A stretch of DNA of 50,863 nucleotides. It comes from Acidimicrobiales bacterium (GTDB taxonomy: Bacteria; Actinomycetota; Acidimicrobiia; Acidimicrobiales; MedAcidi-G1). This document shows, piece by piece, positions 1-50,863 of this stretch (within the stretch, counting starts at the first letter, position 1; every line of letters starts with the position of its first letter). The DNA lies in NCBI GenBank assembly GCA_014237715.1, contig JAAZZG010000008.1, positions 38,871 through 89,733 of the forward strand, in the 5' to 3' direction. The position numbers and the translations under genes were made by a program. The notes under the pieces are model-generated. The model saw only the letters and a list, made by a program, of their open reading frames with translations, was not told the DNA's origin and did not search any database.

Positions 1-2614
1 TCGAGCCGTCCACAGTCTGGATGCCCACCAGGATCGGGAGGTCGTCCCGCTCGTAGGCGTGCTTCAACTCGGGCAGTCCCAGCGTGTCGGGCTTGTCGAG
101 CTTCACCAGACCACCGAGGCCTGCCGTCGGGGCCTTGGATAGCCCGTCGGTATCCTGGCCCACGATGTAGTGGCCCTTTTCGAGGCGAAGAATCCGTTGG
201 GCCTCGACGCCAAACGGCGCGCAACCCAGGTCGGCTCCGGTCTCCAGCAGGGTCTCCCACACGTGGAGGGCGTGCCCGGAGGGTACGTGAACCTCATACG
301 ACAGCTCCCCGGTGAAGCCGATTCGCCAAATGATGCAGTTCGACACGCCAGCTACCGTGCCCTGCCGCACACTGAAGTACGGGAAGGCATCGGCGCTCAG
401 GTCGACGCCCTTAGTCAGGCGCTCCAGCAGTGTCCTGCTGTTCGGGCCAGCCACGTTGATGCTGGTCAGGCCGCCGGTGACAGCCGTGACGTGTACCTCC
501 CACTCCGGATGGGCGGTCTGCAGCCAGTCCTCGAGCATCTCCCATACCGCTCCGGCCCCCGACGACGTCGTCGTCATGAGCCAGTGGTCCTCACCAAGGC
601 GGCCGGTCACGCCGTCGTCGGATACGACACCGTCCTCGGCCACCATGGCGCCGTAGCGCACCCGACCCACGTCGAGCTTCTGCCACTTGTTGACGTACAC
701 CAGCTCGAGGAGCTTGGGTACGTCGGCGCCACGGAGGTCGAGCTTGCCCAATGGGGTTACATCAATGAGACCGACGTTGGCCCGCACGTTGGCTGCTTCG
801 GCCATGGCATTGCCGTACTGGTCGGGACGAACCCATTGCCCAGCAAGGAGCGGCGTCGACCCGTGGGCCTCGTGCCAGTCCTGCAGGGCCGAGCGACGTA
901 CCGGCTCGAGGATCCGCCCGGCGAGGGCGCCCAATGAGATTGGCGAGTACGGCGGGCGCCACACGGTGGTCCCGATGTCGGCCATGTCGACACCGTTTGC
1001 CTCAGCCAGCACAGAAGCGGCGTTAACCGTCTCGAGTTTGCCCTGGGACGGACCCATGGTCACGGTGGTGTACCGCTTCATGAGCTCAATGGAGTCGAAA
1101 CCCTCCTTGGAGGCCTGGACGAGGTCCTTGGACGAAACGTCCTCCGAGAAGTCGACCATGCCGTGGGTGCTGCTCTTGTAGCACTCCGGATGCGGGTTGC
1201 GGGCAAGAGGTGTGCGGCCGTCGGGCATCTCTTCTGGCTTAGCCCAAGTAGGAGTACCTGCGCGCGCCGTTTGGCAAATCCGGTCGTGACGGCGACGCAG
1301 GGAACGGTTGGCCGCCAGTATCCCGGTGGCCCGACCATGGGCCTCCAACTCGACGGTCGACCCGTCGCCGGCGATGCCCCCTGTCGCCAGAATGTTGCTG
1401 GGTAGGACGCCGGACGAGAAGTATCTCGCCGTGGTGGGGTCATACACCGGACGATCACCGCCCATGTTGAGCAAGGAAGTCGGTGCGGTCCAGCCGGTGG
1501 CCGTAATGACAGTGTCGGCACTCAACGTCCGACCGTCGCTCACCTTCACCTTGGAGACACGCCCCTTGCCCTCGACAGACACGATGGTCTCACCCTTTCG
1601 GGCGTCCAGCACGGCAGCGATCTCGACGCCAGCTCGCTCCAGGTCGGCAATGGCAGCGTCACCCTCCTCGTTGGCAGTCAACACGACGGCCCGATTACCC
1701 GGCTTCACGCCGAACAGGTTGATGAGGCGTCGGGCCGCACCGGCCAGGAGAACACCGGGGGTGTCGTTGCCGGCGAAAACGAAGGGACGCTCGATTAGGC
1801 CGGCGGCTACCACCATCACACCAGCGCGCGCCTTGAGGAGGCGCTCGGGGGCAATGGAGTGACTCCGCTGATTCACGGCGATCCAGTTGTGGTCGTATCG
1901 TCCGGTGACCGTCGAGTCGACAAGCACCTCGATGTTGGCGTGCGCCTCACAGGCGGCAGCTAGGTCGGCAGCCGTTGATCGCTGGGCGTCGTCCCCCCAG
2001 CGGAGGTGTCCGCCTAGTTCGGAGTAGTGCTCGACGAGCAGGACCGAGGCACCGGTATCGGCCGCAGCCAGCGCCGCACCCATGCCGGCCGGTCCGCCGC
2101 CGGCAACCAGAACGTCGGGGTGGACGTACCGTTTGTCGTAGGCGCCGTGTGTGCTGGTCCTCCAGTGGATCTCGCCACCTGGTGCGAACTTCCGCAGAAT
2201 CTTCTGGTACAGCGGCCACAGGAACTGCGGCCGCATGAAGGTCTTGTAGTAAAAGCCCGATGACAGGAAGCGACCCACCAACTGGTTAGACGCCGCGAGG
2301 TCGAACTTCAGGCTCGGCCACACGTTTTGGGTTGAGACCTCCATCCCGGCCTCCAACTTGCGGCTGCCAGCCCGAACGTTGGGCTCGTCACCAACTTGCA
2401 GGAACAGGTTCGGGTCCCAATGGTCGGCCGTCATGATGCCGCGCCTGCGGTGGTATTTCATGGAGCGACCGAACACGTCGACACCGTTGGCGGCGATGGC
2501 CGAGGCAATGGTGTCGCCCTCGAAGCCAGTCATCTGCTTGCCGTTCCAGGTGAACGAAAGGCTGGTGGACCGGTCGATGACCTCTCCGGGCTGTGCGGTA
2601 AGTCGGTTCGTCAT
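1..2614 (-). CDS. soxA: Sarcosine oxidase subunit alpha (3' end beyond left edge)
   Basis: Large subunit of heterotetrameric sarcosine oxidase, a cytoplasmic flavoenzyme that oxidises sarcosine to glycine and passes the methyl group to tetrahydrofolate. The ATG at 2614 is preceded by GGAGG and overlaps the soxD stop as ATGA. Visible are an N-terminal region with KYHRRRG, a dinucleotide-binding motif VAGGGPAGMGAALAAA, and, at the edge, the C-terminal GcvT-like folate domain (YERDDLPILVGIQTVDG). About 871 residues are in the window; family members run to roughly 950-1000, so about 100 residues and the gamma-subunit gene expected downstream lie outside. Third sox gene of a Rieske-soxB-soxD-soxA operon. 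Family assignment is firm; the natural substrate could be another N-methyl amino acid. Confidence 0.93.
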   Translation of the reverse strand, partial: MTNRLTAQPGEVIDRSTSLSFTWNGKQMTGFEGDTIASAIAANGVDVFGRSMKYHRRRGIMTADHWDPNLFLQVGDEPNVRAGSRKLEAGMEVSTQNVWPSLKFDLAASNQLVGRFLSSGFYYKTFMRPQFLWPLYQKILRKFAPGGEIHWRTSTHGAYDKRYVHPDVLVAGGGPAGMGAALAAADTGASVLLVEHYSELGGHLRWGDDAQRSTAADLAAACEAHANIEVLVDSTVTGRYDHNWIAVNQRSHSIAPERLLKARAGVMVVAAGLIERPFVFAGNDTPGVLLAGAARRLINLFGVKPGNRAVVLTANEEGDAAIADLERAGVEIAAVLDARKGETIVSVEGKGRVSKVKVSDGRTLSADTVITATGWTAPTSLLNMGGDRPVYDPTTARYFSSGVLPSNILATGGIAGDGSTVELEAHGRATGILAANRSLRRRHDRICQTARAGTPTWAKPEEMPDGRTPLARNPHPECYKSSTHGMVDFSEDVSSKDLVQASKEGFDSIELMKRYTTVTMGPSQGKLETVNAASVLAEANGVDMADIGTTVWRPPYSPISLGALAGRILEPVRRSALQDWHEAHGSTPLLAGQWVRPDQYGNAMAEAANVRANVGLIDVTPLGKLDLRGADVPKLLELVYVNKWQKLDVGRVRYGAMVAEDGVVSDDGVTGRLGEDHWLMTTTSSGAGAVWEMLEDWLQTAHPEWEVHVTAVTGGLTSINVAGPNSRTLLERLTKGVDLSADAFPYFSVRQGTVAGVSNCIIWRIGFTGELSYEVHVPSGHALHVWETLLETGADLGCAPFGVEAQRILRLEKGHYIVGQDTDGLSKAPTAGLGGLVKLDKPDTLGLPELKHAYERDDLPILVGIQTVDGS

Positions 2615-2859
2615 GACGCCTCCTGACCACGGATTTCATTGGTGGCCGTGTTGCGTTCGATTGTGAAATACCGGCGACAACCGCCCCGGCAGTACCAGGT
2701 CTCTGTGACCCAGCCGGCCGGATTGGGCCGCATGTACAGGTATTCACGCCACTCGCTCAACGAGCATGTGCCGGGATCGGGGCGGGAGATGACCTCTCCA
2801 GCCGGTCGAAGGTCACCGGAGTTCCGGGGACCACAGTTGGGGCAGGGAACAATGATCAT
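2611..2859 (-). CDS. soxD: Sarcosine oxidase subunit delta
   Basis: Small zinc-binding subunit of heterotetrameric sarcosine oxidase, 82 residues. Recognisable by N-terminal CPNCGPRN, then RPDPGTCSLSEWREYLYMR, and a C-terminal ETW..GCRRYF block followed by an IERNT..EI segment. The zinc ligands known for the family are two Cys of CPxCG, a His and a Cys in WxHxxGC. Here C6, C9 and C61 are present, but the His position is Cys57 (WYCRGGC), giving a possible four-cysteine site. The start overlaps the soxB stop by one base (TGATG) and the stop overlaps the soxA start (ATGA), which indicates tight translational coupling. Length is slightly below the usual 90-100 residues. Confidence 0.92.
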   Translation of the reverse strand: MIIVPCPNCGPRNSGDLRPAGEVISRPDPGTCSLSEWREYLYMRPNPAGWVTETWYCRGGCRRYFTIERNTATNEIRGQEAS

Positions 2860-4148
2860 CAGTGACCCACCGCCGCAGCGCCCTTTTCGCCAACGAGGTC
2901 GCCCTCGGTGAAGCGTTCGATGCCGAAGGCTGCGATCAGGTCCGCATTGCGACCGGTGGCGATCGTTTCAGCCAGAGTTTCGCCAGCCACCGGGCCGGCC
3001 TTGAATCCGTAGGTACCCCAGCCGACGTCAACCAGATAACCCTCGACGGGCGTGTTGCCCATCACGGGGGAGTAGTCCGGGGTCATGTCACACAACCCTG
3101 ACCACTGGCGTAGTAGGCGCATCTTGGAGATGCCCGGCATGAGCTCCAGCACGTGTCCCGCCAGTTCCTCGGTGAATTCAAGGGTGCCATTGACCCGGTA
3201 GGTACCCACCGGGTCGACCGACGCACCGAACACGAGCTCGCCGCGGTCGGTCTGGCTGACGTAGACGTGTAGTGAGCCCGACACCACCACGGTTGGCAGG
3301 AACACCTTGCACGGCTCGGTGACCGCCGCCTGCAAGGGGTGGGTGGTGATGGGCAGTGGCACTCCGGCCATGTTGGAGATCAACGTCGCCCAACCGGCCG
3401 TGCAGTTCACGACAACGGGGGCACTGATATCACCACGGCTGGTCTTGACGCCAGTGACCTTTCCGCCGGCACCCTTCCCGCCGGGGCCTGAACCGCCCTC
3501 GACCATTATGTCGAGAACCTCGGTCTCTTGGAGGATGTGGACGTCGTGCACATCTGCTCCTCGGGCGTAGCCCCAAACCACAGCGTCGTGCCGGACGATG
3601 CCACCCGGGGGGTGATGCAGCGCGCCCAGGATCGGATACCGGGTGTCCGACGAGATGTCGAGGCTGGGGGCCTGCTTCTTGACTTCCTGCGGGTCAATGA
3701 CGCTGGAGTCGATGCCCTGCAGCTTGTTGACCTCAGCCCGCCAGTGCATGGTCCGAAGCGCGGAGTCGGTGTGGGCCAGTGTGAGGTGGCCCCGTCTGGA
3801 GAACATGACGTTCAAGTTCAGGTCGGTAGCCATGGTGTTGTAAAGGGTGAGTGACCGGTCATAGAAGGCCACGCCCTCCGGCGTCAGGTAGTTGGAGCGC
3901 ACGATGGCCGTATTGCGACCTGAGCCGCCACCACCGATATAGCCCTTGTCGACCACGGCGACGTTGGTGATGCCGTGGTTCTCGGCCAGGTAATAGGCAG
4001 TAGCCAAGCCGTGCAGGCCGCCACCGACGATGACCACGTCGTATGACGATCGCATCTCTGGTCGGCGCCACATTCTCGGCCAGTCGCCCCCGGTCAGGCC
4101 GTGCTTGACCAGCGAGGCCGCCGAGTACTTCGGGGCTCGTTTCCCCAT
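2859..4148 (-). CDS. soxB: Sarcosine oxidase subunit beta
   Basis: Catalytic FAD/FMN subunit of heterotetrameric sarcosine oxidase, 429 residues. The N-terminus MGKRAPKYSAASLVKHGLTG matches the family's lead-in. The FAD Rossmann motif VVIVGGGLHGLATAYYLAENHG sits near residues 38-59. His187 in IVRHDAVVWGYARGAD corresponds to the histidine that carries covalent FMN in characterised enzymes. A glycine-rich loop (EGGSGPGGKGAGGK) is inserted in the middle. The ATG at 4148 was chosen over an upstream ATG at 4214: it has a purine-rich AAGGGAAG upstream, lies 19 bases after the Rieske stop, and starts the conserved N-terminus. Cotranscribed with the Rieske gene, soxD and soxA. Related DadA-type oxidases are a weaker alternative. 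Confidence 0.93.
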   Translation of the reverse strand: MGKRAPKYSAASLVKHGLTGGDWPRMWRRPEMRSSYDVVIVGGGLHGLATAYYLAENHGITNVAVVDKGYIGGGGSGRNTAIVRSNYLTPEGVAFYDRSLTLYNTMATDLNLNVMFSRRGHLTLAHTDSALRTMHWRAEVNKLQGIDSSVIDPQEVKKQAPSLDISSDTRYPILGALHHPPGGIVRHDAVVWGYARGADVHDVHILQETEVLDIMVEGGSGPGGKGAGGKVTGVKTSRGDISAPVVVNCTAGWATLISNMAGVPLPITTHPLQAAVTEPCKVFLPTVVVSGSLHVYVSQTDRGELVFGASVDPVGTYRVNGTLEFTEELAGHVLELMPGISKMRLLRQWSGLCDMTPDYSPVMGNTPVEGYLVDVGWGTYGFKAGPVAGETLAETIATGRNADLIAAFGIERFTEGDLVGEKGAAAVGH

Positions 4149-4167
4149 GTGCTGTCTTCCCTTCTTC

Positions 4168-5424
4168 CTAGAGTTCGACCCTGTGCCACGGAAGCGGGTT
4201 GACCCCGGTTCCATAGAGCGGTTGATCGTCGGATTCGTCGCCGACGGGAATCCGAGTGGATCCCGTGAACCGATCAGCGAGCATGTTGTGGAACCGGTGG
4301 AGTGGCTCCTCGAAACGTGGGGAGAGGCGGCCCGGTGTGTAGCCGCCAGCGGTCAGGCCCTTCTGCCCACGTTGGACGATGTCGATGTCCTCACCGTTGA
4401 CGTCCAGCCAGAAATCCCGGGTGGTGGCGAAGTCCTCGTCCGCGACGTGGGGGTTGGACGGCGGTAGTAACCAGGTGCAGACCTCACGGGTCACACCGGG
4501 TGCGATGGGTTCAAGGCGCATCACGAAGACGTGGTTGGGAAGGATGCTCAGCAGCACGTTCGGGAACAGAGCTATGAACCGTCCACTGGCCATATTGGAG
4601 TGGTCGAGTCCCTCAGCGGGGGGCATGGTCGACCAGTCGCCCCGTTCGTCGTTGGACAGCGGGGTGGTGGTCTGACCGCAGTACATGCCGGCGCCCTGGT
4701 AGCGGTAGTGATCTTCGACCCGGGAGACCTTGGCCAGCTCCGGATGAACCCAGCGAAGGTGGTAGTACTCCTGGAAGTTCTCGCTGATGAGCTTCCAGTT
4801 GGATTCGATCTCTATGTCCTGGGTCAAGTGGCTACGCCAGTCGGTCAGCCGGTAGCCGTCTAGCCGATTGCCGAGGTCGCCGAACCATTCGTGTACCGGC
4901 GGGGTTTGGTCGGACAGGCAGACCACTAGAAGGAACTGCCAGGTATCGACCCGCACCGGGTGAAGCCCGTAGTCGGAAGGATCGAACCCGTCCACGCCGG
5001 CCTCGGCGAACTGCGGGGTGGCCATGAGGGCACCGTCACGGTCGTAGCCCCAGCGGTGGTACGGGCATCGGATCGTGCTGCCCAATGTGCAGTCGTCCTC
5101 GAGCAACTGGGTGCCGCGGTGACGGCACGCGTTCATGAAGCCACGGAGATGACCGTTGGCGTTGCGCGTGAGGATCACCGAGCGACCGGCCACCGTTCGC
5201 ACGATGGCGCTGCCCGGCGCATCGAGCTCGTCGTGGAGGCCGACGCAGACCCACGAGGTGGCGAAGACCTGCTCCTGCTCGTCGGCGAAGAAGGACTCGT
5301 CGACGTAACAGTCGGCCGGGAGGGCGTGGGCCTCGTGGACGGGACGTCGGGTCCCGACCCAGGCTTCGTCGGCGGTCCATCGGGACTTCGGGACGAAATG
5401 CAACTTTTCGGTGGAAGTAGTCAT
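4168..5424 (-). CDS. Rieske non-heme iron oxygenase, glycine betaine/choline monooxygenase type
   Basis: Alpha subunit of a ring-hydroxylating-type oxygenase, 418 residues from the ATG at 5424. The Rieske [2Fe-2S] ligands are C100-x-H102 and C120-x2-H123 (CRHRG, CPYHRW). The mononuclear iron ligands appear as H222 and H227 in NWKLISENFQEYYHLRWVHP, with an acidic partner in a late VNGEDIDIVQRGQKGL segment typical of choline or glycine betaine monooxygenases (GbcA type). As first gene of an operon with soxBDA it probably removes a methyl group from betaine or a similar N-methylated substrate upstream of sarcosine. No ferredoxin reductase partner is in the window. A longer TTG start (5469) exists but adds a Cys-rich, unconserved leader. 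The substrate is inferred from context. Confidence 0.88.
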   Translation of the reverse strand: MTTSTEKLHFVPKSRWTADEAWVGTRRPVHEAHALPADCYVDESFFADEQEQVFATSWVCVGLHDELDAPGSAIVRTVAGRSVILTRNANGHLRGFMNACRHRGTQLLEDDCTLGSTIRCPYHRWGYDRDGALMATPQFAEAGVDGFDPSDYGLHPVRVDTWQFLLVVCLSDQTPPVHEWFGDLGNRLDGYRLTDWRSHLTQDIEIESNWKLISENFQEYYHLRWVHPELAKVSRVEDHYRYQGAGMYCGQTTTPLSNDERGDWSTMPPAEGLDHSNMASGRFIALFPNVLLSILPNHVFVMRLEPIAPGVTREVCTWLLPPSNPHVADEDFATTRDFWLDVNGEDIDIVQRGQKGLTAGGYTPGRLSPRFEEPLHRFHNMLADRFTGSTRIPVGDESDDQPLYGTGVNPLPWHRVEL

Positions 5425-5507
5425 GCAGCAGAGGCAGTCGCATTCGTGATCATCAGGACGCGGCGACAACGCCGAGACGGTACGCCCGGTTTCACTCTGT
5501 GTAAAGT

Positions 5508-5521
5508 ATGAGTAATCTCAT
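5508..5521. promoter_or_regulatory. Palindromic candidate operator in the LysR/Rieske intergenic region
   Basis: A perfect dyad ATGAG-TAAT-CTCAT lies 6 bases before the LysR start, in the 103-base divergent region shared with the Rieske-sox operon. LysR regulators commonly bind short interrupted dyads near their own start to control both directions. The position would suit autoregulation. Spacing does not exactly match the classic T-N11-A box, so the assignment is tentative. Confidence 0.35.
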
Positions 5522-5527
5522 GGGATC

Positions 5528-6475
5528 ATGAATCAAATCGCTACCCATCGGCAGAGCGCGAGCGGCGCAACGTCAAGGACAGGTGACCTCCCGTCCATCC
5601 AGGGTTTGAACACGTTCGCCATCGTGGCCCGCCATGACAGCTTTTCCAGCGCGGCAGATGAACTGGAGATCGGCCAGTCGGCGATTAGTCACGCCATCCG
5701 CCAGTTGGAGCGGTGGTTCGGTTGCGCCCTGTTCGATCGGGATCACCGGGGGATACGCCTCACCGCTGAGGGCCGGATCCTGGCCGATGGTGTGGGTGCC
5801 GGTCTGGCCCGTGTCCACCAGGCGGTTCGAGACGTCCAACACCTCCACGACCACCTCACCGAGGTCGTGACCATCTCGGTATCCACGGCCACGGCCAGCA
5901 ACTGGCTGATTCCCCGTCTGGCCCGGTTCAAGGCCGATCACCCCGAGATCGACGTGCGATGTGTCACCACGGACTCGGATCGCAATTTCGACACCAGCTC
6001 GGTCGACCTGTTCATTCCGGTTGGTCGGGCCCGCTGGCCGGGCTGCCAGAGATGGGCGCTGGCCGACGAGACCGTCTATCCGGTGTGCAGCCCGGAATAC
6101 GCCGCATCGGTCGGGCCGATGCCGTGGACGTCCGATCAGTTGATGGGGGTAGACCTCCTGGCGCTCCAGGAACGGCACCGGTCGCGGATGCGATGGTCCG
6201 AGTGGTTCGCCGCCGTCGGATCCGGTGTGCTACGCGGGACGGGTCAGGGGATCACCAATGACTACTCGGTGCTGCTCCACGCCGCCATGGAGGGGCAGGG
6301 GGTTGCCCTCGGATGGCACCACCTGGTGTCCGACCTAGTGGCACAGGACCGCCTTGTGCGACCGATGGCCGAGGTGGTCACCACTGACGAGCCGCTCTGG
6401 CTGAACGCTCCGCCGGGCCGTTCGCTCGACTCCGCTACCGAGTTGCTGCGCGACTGGCTACTCGACCATGCCTGA
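5528..6475 (+). CDS. LysR-family transcriptional regulator, GcvA-like
   Basis: 315 residues. After about 25 unconserved residues comes a winged helix-turn-helix (IQGLNTFAIVARHDSFSSAA, continuing to IGQSAISHAIRQLERWFG and LFDRDHRGIRLTAEG), very close to the pattern of GcvA, the glycine cleavage activator. A substrate-binding domain follows, with ISVSTATASNWLIPRLARF at its start and the usual second half (GQGVALGWHHLVSDLV). It is divergent from the Rieske-soxBDA operon, whose end products are glycine and one-carbon folate, so it is the likely regulator of that operon with betaine, sarcosine or glycine as effector (inference). The ATG at 5528 follows GGGA and a dyad operator candidate. Confidence 0.9.
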   Translation: MNQIATHRQSASGATSRTGDLPSIQGLNTFAIVARHDSFSSAADELEIGQSAISHAIRQLERWFGCALFDRDHRGIRLTAEGRILADGVGAGLARVHQAVRDVQHLHDHLTEVVTISVSTATASNWLIPRLARFKADHPEIDVRCVTTDSDRNFDTSSVDLFIPVGRARWPGCQRWALADETVYPVCSPEYAASVGPMPWTSDQLMGVDLLALQERHRSRMRWSEWFAAVGSGVLRGTGQGITNDYSVLLHAAMEGQGVALGWHHLVSDLVAQDRLVRPMAEVVTTDEPLWLNAPPGRSLDSATELLRDWLLDHA

Positions 6476-6512
6476 GGGAATGCCTGCTGGAGGGCCGACC
6501 TAGGGTGCGGCC

Positions 6513-7151
6513 ATGAATGAAACACCCATATCCGGCCTGCATGTCATCGACCATCCGCTGGTGGCCCACAAGCTCACCCAGATGCGACGGGTCGAGACGC
6601 CCAGTGGTCAGTTCCGGTCGCTCCTGACCGAGATCAGCTTGCTCCTGGCGTACGAGGTGACGCGCGATCTCGAGTTGCGGGACGTCCGGATCACCACGCC
6701 GATGACCGAGAGTGACCAGCCGGAACTAGTCGAGGATCCGGTGGTGGTGTCAATCCTCCGAGCCGGCAACGGGCTGCTGGACGGCGTGCTACAAGTAATC
6801 CCTTCGGCCCGGGTGGGCCACGTCGGCCTATACCGGGACCACGAAACCCTCGAGGCTGTCGAGTACTACTGCAAGTTCCCTCCGCTAAAGGGCCGAACGA
6901 TCATCGTGGTGGACCCCATGCTGGCCACCGGCAACTCTGCCGCCGCTGCCCTCGACCGGGTAAAGCTCGACGGGCCGGCGTCGATTCGGTTTCTGTGCCT
7001 GCTGGCGGCTCCGGAGGGCATCGAGGCGCTTCAGACCGCCCATCCAGACGTGGCCATCTGGACGGCATCGGTCGACGAATGCCTGAACGAGGTTGGCTAC
7101 ATCGTTCCCGGGCTTGGAGACGCCGGTGACCGGATCTTCGGGACGACCTGA
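6513..7151 (+). CDS. upp: Uracil phosphoribosyltransferase
   Basis: Pyrimidine salvage enzyme that makes UMP from uracil and PRPP in the cytosol, 212 residues, the usual length. Diagnostic features are the N-terminal [12 protein letters not shown], the [13 protein letters not shown] helix, [17 protein letters not shown], the PRPP-binding loop [12 protein letters not shown] near residues 131-142, and a C-terminal [10 protein letters not shown]. Start ATG at 6513. The gene stands between the LysR gene (same strand, about 40 bases upstream) and a polysaccharide deacetylase that begins 16 bases after its stop, so upp may be cotranscribed with the latter although the functions are unrelated. Confidence 0.96.
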
Positions 7152-7167
7152 TTCGGGGCTTGTTTCG

Positions 7168-8256
7168 GTGAGGCGGATTCACGGTGGCGGCCGGCGGGGC
7201 GCACCAGTCCTGACCCTGATGGTCCTTGGGCTGCTGGCCACCCTGACCATAGGACCGGCGCGGGCGGCCACGGCTGGTGTCGTAGATTTCGTCGGAGTGG
7301 AGGCCGCCGGGCTAGACGCCGGTGAGGCTGGTGGCCATCTAATCGGCCGAGACCCCGGCGTCGTCTACCTGACCTTCGACGATGGTCCCGATCAACTCTT
7401 CACCCCGATCCTGCTGGACCTGCTGGATCGACACGGCGCCCGCGCCACGTTCTTCTTCCTGGGTCGGAACCTGGCGGCCCGTTGGGGGAGTGATGAGGTA
7501 CAGGACCTGCTGAACCGGGGCCATGCGGTCGGAAATCACTCCACCCACCACCGGAAGTTGACCGAACAGCCACCATTGAGCGTGGCCGCTGACCTCGAGG
7601 AAGCGTCGCTTCTGTTGGCCGACCGGACCGGATTCCGACCCTCGTGCTGGCGTGCGCCCTATGGCGACCTTGACGAAATGGTCCGCTCGGTGGCCGGTTC
7701 GCTGGACATGACCCATGTCGGGTGGACCGCCGATCCCCAAGAGTGGCTCAACCCTTGGGTGCCGGTAGTTATCGACTACCTGACTCGTAAGCGAGGCGAC
7801 GGTGCAGTGGTGTTACTTCACGACCGGAAGTGGTTGTCGCTTCACATTGTGGACGACCTGCTTCCGGTATTCCACGACGACGGATGGAGATTCGACGCCT
7901 TACCGGCTTGCCGTGCTCCGGGAGAGCGTGAAGCCCGGATGGCGACCCGGGGGACCGATTCCACGCCGGTGGGTCGGGTGGACCGGGTAGCGACCGTCGG
8001 TGGCGGTCTAAAGGTCACGGGTTGGGCTTACGACGCCGACGCTCCAGACGGGGGTCTGGACATCCGGGTGAGCGTGGGCGACCCCGAACTGGAGCCACCG
8101 GTCTGGACGGCGTCCCAGACAGGATCAGACCACGGCTTCGTCGTGCACCTGGCCGAGGTCGCCCACGACCCGATCTGCGTGTGGGCGGTTGACGCTGGAC
8201 GACGACAGGACGCTGTCCTTGGGTGCCATCGCCACGAGATCGCTCCCGAGGGGTGA
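7168..8256 (+). CDS. Secreted polysaccharide deacetylase (NodB homology) with C-terminal GWAxDAD module
   Basis: 362 residues from GTG 7168. A signal peptide is visible (VRRIHGG, then hydrophobic LTLMVLGLLATLTIGPARA). The NodB domain follows with the metal-site motifs TFDDGP and NHSTHH, the FFLGRN segment, RAPYGD, and a late VVLLHD, all needed for a metal-dependent carbohydrate esterase 4 enzyme. The last 90 residues form a separate beta-rich module (VGRVDRV.., KVTGWAYDADAPDG, IRVSVGD) like those found in actinobacterial exported proteins; its role is unknown, perhaps surface binding. An upstream TTG at 7093 would overlap upp and precede the signal peptide, so it was rejected. It likely deacetylates peptidoglycan or another N-acetylated glycan. 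Confidence 0.88.
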   Translation: MRRIHGGGRRGAPVLTLMVLGLLATLTIGPARAATAGVVDFVGVEAAGLDAGEAGGHLIGRDPGVVYLTFDDGPDQLFTPILLDLLDRHGARATFFFLGRNLAARWGSDEVQDLLNRGHAVGNHSTHHRKLTEQPPLSVAADLEEASLLLADRTGFRPSCWRAPYGDLDEMVRSVAGSLDMTHVGWTADPQEWLNPWVPVVIDYLTRKRGDGAVVLLHDRKWLSLHIVDDLLPVFHDDGWRFDALPACRAPGEREARMATRGTDSTPVGRVDRVATVGGGLKVTGWAYDADAPDGGLDIRVSVGDPELEPPVWTASQTGSDHGFVVHLAEVAHDPICVWAVDAGRRQDAVLGCHRHEIAPEG

Positions 8257-8278
8257 TAGCACCCGTACCCTCCGTCGG

Positions 8279-8956
8279 GTGACACGGCAGTTTCCCGACG
8301 GACCACCCGTCGACGAGGCAGGAACACTCCTAGCCGTCCAGCACCGGGTGGCCCGCGCCATGAGCCTGGTGACCCGCCTCGAGGTCGGGCCCCCACCCGA
8401 GATCACGCCTGGCCCGGTCATCCACGCGGCTAACCACAGGAGTCTGGCCGACCTCCTCCTAGCGGCGAATACATTCAGCCGTTGGGGATGGCCCATCCGC
8501 CCTCTGGTGGCTGGCTCCTACTTTCAACGACCGGGCATCGGTTGGCTGCTCGAGAGGCTGCGTTGTATTCCGGTCGATGGTACGGAGGCGCTGGACCTGG
8601 CCATCGAGGCACTGTCAGAGGGGTGGTCGGTGGCGATCATGCCGGAGGGCCGGATTGTGCCCGAAGCGGAATGGGCCCCCACCGGAGTGGGACGTGCCCG
8701 TACGGGAATCGGACGTCTGGCCATTGACACCGGTCTCCCGGTGGTGGCTATCGGCGCCAGCGGGACTGAACGCTTCTGGCCCCGCGGCCGGTCCATGCCG
8801 CAGATCAGGCCGGGCCGGCGATTTCCTCTGGCCGTGAGTTGCGAGGTGGTGGGCGTGATCGCCGACGAAGCGGCCCGGGATGCAACTGATCTGATCATGG
8901 ATGCCATCGCCCGTCAGGTGGTCGAGTCGGACCGAAAGACCGGTCGCATTACCTGA
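8279..8956 (+). CDS. PlsC-type 1-acyl-sn-glycerol-3-phosphate acyltransferase
   Basis: 225 residues from GTG 8279. Acyltransferase block I is NHRSLADLL (HxxxxD, residues near 49-54), a middle block holds GSYFQRPGIGWLLERLRCIPVDG, and block III is MPEGRIVPE, corresponding to the FPEG motif. It would transfer an acyl chain to lysophosphatidate or a related acceptor at the membrane surface. A TTG at 8189 is in frame but would overlap the deacetylase gene by 68 bases; the GTG at 8279 places the HxxxxD motif at the usual distance from the start. No strong ribosome site is visible for either. The substrate is not determinable; homologues also act on glycolipids. Confidence 0.85.
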   Translation: MTRQFPDGPPVDEAGTLLAVQHRVARAMSLVTRLEVGPPPEITPGPVIHAANHRSLADLLLAANTFSRWGWPIRPLVAGSYFQRPGIGWLLERLRCIPVDGTEALDLAIEALSEGWSVAIMPEGRIVPEAEWAPTGVGRARTGIGRLAIDTGLPVVAIGASGTERFWPRGRSMPQIRPGRRFPLAVSCEVVGVIADEAARDATDLIMDAIARQVVESDRKTGRIT

Positions 8957-8967
8957 GGGGTGGCGGA

Positions 8968-9114
8968 TCAGCTGTGGCTGTGGTCGTCTCGCAGGAACAG
9001 GTTGTGGGCAAGGTGGTGGTGGGCGTGATCGTCGAGTCCTCGTTTACCATGGGCCTCGGGATTGAGCACCGGTTCCGGTGGGCCGTCGGTGATTAGGCGT
9101 TCGTCTAGTGCCAA
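8968..9114 (-). CDS. Possible His-rich microprotein (doubtful)
   Basis: A 48-codon open frame from TTG 9114 to TGA 8968 in an otherwise gene-free 194-base gap. The C-terminal third is strikingly histidine- and aspartate-rich: LDDHAHHHLAHNLFLRDDHS. No homologue is recognised, there is no clear ribosome site, and no ATG lies in frame; a shorter GTG start inside is possible. If translated it might bind metal. It may equally be a chance open frame in GC-rich DNA. Confidence 0.15.
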   Translation of the reverse strand: MALDERLITDGPPEPVLNPEAHGKRGLDDHAHHHLAHNLFLRDDHSHS

Positions 9115-9150
9115 CTTTTGAATGTCACTCTGGGCTCCTATTATCAGTTC

Positions 9151-10134
9151 GTGACATCTCCAGCCGTGCCCCCAGCCGACGTAGAGGTGCTGGCTACTTA
9201 CGACTCCTCAGTAGATCTCGAGGGGAAGCGGAAGTGGACGCCGGACAAGCGGATGCAACTCGGCCCTGTGGGCCACATCGCCGACGAACGCGAGAGCCTG
9301 CTTGATCGCTCCTGGGAGCACTTCGACGCCGACCTCCTGGCTCCGACGGTGGGCGCTGTGCTGCACGGCATTGACCTGTCCGGCCACCTGCCGACCGAGG
9401 TCATCGACGATGTCCAGATGGCATTGGACATCTACAAGGTCATCTTCTTCCGTGAACAACACCTGACCAAGAATGAGCACCTGGTGTTCGCTCGCCGGTT
9501 CGGCGAGTTGGAGGTCCACCCGTTCCTTCCATCCAACGACCTCCAACCGGAGCTGGTCCGTTTCGACAAGGGCCCAAGCGTCGGCGGCTATGAGAACAAC
9601 TGGCACCACGACGTGACCTGGAGAGAAAATCCCTCGAGGTCGACTGTCCTCCGTTGCGTCCAGTCGCCATCGATTGGCGGCGACACGCTGTTCGCCGACA
9701 TGTGCGCGGTGCATGACGGGCTCCCCGACGACCTGCGTACCGAGATTGATGGTCTATCGGCTATCCATTCTTTCGAGCGGTCCTTCGGCTCGCAGGTGCC
9801 CGATGAACGCAAGGGCGAGTTTCGTGCCCTATACCCGGAAGTCGAACACCCGGTGGTCTGCACTCATGGTCGCACCGGTCGTCGATTTCTCTACGTGAAC
9901 CGTGTCTTCGTGGATCGGTTCGTCGAACGCAGCCATGAGGAAAGCATCGACCTGTTGGACCGTCTCTGTCGGCAGACCGACTACCCCGAATACCAGTGCC
10001 GTTTCCGCTGGGAACCCGGGTCGATCGCCTTCTGGGACAACCGTGCCGTCCAGCACTACGCCAGCAGCGACTACTGGCCCGACGTGCGGGTCATGGAGCG
10101 GGCCAGCATCATGGGAGACCGACCCGTCGCCTGA
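9151..10134 (+). CDS. TauD/TfdA-family Fe(II)/alpha-ketoglutarate dioxygenase
   Basis: 327 residues from GTG 9151 (TTG 9118 is also in frame). It couples decarboxylation of 2-oxoglutarate to oxidation of a substrate in the cytosol. The iron motif HxD is in NNWHHDVTW, matching the WHTDVTF of taurine dioxygenase. GGDTLFADMCAVHDGL follows, and the distal His and the 2-oxoglutarate Arg are in the C-terminal WDNRAVQHYAS...R region. It carries about 50 extra N-terminal residues before the family's usual first strand. No sulfonate or phosphonate transport genes are nearby, so the substrate is unknown. It converges on the flavodoxin-like gene. Confidence 0.9.
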   Translation: MTSPAVPPADVEVLATYDSSVDLEGKRKWTPDKRMQLGPVGHIADERESLLDRSWEHFDADLLAPTVGAVLHGIDLSGHLPTEVIDDVQMALDIYKVIFFREQHLTKNEHLVFARRFGELEVHPFLPSNDLQPELVRFDKGPSVGGYENNWHHDVTWRENPSRSTVLRCVQSPSIGGDTLFADMCAVHDGLPDDLRTEIDGLSAIHSFERSFGSQVPDERKGEFRALYPEVEHPVVCTHGRTGRRFLYVNRVFVDRFVERSHEESIDLLDRLCRQTDYPEYQCRFRWEPGSIAFWDNRAVQHYASSDYWPDVRVMERASIMGDRPVA

Positions 10135-10142
10135 GCCCCGAC

Positions 10143-10169
10143 ATCAGGGGTCGGTTTACGGACCCCGAT
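10143..10169. terminator. Bidirectional hairpin terminator candidate
   Basis: ATC(A)GGGGTC pairs with GACCCCGAT across the 8-base loop GGTTTACG: nine pairs with one bulged A. It lies exactly between the convergent dioxygenase and flavodoxin-like genes and has no T-run, as is common in high-GC actinobacteria. Confidence 0.45.
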
Positions 10170-10660
10170 CACCAGAGACCGGAAGCCATGCCTCCGGCCA
10201 ACGTGGCCCCCAGCTCGGTGGCTGCGTCCAGGTCGGCATCGGTGACGTCTCCCGTCACCACGAGTGGCGGTATGACTGCCCGCCAGTCCAGACCAGTGGC
10301 TAGCGGCACCACGGCGTCCACCGCAGAGGATCCACCTTCCCACGCTTTGACGACGAGCCCGTAGGGACGGGCTTTCGTGTGCTCCAGGCACGGGTAGTAG
10401 GTCCGGTCGAAGAAGTCCTTCAAGGCTCCGGACATGTACCCGAAGTTCTCAGGTGTGGCCAGCAGGTAGCCGTCAGCGGCCAGCACGTCGTCGACATCAG
10501 CATCGAGAGCCCCACGGACAACCACGTCGATGGTCGTACCTGTGGTTCCAGCGATCGCCGGGTGCTGAGCACCAGTAACCGCAGCCTCTACCAGCGCCCG
10601 GGTGCCGCCGGAAGCGGAATGCAGGACTACCAGTAGGCGGAGCGTGTTGCCGCTTATCAC
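10169..10660 (-). CDS. Flavodoxin-fold NAD(P)H-dependent FMN reductase family protein
   Basis: 163 residues from GTG 10660. The strand-loop at the start (LRLLVVLHSASGGTRALVEAA) matches the phosphate-binding loop of flavodoxin-like proteins. ATPENFGYMSGALKDFFDR is the hallmark segment of NADPH-dependent FMN reductase and WrbA-like proteins, contacting the flavin ring, followed by YYPCLEHTKARPYGLVVKAW. The frame stays open upstream into menB, but residues there are unconserved, so the start 28 bases after the menB stop was chosen. It is downstream of and probably cotranscribed with menB. Its redox partner is unknown; a role linked to quinones is possible but only suggested by position. Confidence 0.78.
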   Translation of the reverse strand: MISGNTLRLLVVLHSASGGTRALVEAAVTGAQHPAIAGTTGTTIDVVVRGALDADVDDVLAADGYLLATPENFGYMSGALKDFFDRTYYPCLEHTKARPYGLVVKAWEGGSSAVDAVVPLATGLDWRAVIPPLVVTGDVTDADLDAATELGATLAGGMASGLW

Positions 10661-10688
10661 CGGAAAACGGTCTTCATCGGGGGTGGGC

Positions 10689-11612
10689 TCAGAAGTGGTG
10701 GGGGAAGTCGCTGAAGTCCTGAGGGCGCTTCTCCAAGAAGGCGTCTCTGCCTTCCTCGGCCTCGTCGGTGCCGTAGGCCAATCGGGTGGCCTCGCCGGCG
10801 AACACCTGCTGGCCGACCAGTCCGTCATCGATCAGATTGAAGGAGAACTTGAGCATCCGCTGAGCCATTGGGCTCTTCGCGTTGATGGCGGCTGCCCACT
10901 CGAGGGCCACCTCTTCGAGACATTCGTGGTCGACGACCTCGTTGACGGCACCCATGGCGTGCATCTGGTCAGCGTCGTACTCTCGCCCGAGAAAGAAGAT
11001 CTCCCGGGCGAACTTCTGGCCCACCTGGCGGGCCAGGTAGGCAGACCCGAATCCGCCGTCAAAACTGGCGACGTCGGCGTCGGTCTGCTTGAACTTGGCG
11101 TACTGGCGGCTGGCAAGGGTCAGGTCAGCCACCACGTGAAGGCTGTGGCCGCCGCCGGCCGCCCAGCCGGGCACCACGGCGATGACAACCTTGGGCATGA
11201 ACCGGATGAGTCGCTGCACCTCGAGGATGTGGAGGCGACCCGTGCGGGCCGGATCTACCGACTCGGCGGTGTCGCCGGCGGCGTAGCGGTAGCCGTCCTT
11301 CCCGCGGATCCGTTGGTCACCGCCCGAGCAGAAGGCCCAACCACCGTCCCTGCTCGACGGACCGTTACCGGTCAACAGGACGGTGCCCACGTCGGAGCTC
11401 ATTCGGGCATGGTCCAGGACCCTGAACAACTCGTCGACTGTGTGGGGCCGGAAGGCGTTTCGCACCTCTGGCCGATCAAAGGCAACCCGCACCGTGCCCT
11501 GGTCCACGGCCCGGTGGTAGGTCAGGTCGGTCAGGTCGAAGCCCGGTACTACTTCCCATCGATTGGGGTCGAAGATCGCTGAAATCGTGGGGTCCGAATC
11601 ATTCGTCGCCAT
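10689..11612 (-). CDS. menB: 1,4-dihydroxy-2-naphthoyl-CoA synthase
   Basis: Crotonase-fold enzyme of menaquinone synthesis that cyclises o-succinylbenzoyl-CoA, 307 residues, normal for actinobacterial MenB. Typical features are VAFDRPEVRNAFRPHTVDEL, WAFCSGGDQRIRGKDGY, VVPGWAAGGGHSLHVV, DADVASFDGGFGSAYLAR, the ARQVGQKFAREIFFLGR block, and the C-terminal EGRDAFLEKRPQDFSDF. The ATG at 11612 begins a short actinobacterial N-terminal extension before FDRPEV. Other men genes are not in the window. It implies a menaquinone-based respiratory chain. Confidence 0.95.
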   Translation of the reverse strand: MATNDSDPTISAIFDPNRWEVVPGFDLTDLTYHRAVDQGTVRVAFDRPEVRNAFRPHTVDELFRVLDHARMSSDVGTVLLTGNGPSSRDGGWAFCSGGDQRIRGKDGYRYAAGDTAESVDPARTGRLHILEVQRLIRFMPKVVIAVVPGWAAGGGHSLHVVADLTLASRQYAKFKQTDADVASFDGGFGSAYLARQVGQKFAREIFFLGREYDADQMHAMGAVNEVVDHECLEEVALEWAAAINAKSPMAQRMLKFSFNLIDDGLVGQQVFAGEATRLAYGTDEAEEGRDAFLEKRPQDFSDFPHHF

Positions 11613-11675
11613 GGGTCCGGAGCATAGGACCGGATCTTGATGAGGCTGGAACCCTTCCCTACGATCGCCCGTGAA

Positions 11676-11696
11676 TCCTCGGAGTTTCTCCTAGGA
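11676..11696. terminator. Hairpin terminator candidate after the methyltransferase pair
   Basis: TCCTcGGAG pairs with CTCCtAGGA around a TTT loop: eight pairs with one mismatch. It lies 20 bases past the stop of the minus-strand methyltransferase gene and ahead of menB, so it would separate the two transcripts. Confidence 0.4.
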
Positions 11697-11715
11697 CAGC
11701 ACCAGGTTGGGGAAT

Positions 11716-12465
11716 CTAGAGAACCCTAGGAACGGGCAGGCATCCCTCAAGGGTCCGAGGTGTGCCCGGCGACAGGCCCAGGGTTTCGCTCTGGCCCATG
11801 GTCTGCAAGTCGTCATAGGTGACGGACATCATCTTCGACACCGCTGCACTGACCCAGAGGTCGTCATGCGGTGTCACCATCGAGGTTGATGGCCGATCAT
11901 CGAAGCCGGTGATCACTGCCATGCCCGTCGGCTCCACGTCCAGCGTGGTGATGGTCAGGTCCGGCCGATGCTCCCGTAGGAGCACCAACGCCTTCCATAC
12001 GTCACCGCTCCACACGGCGGTTGTCCGGTTACGGGTCGAAGTAGCGGCGTCGATTGGCAGGACGTCATGGACCAGCACCACCGTTCCCGGATGGGCATAA
12101 GGCTCGATGGCCAGCACGTCAGCCATCGCCACCTCAAAGTGATGCAGTCCGTCAACAAACGCCAGGTCTACCGGGCCGCCTAGGAGAGTTGAGACGTCGT
12201 GAGACTTGAAGAACCCTGCAGAGGTGTCGGCAACAACCGTCCAGTCGGGATGGTCGAGGGCCGTTATCCGAGGTTCGGGATCAACTCCCAGGATCCTTGT
12301 CTGGGGCCGAACGAGGCCAAGCGAATGTCCCTGGTGGACGCCGATCTCCAGGTAGCGGGCCGGTCGTAACCGCCTGTGGACGTCGGCCAGAAGGTGGAAG
12401 TACGTCAGGTACGGAACGTCTATGGATGAACCTTCGAGCGGTCCAGCGATCAGATCGTTGTTCAT
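11716..12465 (-). CDS. Class I SAM-dependent methyltransferase (Methyltransf_24-like)
   Basis: 249 residues from ATG 12465, which overlaps the upstream TylF-like gene's stop as ATGA. The SAM-binding motif I is ARYLEIGVHQGHSLGL (residues near 37-52), followed by ILGVDPEPR, then VDLAFVDGLHHFEVAMADVL and GTVVLVHDVLPID, a pattern seen in small O-methyltransferases attached to surface-glycan or antibiotic loci. The acceptor is unknown. It is translationally coupled to the TylF-like gene, so the two products probably act on the same molecule. An open upstream extension of the frame runs inside the neighbour and was excluded. Confidence 0.78.
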   Translation of the reverse strand: MNNDLIAGPLEGSSIDVPYLTYFHLLADVHRRLRPARYLEIGVHQGHSLGLVRPQTRILGVDPEPRITALDHPDWTVVADTSAGFFKSHDVSTLLGGPVDLAFVDGLHHFEVAMADVLAIEPYAHPGTVVLVHDVLPIDAATSTRNRTTAVWSGDVWKALVLLREHRPDLTITTLDVEPTGMAVITGFDDRPSTSMVTPHDDLWVSAAVSKMMSVTYDDLQTMGQSETLGLSPGTPRTLEGCLPVPRVL

Positions 12466-13202
12466 CGGGTTCGTTGCCACCAGATGCCCGTCCAGTCCAC
12501 GGGGATCACCTCGTCGGAGATTTCGTATTTGATTCGGTAGTCCTCGACGGCTCGTCGGCACGGTTCGAAGGCTCCGTAGTCGTCCACTATCAAGATCCCA
12601 CCCACCGAGAGCTTTGGATACAGGTTCTCAAGGGCCTCCCACGTGGACTGGTAGAGGTCGCCGTCTAGCCGCAGCAAGGCCAGTCGCCCGATGGGTGCCG
12701 TGGGCAGCGTGTCGGCGAACCAGCCCTCCAGGAAGCGGACTTGACTATCCAGGAGCCCGTAGCGGGCGAACGATGCCTCGACCTCGGCTCGCGAGACGGC
12801 CAGCGTCTCCACCCCGGAGAGGTCCACACCCTTGTCGGCCGGCCAAGCTTCAGCATCGGGTGGGGGCAGCCCTCGGAACGAGTCGGCCACCCACACGGAG
12901 CGGTCATCGTCTCCCCACGCGGCTAGGGCACCTCGCATAAGGACTGTGGCGCCACCACGCCACACGCCGGTCTCCATCAGGTCGCCTGGCACGTCGTTAT
13001 CGAGCACCATGGTCAGGCAGTCCACAAGGTTGTCGAGTCGACGTCTCCCGATCATGGTTTCTGCCGAGGCTGGCCAGTCGCGGCCCTCGGCGCGGACTGC
13101 TGCGTCGACGTCGGGTTCCATCTCCGGGAACAAGTCCCGACACAGGCAGCCGGCCATCAAGTCCAGATAGCGATGACGAAGAGAGGACGACTCGTCGATC
13201 AT
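12462..13202 (-). CDS. TylF/MycF-family O-methyltransferase
   Basis: 246 residues from ATG 13202. Family signature: ETMIGRRRLDNL, then VPGDLMETGVWRGGATVLMRGAL, VWVADSFRGLPPP, RFLEGWFADTLP, LALLRLDGDLYQSTWEALENLYPKLSVGG and IIVDDYGAFEPCRRAV-type metal-site sequence (here ILIVDDYGAFEPCR). TylF is a Mg2+- and SAM-dependent macrocin O-methyltransferase; relatives methylate sugars in antibiotics, surface polysaccharides and glycolipids. No polyketide genes are nearby, so a sugar of an envelope glycan is a more likely substrate (inference). It is the first gene of a coupled methyltransferase pair and lies 66 bases downstream of the double CoA-transferase gene. Confidence 0.85.
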   Translation of the reverse strand: MIDESSSLRHRYLDLMAGCLCRDLFPEMEPDVDAAVRAEGRDWPASAETMIGRRRLDNLVDCLTMVLDNDVPGDLMETGVWRGGATVLMRGALAAWGDDDRSVWVADSFRGLPPPDAEAWPADKGVDLSGVETLAVSRAEVEASFARYGLLDSQVRFLEGWFADTLPTAPIGRLALLRLDGDLYQSTWEALENLYPKLSVGGILIVDDYGAFEPCRRAVEDYRIKYEISDEVIPVDWTGIWWQRTR

Positions 13203-13268
13203 GATCGACCATCGGCAGCCATGGCCAGCGACTCGCATCTGTCGGCATCGGTTGTCGGGTTGGCGGGG

Positions 13269-15653
13269 TCAGTCAAGGGCTTCAAGGGCTCCTGATTCGA
13301 TCAGGGCGTCGACGAGCCCCGGATCCATTCCGAGGTCCCCGGTACAGAACCGGCGACTGTGTTCACCGATGAACGGCGCCTGGGAGATTGCGGGCGGTCC
13401 CATGCCCGACCCCGTGAAGCATGGGCCGGCTAGAACAATGGGTCCCAGCCCCTGCTGGTCGACGCTGGTTAAGAAGCCGCGTTCTGCGAGATGCGGGTCC
13501 TCGAGTTGGTCGATACAGAACATCACCCGGCCGGCCGGCACGCCCTCGGCTTGACAACGATTCTGGACCTCGGCCCGGTCTAGGCCAGCCGTCCATTCGG
13601 CTAGGAACTTCTCGACCCGTGCCCGATCGGCCATTCGTCCCTTGGTGGTGGCGAGCGAGGGGTTCCGAGCCCACTCCGGGTCACCCATGGCCCGACGAAG
13701 ACCTGCCCAGTCCTCGTCATCGCGGACACACACCACGGCCCACTGCTGCTCCCCGGCACACGGGAAGGCTCCCCATGGTGCCCCGGCTGGAGAGGAGTTT
13801 CCCCGGGGCCGCACGCTGCCTGGATCGAGCGCCTCGGCCAGGAACTCGTCGGCCAAGGTGGCCATGAGCGCCTCGACCTGCGCAACCTCGACGTGCGAGC
13901 CGGTGGCGCCTCGATCGCGACCAATGACCGCCGCCAACGCGCCAAGTGCCCCGAGCCGACCGGCCAGATGATCTGGGTGGATGGCGTTGCTGCCTGGCGG
14001 TCCCGCTCCGTCGTCGAATGCCCACAACCAGCTCAGGCCGCCGGTCGTTTGGATGGTGGGCCCGTAGCCAGACCAGTCGGCCTGAGGCCCCCGCGACCCC
14101 ATCAACTGACTGGACATCAGAACAGTGTCGGGATTCATCCGGTGGACGTCGTGCCAACCGATCCCCAGGTTCGCCATCGTGCCCGTCGAATTGTTCTCCA
14201 CGAGGACATCGGCCCACGCCACCAGATGTTCGATGACCTGCCGGGAGTCCGGATGCTTCAGGTCGAGGCCCAGGCATCGTTTGGTCCGATTCGACGAGGC
14301 GAACGGGCTGCTCATCTCGCTGCCCATGATGATGCGAATGAAGTCGGGGTAGGCGTGGCTTTCGACCTTGACCACGTCGGCACCGTATTCGGCAAGCATC
14401 CGACCGCATTCCACCCCGACGCCGCCGTGTCCCAGGTCGGCCACTCGCAGGCCCCGAAGCGGCAGATCTGATGCTTGCCCAAGCGATGAGGACATGGAGA
14501 AGCGGGGGCCATCGAAGGTCGTCTCATGTTCGCCGATTTCGGGGGCCCGCTGTCGATGTCCGATCCGTACCCCGTCGATCTCCATGGGTCCGGCGAATAC
14601 CGGCGCTTCCAACCCGGGGGCGATCTCGGCGGCGGTGAAGGTGCCCCGGGCGGCAAAGTGTTCGTCAGCCAGGAGGTCGGCCGGCGAGAGCAGGGGAGTG
14701 GCCACCACCCCTCGTCGTTGGGCTTCGCGGCATCCTTCGATCATTGGTAGGCCGGCCCAGTGTTCCGTGTACAACTCATTGATGACGTCGGCGTTCCTGA
14801 GACGGTTGACGTAGTCGGCCCAGTAATCATCGGCGAACGCTTCGGGCGAACCCATCCACTCCCACATGGCAGACCACTGGCGTCTCGTCATGATGACGCA
14901 GCGGACCTTGCCGTCGGCGGCGTCAAATGTGGGGTACATCGGGCTGTCACCAGACCGCACCGTGGGCGGGACCGACCCCCTGCGGAGACTGTCGCTGGTG
15001 TTGGCTAGACCCCAAGTGTTCATTTGGGCCACGGCCTCCAGGGCTGACACGTCGAGGTGCTGGCCACCGGCTCCTCGGGCCCGGTGGACGAGGGCGACGA
15101 GAACCGCGTAGGCACCCAGAATGCCAACAGTGTCACTGGCGATCGAACCGGGCAGGAGCAGCGGCGGCTTGTCGGGCACTCCACTCAGGGCCTGCCAACC
15201 CGACAGGGCGAAGACCACGTCGTCCGTGGAGGCGAGGTTCCGGTCGGGGCCGGTCTGGCCGAAGTCGGTCAGTGATGCCAGCACCAACTCGGGGTTGGCG
15301 GTCAGGAGGACGTCCGGACCGAGTTCGAGGTCGGCCAGCGTCCCCGGCGCCCACGACTCGAGAACCACGTCCACGTCCGCAATGAGCCTCAGGAAGATCT
15401 CCCGGTCGGCAAGAGCCTCCGGATTCCGCAGGTCTAGGACTGCGGATCGCTTGTCTGCATTACGGACAGCGAAGTGCAGTGAGGACCCGTCGGGCCCGAA
15501 GGGAGCCCTCCGGCGGGACTCCACCCCGATGGGCGGCTCGATTCTTAGGACGTCGGCACCGAGATCGGCCAGGAGTCGACCGCAGATGTCGCCCCGGCCA
15601 TCCGTCAGGTCGAGTACCCGTAGGTCGGCGAGCGGGCGACTAGTGGGTGCCAT
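13269..15653 (-). CDS. Two-domain class III CoA-transferase (CaiB/BaiF family)
   Basis: 794 residues with two complete class III CoA-transferase domains in tandem: residues 1 to about 380 and about 393 to 790. Each begins with a LRVLDLTDG- or LRVADLGHG-like strand and a GADVLRIEPP or GADVVKVESH segment. The catalytic aspartate known from formyl-CoA transferase is present in both: D174 in SIASDTVGILGAY and D561 in IHPDHLAGRLGAL. Most members are single-domain homodimers, so this gene encodes a covalent pseudo-dimer. The ATG at 15653 is chosen over the longer open frame because it directly precedes the first domain. Divergent from the M23 gene. Substrates are unknown; carnitine, bile acid or fatty acyl-CoA types are possible. 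Confidence 0.88.
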   Translation of the reverse strand: MAPTSRPLADLRVLDLTDGRGDICGRLLADLGADVLRIEPPIGVESRRRAPFGPDGSSLHFAVRNADKRSAVLDLRNPEALADREIFLRLIADVDVVLESWAPGTLADLELGPDVLLTANPELVLASLTDFGQTGPDRNLASTDDVVFALSGWQALSGVPDKPPLLLPGSIASDTVGILGAYAVLVALVHRARGAGGQHLDVSALEAVAQMNTWGLANTSDSLRRGSVPPTVRSGDSPMYPTFDAADGKVRCVIMTRRQWSAMWEWMGSPEAFADDYWADYVNRLRNADVINELYTEHWAGLPMIEGCREAQRRGVVATPLLSPADLLADEHFAARGTFTAAEIAPGLEAPVFAGPMEIDGVRIGHRQRAPEIGEHETTFDGPRFSMSSSLGQASDLPLRGLRVADLGHGGVGVECGRMLAEYGADVVKVESHAYPDFIRIIMGSEMSSPFASSNRTKRCLGLDLKHPDSRQVIEHLVAWADVLVENNSTGTMANLGIGWHDVHRMNPDTVLMSSQLMGSRGPQADWSGYGPTIQTTGGLSWLWAFDDGAGPPGSNAIHPDHLAGRLGALGALAAVIGRDRGATGSHVEVAQVEALMATLADEFLAEALDPGSVRPRGNSSPAGAPWGAFPCAGEQQWAVVCVRDDEDWAGLRRAMGDPEWARNPSLATTKGRMADRARVEKFLAEWTAGLDRAEVQNRCQAEGVPAGRVMFCIDQLEDPHLAERGFLTSVDQQGLGPIVLAGPCFTGSGMGPPAISQAPFIGEHSRRFCTGDLGMDPGLVDALIESGALEALD

Positions 15654-15734
15654 GCGCGATGGTCTACCACCTGCCCCCGATCGCCATGGAACCCACGGGT
15701 ACCCTCTCGGCCGAGACAATTACCAATTATCACC

Positions 15735-16964
15735 TTGCCGCTTCGACCCACCCCCACCCCTGTTCCGTTCCGTGGACGGTTGCCCGCCCGGCGGGCCCGT
15801 CGACTGCAGGCCGCCGTTTTGGCCGGCCTGATGGCTTCGTCGTTGATCGGAACGCTCTTGGTGGCCGTGCCGGCCGGAGCGGTCAAAGACACCGACTCCA
15901 TCCGGGACGCACGAGACCGCAGGGAGTCCGCCAAGGGGCTGGCGGCTGAGGCGGCTGAGGCTCTCGGGTTGGTGGAGGCCGCTGACGATCAGGTTTCGGA
16001 CGCACTCCACGCCCTCGATGATGCCGTGGCTCTCCAGGAAGCCAAGATCCTTGCTGCTCGGCAGGCCATCGAGGCCGCCGAGGCCGAGGCCACCCTCCGA
16101 TGGGTCCAGTCCGACGAAATCTCCGCCGAGGTGGCCAATCTTCGACGCCGGATTCGGGAGTTAGCCGTCGATGTCTACATCGGTCGGATCCGGCCCGGGA
16201 GCCTCCTGGAGTCCGGAGACCTAACCGCCGGTGTCCGGCGTGCCGCCATCCTCGATGCGGTGACCGGCGATCGGGGGGATTTGGTCGATCGGATGCGGGC
16301 ACTGGAATCCGACCTCGAAGACGTCGCACGGTCCGCCGATGAGGCCATCGCCGACGCCCAGGCCAGGCAGCGTGAACTGGAATCGTCAATCCTCGTCTTG
16401 GACCGCAGGATCGCCGCGAAGGAGGACGTGAAGGGCGAGCTCCAGGACCGCATTACGGACTACGAGGCCGAGATCAGGAGCTTTGAGCGGCAGGAATACC
16501 TGATGGCGATCCTGATTGACAACCTCATCGCCGAAGAGCTTCGTAGATCGGCCCCGGATCTCACCAAGGAATCCGGGCAGGGGTTCATCATGCCAATGGA
16601 GGGTCGCCTGACGTCCTGGTTCGGTCCCCGTAAGCACCCGATCTTCGGAACGATGCGTCAGCACAACGGGGTGGACATCGGTTGTGTTCGAGGTCAGCCG
16701 ATCTGGGCCGCCAAGGCAGGCAAGGTGATCTTCGCGGGCATGAAGTCCGGATACGGCAACGTGGTTCTGATCGAGCACGAGGGTCCGGTCATCACGCTGT
16801 ACGCGCATCAGGAGGTGCTCCATGTGTCGACGGGCTATCGGATCGACAAGGGCGAGGTACTAGGAAAGTGCGGATCGACCGGCTGGTCGACCGGGCCCCA
16901 CCTTCACTTCGAGGTCCGCACCGGTGGCGAGCCCAAGGACCCGATGATCGTGCTTCCTGGCTGA
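15735..16964 (+). CDS. Secreted coiled-coil M23 (LytM) peptidase, EnvC-like murein hydrolase or activator
   Basis: 409 residues from TTG 15735 (TTG 15780 also possible). An Arg-rich start and a hydrophobic segment (AAVLAGLMASSLIGTLLVAVPAGAV) form a signal peptide. Residues about 50-265 are Ala/Glu/Arg-rich heptads, a long coiled coil. The C-terminal LytM domain has FGPRKHPIFGTMRQHNGVD (HxxxD), TLYAHQE and GPHLHFEVR, so all zinc and catalytic histidines appear intact, unlike the degenerate EnvC activator itself. It would cleave or help cleave peptidoglycan cross-links during division or growth. It is divergent from the CoA-transferase across an 81-base intergenic region. Confidence 0.88.
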   Translation: MPLRPTPTPVPFRGRLPARRARRLQAAVLAGLMASSLIGTLLVAVPAGAVKDTDSIRDARDRRESAKGLAAEAAEALGLVEAADDQVSDALHALDDAVALQEAKILAARQAIEAAEAEATLRWVQSDEISAEVANLRRRIRELAVDVYIGRIRPGSLLESGDLTAGVRRAAILDAVTGDRGDLVDRMRALESDLEDVARSADEAIADAQARQRELESSILVLDRRIAAKEDVKGELQDRITDYEAEIRSFERQEYLMAILIDNLIAEELRRSAPDLTKESGQGFIMPMEGRLTSWFGPRKHPIFGTMRQHNGVDIGCVRGQPIWAAKAGKVIFAGMKSGYGNVVLIEHEGPVITLYAHQEVLHVSTGYRIDKGEVLGKCGSTGWSTGPHLHFEVRTGGEPKDPMIVLPG

Positions 16965-17037
16965 GATCACTCCGCTGGTCCTGTTGTACGGCAGACAACT
17001 GCGAGTCGGTCAGGCGCCCGTGCGGCCCACCGACGAA

Positions 17038-19134
<2,097 letters not shown>

Positions 19135-19240
19135 GGAAGAGTCTCCTGGTGAGTGAAACGGTTCTCGACCCGCCCGTGTTCATCGGGGCGAGCGGGCATC
19201 CGGCGCACGCCAGGGAGGCGGGATCGTCACGGGGCCGAAG

Positions 19241-19256
19241 GCACTCTAGTGAGTGC
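19241..19256. promoter_or_regulatory. Perfect palindrome between hppA and the 5-FCL gene
   Basis: GCACTC-TAGT-GAGTGC is a 16-base perfect palindrome in the 164-base divergent intergenic region, 107 bases upstream of hppA and 43 bases upstream of the cyclo-ligase gene. It looks like a dimeric repressor site. The arms resemble those of the CIRCE heat-shock element, but the spacer is 4 rather than 9 bases, so it is not CIRCE. Confidence 0.35.
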
Positions 19257-19298
19257 GACCCGTTGGTCGACGATCTGAGTCGTGATTATCGGGAACAG

Positions 19299-19919
19299 AT
19301 GCTGGCGGTCGGCGAGTGGGTCGGCCAGCATGAGCTGGTGGAGCACGGTGAAGATGACCGAGATTTGAACGAACTCAGGATCGAGATGTTGGCTCAGAGG
19401 CAGGCCCTGCCGCCGGATGTCGTCGCGCGCCATTCAGACACGGTGGTCCAGAGGCTCCGGTCGCTTTTCGAGATGGAGGCACCAGGGATAGTCGGTGCGT
19501 ATCTCGGGGTGAGGGGAGAGGTCGACCCGGCGGCCCTGCTCGATGATCCGGACCTCCGGGTAGCCCTTCCGGTGACCACCCCCGGTCAGGCGTTGCAATT
19601 CGTGGTGCCTGGCGGCCCGCTCACCCAGGGTCCCTTCGGTATCCGCCAGCCCGACGAGGGTCTCGACGTCGATCCGATGTCCCTGGCTGTCGTGCTGGTT
19701 CCCCTAGTGGCCGCCGACCGGAAGGGCAACCGCATAGGCCACGGTGCCGGGTTTTATGACCGGACCTTTGCCGGGTTGATCGGCGACCGTTCCTCCGGTC
19801 CGCTCCTTATCGGTCTCTGCCACGACCTCCAGGTTGTTGGCTCGCTAGCTGCCCGGGCATGGGACGTTCCCCTCGACATATTGGTGACCGAGGTTGGCGT
19901 GATCCGGCCGAGCGCCTGA
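19299..19919 (+). CDS. 5-formyltetrahydrofolate cyclo-ligase family protein
   Basis: 206 residues from ATG 19299. The family converts 5-formyl-THF to methenyl-THF with ATP. Recognisable parts: LNELRIEMLAQRQALPPD, APGIVGAYLGVRGEVDPAAL, LRVALPVT, the substrate/ATP segment PFGIRQPDEG, VVLVPLVAADRKGNRIGHGAGFYDRT (the conserved GxRxGxGxGxYDR), LLIGLCHDLQVV and the C-terminal WDVPLDILVTEVGVIRP. The frame is open to 19104 inside hppA, but the sequence before the ATG is unconserved. It may support one-carbon folate metabolism with the sarcosine oxidase genes. A hairpin terminator follows 6 bases after the stop. Confidence 0.93.
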   Translation: MLAVGEWVGQHELVEHGEDDRDLNELRIEMLAQRQALPPDVVARHSDTVVQRLRSLFEMEAPGIVGAYLGVRGEVDPAALLDDPDLRVALPVTTPGQALQFVVPGGPLTQGPFGIRQPDEGLDVDPMSLAVVLVPLVAADRKGNRIGHGAGFYDRTFAGLIGDRSSGPLLIGLCHDLQVVGSLAARAWDVPLDILVTEVGVIRPSA

Positions 19920-19925
19920 TCCTGG

Positions 19926-19952
19926 CAATCCACGTTCCGGTCGTGGATTGCT
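19926..19952 (+). terminator. Hairpin terminator after the 5-FCL gene
   Basis: A perfect 10-bp stem, GCAATCCACG / CGTGGATTGC, with the 7-base loop TTCCGGT starts 7 bases after the cyclo-ligase stop and ahead of trkA. No T-run follows. It is one of the clearest hairpins in the window. Confidence 0.6.
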
Positions 19953-20018
19953 GACCTGGACAGGTCGATTGGGCGGGCATGCCACCCCCCGGGTCTCCCG
20001 GTGGGCGATGATCGTGAG

Positions 20019-21416
20019 GTGAGAATCATCGTGGTGGGTGCCGGCGAGGTCGGTACCTACGTAGCCGACCGTCTCAGTTCCCAGGGACACGACGTGACGA
20101 TCATCGAAGTCAGTGGTGAACGCGTCCGACGGATCCAGTCCGAACTCGACGTCGAGATCCTCCGTGGTAGCGGTACTGACCCCGAGGTGTTGACCGAGGC
20201 GCGTGTCGGGAAGGCCGAATTGCTGGTTGCAGTGACCAAACGCGACGAGGTCAACATCTTGTGTGCCCTCATGGCTCGCAAGGCCGGTGTGAGCAAGACC
20301 ATTGTCCGGGTGGAGTCCCGCTCCCTGCGTCGGGCCCAGGCGGTGTCGCTGTTCGAAGGAGTCGACGACCACCTGGTTATAGACCCCGATGAGGAGGTGG
20401 CCCATGCTGTACGCCGCCTCATCCGATTCACCGGGGTGCTGGAATTCGACGAGATGGCTAGCGGCGAGGTCGTGGTACTTACCGCCCGCCTCCCCGGTGC
20501 TGCCCCGTTAGTGGGGAAATCGCTACGGGAACTGGGTCGGGAACTGGAGCCCGACTGGGGCTTCATCGTGGGTTCGATCACCCGCCGGGACAATGGCGAG
20601 GACTTGGAACGGACAGCCGTTCCCCGCGGGGACTGGACCCTTCGTGAGGGGGACCTCATCACCGTCGTCTGCAAGAAGGACAATCTTGAAGACGTGACGA
20701 CTCGTATGGGAATGGAAAGCCAACGCTCGGACCGCGTGCTCCTCCTGGGCGGCGGCCGGACTGCCGAGTTGCTGGCCGAGTCATTGCTTGCCCAGGGCCG
20801 ATCGGTTGGCATCATCGAAATGGACAAGGCCCGGGCCGATTATCTGGCGGAGAACCTGGACCGAGCTCTCGTGTACCACGGAGACATCACCGATGCCGTC
20901 CTGCTGGACGAGGCCGAGGTTGCCCGTCAAGACGTGGTGGTTGCCATGACCGGCGAGGATCACGCCAACGTGTTGGCCTGCCTGTACGCCAAATCGGCTA
21001 GCGATTCCACCGGCGGTCGGCGGGACCAGGGAACCGAGACCATTGCCGTGGTGCACCGACTGAAGTTGTTGGACCTTCTCGAGGCCCACCAAGTGGATGC
21101 GACCATCAGCCCACGGACCGCCACTGCCAACAGTGTTCTCCGGTTCGTGCGCGGTGAGGGCGACACGGTGGCTGCCGTCGCGACGTCCCTCCACGGTGAC
21201 GCCGAGGTTCTGGAGTTCGCCGTGTCCCCGGGTTGCAGGTGCGACGGCAAGACGATTTCCGAGCTCGGGCTCCACGAAGACGTACTGATCGGCGCCATCG
21301 TGCGCGACGGGAAGGCTCAGATCGCGAGAGGACGGAGCACTCTGCGGCCACGTGACCACGTGATTGCTGTGGTCCGTCCGGGGCAGGCCGCCCACCTCTC
21401 CTCGCTGTTCGGCTAG
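20019..21416 (+). CDS. trkA: Trk potassium transporter regulatory NAD-binding subunit TrkA
   Basis: 465 residues made of two tandem RCK units. Each has an N-terminal Rossmann fold (RIIVVGAGEVGTYVADRL at residue 2; RVLLLGGGRTAELLAESL near 225) and a TrkA_C domain. It is the cytosolic ring that gates TrkH by binding NAD(H)/ATP. GTG 20019 gives the family start VRIIVVGAG; an in-frame GTG at 20001 adds six unconserved residues. It is followed 13 bases later by the first TrkH-like gene, then by the second, forming a trkA-trkH-trkH operon. A full-length double-RCK TrkA points to Trk-type rather than Ktr-type uptake. Confidence 0.95.
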   Translation: MRIIVVGAGEVGTYVADRLSSQGHDVTIIEVSGERVRRIQSELDVEILRGSGTDPEVLTEARVGKAELLVAVTKRDEVNILCALMARKAGVSKTIVRVESRSLRRAQAVSLFEGVDDHLVIDPDEEVAHAVRRLIRFTGVLEFDEMASGEVVVLTARLPGAAPLVGKSLRELGRELEPDWGFIVGSITRRDNGEDLERTAVPRGDWTLREGDLITVVCKKDNLEDVTTRMGMESQRSDRVLLLGGGRTAELLAESLLAQGRSVGIIEMDKARADYLAENLDRALVYHGDITDAVLLDEAEVARQDVVVAMTGEDHANVLACLYAKSASDSTGGRRDQGTETIAVVHRLKLLDLLEAHQVDATISPRTATANSVLRFVRGEGDTVAAVATSLHGDAEVLEFAVSPGCRCDGKTISELGLHEDVLIGAIVRDGKAQIARGRSTLRPRDHVIAVVRPGQAAHLSSLFG

Positions 21417-21429
21417 GTCGGCGGTCCGG

Positions 21430-22986
21430 ATGAATCGTCCGGTGAGGTCTGAACTCAGGCCTCGGAGCGGCGGAGGTGCACCCTGGCCTTCGTGGGCGGC
21501 CGCCACCGCGTGGTCTATAGCCGCTGCGTTGGGTGCCACTTTCCTGCTGGCCGTGACGGCCGGGCTGGTTGACCTGCTCGGCGACGGCGACGATACGACG
21601 GCCCTTCTCGTCGTCGGAGGGGCTGCCGGGCTAATGGCCGCGGTGATCGCCGTATGGGTCCGCCCGCCGGATCGGATCCGCGATGCCGACGTGTTGTGCG
21701 CCTTCGCCGCCAGCCTGGTGCTCTTCATCGGGACGGTGACCGGTCTCTTCCTGCTGGTCGATCCGGCGACCAGCTTGGTGGACGCACTGTTCCGGGCCGG
21801 CACGTCGGCCACCACCACGGCTCTGGAGGCCAATCCGGTCGACCCAGCGGATCATGCCGTGCGATTTCTGGTCGGCGGTGCCCAGTGGTTGGGAGGTATC
21901 GGCGCACTCCTGTTGGCGGTCGCTGTCTTGCCTTTCTTCGGAGCAGGGCGTGAGTTCGCCGACCGGTCGCGGCGAGGCGGCCGACGCCCCATGGCCCCCG
22001 ATCCGGCTACGGCGGTGCGACATCTGTTCGTCGTCCATGGTCTGGCGTCTGCATTTACCCTGATCGGCTTCCTGCTGGTTGGGGTGGCGCCATTGGATGC
22101 CGTGCTTCTGGCCATGGCCACCGCTTCAACCGGCGGACTGGTGAGCAGCCCGGACCTCGAATCGGCGGGGGCCCAGTGGGTAGCCGTGATCGGTATGGCT
22201 ATTGCCGGTACGAGTCTCGTGGTGCTGTGGCGACTCGGTGTTGGCCGGGCCCGTTCTCTTCTACGATCCGCAGAGCTTCAGGCCTACCTGTGTCTCCTGA
22301 TAGTTGGCTCGATCCTGTTCCTGCTGTGGACCGACGGGTCGGGCGTTGATGGGATCCGGCGCGCTGCCTTCACTGTGACCGCCGCGGTCACCACAACCGG
22401 ATTCCCGTCGACTCCGGGTGGCAACTGGGCGCCGGCGGCGCCGGTGTTGCTGCTCGGCCTCGTCTCGATCGGGCCGATGACCGGTTCGGTCGGCGGCGGC
22501 TTCCAGATCCTCCGACACCGGATTCTGGCTCGGGTGGCCACCCGGGAGCTGCTTCGACAGCTCCACCCACGGGCTGTCATTCCGGCCCGGATGGGCGGCC
22601 GGATCGCCGCGGAGGACACCCTGGCTCGTGTCGTGGTGACCCAGTTCCTGTTCGTTAGCGTGCTCTTCCTGACCGCAGCGGTGGTGGCCTCAGCGGGCCT
22701 GGAACTCGCTACAGCCCTGGGTGCTGCGGTCCATGCCATTTCGACGGCCGGGCCGGTTCGGACGTTAGATGGCACCCTGGTGGACGTCGGGTCCTGGCCC
22801 GGCGGCGTCCGACTGGCCCTCCTGCCCGCCATGGTGGTGGGGCGCCTGTCGGTGTATCCGGCAATCGTGGCTCTCGGCGCCGGTATGACTCTGATCCGTG
22901 ATCGGGTCCGTTTCCGACGACGTCTGACTACCAGTCTGGGCCGTACGACTGGTGGGCGCCGGCCCTCCCCGGGGACGGCCCGGTGA
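21430..22986 (+). CDS. Divergent TrkH-like potassium transporter subunit
   Basis: 518 residues, about 10-12 membrane helices, from ATG 21430. It belongs to the TrkH/KtrB superfamily by its four pore-loop layout. The repeats at positions P2 (ATASTGGLVSSPDLES), P3 (TAAVTTTGFPSTPGGNW) and the segment GPMTGSVGGGFQILRHRI are recognisable. The P1 loop reads RAGTSATTTALEANP, lacking the glycine-containing SGFxxTG pattern of the partner gene, and P4 reads AISTAGPVRTLDG. It is therefore a degenerate or specialised paralogue. It overlaps the next TrkH gene as GTGA and sits 13 bases after trkA, so all three are coexpressed. It could be a heteromeric partner of the canonical TrkH or have altered ion selectivity. 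Confidence 0.8.
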   Translation: MNRPVRSELRPRSGGGAPWPSWAAATAWSIAAALGATFLLAVTAGLVDLLGDGDDTTALLVVGGAAGLMAAVIAVWVRPPDRIRDADVLCAFAASLVLFIGTVTGLFLLVDPATSLVDALFRAGTSATTTALEANPVDPADHAVRFLVGGAQWLGGIGALLLAVAVLPFFGAGREFADRSRRGGRRPMAPDPATAVRHLFVVHGLASAFTLIGFLLVGVAPLDAVLLAMATASTGGLVSSPDLESAGAQWVAVIGMAIAGTSLVVLWRLGVGRARSLLRSAELQAYLCLLIVGSILFLLWTDGSGVDGIRRAAFTVTAAVTTTGFPSTPGGNWAPAAPVLLLGLVSIGPMTGSVGGGFQILRHRILARVATRELLRQLHPRAVIPARMGGRIAAEDTLARVVVTQFLFVSVLFLTAAVVASAGLELATALGAAVHAISTAGPVRTLDGTLVDVGSWPGGVRLALLPAMVVGRLSVYPAIVALGAGMTLIRDRVRFRRRLTTSLGRTTGGRRPSPGTAR

Positions 22987-24557
22987 GTCCATTCCGCCGA
23001 CTCCCGTTCGGTGACCGTTGGGCGAGCACCACGGCCAGCGTGGTCGGCATGGCGCTGTTGTTCGTGGCAGTTGGCATGGCCATGGCGACGTTGGTTGCAG
23101 CGGTCGACGGACGTGATGTCGTCGCTCTGGGCACGGCCACGGCGGTCACCGGGCTGATCGGGCTGGTGCTGTTCCACGTGGCCAAACCTGATTCTCAGGA
23201 TCAGGCGGCGGTATTCAGTGCCGTCGGAACGACCTGGTTGGTGGCTTCGCTGCTGGGGGCACTGCCGTACCTCCTTGCAGGGACGTTTGCCGTGGCAGGA
23301 CGCCCGTGGGCCATCGTGCTGGCCGATTCCCTGTTCGAGTCGATCTCCGGTTTCTCCTGTACCGGGTCCACGGTCTTTGGTGGCCACAACCCGATCGAGT
23401 CCCAGGGGCCGGGCATCCTTATGTATCGCCAACTCACGCAGTGGGCGGGCGGTATGGGCATCGTTGTGCTGGTGGTAATGGTTCTTCCGTCGCTCCGGTC
23501 CAGCGGCCTTGGCCTCATCGACGCCGAGGCGCCGGGGATGGGGGTGGACCGCCTGGCACCGCGTATCTCCACTACGGCGATCTGGTTCTGGGGGATATAT
23601 GCCGGGTTCACCATGTTGGTGGCCGTTGGTCTGTTTGGCGCGGGGATGGGGCCGTTCGATGCGGTCGCCCATGCCCTGAGTACAGCGTCGACAGGCGGGT
23701 TCTCCACCAAGGATGCGTCAATTGGCCATTGGGACAGCCTGTCCATCGAGGCGGTACTGATTGTGGCCATGCTCCTCGGCGGGGCGAACTTCACCCTGCA
23801 CAGCAGGATGCTTCGAAGGCGCCGGATCGGCCATCACCATGACCCGGAGTTCCGGGGCTACCTGGCCATGATTGCCATGGGGACCCTGCTGGTGACACTG
23901 CTGCTGGTCGACGACGGCATGGGCCTCGGGCGATCACTCCGGTCGGCGATCTTCAACGTCGTGACCCTCGGAACAAGCAGCGGCTTCGGTAACGCCACGG
24001 GTGAGGGGAGTGCAGGGGACTTCACCTCATGGTCGTCGGGACCCCAGATGGTTCTGCTTCTATTCCTGGTGTTCGGAGGCTGCACGGGCTCGACGGCTGG
24101 TGGTGTGAAGGTGATGCGTCTTCGGGTCGGCCTTTCCCACGCCTACCGGACACTGCGGTCCTTCCGACGTCCCCGGGCAATCTTGCTCGTCAGGCAGGGC
24201 CGAAACACGGTTCCCGAACACCTGGTGGAGCGAATTGCCGGGTTCATGGTCGTATACGGCCTGTTGGTGGTCGTCGGGACCATGGTCGTTGCGGCGTTAG
24301 GTACCGATCTGATCACAGCGGCGGGAGGGGTCATCGGCTCGCTGGGGAATATGGGCCCGGCCTTGGGTGATGCCGGGCCGACGGCTTCGTTCGCCGACGC
24401 CTATTCAACCCCGGCACGAATGGCCCTGGCAGTCCTGATGCTGATCGGCCGCCTCGAGATCTTTCCGATGCTCCTGATGCTGGTGGCGCCCTACCGGGCG
24501 GTGGACGGTGCCACTCGGGGTATGCGAATCCGACTACGTCGCGGTCGACACCGCTGA
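22983..24557 (+). CDS. trkH: Potassium uptake protein TrkH
   Basis: 524 residues, polytopic inner-membrane K+ translocating subunit. GTG start overlaps the previous gene's stop (GTGA). The four selectivity-filter loops are clear: P1 SISGFSCTGSTVFGG, P2 STASTGGFSTKDASIG, P3 TLGTSSGFGNATGEG and P4 GSLGNMGPALGDAGP, each with the conserved glycine. Also typical are QWAGGMGIVVLVVMVLP and GGCTGSTAGGVKVMRLRVG, a loop contacting TrkA. It forms the K+ uptake system with TrkA. It converges on the M18 aminopeptidase gene with a 13-base gap. Confidence 0.95.
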   Translation: MSPFRRLPFGDRWASTTASVVGMALLFVAVGMAMATLVAAVDGRDVVALGTATAVTGLIGLVLFHVAKPDSQDQAAVFSAVGTTWLVASLLGALPYLLAGTFAVAGRPWAIVLADSLFESISGFSCTGSTVFGGHNPIESQGPGILMYRQLTQWAGGMGIVVLVVMVLPSLRSSGLGLIDAEAPGMGVDRLAPRISTTAIWFWGIYAGFTMLVAVGLFGAGMGPFDAVAHALSTASTGGFSTKDASIGHWDSLSIEAVLIVAMLLGGANFTLHSRMLRRRRIGHHHDPEFRGYLAMIAMGTLLVTLLLVDDGMGLGRSLRSAIFNVVTLGTSSGFGNATGEGSAGDFTSWSSGPQMVLLLFLVFGGCTGSTAGGVKVMRLRVGLSHAYRTLRSFRRPRAILLVRQGRNTVPEHLVERIAGFMVVYGLLVVVGTMVVAALGTDLITAAGGVIGSLGNMGPALGDAGPTASFADAYSTPARMALAVLMLIGRLEIFPMLLMLVAPYRAVDGATRGMRIRLRRGRHR

Positions 24558-24570
24558 CCAGCGCGTACTG

Positions 24571-25878
24571 TCAACCGGCCAGGACTGCATCCAGTAGACG
24601 GCCGAGCAGCGCAGGATCCTCGCTTCCACAGAACTCCCGGGCGCTGTGCATGGCCAGTTGAGCCACCCCGAGGTCCACGGTCCGCAAACCGGTTTCGGCA
24701 GCGGTGGACGGGCCGATGGTCGAGCCGCACGGCATATCGGAACGGCTCACGAACGACTGCAGCGGTACCCCGGCCCGCTCAGCAAGATCCCGAACCTCGG
24801 CAGCCCCTGGCGCATCGGTGGCGTATCGCTCCTTCGCGTTGAACTTCAGGACCGGGCCGCCGTTGAGCAGCACGGGGTGATCGCCGTCGTGTCGATCTGG
24901 GTAGTTGGGATGGGTGCCGTGGGCACCGTCGACTGAGAGGACGAGCGCACCGTTAATCCGGCGGTCGTCAAGCCCCACGAATCGGCGCAGGGTGCGAACC
25001 AGAAGCGGACCACCTGCTCCGGTAGCCGAGATGCTGCCAACCTCCTCGTGGTCGAACAACGCCAGGACCGGTACGCCGGTGCCCTCACGCTCCAGAACAA
25101 CGTCCGGCTTGCTGCCCGAGGAGCCGCCCGTTGAACCAGCGGCAGTAATGAGTGCCTCTGTGCCCGCATGGCATGACAGCAGATCGTCCAGTCGGGGCGC
25201 GCTCACGAATTCGGTAGCCGGTCCCGAAAGGATCGAGGGGGAGAGATCGTGGAACATGGCATCGAAAGCCAGCACGTCGGACGGGTCCACGTCGGCCAGG
25301 ACGGCCAGCGATCCGACGAAGGCCCCGGGTTCCGCTAGTCCGGCACCCATGACCGGCGAGAGGTGGTTCTGGGCGTTCAGGACCAGGCCCTTATCGGTTA
25401 CCCCGCGATCCAGATGGATGGCCAGTTGGGGAATACGAGCCACCGGGCGGTCATCGCGCACCAGTCGCACGGACCGGCCGGCACCCTCACGGAGTACGAG
25501 CCGACCCGACACGCCGAGGTCGCGGTCCAACCAGGAGTTCAGTAGAACGCCGCCGTAGACCTCGACGCCCACCTGTCGGAGGCCCAGACCCCCATGGTCG
25601 GGGAGTGGCTTGACCCGAAGATTCGGGCTATCGGTATGCGCCCCGATTATCCGCAGAGGGGCATCCGGCGATCGACCTTCGTCGACCCAGGCCACCAGGG
25701 CACCGCCTGAACGGTGATACCACCGGCCCGGATCCGGACGGGTGTCATCGGCGTCCAGTCCGCGGAATCCGGCCTCCTCGAGGCGGCGTACCGACTCGGC
25801 GACGGCGTGGAACGGGCTGGGGGAGGCATCGACGTATCGACAGAGGTCACTCGCCCGGTCTTTGTCTACGGTAGGCAT
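24571..25878 (-). CDS. M18-family aspartyl aminopeptidase
   Basis: 435 residues from ATG 25878; a zinc aminopeptidase that removes N-terminal acidic residues in the cytosol. Family features are the start MPTVDKDRASDLCRYVDASPS followed by PFHAV, then RIIGAHTDSPNLRVKPLPD (first metal His and Asp), LNSWLDRDLGVSGRLVL, PQLAIHLDRGV, LALFDHEEVGS (catalytic Glu pair), SVDGAHGTHPNYPDRH (metal His), and the C-terminal SDMPCGSTIGPSTAAETGLRTVDLGVAQLAMHS. All expected metal ligands are present. It is divergent from gltB across 141 bases. The long open frame upstream of the ATG overlaps gltB antisense and was excluded. Confidence 0.94.
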   Translation of the reverse strand: MPTVDKDRASDLCRYVDASPSPFHAVAESVRRLEEAGFRGLDADDTRPDPGRWYHRSGGALVAWVDEGRSPDAPLRIIGAHTDSPNLRVKPLPDHGGLGLRQVGVEVYGGVLLNSWLDRDLGVSGRLVLREGAGRSVRLVRDDRPVARIPQLAIHLDRGVTDKGLVLNAQNHLSPVMGAGLAEPGAFVGSLAVLADVDPSDVLAFDAMFHDLSPSILSGPATEFVSAPRLDDLLSCHAGTEALITAAGSTGGSSGSKPDVVLEREGTGVPVLALFDHEEVGSISATGAGGPLLVRTLRRFVGLDDRRINGALVLSVDGAHGTHPNYPDRHDGDHPVLLNGGPVLKFNAKERYATDAPGAAEVRDLAERAGVPLQSFVSRSDMPCGSTIGPSTAAETGLRTVDLGVAQLAMHSAREFCGSEDPALLGRLLDAVLAG

Positions 25879-26019
25879 CCCGCTATTCTGGTGGGTCCAC
25901 AGGCCTCCTGAGGTGCCCGGCGACGGGAACTCGACGGAGGCCATCGCTCCGACCGACGTTGTTCCGGGCGATCTCCCAGGCGGCACCGCCGCCGCGTCAA
26001 GGAGACGACCTCGAATCTC

Positions 26020-30672
<4,653 letters not shown>

Positions 30673-30703
30673 GCGGCCGGAAGGGCGAGGAGAGCAGTCG
30701 ACC

Positions 30704-32164
30704 ATGGGCGATCCACGGGGCTTCATCAAACATGACCGTCTCCTACCGGACCGTCGGGCGGTACCAGTGCGCCTACGCGACTGGAAGGAGGTCTACGAGC
30801 CCTTTTCTGAGGAGCACCTCCAGACCCAGGCCAGCCGCTGTATGGACTGTGGAATCCCGTTCTGCAACGAGGGCTGCCCGCTTGGCAACCTCATTCCGGA
30901 CTGGAACGACCTGATCTGGCATGGTCACTGGCGCGAGGCCATCGAGCGCCTGCATGCCACCAATAACTTTCCGGAGTTCACTGGTCGCCTTTGCCCGGCT
31001 CCGTGTGAGGAGGCTTGTGTTCTGGGTATCGACGAACCACCAGTGACCATCAAACAGGTCGAGGTCTCGATCGTGGACCGGGCGTGGGACGAAGGCTGGA
31101 TCACACCGCTCATTCCCACTGAGAACACCGGGCGCCGCGTGGCCGTGGTTGGTTCCGGTCCCGCCGGTCTAGCTGCGGCACAACAGCTCACCCGGGCCGG
31201 ACACAGTGTCGTCGTGTTCGAGCGTGCAGATCGTATTGGCGGTCTGCTCCGGTACGGCATCCCCGAGTTCAAGATGGAAAAGCGTCATCTGGACCGGCGT
31301 CTGGCCCAGATGGAGGCCGAAGGCACTGAGTTCCGGACCAATACGTCGGTGGGTGTCGACCTGGAAGTCGAGTCCCTGACCAGCGATTTCGATGCGGTCG
31401 TTCTGGCCTGTGGGTCCACCCAGTGGCGCGACCTGCCCATTCCCGGCCGGGAACTCACTGGAATCCACCAGGCCATGGAATACCTGCCTGGCTCCAACCG
31501 GGTCCAGGAGGGCGACCTAGACGCCAATCCGATCGATGCCGAGGGCCGTGACGTCATCGTGATAGGCGGTGGAGATACTGGGGCCGACTGCCTTGGGACC
31601 GCCTTGCGTCAGGGTGCCCGGTCGATCCACCAGTTCGAGATCATGCCCCGCCCGCCCGACGAACGTCCCGACGCCAACCCTTGGCCCACGTGGCCAATGG
31701 TCTATCGGGTGTCGTCGGCTCACGAGGAGGGCGGCGTTCGGGAGTTTGCCATCAACACGTCCGAGTTCGTGGGCGTCGATGGTGCGCTCACCGCCCTTCG
31801 CACCCACCGTGTGGCGCAGGTGTTTGCCGATAACCGGATGTCCTTCGAGCCGGTCGAAGGCACAGAACGAGATTTCCCGGCAGACCTCGTGTTCCTCGCC
31901 ATGGGCTTCACCGGTCCGGAGCGAAGCGAACTCTTGCACGGTCTCGGCGTTGAGCTCGACGCGAGGGGCACTGTTCCCCGCGACGAGGACTTCCGCACCT
32001 CGGTAGACGACGTCTACGTGTGCGGCGACATGGGTCGGGGCCAGTCCCTGATCGTGTGGGCTATTGCCGAGGGTCGATCGTGTGCAGCCGCTGTGGATCG
32101 CGCGTTGTCGGGCTCGTCGCACCTCCCGGCATCCATCGCGCCCACCACCGTCCCCCTTCGCTGA
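30704..32164 (+). CDS. gltD: Glutamate synthase small (beta) subunit
   Basis: 486 residues. NADPH-oxidising flavoprotein that feeds electrons to GltB. N-terminal iron-sulfur cysteines C46, C49, C54 and C58 (CMDCGIPFCNEGC), then LCPAPCEEACVLG. FAD site VAVVGSGPAGLAAAQQLTRAG; NADPH site DVIVIGGGDTGADCLGTALR; C-terminal VYVCGDMGRGQSLIVWAIAEGR. The ATG at 30704 has GAGGAG 12 bases upstream. It is cotranscribed with gltB and followed after a single base by a glycosyltransferase gene. Confidence 0.97.
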   Translation: MGDPRGFIKHDRLLPDRRAVPVRLRDWKEVYEPFSEEHLQTQASRCMDCGIPFCNEGCPLGNLIPDWNDLIWHGHWREAIERLHATNNFPEFTGRLCPAPCEEACVLGIDEPPVTIKQVEVSIVDRAWDEGWITPLIPTENTGRRVAVVGSGPAGLAAAQQLTRAGHSVVVFERADRIGGLLRYGIPEFKMEKRHLDRRLAQMEAEGTEFRTNTSVGVDLEVESLTSDFDAVVLACGSTQWRDLPIPGRELTGIHQAMEYLPGSNRVQEGDLDANPIDAEGRDVIVIGGGDTGADCLGTALRQGARSIHQFEIMPRPPDERPDANPWPTWPMVYRVSSAHEEGGVREFAINTSEFVGVDGALTALRTHRVAQVFADNRMSFEPVEGTERDFPADLVFLAMGFTGPERSELLHGLGVELDARGTVPRDEDFRTSVDDVYVCGDMGRGQSLIVWAIAEGRSCAAAVDRALSGSSHLPASIAPTTVPLR

Positions 32165-32165
32165 C

Positions 32166-33080
32166 ATGGCCGCTGGTCAGGGCCTTCGGGCGGTGGAAGG
32201 CGTTCACCTCGTCCTGGTCCACCGGAATCGCGGTGCCACCTGTCGTGGGACCCTCGACCGGTTCCTCGATCCAGCAACCAGAGGTGGCACGGGTCTTGCC
32301 GTAACCGTCGTGGATAATGGCTCAGATCCCGGGGAACTTGCATTGCTGCGGAAGGATCTACCCGGCTGCGTGGAGGTGATCGAGACGGGAGCCAACCTGG
32401 GCTTTGGCCCTGGTGCCAATGTCGGCCTGCAGCGTTGGCTGGACTCGGACTCCGAGATCTGCCTGGTGGCTCCTCATGACGCCCGTCCGGCCGATGGGAC
32501 AGTGGAGGCCCTCGTCGCCCGGTTACGGGCCCATCCTGAGGCCGGACTGGCGTGCGCCGATGTGGGCGACGGGCAGGTGCCCCGTGTTCAACCGTGGCTT
32601 GGTCCGATCGGCGAACCAGCTCCCGTGATTGATGATTCAATCGAGGTGGACGGGTATCGATGGGAGACTGCCGATTATCCCCACGGAACGCTCATGGCGC
32701 TAAGGCGAGGATGCATAGCCCAGATCGGTCTGTTCGATGAGCGCTACTTCGCCTATTGCGAGGAGGCCGACCTCGGCCTACGGGCCCGGGCAGCTGGTTG
32801 GACGGTTGGCCTCGTGAGGGGTGCCCTGGTCGAGAACCCGGAAAGCAACACCGATGCAGCGATCATTGACCACCTGATGGTTCGCAACACGCTGCTCCTG
32901 CTGCGGGTCCACTTTGGGGTGGTCAACATGGCGTTCCGTATAGCTGTGGTGGTGGCCGAACACGTGGTTGGCTGGTGGAGGCCCGCTGTCCGGGGGCCGT
33001 ACCACTCGGGCCGGGCCCGGTTCCGGGCCGTCCTGGATGCCTCCACCAGTCGATTCGGACCACCACCCGGCATCGTCTGA
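32166..33080 (+). CDS. GT2-family glycosyltransferase
   Basis: 304 residues from ATG 32166, one base after the gltD stop, so expression is probably coupled. GT2 features: VHLVLVHRN, the nucleotide-sugar segment VTVVDNGSDPGE, ETGANLGFGPGANVGLQ typical of rhamnosyltransferase-like GT2 enzymes, the metal-site region LVAPHDARPA, and GLFDERYFAYCEEADLGLRARAAGW, which holds the ED acceptor motif. The C-terminus has a hydrophobic helix, suggesting membrane association. Probably acts on a cell-surface glycan with the downstream genes. The sugar donor is unknown. Convergent with the alpha/beta hydrolase gene. Confidence 0.88.
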   Translation: MAAGQGLRAVEGVHLVLVHRNRGATCRGTLDRFLDPATRGGTGLAVTVVDNGSDPGELALLRKDLPGCVEVIETGANLGFGPGANVGLQRWLDSDSEICLVAPHDARPADGTVEALVARLRAHPEAGLACADVGDGQVPRVQPWLGPIGEPAPVIDDSIEVDGYRWETADYPHGTLMALRRGCIAQIGLFDERYFAYCEEADLGLRARAAGWTVGLVRGALVENPESNTDAAIIDHLMVRNTLLLLRVHFGVVNMAFRIAVVVAEHVVGWWRPAVRGPYHSGRARFRAVLDASTSRFGPPPGIV

Positions 33081-33093
33081 ACCGTGTTCTCTT

Positions 33094-33801
33094 CTAAAGG
33101 GGCTGGGCGTCCAGGAAACTGAGGGCGGCGTCAAGGAATCCGAAGTCCTTGGGGGTGGCGAAGTGGTCCACGCCCCGAAGGTTGCATCGTGTGCCATCCG
33201 GAAGTGCATCGACCAATGGATCTGCCGGGCCAGCGAAGTCCCGGTCACCCAGGACCACCAGGACGGGCACGGTCACCCCGGCAAGCAGTTTGGGGGTGAA
33301 GGTCCGATGGTCTGGGCGGCTCATGAAGGCAGCTAGTGCGGCACGGGCATCTGGATCGGCCCCGCCGACCTCGGGCAGGTCGGCGAAATAGCGCAATTCG
33401 GGATCGTGGGCGGTGCCGGTAAGCACGGCATTGGCAATGGCCTGGCCCCTGGCGGTGTCACGTTCGAACAGGTTGGCCCCGACCCCGGCCACCACGATCC
33501 GACGGAACCGTTCAGGGTGGTGGGCGGCCAGCCAGAGCACGGTCATGGCTCCCGCTGAGAAGGCCACAGCGTCCACTGGCACGTTGGGAAGGGTCGCCAA
33601 CACGTGGTTCTCGAGATCCCGGTAGGCCTCCGGGTCTGTCGGCTTCGGGGCCGTACCGTGCCCTAGGAGATCCACGCCAATGACCTCACGACCTGCATCG
33701 GCCAAAAGGTCAACCCAGCCGTTATGGCGCCAGGTTGCAGCGAACGACGTCCCGAATCCGTGCACCAGAAGTACGTCGGGGGACACCTGAGGGTCAGACA
33801 C
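33094..33801 (-). CDS. Alpha/beta hydrolase
   Basis: 235 residues. The oxyanion strand-turn is VLLVHGFGTSFAATWRH, the nucleophile elbow AFSAGAM has Ser in place of the GxSxG context (first Gly is Ala-Phe), and the acid and base are in VLGDRDFAGP and RGVDHFATPKD. The triad therefore appears complete. ATG 33801 has no competing start. It lies between, and opposite to, two surface-glycan genes, but no specific substrate can be assigned; esterase, lactonase or haloperoxidase-like activities are all possible. Confidence 0.85.
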   Translation of the reverse strand: MSDPQVSPDVLLVHGFGTSFAATWRHNGWVDLLADAGREVIGVDLLGHGTAPKPTDPEAYRDLENHVLATLPNVPVDAVAFSAGAMTVLWLAAHHPERFRRIVVAGVGANLFERDTARGQAIANAVLTGTAHDPELRYFADLPEVGGADPDARAALAAFMSRPDHRTFTPKLLAGVTVPVLVVLGDRDFAGPADPLVDALPDGTRCNLRGVDHFATPKDFGFLDAALSFLDAQPL

Positions 33802-33894
33802 TGCCCTGAAACTATCGCCGGAACGACAGACGGGCCGATGTGGTCCGAAGGAGGTATTCAGATCGCCGTGTTGGGACTCGGTACCCTGAGGAAG

Positions 33895-35277
33895 ATGGCG
33901 CCCCAGCGACTCCTCGTGGCCGTTGGTCTCCCACTAGGGCTCCTGATCAGCCTGCTGTCGCCGGCGTGGACTGGCTACGATGAGTTCACACACTTCGCCC
34001 GTGTCGTTGACATGGCCCACGGCAACCTGGAGCCGGGATCCGAACCGGAAGGCACCGGGTCAGTCATCCCAGTAGCCCACCGGGATGCCACTGCCCAGAT
34101 CATCCTGGATCACCAAGCCGGTCGTGCACCGTGGACGGTCACTTCGATTCGCGGGCTATTGGGCCATCGGCCGGACGGCCGGGTGGTGTTTATCGATACG
34201 AGGCCCACCTCCGCATCGACCCCGGTGGCCTATCTCCCGGCCGCTCTCGGCTCCCTGCTTCCCGTGGCGTTAGATGCGCCGGGCATCGTTGTGCTCTGGG
34301 CCGGGCGAGTGGCGTCTCTTCTGGCATATCTGGCGCTCGCCTGGTGGGCTATTCGGTCCGCAGCGGCCTTCCGCTGGAGCCTGACCGCGGCGGCTCTCGT
34401 ACCGCTCAATCTGGCATTGGCCGCGTCGGTCTCTCCCGATGGGTTCACAGTGGCTGCCGTGTTGATGGCCGTCTCGTTGTGGACCCGCGTGGAAGCCGAC
34501 GAGACGATCTCCGTCCCGTCCCTGGTGCTGCCCATGCTTCTACTGGCGCTGGCCAAGCCTCCCTACTTTCTGATCCTGGGACTGTTCCCACTGTCCGCTG
34601 GACTGGACTGGAGCCGGATGCGAGTGCGGGCGGCGCTGATCGCAGGTGGTGCGCTGGCTGTCGGCCTGGCCAACACGCTGGCTAGGTCGTCGGAGAACTA
34701 TCAGGCAGCCACCACCACGATGATTCGCCAGATCGAATACCAGCCATCGGTACAGCGGGACCGCCTTCTGGGAGACCTGCCGGGTTTCGTATGGGCCACT
34801 GTCGACACGTGGATATCTGAGTACCGATTTTACGTACAGGGCTGGTTCCGGCAGTTGGGTTTTTGGGAGGCCGACCTTCCCAGCGTGGTCCCGTGGTTGC
34901 TAGCCGGCCTAGTCCTGGTGTCCCTACTGGCTCTAGACGGCGACGACCTTCGATCGTTCCGGGGTGCCCGCCGTGGTCTGATGGGCGGGGGAGTGGGCCT
35001 CCTTCTGATGGCCATTTATGCGGCGAGTTACGTGTACTTCACCGATCTGTCGGACTACGGACACGTCGGCCTCCAGATGGCCAGGTATTCGGCACCGCTG
35101 GCCATCCTTGCGTTTGTGTCCTGGACCCCCCGAATACTTGGCCCGGTTGCCGACTCCATCGTGGGTCGTGTGGGTCGTCGGTGGGCGGTGGCTGCGGTTG
35201 CAGGCGTGCCCATGGTGGCGGTAGGCGCCTCGGTGGTCACCTGGCTCTGGACGGGCGCAAACACGCCACTGGGATGA
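33895..35277 (+). CDS. DUF2142 polytopic membrane protein
   Basis: 460 residues with about 10-12 hydrophobic helices. The N-terminus MAPQRLLVAVGLPLGLLISL is followed by SPAWTGYDEFTHFARVVDMA, the acidic-His motif typical of DUF2142, a family resembling GT-C glycosyltransferases and often found in polysaccharide loci. ATG 33895 has GAGGA just upstream; GTG 33868 has a stronger AAGGAGG but with wide spacing. The C-terminal half holds a soluble loop (SSENYQAATTTMIRQIEYQP) and then more helices. The function is not known. Neighbouring glycosyltransferases suggest lipid-linked glycan assembly. Confidence 0.8.
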   Translation: MAPQRLLVAVGLPLGLLISLLSPAWTGYDEFTHFARVVDMAHGNLEPGSEPEGTGSVIPVAHRDATAQIILDHQAGRAPWTVTSIRGLLGHRPDGRVVFIDTRPTSASTPVAYLPAALGSLLPVALDAPGIVVLWAGRVASLLAYLALAWWAIRSAAAFRWSLTAAALVPLNLALAASVSPDGFTVAAVLMAVSLWTRVEADETISVPSLVLPMLLLALAKPPYFLILGLFPLSAGLDWSRMRVRAALIAGGALAVGLANTLARSSENYQAATTTMIRQIEYQPSVQRDRLLGDLPGFVWATVDTWISEYRFYVQGWFRQLGFWEADLPSVVPWLLAGLVLVSLLALDGDDLRSFRGARRGLMGGGVGLLLMAIYAASYVYFTDLSDYGHVGLQMARYSAPLAILAFVSWTPRILGPVADSIVGRVGRRWAVAAVAGVPMVAVGASVVTWLWTGANTPLG

Positions 35278-35297
35278 GGTGGCCGCTCTGGGGCTTG

Positions 35298-38200
35298 TCA
35301 GTTCTGGTGGTCCCGCCGCTCCAGGAGGGTCTCGGCGGCGGCGGCGGCTAGGAGGAGCAGAGCAACGACACCCAGCACGTGAATGTGATCGAAGAACAGA
35401 GGCCACACGAAGTCCCGGGGGTACCGGAAGCGGACCTGGTTGACGGCAATCCACATAGCCGCCGTGCTCATGGCGACCACCCCGGCTAGGGCATTGGTGC
35501 GCTGGGGAACCATGCCCCGGAGGCTGGCCCAGGAGGCCAAAGCGATACCGGGGGCGAACCAGAGCCACGCCGAGCTGCCTGGCAGGTTCACCACCGCGAA
35601 TCCGCCTACGGCCGCTGCGGTCAACGTGGCGGTCACCGTCCCAAACGGCTTGGTCCGGGGACGGTGAGCCGGTAGTAACCGGGATGGCTCGAGCGAGCGG
35701 GGGCCAATGTCCCGCCGCCCGCGCCACGCCACCAGAAGGCACCCCACCGCAGCGATCAGCGAGAGACCGAGGCTGAGCCGGACTAGCCGTTGGGGCGTCC
35801 ACCGGAGATGTAGCCCGATTGGTTCGCTGGCACCGTGGGCCTGCGTCACCAGCCATCCGTTAGCGAAGCCGTCGATGAGAACGGGTGGGACGTCGGAATC
35901 GGCACCGTCCACCGTGGCGCCGTCCAAGGTGAGGCGCCATCCGTTGCTGTAGCTCTGCCCCAGCACCAGCCAGAACGAACGGAGCTCGCTTCCGGTCCCA
36001 CCGGTCACGATGTCCATCGACGTGCGGCTCTCGCCGGTGACCTGTAGCTCGGGACCTGCGTACAAGCCGGGCGCCGGTTCGTGGATTGATGGAGCAACGA
36101 GGACAAGGCGGTCTAGGTCGAAGCCCGACCCTGCGCCGGCGCGGATCCGGAGCCGATGCGATCCGGCGGCCAGAATCAGTGGACCATCACAGGCTTCTAC
36201 GGTCAAAGGTCGACGCGCCCTGGCGTCATTGGTTGTTCCACTGATCCGGACCGGGACCGATCGACCGTCGAGGGTGACCAGGTCGCTCCGACAACCGGTG
36301 TCCAGTAGATCTGGTGCGCCGACCGCGGTCACGCCGTCGTCCACTTCCACGATGCCCACTGGAAGCACGTCAGGAAGGCCCGAGTACCAGTTCATGGTCC
36401 GTCGCTCGGTCACCTCGTCGATCCGGATGGTTAGAGTCCGACTTGTGAAGGTCGGGAGCTCCAGGGGCACCCGGATGACGCCTTCTGTCTTGTCTAGGAG
36501 GGTTCCGGGGAGATCCACGGTCCCCACCGGGCCGTCGTCGCCCAACACGGTCACCGTTCGGGGCGCCGAGTGGAGGCCGTCGGCCCGATAGGTCAGGGCC
36601 AGGTCAACAAACCTCTGCGGTTCGGTTAGGCCCAACGTCACCGCGTGACCCTCCTGGGAGCCAATGGGTGCCTGCCATGCCGTCAGGGGGTCATCGTCGA
36701 ACGCAGCGCGGGCTCGCGACGTCAGATCGCCGGCCAGACTCCCCGTGGCGGTCGCCGTACCAGAGCCTGGGTTACCGAGGACCGTATGAAAGAGGCCGTC
36801 GGGAGCGTGTGCCGAGAGGCGTGCCTCGCCGTGCAGAAGGAACGGACGGTCCCACGGCAGCACGAAGGTGCGATCCATGGACCGCTCCGGCTCGGTGCGG
36901 ATGGGGTCTCGCGGATCAGACCGCTGTCTGGTCAACAGCACGGCGATCTCAGCACCCGGATCGGTCAGGCCGATCTCATGCACAGCATCCGTGAGATCGG
37001 TGGGCAGTGCGATGGTTTCGTCGGCCGCCACGGAACTGGCCTCCGAGGAATCGCCTGACTCGCTTCCTGGCGCACTGACCCGTACCTCGGCGAATCCGAC
37101 GCCGGTCACACCTGCGTAATGGTCGAGTTGGCCAACATCGGTGGCCCGGATCTCAAGGGTGATGCGTGACACCACGCCCCTATTCGGCAGGATGATCATC
37201 TGGCCTGGGGCGGTGTGCGAGGTCGCGTCCAGATCAACTAGCAGGGCAGATTGTTCGTCCAACCCAACAGCCAACTCCGTGATCCACCGATTTTGGCCGC
37301 GGAGCCGAGCTTGTTCCAGCACCAGATGGGCCACAGGGGTGGGGTCATCCAGTGTCAGAACCAGTTGTTCGCCTACAACGTGGTTGAAGGCTCCCACGGT
37401 CCAGGCCGTGTCGGAGTCGCCGTCCACCGCGTGGAACGGCCGATCGCCGGGTGTGAAGGTCACCGGGTTGCCGTACCCAGTGGCGTCGATTCGCAGGCCG
37501 TACTGGATGGCCACCGTCTGAACGCCGGGCCTGTCGTTGATGACGGTCAGGGCGTGGTCCGAAAGGTCGAGACCCATGGCACGCTCGTCAGTCCGCTCGG
37601 TGTAACCGGCCGTCTCACGAATGGTGCCCCAACGGTGGCCGTCCTTCCGATTGGAGTCGGTGAGGACGATACGGGTGCCCGGTCCCACCAGATCAAGTAC
37701 CCGGCCAGGGTCGTCAGAGAATGAGCCGGTCAGGAAAAGAGGACGACCAACCGCCAGCAGCCCCTCGCCGGCGGCGGCCACGATTCCCTCGGCATCACCC
37801 GAGACCAGAATCGGCCGGGTCGGATCAGCGGTTCGCAGGATGGCCACAGGATCGGTCACTGGCATGACCACCACCGGTGCCGGATCCTCGGCGCCGGCCG
37901 ATCGACTCAGGGTGTGCTGATCCAGGAGGGGACGCTGCGGTCCGGCCACGTTTGGGACCGGGTTGCCAAACTCGATCAGGCGATCGAATCCCGGTGCGTC
38001 ACGGACTTGTGCCCATAGATCGACCGGTCGGGGCGTCCGGAACCGTTCGAACTGCAGGTCAGATCGGAGCACCACGTCGCCCACGCCCATCAGGCGTGCA
38101 AGGGGAGCCAGGGCGTCGGCGTCGAGGCGGCCCTCCTGGATCTCGGTGTCCAGCGCCACCAGCAAGGCGGCCGATGGCGGAGATCCCTGAGGGATGAGCT

Positions 38201-39665
38201 CGCGCGCCACGTGCGGACGGTCAATGAGGCCGGGTAGAACCGGGTCGCCCGAGTTGCCCCAGCGGTGGGCCGCAAAGTCGCTCCCAGGAATTTCCAGCAC
38301 CCGTGTCCCAGTTCCCGGAACGGATGAGTTTCGGGTCTCGAGGTGCTCTGCCGCGTCATGCCAGTAGGCGGGGATGTCCTCGGGCCGTTGAACAAGTGAG
38401 CCGAGCATCTCGCCCTGCCACAGGGGAGACAGATTGGCTACCACCAGCAGACAGAGGACACCGGTCATGGCCGGTCCGACTCGGGGTCGCCAACGAGCCA
38501 CGGCTCCCACCCCGGCTCCCAGGCAGATAGCTAGGCCGAGGACAGACAGGGGGAGGGCCCGTGGCGTGCTTCGCAGGGCTAGCCCGACATCGGTGAGTGT
38601 CCACTCACGGAAGATTCGGCCGAGAAATGACGGGTCGTCGTACGGGTGGGCCCCAATACCCACGAGGATCCCGACCACGATCAGGGCCAAGGCGTGGCCC
38701 CGGTGCCGGAACCGCACCACGGCGGCGGCGAGGAGTGCCAGGAGGGGCAGAGCGAAAGACAAGGGCAGTGCCCACCGGGTGTAGGAGGTGGACGGTTCGA
38801 TCCACGCACCGAGTCGGCCCTGGCCGTAGAAGTACCAATAGCCCAGACCCCGAAACAACTCTGGGGCTGTTGCAGCGTCTGACACCACACGGTAGTTCTC
38901 CGTCAGGCGCAGGGTGGGTAGGCCGTGCCCGGCTTGGACCGCCAGACCGACCATCCACCAGAGACCGGTGGACACGAAGGCCACGCCGATGCGAACCGTG
39001 GCGCCCGCCACTCGTCGCCATGGCACCGAGCCCTCGAGGCCGGACCAGAGCAGCCACAGGGCGGGTCCTAGGCCAACCAGAAGTAGCGAACTGGCGTTTA
39101 CCCCACCAACTGTCAGCGTCACCAGACCAAACATGGCCGCATGGCGCCAGCCGGGAGTTCGCAACGCCCGGTCCGTGAGGCCGAGCATCCAGGGTAGGCC
39201 GGCCCATGGCAAGAGGATCACCGAGTGCCGGTCCACATAGTTGAGGAGGTACGGGCTGAGCATGTAGGCCAGCGAGGCCACGAGGACGCCACCGTCCCGC
39301 CAACCCAGGGTTCGCAGCAGCCAGCGAACACCAAGGCCTGCGGCGGCCAGCACGGTTCCCATCCAGAGCCGTTGTGCCAGCCAGTCGGGTAATCCCGCTA
39401 TGTCGGCGAGCCAGTAGAAGGGACCGATCGGCCACAGGTAGCCGATGTTCTGGTGGGTCACGGTTCCCATGGCGACCTCGGGTTGCCACATCGATGTGGC
39501 CCGCTCCATGAGACGACCGGGGTCCAGGTACAAGTACGCCTTAGTGTCGGCCGCCACCCGACCGGGGTCGTTCAGCAGCAGCGGAACGTAGGCCAGCACG
39601 AGGATCACCAACCGCTCCACGGCAGATCCGGACAGCCTCCGCAAGCCAACCGGGGATCGGATCAC
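35298..39665 (-). CDS. AftD-like alpha-(1->3)-arabinofuranosyltransferase (DUF3367), 1455 residues
   Basis: Very large membrane protein. Residues 1 to about 420 are a polytopic GT-C domain with the AftD signature: ADTKAYLYLDPGRLMERATSMW, then GYLWPIGPFYWLADIAGLPDW and QRLWMG. A long extracytoplasmic middle section with several beta-rich discoidin-like segments (DGDSDTAWTV, FDDDPLTAWQAP) follows, resembling carbohydrate-binding modules. The C-terminus has the ...LGQSYSNGWRLTLDGA segment and more helices. AftD adds arabinofuranose branches to arabinogalactan and lipoarabinomannan in mycobacteria; the substrate here need not be the same. GTG 39665 overlaps the GT4 stop as GTGA, so the two are translationally coupled. 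Confidence 0.9.
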   Translation of the reverse strand: MIRSPVGLRRLSGSAVERLVILVLAYVPLLLNDPGRVAADTKAYLYLDPGRLMERATSMWQPEVAMGTVTHQNIGYLWPIGPFYWLADIAGLPDWLAQRLWMGTVLAAAGLGVRWLLRTLGWRDGGVLVASLAYMLSPYLLNYVDRHSVILLPWAGLPWMLGLTDRALRTPGWRHAAMFGLVTLTVGGVNASSLLLVGLGPALWLLWSGLEGSVPWRRVAGATVRIGVAFVSTGLWWMVGLAVQAGHGLPTLRLTENYRVVSDAATAPELFRGLGYWYFYGQGRLGAWIEPSTSYTRWALPLSFALPLLALLAAAVVRFRHRGHALALIVVGILVGIGAHPYDDPSFLGRIFREWTLTDVGLALRSTPRALPLSVLGLAICLGAGVGAVARWRPRVGPAMTGVLCLLVVANLSPLWQGEMLGSLVQRPEDIPAYWHDAAEHLETRNSSVPGTGTRVLEIPGSDFAAHRWGNSGDPVLPGLIDRPHVARELIPQGSPPSAALLVALDTEIQEGRLDADALAPLARLMGVGDVVLRSDLQFERFRTPRPVDLWAQVRDAPGFDRLIEFGNPVPNVAGPQRPLLDQHTLSRSAGAEDPAPVVVMPVTDPVAILRTADPTRPILVSGDAEGIVAAAGEGLLAVGRPLFLTGSFSDDPGRVLDLVGPGTRIVLTDSNRKDGHRWGTIRETAGYTERTDERAMGLDLSDHALTVINDRPGVQTVAIQYGLRIDATGYGNPVTFTPGDRPFHAVDGDSDTAWTVGAFNHVVGEQLVLTLDDPTPVAHLVLEQARLRGQNRWITELAVGLDEQSALLVDLDATSHTAPGQMIILPNRGVVSRITLEIRATDVGQLDHYAGVTGVGFAEVRVSAPGSESGDSSEASSVAADETIALPTDLTDAVHEIGLTDPGAEIAVLLTRQRSDPRDPIRTEPERSMDRTFVLPWDRPFLLHGEARLSAHAPDGLFHTVLGNPGSGTATATGSLAGDLTSRARAAFDDDPLTAWQAPIGSQEGHAVTLGLTEPQRFVDLALTYRADGLHSAPRTVTVLGDDGPVGTVDLPGTLLDKTEGVIRVPLELPTFTSRTLTIRIDEVTERRTMNWYSGLPDVLPVGIVEVDDGVTAVGAPDLLDTGCRSDLVTLDGRSVPVRISGTTNDARARRPLTVEACDGPLILAAGSHRLRIRAGAGSGFDLDRLVLVAPSIHEPAPGLYAGPELQVTGESRTSMDIVTGGTGSELRSFWLVLGQSYSNGWRLTLDGATVDGADSDVPPVLIDGFANGWLVTQAHGASEPIGLHLRWTPQRLVRLSLGLSLIAAVGCLLVAWRGRRDIGPRSLEPSRLLPAHRPRTKPFGTVTATLTAAAVGGFAVVNLPGSSAWLWFAPGIALASWASLRGMVPQRTNALAGVVAMSTAAMWIAVNQVRFRYPRDFVWPLFFDHIHVLGVVALLLLAAAAAETLLERRDHQN

Positions 39666-40843
39666 GGAGTGTGCACCGTGGAGGCCAGGATCCGAAACGC
39701 CTCTGCGGCAGTGCGATCCCAGTTGAACCGAGTGGCCCCCGTAAGTGCCCCCGCCGAAAGTTGGTCCCAGCGAGATCCCATGGCCTCCACCAATAGTCCA
39801 GCCAGTTCGTCGTCTGTGGTGGCCAGCAGGCCAGAGCGTCCATCGACGACTGCATCACGGTGGCCGGCAATATCGGTGGCCACCGACGGGGTGGCACACG
39901 CAGCGGCCTCGGTCAAGGTCATGCCCCAGCCCTCGCTGATCGACGCGCTGGCCACGAGTCGTGCCCGGCGATAGGCGGCAACGAGCTCGTCGTCGGAGAT
40001 CCGTCCCCGGAAGATCACCGCGGCATTCACGCCGAGGTCGCCAGCCAGGGCCCGAAGGGCCGCCTCCTCGGGTCCGTCGCCAATGATCTCCAGACGGAGT
40101 CCAGCCATCTGTTCGCTGGCCTCGGCAAAGGCACGGATCAGAACGTCCACCCGCTTGGATGCCGTGAGGCGCCCTACCGAGACGACCAGTGGTTCGGGGT
40201 CACGCCGGCCGGCGGGAGAGAATCTGCGATGTACGCCGGGTTCGACCACGTGGACGCCGTCGGGCCGATGGCCCACCCCGGCGATCAGTCCCTCGCGCGA
40301 TGACGCCGACAGCGTTACTACCGGTGTGGACCGGTACCACGGTGGAGCGAGGTGATGTTCCAGCAGCGATCCCAGCCTCGCTGGGCCCGGTGGCAGGACC
40401 AGGGGCCACATGTCGGCGTGGTCGTGGTGCTGGATGACCAGGCGGGGGCCACGGGCCCACAGTGGCGAGAGGAAGGGCACGCCGTTCCAGACCTCGACGA
40501 GGGCATCCCGCCGACCATGACGACCTAGCAGTTCGGCTAGGACGGCACGGGGGAAGACCTGGTGGCGGCCGGCCCGGCGCACCACCTCGACGCCGTCACG
40601 CATGATCGTGGTCGGTTGGCCAGGTACCTCCGAGGTCCGTATGCAGACCTCCAGGCCAGCGGCTGCCCACCGACTGGTTACTTCCTGAAGGTGGAGTTCG
40701 GACCCACCGGCTTCGGGGTCTTCGAGGTCGCGCCATGCCAGCACGTGGATGCGTCGGATCCCCGACCCGTCGATGCATTCCTCGAGGTCGTCCCTGGTCT
40801 GTTCAACGTACGTCCGGTCGTCTGGCGACGGGTCAGGGGTCAT
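39662..40843 (-). CDS. GT4-family glycosyltransferase
   Basis: 393 residues from ATG 40843. GT-B fold enzyme with IHVLAWRDLEDPEAGGSELH at the first strand (typical GGSE loop), VIQHHDHADMW, ASSREGLIAG, the linker VVEPGVHRRFSP, VVSVGRLTASKRVDVLIRAF, LEIIGDGPEEAALRALA, and the donor-binding EGWGMTLTEAAACATP (E-x7-E). It uses a nucleotide sugar at the cytosolic face. It is coupled to the AftD-like gene, suggesting that it makes a lipid-linked precursor or an acceptor for it. The upstream frame extension overlaps the MBOAT promoter region and was excluded. Confidence 0.9.
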   Translation of the reverse strand: MTPDPSPDDRTYVEQTRDDLEECIDGSGIRRIHVLAWRDLEDPEAGGSELHLQEVTSRWAAAGLEVCIRTSEVPGQPTTIMRDGVEVVRRAGRHQVFPRAVLAELLGRHGRRDALVEVWNGVPFLSPLWARGPRLVIQHHDHADMWPLVLPPGPARLGSLLEHHLAPPWYRSTPVVTLSASSREGLIAGVGHRPDGVHVVEPGVHRRFSPAGRRDPEPLVVSVGRLTASKRVDVLIRAFAEASEQMAGLRLEIIGDGPEEAALRALAGDLGVNAAVIFRGRISDDELVAAYRRARLVASASISEGWGMTLTEAAACATPSVATDIAGHRDAVVDGRSGLLATTDDELAGLLVEAMGSRWDQLSAGALTGATRFNWDRTAAEAFRILASTVHTP

Positions 40844-40916
40844 GCGCTCCGGATCGTACCGGTCGGTCCGTTGGCACCCGGGCCGGTGGGGTCCAGATGG
40901 CAGACTCGGTGCGCCC

Positions 40917-42326
40917 ATGCTGTTCCCGACGATCACCTTCGCCGTGTTCTTGCTCTTGGTGCTAGCCGTCCACACGGTGCTCCTGGAACGGCCCCAGGCA
41001 TGGAAGGCCTCCATGCTTGTGGCCAGCTATGTCTTCTACGGCTGGTGGGACTGGCGGTTCCTGTCGCTCATCTGGGTATCCACACTGGTCGACTTCGTGG
41101 CTGGTCGTGCGATGCACGCTTCGGACGATCCGAGCCGACGCCGGTTCTGGTTGTGGTGCAGTCTGGCCACCAACCTTGGGATGCTGGGCTTTTTCAAGTA
41201 CGCGGGGTTCTTTGTCGATTCGTTCGTGGACCTGCTGGGCAGCCTGGGCGTCCAGGCCACGGCGGGGCCGCTGGGGATCATCCTCCCAGTGGGCATCAGC
41301 TTCTACACGTTCCAGACGATGTCGTACTCGATCGACATCTACCGTCGGGACCTCGAACCGACCGACCGGTTATTGGACTTCGCTCTGTTCGTGGGCTTCT
41401 TCCCCCAACTGGTCGCCGGACCAATCGTGCGGGCCAGGGACTTCCTGGCCCAGCTCGCCACCGACGACAGGTCACCCATCGACACCGGGCGGGCCACTCG
41501 TCTGATCCTGGGTGGCCTGTTCAAAAAGATGGTTCTGGCCGACGTCCTCGGTGCCCAACTGGTCGACGGGGTGTTCGCCGACCCTGGCGGGGCGACCGGC
41601 CCGGAGACGCTGCTAGGCATCTACGGCTACGCCCTGCAGATCTACGGCGACTTCAGTGGGTATTCCGACATTGCCATCGGCATCGCCCTGCTACTGGGTT
41701 TCCGGTTCCCGGTGAATTTCGACCAGCCTTACCGGGCTCTCAGCCTCCAGGATTTCTGGCGGCGCTGGCACATCAGCCTTTCGACATGGCTCCGGGATTA
41801 TTTGTACATCGGCCTGGGGGGAAGTCGACGTGGTCGGTCCCGCACGGCTCGGAACCTGTTGGCCACCATGCTGTTGGGCGGCCTGTGGCATGGGGCCGGA
41901 TGGACGTTCGTCTTGTGGGGTGCCATCCACGGCGTGGGTCTGGTCGCTGAACGGTCCATTCCTGGCCTACTGGGAGGGCCCGAGCCATCCCGACTGGGTC
42001 GGGTCGTCAGGACTTTGGTGACGTTTCACATCGTTTGCGTCGGTTGGGTGTTCTTCCGTTCCATGAACGTGGACCGGGCCATAGAGGTGTTCGGTGCCCT
42101 CGGGGGGTCCTGGACGACGACTCCCGAGATCGGGTTCGGCGTGGTGCTTTTGCTCCTGGTCGGTGCTGCCACTCAACTGCTTCCCGTTGGGGTCTCTGAC
42201 CGCTGGTGGGATCGGGCGACACGCCTGCCCGTGATCTTGCAGGCCGTCGGGGTCACCTCTGCCATCCTCGCCTTCGACCTCTTGAGTCCTGAGGGCGTTA
42301 AACCCTTTCTGTATTTCGCCTTCTAG
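40917..42326 (+). CDS. MBOAT-family membrane O-acyltransferase (AlgI-like)
   Basis: 469 residues from ATG 40917 with about 10-12 membrane helices. AlgI/DltB-type features: YVFYGWWDWRFLSLIW, LGFFKYAGFFVDS, LPVGISFYTFQTMSYSIDIYR, FFPQLVAGPIVRARDFL, IYGDFSGYSDIAIGIALLLG, FWRRWHISLSTWLRDYLYIGLGG and the catalytic-histidine segment GGLWHGAGWTFVLWGAIHG. It would move an acyl (often acetyl) group through the membrane onto an extracytoplasmic glycan. No AlgX/AlgJ or SGNH partner is in the window. It is divergent from the GT4-AftD genes across 73 bases, supporting a common envelope-glycan role. Confidence 0.93.
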   Translation: MLFPTITFAVFLLLVLAVHTVLLERPQAWKASMLVASYVFYGWWDWRFLSLIWVSTLVDFVAGRAMHASDDPSRRRFWLWCSLATNLGMLGFFKYAGFFVDSFVDLLGSLGVQATAGPLGIILPVGISFYTFQTMSYSIDIYRRDLEPTDRLLDFALFVGFFPQLVAGPIVRARDFLAQLATDDRSPIDTGRATRLILGGLFKKMVLADVLGAQLVDGVFADPGGATGPETLLGIYGYALQIYGDFSGYSDIAIGIALLLGFRFPVNFDQPYRALSLQDFWRRWHISLSTWLRDYLYIGLGGSRRGRSRTARNLLATMLLGGLWHGAGWTFVLWGAIHGVGLVAERSIPGLLGGPEPSRLGRVVRTLVTFHIVCVGWVFFRSMNVDRAIEVFGALGGSWTTTPEIGFGVVLLLLVGAATQLLPVGVSDRWWDRATRLPVILQAVGVTSAILAFDLLSPEGVKPFLYFAF

Positions 42327-42334
42327 AGAGCCCT

Positions 42335-43627
42335 TCAAGACCGGGACCGATCGCCCCCTCCGCCATCCGGCGAAATGGCTGGAGTGGGCAGCCGGGGGTG
42401 CCAGACGATGGCCACTAGGACCAATCCCGCCGGCCAGATGGCGAACACGGTGAGCGCCTCCCGGTAGCTGCCAAATAGGTCAGCTCCTAGCGAGAACGTC
42501 AGCGCACCTAGGGCGGAGTTGACCACGCTGACCACGTGCAGTAATCCCGACACCGAACCAATGTTGCGGATTCCGAACAGCGCCGGCAGGAGGGCGCCGT
42601 TGATCGCCGCCCCGCCGCCTGTACAGATCCCCAGACCAATCGAATAGGCGAACACTGTGGCAGTAGTGGAGCCCATACCGCCTAACAGGCAACTCACCGC
42701 CAGAAACAGGGCAATGGCAGCGGGTAGGAGGAACCGGCCAGGACGATCTGACGCCCAACCGAAGACCAAGCCACCGGCAATTGCCCCGATGGCTTGGGGT
42801 AGGAACATCGCCGCCGCCCGGGCATCTGAGTAGCCCAGTTCACCCAGCACGTTGGTCTGATGGAACACCATCCCGGTGATCAGGAGGCTGTTGGCTGACG
42901 CCACTGCGGCCAGCACCCAAAATGAAGGTGACCGCAACACCTCGGCTCTTGACGGCGAAGGTCCGTCGCCGTCCTTTCCGCCACCGGAGTCGGTCATCCT
43001 CCCGTCGGGGACCTGTCCGAGGTCCGAGGGTCGATCCACCATTCCGAACCGGGCAATGGCCATGACAGTGATGAGCATCACGCAAGCGGCGGCCACCCAG
43101 GTCGAGCGCCATCCCCAGGCAGTTACGCCAAGGGACAGGCCAAGGGGTACCACCGCCATGCCAGCTGCCGTCAGAGTCATCGAGACGCCCAGGGCAAATC
43201 CCCGTCGCCGCTCGAACCAGTGCACGATCGAAACCCGCGCCGCCAGCGAGAGAGCGCCCTGTCCCATCATGCGGATCCCCAAGAACCCGACGGCTAACCA
43301 GGCCACATGGCGGATCACGGACATGTGTACCAAGACCGCAGCGAATGCCACGGCGATCACCGTCATGGATCGTCGGACGCCCACCTCGTCGATCCAGCGC
43401 CCGAGACGGGGAAGCGCCGTCGACGCCCCCAGGGTGCCCACCATGTAGGCGGTCGAAACTGCGGTGTCCGACGCGTCAAGGTCGAATGCCATGGCCTCTC
43501 GAAAAACCGACACGCCAATGGACTGACCAGGAGCGGTCAGCGCGCCCACGAGGCTGGCCAGGCCAACTATCCGCCATCCATAAAATCCAGCGGGGGAACG
43601 GGGGCCCGATGCCCCGACGGCGACCAT
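42335..43627 (-). CDS. MFS transporter, monocarboxylate-transporter-like
   Basis: 430 residues, 12 predicted helices. The N-terminus GFYGWRIVGLASLVGALTAPGQSIGVSVF resembles bacterial members of the monocarboxylate/oxalate-formate antiporter branch of MFS. Loop 2-3 carries GRWIDEVGVRRSM (motif A-like) and the central loop LGQVPDGRMTDSGGGKDGDGPSPSRAEVLRS. It ends 8 bases from the MBOAT stop (convergent). It is the last gene of a minus-strand set with a PPOX protein, a CoA-transferase and a second MFS protein, so it may import an organic acid. The substrate is not determinable. Confidence 0.85.
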   Translation of the reverse strand: MVAVGASGPRSPAGFYGWRIVGLASLVGALTAPGQSIGVSVFREAMAFDLDASDTAVSTAYMVGTLGASTALPRLGRWIDEVGVRRSMTVIAVAFAAVLVHMSVIRHVAWLAVGFLGIRMMGQGALSLAARVSIVHWFERRRGFALGVSMTLTAAGMAVVPLGLSLGVTAWGWRSTWVAAACVMLITVMAIARFGMVDRPSDLGQVPDGRMTDSGGGKDGDGPSPSRAEVLRSPSFWVLAAVASANSLLITGMVFHQTNVLGELGYSDARAAAMFLPQAIGAIAGGLVFGWASDRPGRFLLPAAIALFLAVSCLLGGMGSTTATVFAYSIGLGICTGGGAAINGALLPALFGIRNIGSVSGLLHVVSVVNSALGALTFSLGADLFGSYREALTVFAIWPAGLVLVAIVWHPRLPTPAISPDGGGGDRSRS

Positions 43628-43795
43628 CAGCGGACGCTAGCGGTCCAGATCGGGTGTTCTGGGTGACTCCCCTTATGCCTAAAGCACCAATGAACCGATT
43701 ACCAGACCGCCGTACCGAGGGTGCCCCTGATGTCGGTCCTGGGTTGCTCGTCAGTCAGTTAGCGCCCATTGGCATGCCGTTTACGGCCTATCGGT

Positions 43796-44215
43796 TCATC
43801 CCATAGTTGTGCAGTGCAGAGGTTCGACCACTGCGGTGCACCGCTTGTCAAGCGGAGCGGCGTGCTCGCGGGGAAATTCGTCCTCGTCCCGGTACTTCTT
43901 CGCCATGGCATCTAGCAGGCCCAGGGCGCCGTCGCGCTCCCACCCGACTAGGCGACCACGAACCTCCAGGTAGCGCTCGTTGTCGGCGGGATCAGTGGCC
44001 GACAGTGCGATGCGGTCATCGGCGCAGAGGTTGCGCCATTTCTGACGGCCCTCAGCGTGGGGAAAGCGGACATGCGTGCCATCGAACGTGGCCCACACCG
44101 GCGAGACATGGGGTTCGCCGTCCGGGCCGATGGTCGCTATGTGCCAGACGGCCGGCAGGTCGAACAGGTCGACGTGGGAAGCGGGAATCTCAGCGGTTGT
44201 GGGGGAGGTGTCCAT
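43796..44215 (-). CDS. Pyridoxamine 5'-phosphate oxidase-fold (PPOX) flavoprotein
   Basis: 139 residues. Split-barrel FMN/F420-binding fold: VWHIATIGPDGEPHVSPVWATFDGTHVRF, RQKWRNLCADDRIALSATD, RYLEVRGRLVGWE, and KYRDEDEFP at the end. This order matches the Rv1155-like F420H2-dependent family of actinobacteria as well as general FMN-binding PPOX proteins; the cofactor cannot be settled here. ATG 44215. It lies between the CoA-transferase (68 bases upstream) and MFS genes on the same strand. The reaction is unknown. Confidence 0.82.
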   Translation of the reverse strand: MDTSPTTAEIPASHVDLFDLPAVWHIATIGPDGEPHVSPVWATFDGTHVRFPHAEGRQKWRNLCADDRIALSATDPADNERYLEVRGRLVGWERDGALGLLDAMAKKYRDEDEFPREHAAPLDKRCTAVVEPLHCTTMG

Positions 44216-44283
44216 GGACGGACGCTAGCCCCACAGGATGATCTCATGGCCTTCTGGGGGTCCCTCTCTGGAACGCCCGGGGT

Positions 44284-45489
44284 CTAGAACGGGTCCGGTT
44301 CGCCGATCACACCATCGGCCAGCAACCCGTCTATTTCAGCGTCGGTCCGACCTATAGCGCGCAGAACTTCACGGTTGTCGGCCCCCTTGTGGGATGCCGA
44401 CAGGCGCATCTCGACGATCGTTCCGGAAAACCGGGCCCCCGGACGAGCGCTCCGGATCGTGCCGGCGGTGGGGTGTTCCCACGTCGTGATGGCCCCGTTG
44501 TGCACCACCTGAGGATGGTCCAACACCTCTTCCTTTTCGAGGATCGGACCACTCGGAACGTCCGCCTCCAACAAGCCAGCCAGAGCATCGGCCATTGCCA
44601 TGGTGGCGAACGCATCGGCGGTCATCGTCCCGAAGTCGACCAGATTCTGCTGGTCGCGGACAAAGCCCTCGAGGCTGTAGCGGGGATCGTCACACCACTC
44701 GGGATGCCCGACGGCCCGACTCACTCCGTGTACGTGCGCCGTCGACGCACAGAAGTAGATGATCTTCCCGTCGATGCAGTCGGTCAGGCGGTACACCTCG
44801 GCCAGCGTCTTCCCGGGCGACACGCCGTCGCCCTCCAGGGTGTGGGCCACCATGCCGTCGTTCCAGAAGAACGCGAGCGTGGCGTCCAGCATCGGGACGA
44901 CCACGTGTTGGCCACCCGCACCTCGTTCCCTGGCCAGTAACGCTGCTGTGCTGGCCTGGGCCACGGTCAAAGCGGTGGCCTTGTCGGACACGATATTGCG
45001 AACCAGATCGGGGAACGGGATATCCGGGTTCACCTGATGGGAAACCATCCCGGTCAGGCCCTGAATAACCGGATCCAGGACCGGACGCCCCGAGTACGGC
45101 CCGTCGGGTCCGTAACCGCTGATTGACACGTAGATGATGTCGGGGTTCACGGCCCGTATGTCGTCGTAGCCGATACCAAGTCGCTCGCACGCTCCCGGTC
45201 GGAAGTTCTGAATGAACACGTCGACCTCGACAGCCAGGTCTAGGAGAATCCTTCGACCTTCGTCCTGGCTCAGATCCAGCGACACCGAGCGTTTGCCCCG
45301 ATTGCCATTGATGAAGAAGGCCGAGAGGCCCCCGCGGGCGAAGTTCTGGCGGCGTGTGACGTCCTGGCCCACCACCGGTTCGACCTTGATCACGTCTGCT
45401 CCCTGATCGGAAAGGAGCATCGTCCCGAACGGTCCGCTGACGATCTGACTGAGGTCCAAGATCCGGAACCCGTCAAGGGGACCGGTCAA
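44284..45489 (-). CDS. Class III CoA-transferase (CaiB/BaiF family)
   Basis: 401 residues, single domain. LDGFRILDLSQIVSGPFGTMLLSDQGADVIKVEP at the start, NRGKRSVSLDLSQDEGR, FIQNFRPGACERLGIGYDDIRAVNPDIIYVSISGYG, and a catalytic-region sequence NIVSDKATALTVAQASTAALL holding the expected Asp. It moves CoA between an acyl-CoA and a free acid. The start is TTG 45489, which overlaps the stop of the upstream MFS gene as TTGA; this coupling suggests the transporter imports the acid that is activated. Alternative starts downstream would remove the first strand. Separate in sequence from the double CoA-transferase at 13269-15653. Confidence 0.92.
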   Translation of the reverse strand: MTGPLDGFRILDLSQIVSGPFGTMLLSDQGADVIKVEPVVGQDVTRRQNFARGGLSAFFINGNRGKRSVSLDLSQDEGRRILLDLAVEVDVFIQNFRPGACERLGIGYDDIRAVNPDIIYVSISGYGPDGPYSGRPVLDPVIQGLTGMVSHQVNPDIPFPDLVRNIVSDKATALTVAQASTAALLARERGAGGQHVVVPMLDATLAFFWNDGMVAHTLEGDGVSPGKTLAEVYRLTDCIDGKIIYFCASTAHVHGVSRAVGHPEWCDDPRYSLEGFVRDQQNLVDFGTMTADAFATMAMADALAGLLEADVPSGPILEKEEVLDHPQVVHNGAITTWEHPTAGTIRSARPGARFSGTIVEMRLSASHKGADNREVLRAIGRTDAEIDGLLADGVIGEPDPF

Positions 45490-46817
45490 CGGTCTGTTCC
45501 CTGTCCGCCGGCCGGCGATCGTCTAGTGGAACGCCACCTGACGAAAACGGTCACCGCCGGCAGTGTGGCCACCACGGCGGCACCGGCAGACAACACGGGG
45601 AAGGTCGACACCGCCAACACGAGGCCAGCAGCAATGCCGGCCGATGCCCCGCCAGCAGTCATGCACATATCGGCCAGGCCCTGGATCCCTACCCGATTCG
45701 GACCGTCGAAGGTTCGGACCAGCAGCGCCGAAGATGCCACCAGGCCACAACTCCATCCGATGCCGATGAGGAACATCCCGACAAATGCACCGACGGAATG
45801 GTGGGCCTCGTTGCGGGCCGCCACCACTGCCCCCACGGTCAGCAGCAGGCTGCCCACCACAATCATGCGTTGCGGCCCGAGGCGGTCGACGAGCTTCCCG
45901 ACGATCGGGGAGAAGGCGTACATCCCGATGATGTGCAGGGAGATCATGTAGCCGATGACCTGGAGCTCGTGGCCACCGGCGCGCATGTGCAGGGGCAACA
46001 TGGTCATGATTCCAACCATCACGATGTGTCCGACCATCATGGATCCCACTGCGAGACGACCGTCGGGTGACTCAACCAGTGGCCGAAGGTAGGAGCGCAG
46101 CGGGACCCGGGTCTCGGAGCGACCGAGACCACCGGCGACGAGCAGGGGATCAGGGCGCAGGAAAAAATGGACAGAGAGTGCCGCCACAACGAACAGCGTG
46201 GCCGACAGCAGGTAGGGCCCGGCTAGTTCGGCCAGACCAATCGAGGTGGACAGAGACCGGATCGGTCCGAACCCCAGAAGGGGCCCCAGCACCGAACCGA
46301 AGGTCGAGGCCCAAATCAGCATCCCGATGGCCGAGCCGGGCTCATCGGCTAGGTCCGCGGAGGCAAACCGGGCAGCCATGTTCGACGCGTATCCCAGGCC
46401 GATCCCCATCATGCCGAGTACCAGCAGGGGGTACCAGCCGATCTGGGCAGCGGCCAGGCAGACCACTGCGCCAACCCCGGCAATGGCGTACCCACCGGCG
46501 ATTCCGGGCCTTCTTCCACGCTCAGCCATGACCCGGGCCAATGGGATAGCGGTAAAGGCGGCCCCCATAGTGAGGCCAGAAGCGGCGATCCCGCCCAGCA
46601 GTTCGTTACCGGTCAACTCCTCACCCAGGATGGCCGCCGAACTGTAGGCGCTACTCATGGCCGCGCCCCCGGGGATGATTCCGCCCATCAGGACCCGCAG
46701 GGTGCGCCGCTGGACAGTCGCCCGGTCGTGGTGGGGCGTCCCCTCCGGAATGATCACGGAGGTGCCGGTCATCTCACCGGGCGTACCGGCCGGGGTCGGC
46801 GTCGTGGGCTCTTGCAT
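45486..46817 (-). CDS. MFS transporter
   Basis: 443 residues, 12 helices after a 35-residue hydrophilic N-terminus. Motif A-like ARVMAERGRRPGI between helices 2 and 3, GYASNMAARFASADL in helix 5 area, and the second-half counterpart GKLVDRLGPQRMIVVGS. It is translationally coupled to the class III CoA-transferase through a TTGA overlap. A start at ATG 46817 is the first of a plausible N-terminus. Its substrate is not predictable from sequence; a carboxylic acid handled by the CoA-transferase is an inference. Divergent from the exonuclease gene across 60 bases. Confidence 0.85.
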   Translation of the reverse strand: MQEPTTPTPAGTPGEMTGTSVIIPEGTPHHDRATVQRRTLRVLMGGIIPGGAAMSSAYSSAAILGEELTGNELLGGIAASGLTMGAAFTAIPLARVMAERGRRPGIAGGYAIAGVGAVVCLAAAQIGWYPLLVLGMMGIGLGYASNMAARFASADLADEPGSAIGMLIWASTFGSVLGPLLGFGPIRSLSTSIGLAELAGPYLLSATLFVVAALSVHFFLRPDPLLVAGGLGRSETRVPLRSYLRPLVESPDGRLAVGSMMVGHIVMVGIMTMLPLHMRAGGHELQVIGYMISLHIIGMYAFSPIVGKLVDRLGPQRMIVVGSLLLTVGAVVAARNEAHHSVGAFVGMFLIGIGWSCGLVASSALLVRTFDGPNRVGIQGLADMCMTAGGASAGIAAGLVLAVSTFPVLSAGAAVVATLPAVTVFVRWRSTRRSPAGGQGTDR

Positions 46818-46877
46818 CGGGCGATCGTAGGACGCGGGGCTCCGGTTACGTCACACCCGGCGGCTACCGTCGCTTCC

Positions 46878-47507
46878 GTGTCCTACTCAGCCGACCCCTC
46901 GTTGACCGGGCCATCCCGAGACGAGCGGGTGTTCGCCTGTTTCGACGTGGAGACGACCCGTCTGGATCCCCGTTCTGGACACGTCATCGAAGTAGCCGTA
47001 GTGCGTATCCGGACCGACGGCACGCCCATGGGGGAGTGGACGACCCTGGTCGATGCCGGGACCACCGACGTCGGCCGCACAGACATCCATGGCATCAGCC
47101 CCGAATGGCTACCTGATGCACCCCGATTCGCGGAGATTGCCGGCGACCTTGCCGCCCAGTTGGACGGGTGCATCCCGGTGGCCCATAACGCCCCGTTCGA
47201 TGTTGGCTTCATTGTCGAGGAATGGGGACGCTCTGGGTTAGGAACGTTGAATCTGGACGCGGTCGACACGCTCCCACTGGCTCGGTCGTTGGGGCTTCCC
47301 GGTCGGCTCGGTCTACTGGCAGCAGCCCTCGAGGTGCCGTTGGACGACGCCCATCAGGCGCTCGACGACACCAGGGCTCTGGCCGGCGTACTGGTGGCAC
47401 TCCTGGAACAGGGTGCCCAGCCGCCCGTGTCGCCGATCTTCGGTCCGCCATTGCTTACCCCGGCGCCCACCGGGCGTGTCCTGCATCGCCCCGGCGTCGC
47501 CGTCTGA
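46878..47507 (+). CDS. DEDDh 3'-5' exonuclease (DNA polymerase III epsilon-like)
   Basis: 209 residues from GTG 46878, consisting of just an exonuclease domain. ExoI FACFDVETTRLDP (DxE), ExoII VAHNAPFDVGFIVEE, and ExoIII DDAHQALDDTRALAGVL with the His and Asp of the DEDDh class. All four acidic residues and the His are present. It may be a proofreading or repair exonuclease or a small RNase; no polymerase or helicase domain is attached. A longer frame upstream overlaps the MFS gene in antisense and was excluded. Confidence 0.9.
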   Translation: MSYSADPSLTGPSRDERVFACFDVETTRLDPRSGHVIEVAVVRIRTDGTPMGEWTTLVDAGTTDVGRTDIHGISPEWLPDAPRFAEIAGDLAAQLDGCIPVAHNAPFDVGFIVEEWGRSGLGTLNLDAVDTLPLARSLGLPGRLGLLAAALEVPLDDAHQALDDTRALAGVLVALLEQGAQPPVSPIFGPPLLTPAPTGRVLHRPGVAV

Positions 47508-47648
47508 GTCCCCACTCCATGAACAGATGCGAACCGGCCACCTCTACCTAAGGTTCTCGTACTGATGGCGCATTGATCAGTCTCCCGTTGGGCACTGCAG
47601 TTGATACCGCCAGCCGAATTCTCCGGACAACGGCACAAATGAACCGTC

Positions 47649-48215
47649 TCAGTTCAGGCTGGCGTCGTCCGGGTAGTTGCCGAGCAGAGCAGCTACACCA
47701 TCCTGTCGGCCCAGGACATGGCGCCACAGCCCGTCAGGGTCGGGCGACCGAACATCCTCCTCATGAGAATCCACGACCATCCAACCTCCGGCGGCCAACT
47801 CGGCCTCCAACTGGTCGGCACTCCATCCGGCGTAGCCGGCGAAAAGCCGAACCTCGTCGATCTCGGGTACCTCAGTGGGATCACGGTGTAGATCGACGAC
47901 TCCGACCCGGCCCATCAGCGGGCTGAGCCCCTGAAGTGTGCCTACGGGCCCCCGACCCAAGCCGATGACCGAGTCGGTCGACACCGGTCCACCATTGTGC
48001 AGCCGGGCCGGATAGGCCAGTCGATCAGCCCAACGGGGGACCGCCTCGCCTCCCCCTACCAACCGGGGACGATTCAGGATGACGCCTAGGGCGCCATCGT
48101 CGTTGTGCTCAAGCATGAGGATCACCGTGCGGGCGAAGTTTGGATCCATCAGCCCGGGAACGGCCACCAGAAGCCGTCCCTTCGTGGATCCCGGCTGGGG
48201 AGGGGTGGGATTCAT
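47649..48215 (-). CDS. YqgE/AlgH family protein (DUF179)
   Basis: 188 residues from ATG 48215. Family pattern: KGRLLVAVPGLMDPNFARTVILMLEHNDDGALGVILNRP, LHNGGPVSTDSVIGL, EVRLFAGYAGWSADQLEAELAAGGW and the C-terminal WRHVLGRQDGVAALLGNYPDDASLN. These proteins are widespread and their molecular role is unsettled. AGGA lies ahead of the start. The gene begins 10 bases after the recombinase stop, so it may be read from the same transcript; the pairing has no obvious functional logic. Confidence 0.93.
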   Translation of the reverse strand: MNPTPPQPGSTKGRLLVAVPGLMDPNFARTVILMLEHNDDGALGVILNRPRLVGGGEAVPRWADRLAYPARLHNGGPVSTDSVIGLGRGPVGTLQGLSPLMGRVGVVDLHRDPTEVPEIDEVRLFAGYAGWSADQLEAELAAGGWMVVDSHEEDVRSPDPDGLWRHVLGRQDGVAALLGNYPDDASLN

Positions 48216-48225
48216 GGTGTGATCC

Positions 48226-49272
48226 TCACGATCCGTCGAGCGGGTCATGGGCCGCGAGTGCCTCAGCCAAAAGGGTGTTGGCGCCCGACTGCTCCAGGAC
48301 CCCGACCAGCTGGCCGCCGGCAAGTTCGGTGTAGATGCCGGTCGTAGTGATGGTGGCGTGGCCCAGAAGGCTCTGGATCACGTTCATGGGTACTCCATCG
48401 GCCGCCAGCTGCACTCCGGCCGTATGGCGCAGTGAATGAAGCGAACGGTCGCGCAGGCCGGCCTCACGGTTCAAAAGTTTCAGCCAGTACCGCAGACGCT
48501 GGTAGGTGAACCGGTCACCACTATTGGTCGCAAATAGGGGAGCGGTCGCTCCCGATGGCCCGAAGCGTTCCGTCCGCTCCGCCTGCCACCGGTCATTCAC
48601 GTCGACAAGTTCATCGGACAGGGGGAGTCGACGTATTCGTCGACCTTTGCCCACTACATGGAGCATCCAGGTTGCGCGGCCGTCAGCGTCCACCAGACGT
48701 TCTCTGGTGATCCAGCCGACGTCGGCCGACAGGATTTCGGCGGACCGGAGACCGAGAACCGCCAGGAACGAGCACATGGCCAAGTCCCGGGTGGGCCATC
48801 GCACACGGCTCCCCCGTGGGCTTCCATTATCTTGAGAAACGGGCCAACTTCGGGCTTCCTCGTAGAGCTCGCTGATCTCAGTTGGGCGGTAATACTCGGG
48901 GTCGACTTGGGGCACGGCAAGTTTGGCTACCTTTCGAATCCGGGCGATGTCAGGTACCACTGTCACCAGCCGGTCAGCCACGCAGTAGTCAAAGAATGAC
49001 TTGAGGGCAGCGAGCGTCTGGTTGATGGTCGACTTGGAGACGTCTGGTTCGGCCCGCATGGCCCGCACAGTGTCAGTCAGCGTGGCCTGATCAAGGCTGT
49101 CAGCCCGAAACGCCGCCGGAGAGATCTCAGCGAACGAGACGACCCGCCGGACACCCTGACCGTAGGCGCGTACCGTGTGAGGCGGTTTGTCCTCATAGAG
49201 GGGTAGCCATGCCAACCATTCGTGGAATACGGCCGACATGTCCTCTGTTGGGGGTAGGTCCCGGTAGGACAT
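48226..49272 (-). CDS. Xer-like tyrosine recombinase (phage-integrase family)
   Basis: 348 residues, longer than typical XerC/XerD (about 300) and closer to single-recombinase Xer proteins. An N-terminal SAM-like DNA-binding domain (residues about 12-105, with KPPHTVRAYGQGVRRVVSFA and STINQTLAALKSFFDYC) precedes a catalytic domain with every active-site residue: Arg176 (LGLRSAE), Lys209 (VGKGRR), His279 and Arg282 (SLHSLRHT), His305 (LLGHATI) and the nucleophile Tyr314 (TTGIYTE). It would perform site-specific recombination. A dif-like 28-bp site lies 34 bases upstream of the start. No excisionase, relaxase or phage gene is nearby. ATG 49272 is the first start after the site. Confidence 0.92.
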   Translation of the reverse strand: MSYRDLPPTEDMSAVFHEWLAWLPLYEDKPPHTVRAYGQGVRRVVSFAEISPAAFRADSLDQATLTDTVRAMRAEPDVSKSTINQTLAALKSFFDYCVADRLVTVVPDIARIRKVAKLAVPQVDPEYYRPTEISELYEEARSWPVSQDNGSPRGSRVRWPTRDLAMCSFLAVLGLRSAEILSADVGWITRERLVDADGRATWMLHVVGKGRRIRRLPLSDELVDVNDRWQAERTERFGPSGATAPLFATNSGDRFTYQRLRYWLKLLNREAGLRDRSLHSLRHTAGVQLAADGVPMNVIQSLLGHATITTTGIYTELAGGQLVGVLEQSGANTLLAEALAAHDPLDGS

Positions 49273-49306
49273 ATTGCTGAGTCTGCTCCCTGCGGTCGGT
49301 ACTCAA

Positions 49307-49334
49307 GTCATTGATAATCTCCATTATCTTGACA
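49307..49334. other. Candidate dif/att core site upstream of the recombinase gene
   Basis: AT-rich island in GC-rich DNA. The core GATAAT-CTCC-ATTATC (49313-49328) has the same geometry as the E. coli dif core CATAAT-GTAT-ATTATG. Read as a Xer site it gives an 11-bp left arm (GTCATTGATAA), a 6-bp centre (TCTCCA) and an 11-bp right arm (TTATCTTGACA). A second, overlapping inverted repeat pairs AATCTCCA (49316-49323) with TGGAGATT (49338-49345). It could be a chromosome-dimer resolution site, an integration core, or an operator for the recombinase gene. Confidence 0.45.
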
Positions 49335-49432
49335 GATTGGAGATTCGGCGAGGTGGACCCCCCGCCACCAGACCCACCCGTATGACATCAGGCATTAAAG
49401 CGTTAGCGACAGCCTGGTGGCTTCTGTACGCG

Positions 49433-49477
49433 GCGGAGCCCCGGGCCAGGCTCGTAAGCCGTTACCCGGGGCTCCGC
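49433..49477 (-). terminator. Strong hairpin after the substrate-binding protein gene
   Basis: GCGGAGCCCCGGG pairs perfectly over 13 bases with CCCGGGGCTCCGC around a 19-base loop. It begins 21 bases past the stop of the minus-strand substrate-binding protein gene and before the recombinase gene, so it is probably the transcription terminator that insulates the latter. The T-run is weak. Confidence 0.65.
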
Positions 49478-49498
49478 TTCACACGATGGACAAGGCTC

Positions 49499-50863
49499 CT
49501 ACGGAGTGCCGTCCATGATGTCGGTCAGGGGTTCAATGGCACCGGCGTCTGTGCCGTTATCAACAAACGTCGAGAGCCGGAAGGAATCAGATGCATCGAA
49601 CTTGCTCAACCCCAGGGACGAGAAGGGACTCAATGGCAACTTGAACTCCGGCATCGAAGCCGCCGCCTCTCGGAAGGAGTCGTGGGTGAGATTCGCTCCC
49701 GCCTTGCCGGCAATCAGTTCGAACATTCGCAAATAGTTGCAGTAGGTCATGATCGATCGCCACCATTTCTCGATCCCGTCCTCGTGCGTGTCTGGCGACC
49801 CGATCTCGATTTCGGGATGACGTGCCTGGAACGGCTTGATGCATAGCTCCTGAACCTCGTCCTGTTCGAGTTGCTCCTGCTCGGTCAGGCCGGTGAGCGT
49901 CACGGCACCCTCCACCATCTCGGGGGTGACGTTGCTCAACGACGTTAGGGACTCGTTGTTGTACGGGAAATATTCGACGTCAACGTCGGCCCAGAACAGG
50001 CCCCGGAAGCCGGCACGGTCACCGCCGGCGAATACGACCGCCTCAGCTCCCGATGTGCGAACCCGCTCGGATACGACCTCCCACCACGCGTCCTCTGCCT
50101 CGGTGTCCCCCACCGTGACCTCGCTAATGGCCTCCAGTACTACCTCGACGCCAAGGGAGCCGAGGGTTGCCACACCAATGTCGTATGCGCCCTGACTCGC
50201 CGTGGCGCCGACGATTGCAACCTTCTTACCGTCTAGGTAGCCGTTCTGGTGTAGCAGCGTCAGGTACACCGCCATGCGGCGCTCCGTAGAAGTCCCGGAC
50301 TCCAACCACGGGGCGGAGGCCTGGCCGAGACGCTCAGCGGTTATCCGGCCACCGATCAAGATGGTTTCCTGCTGTCCGGGAATGCAGATGTTGGAGATCT
50401 CAGCCGGGCCCACGAAGCCACCAAGCACAACGAAAGTCTCAAAGTCGCCAGCCACCTCTAGACACACGCTGTCCGCGCTGATGCCCAGACCAGGGATGGC
50501 GCTATATGGACGCACCGCGTCGAGCACCACCTGACGGCCGTTGATGCCGCCCCGGTCGTTCAGATCGGCCACCACGGACTCCCACACAAGGGTCATGTCA
50601 CCCCAGCCATTGGGCGAGAAACCATTGTCGACCAACCATTGGAAGTCGATGGTGGTCGCAGCGATGTGGATCGAGTCCTCAGTGACGCCCCGCCACGAAG
50701 CCGTCAACGGCTCTTCGACGGGAAGCATCGGGCCGACCTGCATTGAGCCGCCGGGGGCGTACTCGTAGACGACGTTGGCGTTGGACGCAGAAACGTCACC
50801 AGAGTCGGCGTGACCGATCACGGTGATCTTCTGGGAACCACAGTCGCCAAAGGCGTCACAGGT
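49499..50863 (-). CDS. ABC transporter substrate-binding protein, type I periplasmic-binding fold (5' end beyond right edge)
   Basis: At least 454 residues visible; the signal peptide and start lie outside, since the frame stays open to the edge (first residues TCDAFGDCGSQKITV). An apparent GTG start at 50821 is internal. Branched-chain amino-acid/amide binding-protein pattern: VVADLNDRGGINGRQVVLDAVRP, FVVLGGFVGPAEISNICIPGQQ, VAIVGATASQGAYDIGVATLGSLGVEV, SGAEAVVFAGGDRAGFRG. Several Cys suggest disulfides. No permease or ATPase genes are in the window, so its partner is unknown; a truncated or solitary sensor-type binding protein is also possible. Confidence 0.82.
   Translation of the reverse strand, partial: TCDAFGDCGSQKITVIGHADSGDVSASNANVVYEYAPGGSMQVGPMLPVEEPLTASWRGVTEDSIHIAATTIDFQWLVDNGFSPNGWGDMTLVWESVVADLNDRGGINGRQVVLDAVRPYSAIPGLGISADSVCLEVAGDFETFVVLGGFVGPAEISNICIPGQQETILIGGRITAERLGQASAPWLESGTSTERRMAVYLTLLHQNGYLDGKKVAIVGATASQGAYDIGVATLGSLGVEVVLEAISEVTVGDTEAEDAWWEVVSERVRTSGAEAVVFAGGDRAGFRGLFWADVDVEYFPYNNESLTSLSNVTPEMVEGAVTLTGLTEQEQLEQDEVQELCIKPFQARHPEIEIGSPDTHEDGIEKWWRSIMTYCNYLRMFELIAGKAGANLTHDSFREAAASMPEFKLPLSPFSSLGLSKFDASDSFRLSTFVDNGTDAGAIEPLTDIMDGTP

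Follow-up and report, generated by a model that had tools for sequence, protein, structure and literature searches.

The XerCD recombinases and FtsK have been reported from nearly all sequenced bacteria (PMC5357621), and systems that rely on a single recombinase are also described, namely XerS, XerH and XerA (PMC5357621, PMC2731167) and XerL (PMC9765430). XerS of streptococci and lactococci is described as one recombinase that is genetically linked to its terminus site, difSL, an atypical site of 31 bp. XerH of Helicobacter and Campylobacter, with 354–362 residues (PMC5357621), is described as FtsK-dependent, and its site, difH, is reported to be difSL-like and to adjoin the gene in most species (PMC2731167). 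The archaeal XerA is described as using a 28-bp site independently of FtsK. In Legionellales, XerL is reported as the one recombinase present where XerC and XerD are missing; recombination has been demonstrated there, and the site is mimicked on a mobile element (PMC9765430).

The locus described here lies in the window, by which we mean the whole 50,863-nucleotide stretch of DNA that was analysed. We infer that the family carrying it is that of the marine Acidimicrobiales of MedAcidi-G1 type; MedAcidi-G1 and its kin are described as one marine GTDB family in the order Acidimicrobiales (PMC10205998). The locus has three features:

49307..49334, + strand: dif-like 28-mer of 11-6-11 geometry, GTCATTGATAA TCTCCA TTATCTTGACA, based on sequence, family conservation and the RGGGGAG switch at or near orthologous sites
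49313..49328, no strand assigned: palindromic core GATAAT CTCC ATTATC, that is GATAATNNNNATTATC, based on sequence and family comparison
48226..49272, - strand: tyrosine recombinase of 348 residues, the sole PF00589 protein found in the source genome, below the NCBIfam cut-offs for XerC, XerD, XerS and XerA

The 28-mer is very probably the dif site of this family, and the adjoining gene its single Xer-type recombinase. The first-pass annotation had pointed out that the sites of single-recombinase systems adjoin the gene, and published descriptions agree, XerS being linked to its site and XerH adjoining its own in most species (PMC2731167). The arrangement here is the same. The protein is also similar in size to XerH, and an FtsK gamma domain is present. 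XerH comes from another phylum, however, the recombinase is only 17–18% identical to XerH structures, and the site has a classical dif ATAAT/ATTAT core, unlike the difSL-like difH. The site is 28 bp long, whereas difSL has 31 bp, and the protein scores 45.8 bits against the XerS model NF003462, below the cut-off of 267. Chains of XerA (5hxy) are the best PDB fold matches, but the XerA model NF040815 gives the protein 89 bits, under its cut-off of 220, and the presence of FtsK-gamma here contrasts with the FtsK independence described for XerA. The likeness to XerL, drawn from its description, lies in one recombinase where XerC and XerD are missing, and the mimic on a mobile element may have a counterpart in candidate phage mimics (below); XerL belongs to another phylum, and its recombination has been demonstrated, whereas the module here is known from sequence. 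The 28-bp 11-6-11 geometry is common to this site and the actinobacterial XerC/XerD/dif system; the dif suggested for Frankia equals the window's site at 15 of 28 bases (PMC3025954), and corynebacteria and a XerC/XerD-bearing genome of the data set (G026) share the family's polar motif. That system uses two recombinases, whose genes lie apart from each other in the relatives seen, whereas here there is one, beside the site and outside the XerC/XerD clade. Searches of the open-access literature found nothing joining Acidimicrobi-, Xer and a dif site, and no report of a single-recombinase Xer system in Actinomycetota.

A conserved palindrome upstream of the recombinase gene

The first-pass annotation had proposed an exact dif-like 28-mer with an ATAAT/ATTAT core and 11-6-11 geometry, 34 bases ahead of a 348-residue recombinase. 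Both the letters at 49307–49334 and the ORF coordinates confirm this, with 34 bases between the 28-mer and the ATG. The core GATAATNNNNATTATC has a single perfect match in the window and occurs perfectly only once in the 2.33-Mb source genome; with up to two mismatches, the window holds two matches, compared with an average of 0.15 over 100 shuffles.

Conservation in relatives had been suggested as a check on the site, and the core is kept in every usable family locus. Searching 300 bases upstream of the gene in 30 family loci revealed GATAA-N6-TTATC 5’ of the recombinase in 29/29 loci that have upstream sequence, the other locus (L060) ending inside the gene at a contig end. The distance between site and aligned start varies from 18 to 88 bases, and the 29 sites represent 19 distinct sequences. 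The fixed part is GATAA and TTATC, found in all 29, and the inner pair adjoining these halves covaries: it is T-A in 14 sites, C-G in 13 and C-A in two, so that T-A or C-G accounts for 27/29.

A second core in the source genome, GATAACGCCGATTATC at C4:41070, was rejected as a second dif, as its outer arms are absent and its position is intergenic. This palindrome (G000:C4:41070–41085) also occurs in genus mates (L062:1501–1516 and L176:5071–5086). It lies between genes, with a small ORF starting MKIKVDAEKC behind it, and is perhaps an operator.

A recombinase outside the XerC/XerD clade

The recombinase comprises a catalytic domain and an N-terminal SAM-like domain. The first-pass annotation had credited it with all catalytic residues, and R176, K209, H279, R282, H305 and Y314, which we take to be these residues, are indeed conserved: across 25 family proteins, five of the six are invariant and R176 is nearly so. 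The description of the protein as a lone recombinase also holds for the source genome, where PF00589 has one match (assembly 92.6% complete, 75 contigs); further, divergent tyrosine recombinases occur in some family members. A structure model, good for fold class only (mean pLDDT 73.5, pTM 0.52), retrieved XerA and XerH first in a fold search, then Cre and others.

The protein scores below the cut-offs of the XerC model TIGR02224 (117 versus 335 bits) and the XerD model TIGR02225 (111 versus 330 bits). The curated XerD cut-off is passed by 4/61 genomes and the XerC one by 0/10 relatives, and because so few genomes pass, the gap to relatives, which score 250–345 bits, is the better test. Among 37 family genomes, several of them 94–98% complete, nothing exceeds 129 bits to the XerD model and canonical XerC and XerD were not found. 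By comparison, 18 of 24 genomes from other families of the order exceed 250 bits, 13 of them twice; the other six (G027, G031, G033, G038, G040 and G064) are likewise without canonical XerC/XerD matches. The search for xerC and xerD that had been recommended as a check therefore leaves the one-recombinase reading standing. A separate, conserved dif was also sought: the canonical actinobacterial pattern GATAATNNNCATTATGTNAA, with at most one mismatch, was found in 0/37 family genomes, which says little because only 1/24 other genomes has it. FtsK-gamma was identified in 39/41 genomes, including 23/25 in the family, and the source genome has it.

A midpoint-rooted tree was built from 41 rows; its branches are long, it includes one certain XerC, and a rule was used to trim several of the starts. 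The family proteins make up a single clade in it (100/100), distinct from the one containing E. coli XerC and XerD. The order's XerD-like proteins group with the E. coli proteins, outside the family clade, and one G033 recombinase falls in the XerD clade. The nearest row to the family clade is a second recombinase of G022. On the family's side of the tree (94/85), on long branches, also lie recombinases from three genomes in which canonical XerC/XerD are missing, G031, G038 and G064.

A polar motif converges on the site

Every 8-mer was counted by its orientation relative to the site on 15 contigs, and TGGGGGAG (toward:away 139:13) and CGGGGGAG (138:15) proved the most biased. The motif RGGGGAG occurs 596 times toward the site and 59 times away on 14 contigs, with G022:C26 left out. 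Near-relative words are hardly biased (TGGGGAG 100:87, RGGGCAG 370:351) or moderately so (CGGGGAG 266:190, RGGGGAC 233:110). GGGGGAG and AGGGGAG top the 7-mer list in four contigs and show ratios of 232:18 and 166:30 in ten others; by share toward the site, they rank 1–2 of 12,011 7-mers with at least 100 copies. The ten-contig hold-out is not blind, because the initial choice of the motif had already drawn on the site in all 15 contigs, and G026 and the published octamers therefore serve as the independent checks. The density of copies pointing toward the site is 77 per 100 kb within 2 kb of it, compared with 24–39 beyond 10 kb. In the window, the motif is distributed as follows:

48536..48542, + strand: toward-pointing RGGGGAG copy; the window has 16 such copies on the + strand
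Other + strand RGGGGAG starts: 3066, 7484, 14692, 19512, 24004, 25237, 25819, 28417, 34987, 38101, 38422, 38549, 44201, 47030, 48621
RGGGGAG pointing away, three copies: 43667, 48050, 48809

Eight contigs, from four genera, have two arms. The fitted switch interval contains the site in six of them (G017, G019, G021, G053, G058 and G063); in G059 and G013 it falls 0.45 kb and 1.7 kb away, respectively. One-armed contigs show toward:away ratios of 23:3 (G000), 35:8 (G002), 28:2 (G006), 16:2 (G011), 19:0 (G045) and 32:3 (G054), and in G000 and G002 the best switch is 0.5 kb from the site, inside the recombinase gene. The exception is G022:C26, where seven motifs up to 8.3 kb fit, most others do not, and a reversal occurs at ~8.4 kb; GC skew is also opposite over the rest of this contig, which points to an assembly error such as a misjoin, or else to a true inversion.

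Corynebacterial dif sites are reported to have been located via G(A/T/C)GGGGGA and (T/C)GGGGGAG, following Hendrickson and Lawrence (2006), with 856 leading-strand and 61 lagging-strand copies of the octamers given for C. aurimucosum (PMC2830990, PMC3022926). RGGGGAG matches these published polar octamers, and the motif itself is not new. G026, a relative in which XerC and XerD are present (322 and 262 bits), is an independent control with the same motif and a different recombinase set and site: over 40 kb on each side, RGGGGAG switches at the canonical-type dif (toward:away 32:3 on the left, 21:6 on the right), and the best switch interval contains that dif. The E. coli KOPS GGGNAGGG was rejected as the guide motif, being weakly polar on the 14 contigs (231:138) and non-polar around the G026 dif.

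GC skew

If the site is the terminus, positive skew is expected in left arms and negative skew in right arms of the 15 family contigs with the site. The sign is as expected in 19/23 arms (sign test, 0.0013); the exceptions are the left arms of G011 and G053 and the right arms of G017 and G022, two of them nearly flat. The skew maximum lies at most 31 kb from the site in 12/15 contigs, several of which are one-armed, and a 293-kb contig of the source genome that lacks the site has negative skew in all fifteen 20-kb windows. Of the skew switch looked for near the site, the arm signs and the position of the maximum are thus observed, and the local step is not: with 30-kb flanks in five contigs, 9–93% of same-contig positions score at least as high as the site. 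As a locator, GC skew proved helpful but blunt, giving no local maximum at the site, and it was replaced by the polar motif; around the G026 dif it shows no clean switch either.

Distribution and gene neighbourhood

Scanning genome contigs with the family alignment yielded 30 loci, 27 of which were judged group members (54–91% identity) and three distant (36%, 24% and 40%). At an E value of 1e-20, an ortholog is present in 30/48 genomes of the window's family. The other 18, of which five are high quality, lack a match at this threshold (G009, G024, G055, G056 and G062 are among the 18); in 15 of the 18 the site core was also unmatched, and in 11 searched with the XerD model canonical XerC/D was absent too. 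Either contigs have been lost or the absence is real, in which case these genomes would be left without a known dimer-resolution system. Among 248 genomes drawn from the order, nine matches were found at 1e-40, eight in the window's family and one in family f27, where the gene carries the same kind of site.

Gene neighbours are largely syntenic on both sides in the 28 loci compared. A cluster of AlgH-like genes follows the recombinase, with 23 members over the 28 loci, the window's member being AlgH by Pfam; other neighbour clusters recur downstream and upstream, and a few loci differ (e.g. L068, L086 and L091).

Contigs often end near the site, 19/29 of them within 4 kb compared with 6.6 expected, and frequently inside the upstream cluster-4 gene, whose counterpart in the window (49499–50863) has no Pfam hit. 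Internal repeats in this gene were considered as the cause of the assembly breaks, and none were found in two loci. Strain-level variation beside dif may possibly lie behind the contig ends.

Alternative explanations and a proposed mechanism

The palindrome could instead regulate the recombinase gene as an operator or promoter element, its terminus position being incidental. Its symmetry and its location, 18–88 bases upstream of the aligned start at each of the 29 usable loci, fit this role, and a consensus scan of 49200–49560 found no sigma-70-like promoter; a double role is also possible, because the sites of the described XerS and XerH modules adjoin their genes. Regulation leaves unexplained, however, both the rise in motif density toward the site and the reversal of the polar motif at the site or within 1.7 kb of it on eight two-armed contigs from four genera, and we consider this explanation improbable. 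The first-pass annotation had also raised an attachment core, in which case the gene would encode the integrase of an element that integrated and is now fixed in the family. The position of the protein outside the XerC/XerD clade, its best PHROG match (an integrase family, 137 bits) and the clustering of assembly breaks (19/29 contigs ending within 4 kb versus 6.6 expected) are consistent with such an origin. Yet synteny with the genes on either side is largely kept across the family, which leaves that option unsupported; the protein has only two weak relatives among viral contigs, no second attachment half was seen, since the perfect core occurs once in the source genome, and the site lies at the polarity switch. 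An integrated element is accordingly very unlikely. There is also a very slight probability that the site is a dif served by XerC and XerD that were missed in draft genomes. The source genome is 92.6% complete in 75 contigs, but the shortfall extends over 37 family genomes, all at or below 129 bits where 18/24 relatives reach 250–345, and several of the 37 are 94–98% complete.

The two other options raised at the outset, a one-gene Xer/dif module and the replication terminus, are supported jointly, the former by the failure to find canonical XerC/XerD in 37 family genomes and by the conserved linked site, the latter by the RGGGGAG strand switch at or near that site. A conserved site–gene module lies at the convergence of a polar motif in genomes without detected canonical XerC/XerD. 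Four features of single-recombinase Xer/dif systems were found in these draft genomes: one Xer-type recombinase, a linked palindrome, a terminus position and FtsK-gamma.

If the 28-mer is dif, septum-anchored FtsK would read RGGGGAG through its gamma domain and pump terminus DNA toward the point where the motifs converge, so that a pair of sites comes into contact. Each copy would then be bound by two monomers of the one recombinase, one on each half-site, and cleavage and strand exchange across the 6-base centre would convert a chromosome dimer into monomers, in a reaction that FtsK would control.

Candidate modules in other families and candidate site mimics on viral contigs

Loci in other Acidimicrobiales families provide further leads. 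On L179 (G038), RGGGGAG points right at 938–4112 and left at 5704–9682, with the recombinase between; GATAA TTCTGC TTATG (core 4782–4797) overlaps the presumed start codon of the gene at 4795, and a perfect 11-5-11 palindrome lies ~60 bases upstream (L179:4708–4734). On L177 (G031), the motif switch falls at the recombinase start, in the interval 2393–3569, and a weak core that overlaps the presumed start codon is found around 3244–3268. These stretches are 8–10 kb long with small motif counts, and among the twelve such loci scanned, those besides L179 and L177 contain few motifs or lack a clear switch at the gene. Proteins related to that of G038 are present in 11/118 genomes, G038 included; one belongs to family f16, of which another genome, G039, has XerC/D.

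The pattern GTCAAGATAATNNNNATTATC occurs in 53 viral contig stretches, ten of which have 55–62% GC (L279, L289, L291, L292, L293, L299, L304, L305, L312 and L313). These ten are related to each other in DNA sequence, some being nearly identical. An ORF scan of three revealed terminase matches in L279 and L292, GP88 in L289 and L292, and a DNA methylase in L289; the L279 terminase had 2583 matches among phage records, all below 60% identity. L293 and L292 share an ORF, here named ferredoxin-like, that resembles one in the family contigs L141 and L228. The 28-mers of five contigs equal the window's site at 20–23/28 bases, a likeness and invariance that are mostly built in because an 18-base pattern was used to select the contigs. 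Not built in by this selection is a toward-pointing RGGGGAG less than 140 bases from the site in 8/10 contigs (distances counted manually); farther copies often point away. No recombinase relatives were found in the ten contigs, which appear to be tailed-phage-like and to carry a candidate dif mimic. The other 43 stretches with GTCAAGATAATNNNNATTATC, in DNA of 22–50% GC, were together set aside as chance or shared phage coding sequence, as were, taken together, the stretches matching site patterns 2 and 3 (4 and 21, also 22–50% GC).

It is possible, though on balance doubtful, that XerC/XerD loss and takeover by a dif-carrying recombinase are wider in Acidimicrobiales, reaching two more families (clear at L179, weak at L177), and that ferredoxin-sharing tailed phages with a site mimic and guide motifs use the host recombinase to integrate or to resolve multimers. 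A phage mimic, if real, would be a handle on viruses of these hosts.

Implications

Single-recombinase replacements are known from some Firmicutes, epsilonproteobacteria, Legionellales and archaea, and the putative module described here now adds a lineage of Actinomycetota. The gene and site form a cassette of ~1.1 kb that is easily tested in E. coli or yeast, and the ocean group it comes from is represented here solely by metagenome and single-cell assemblies. The family appears to have kept the polar motif and FtsK-gamma while its recombinase and site changed, and because the motif and the gamma domain are kept, a recombinase switch under a constant FtsK may be open to comparative study.
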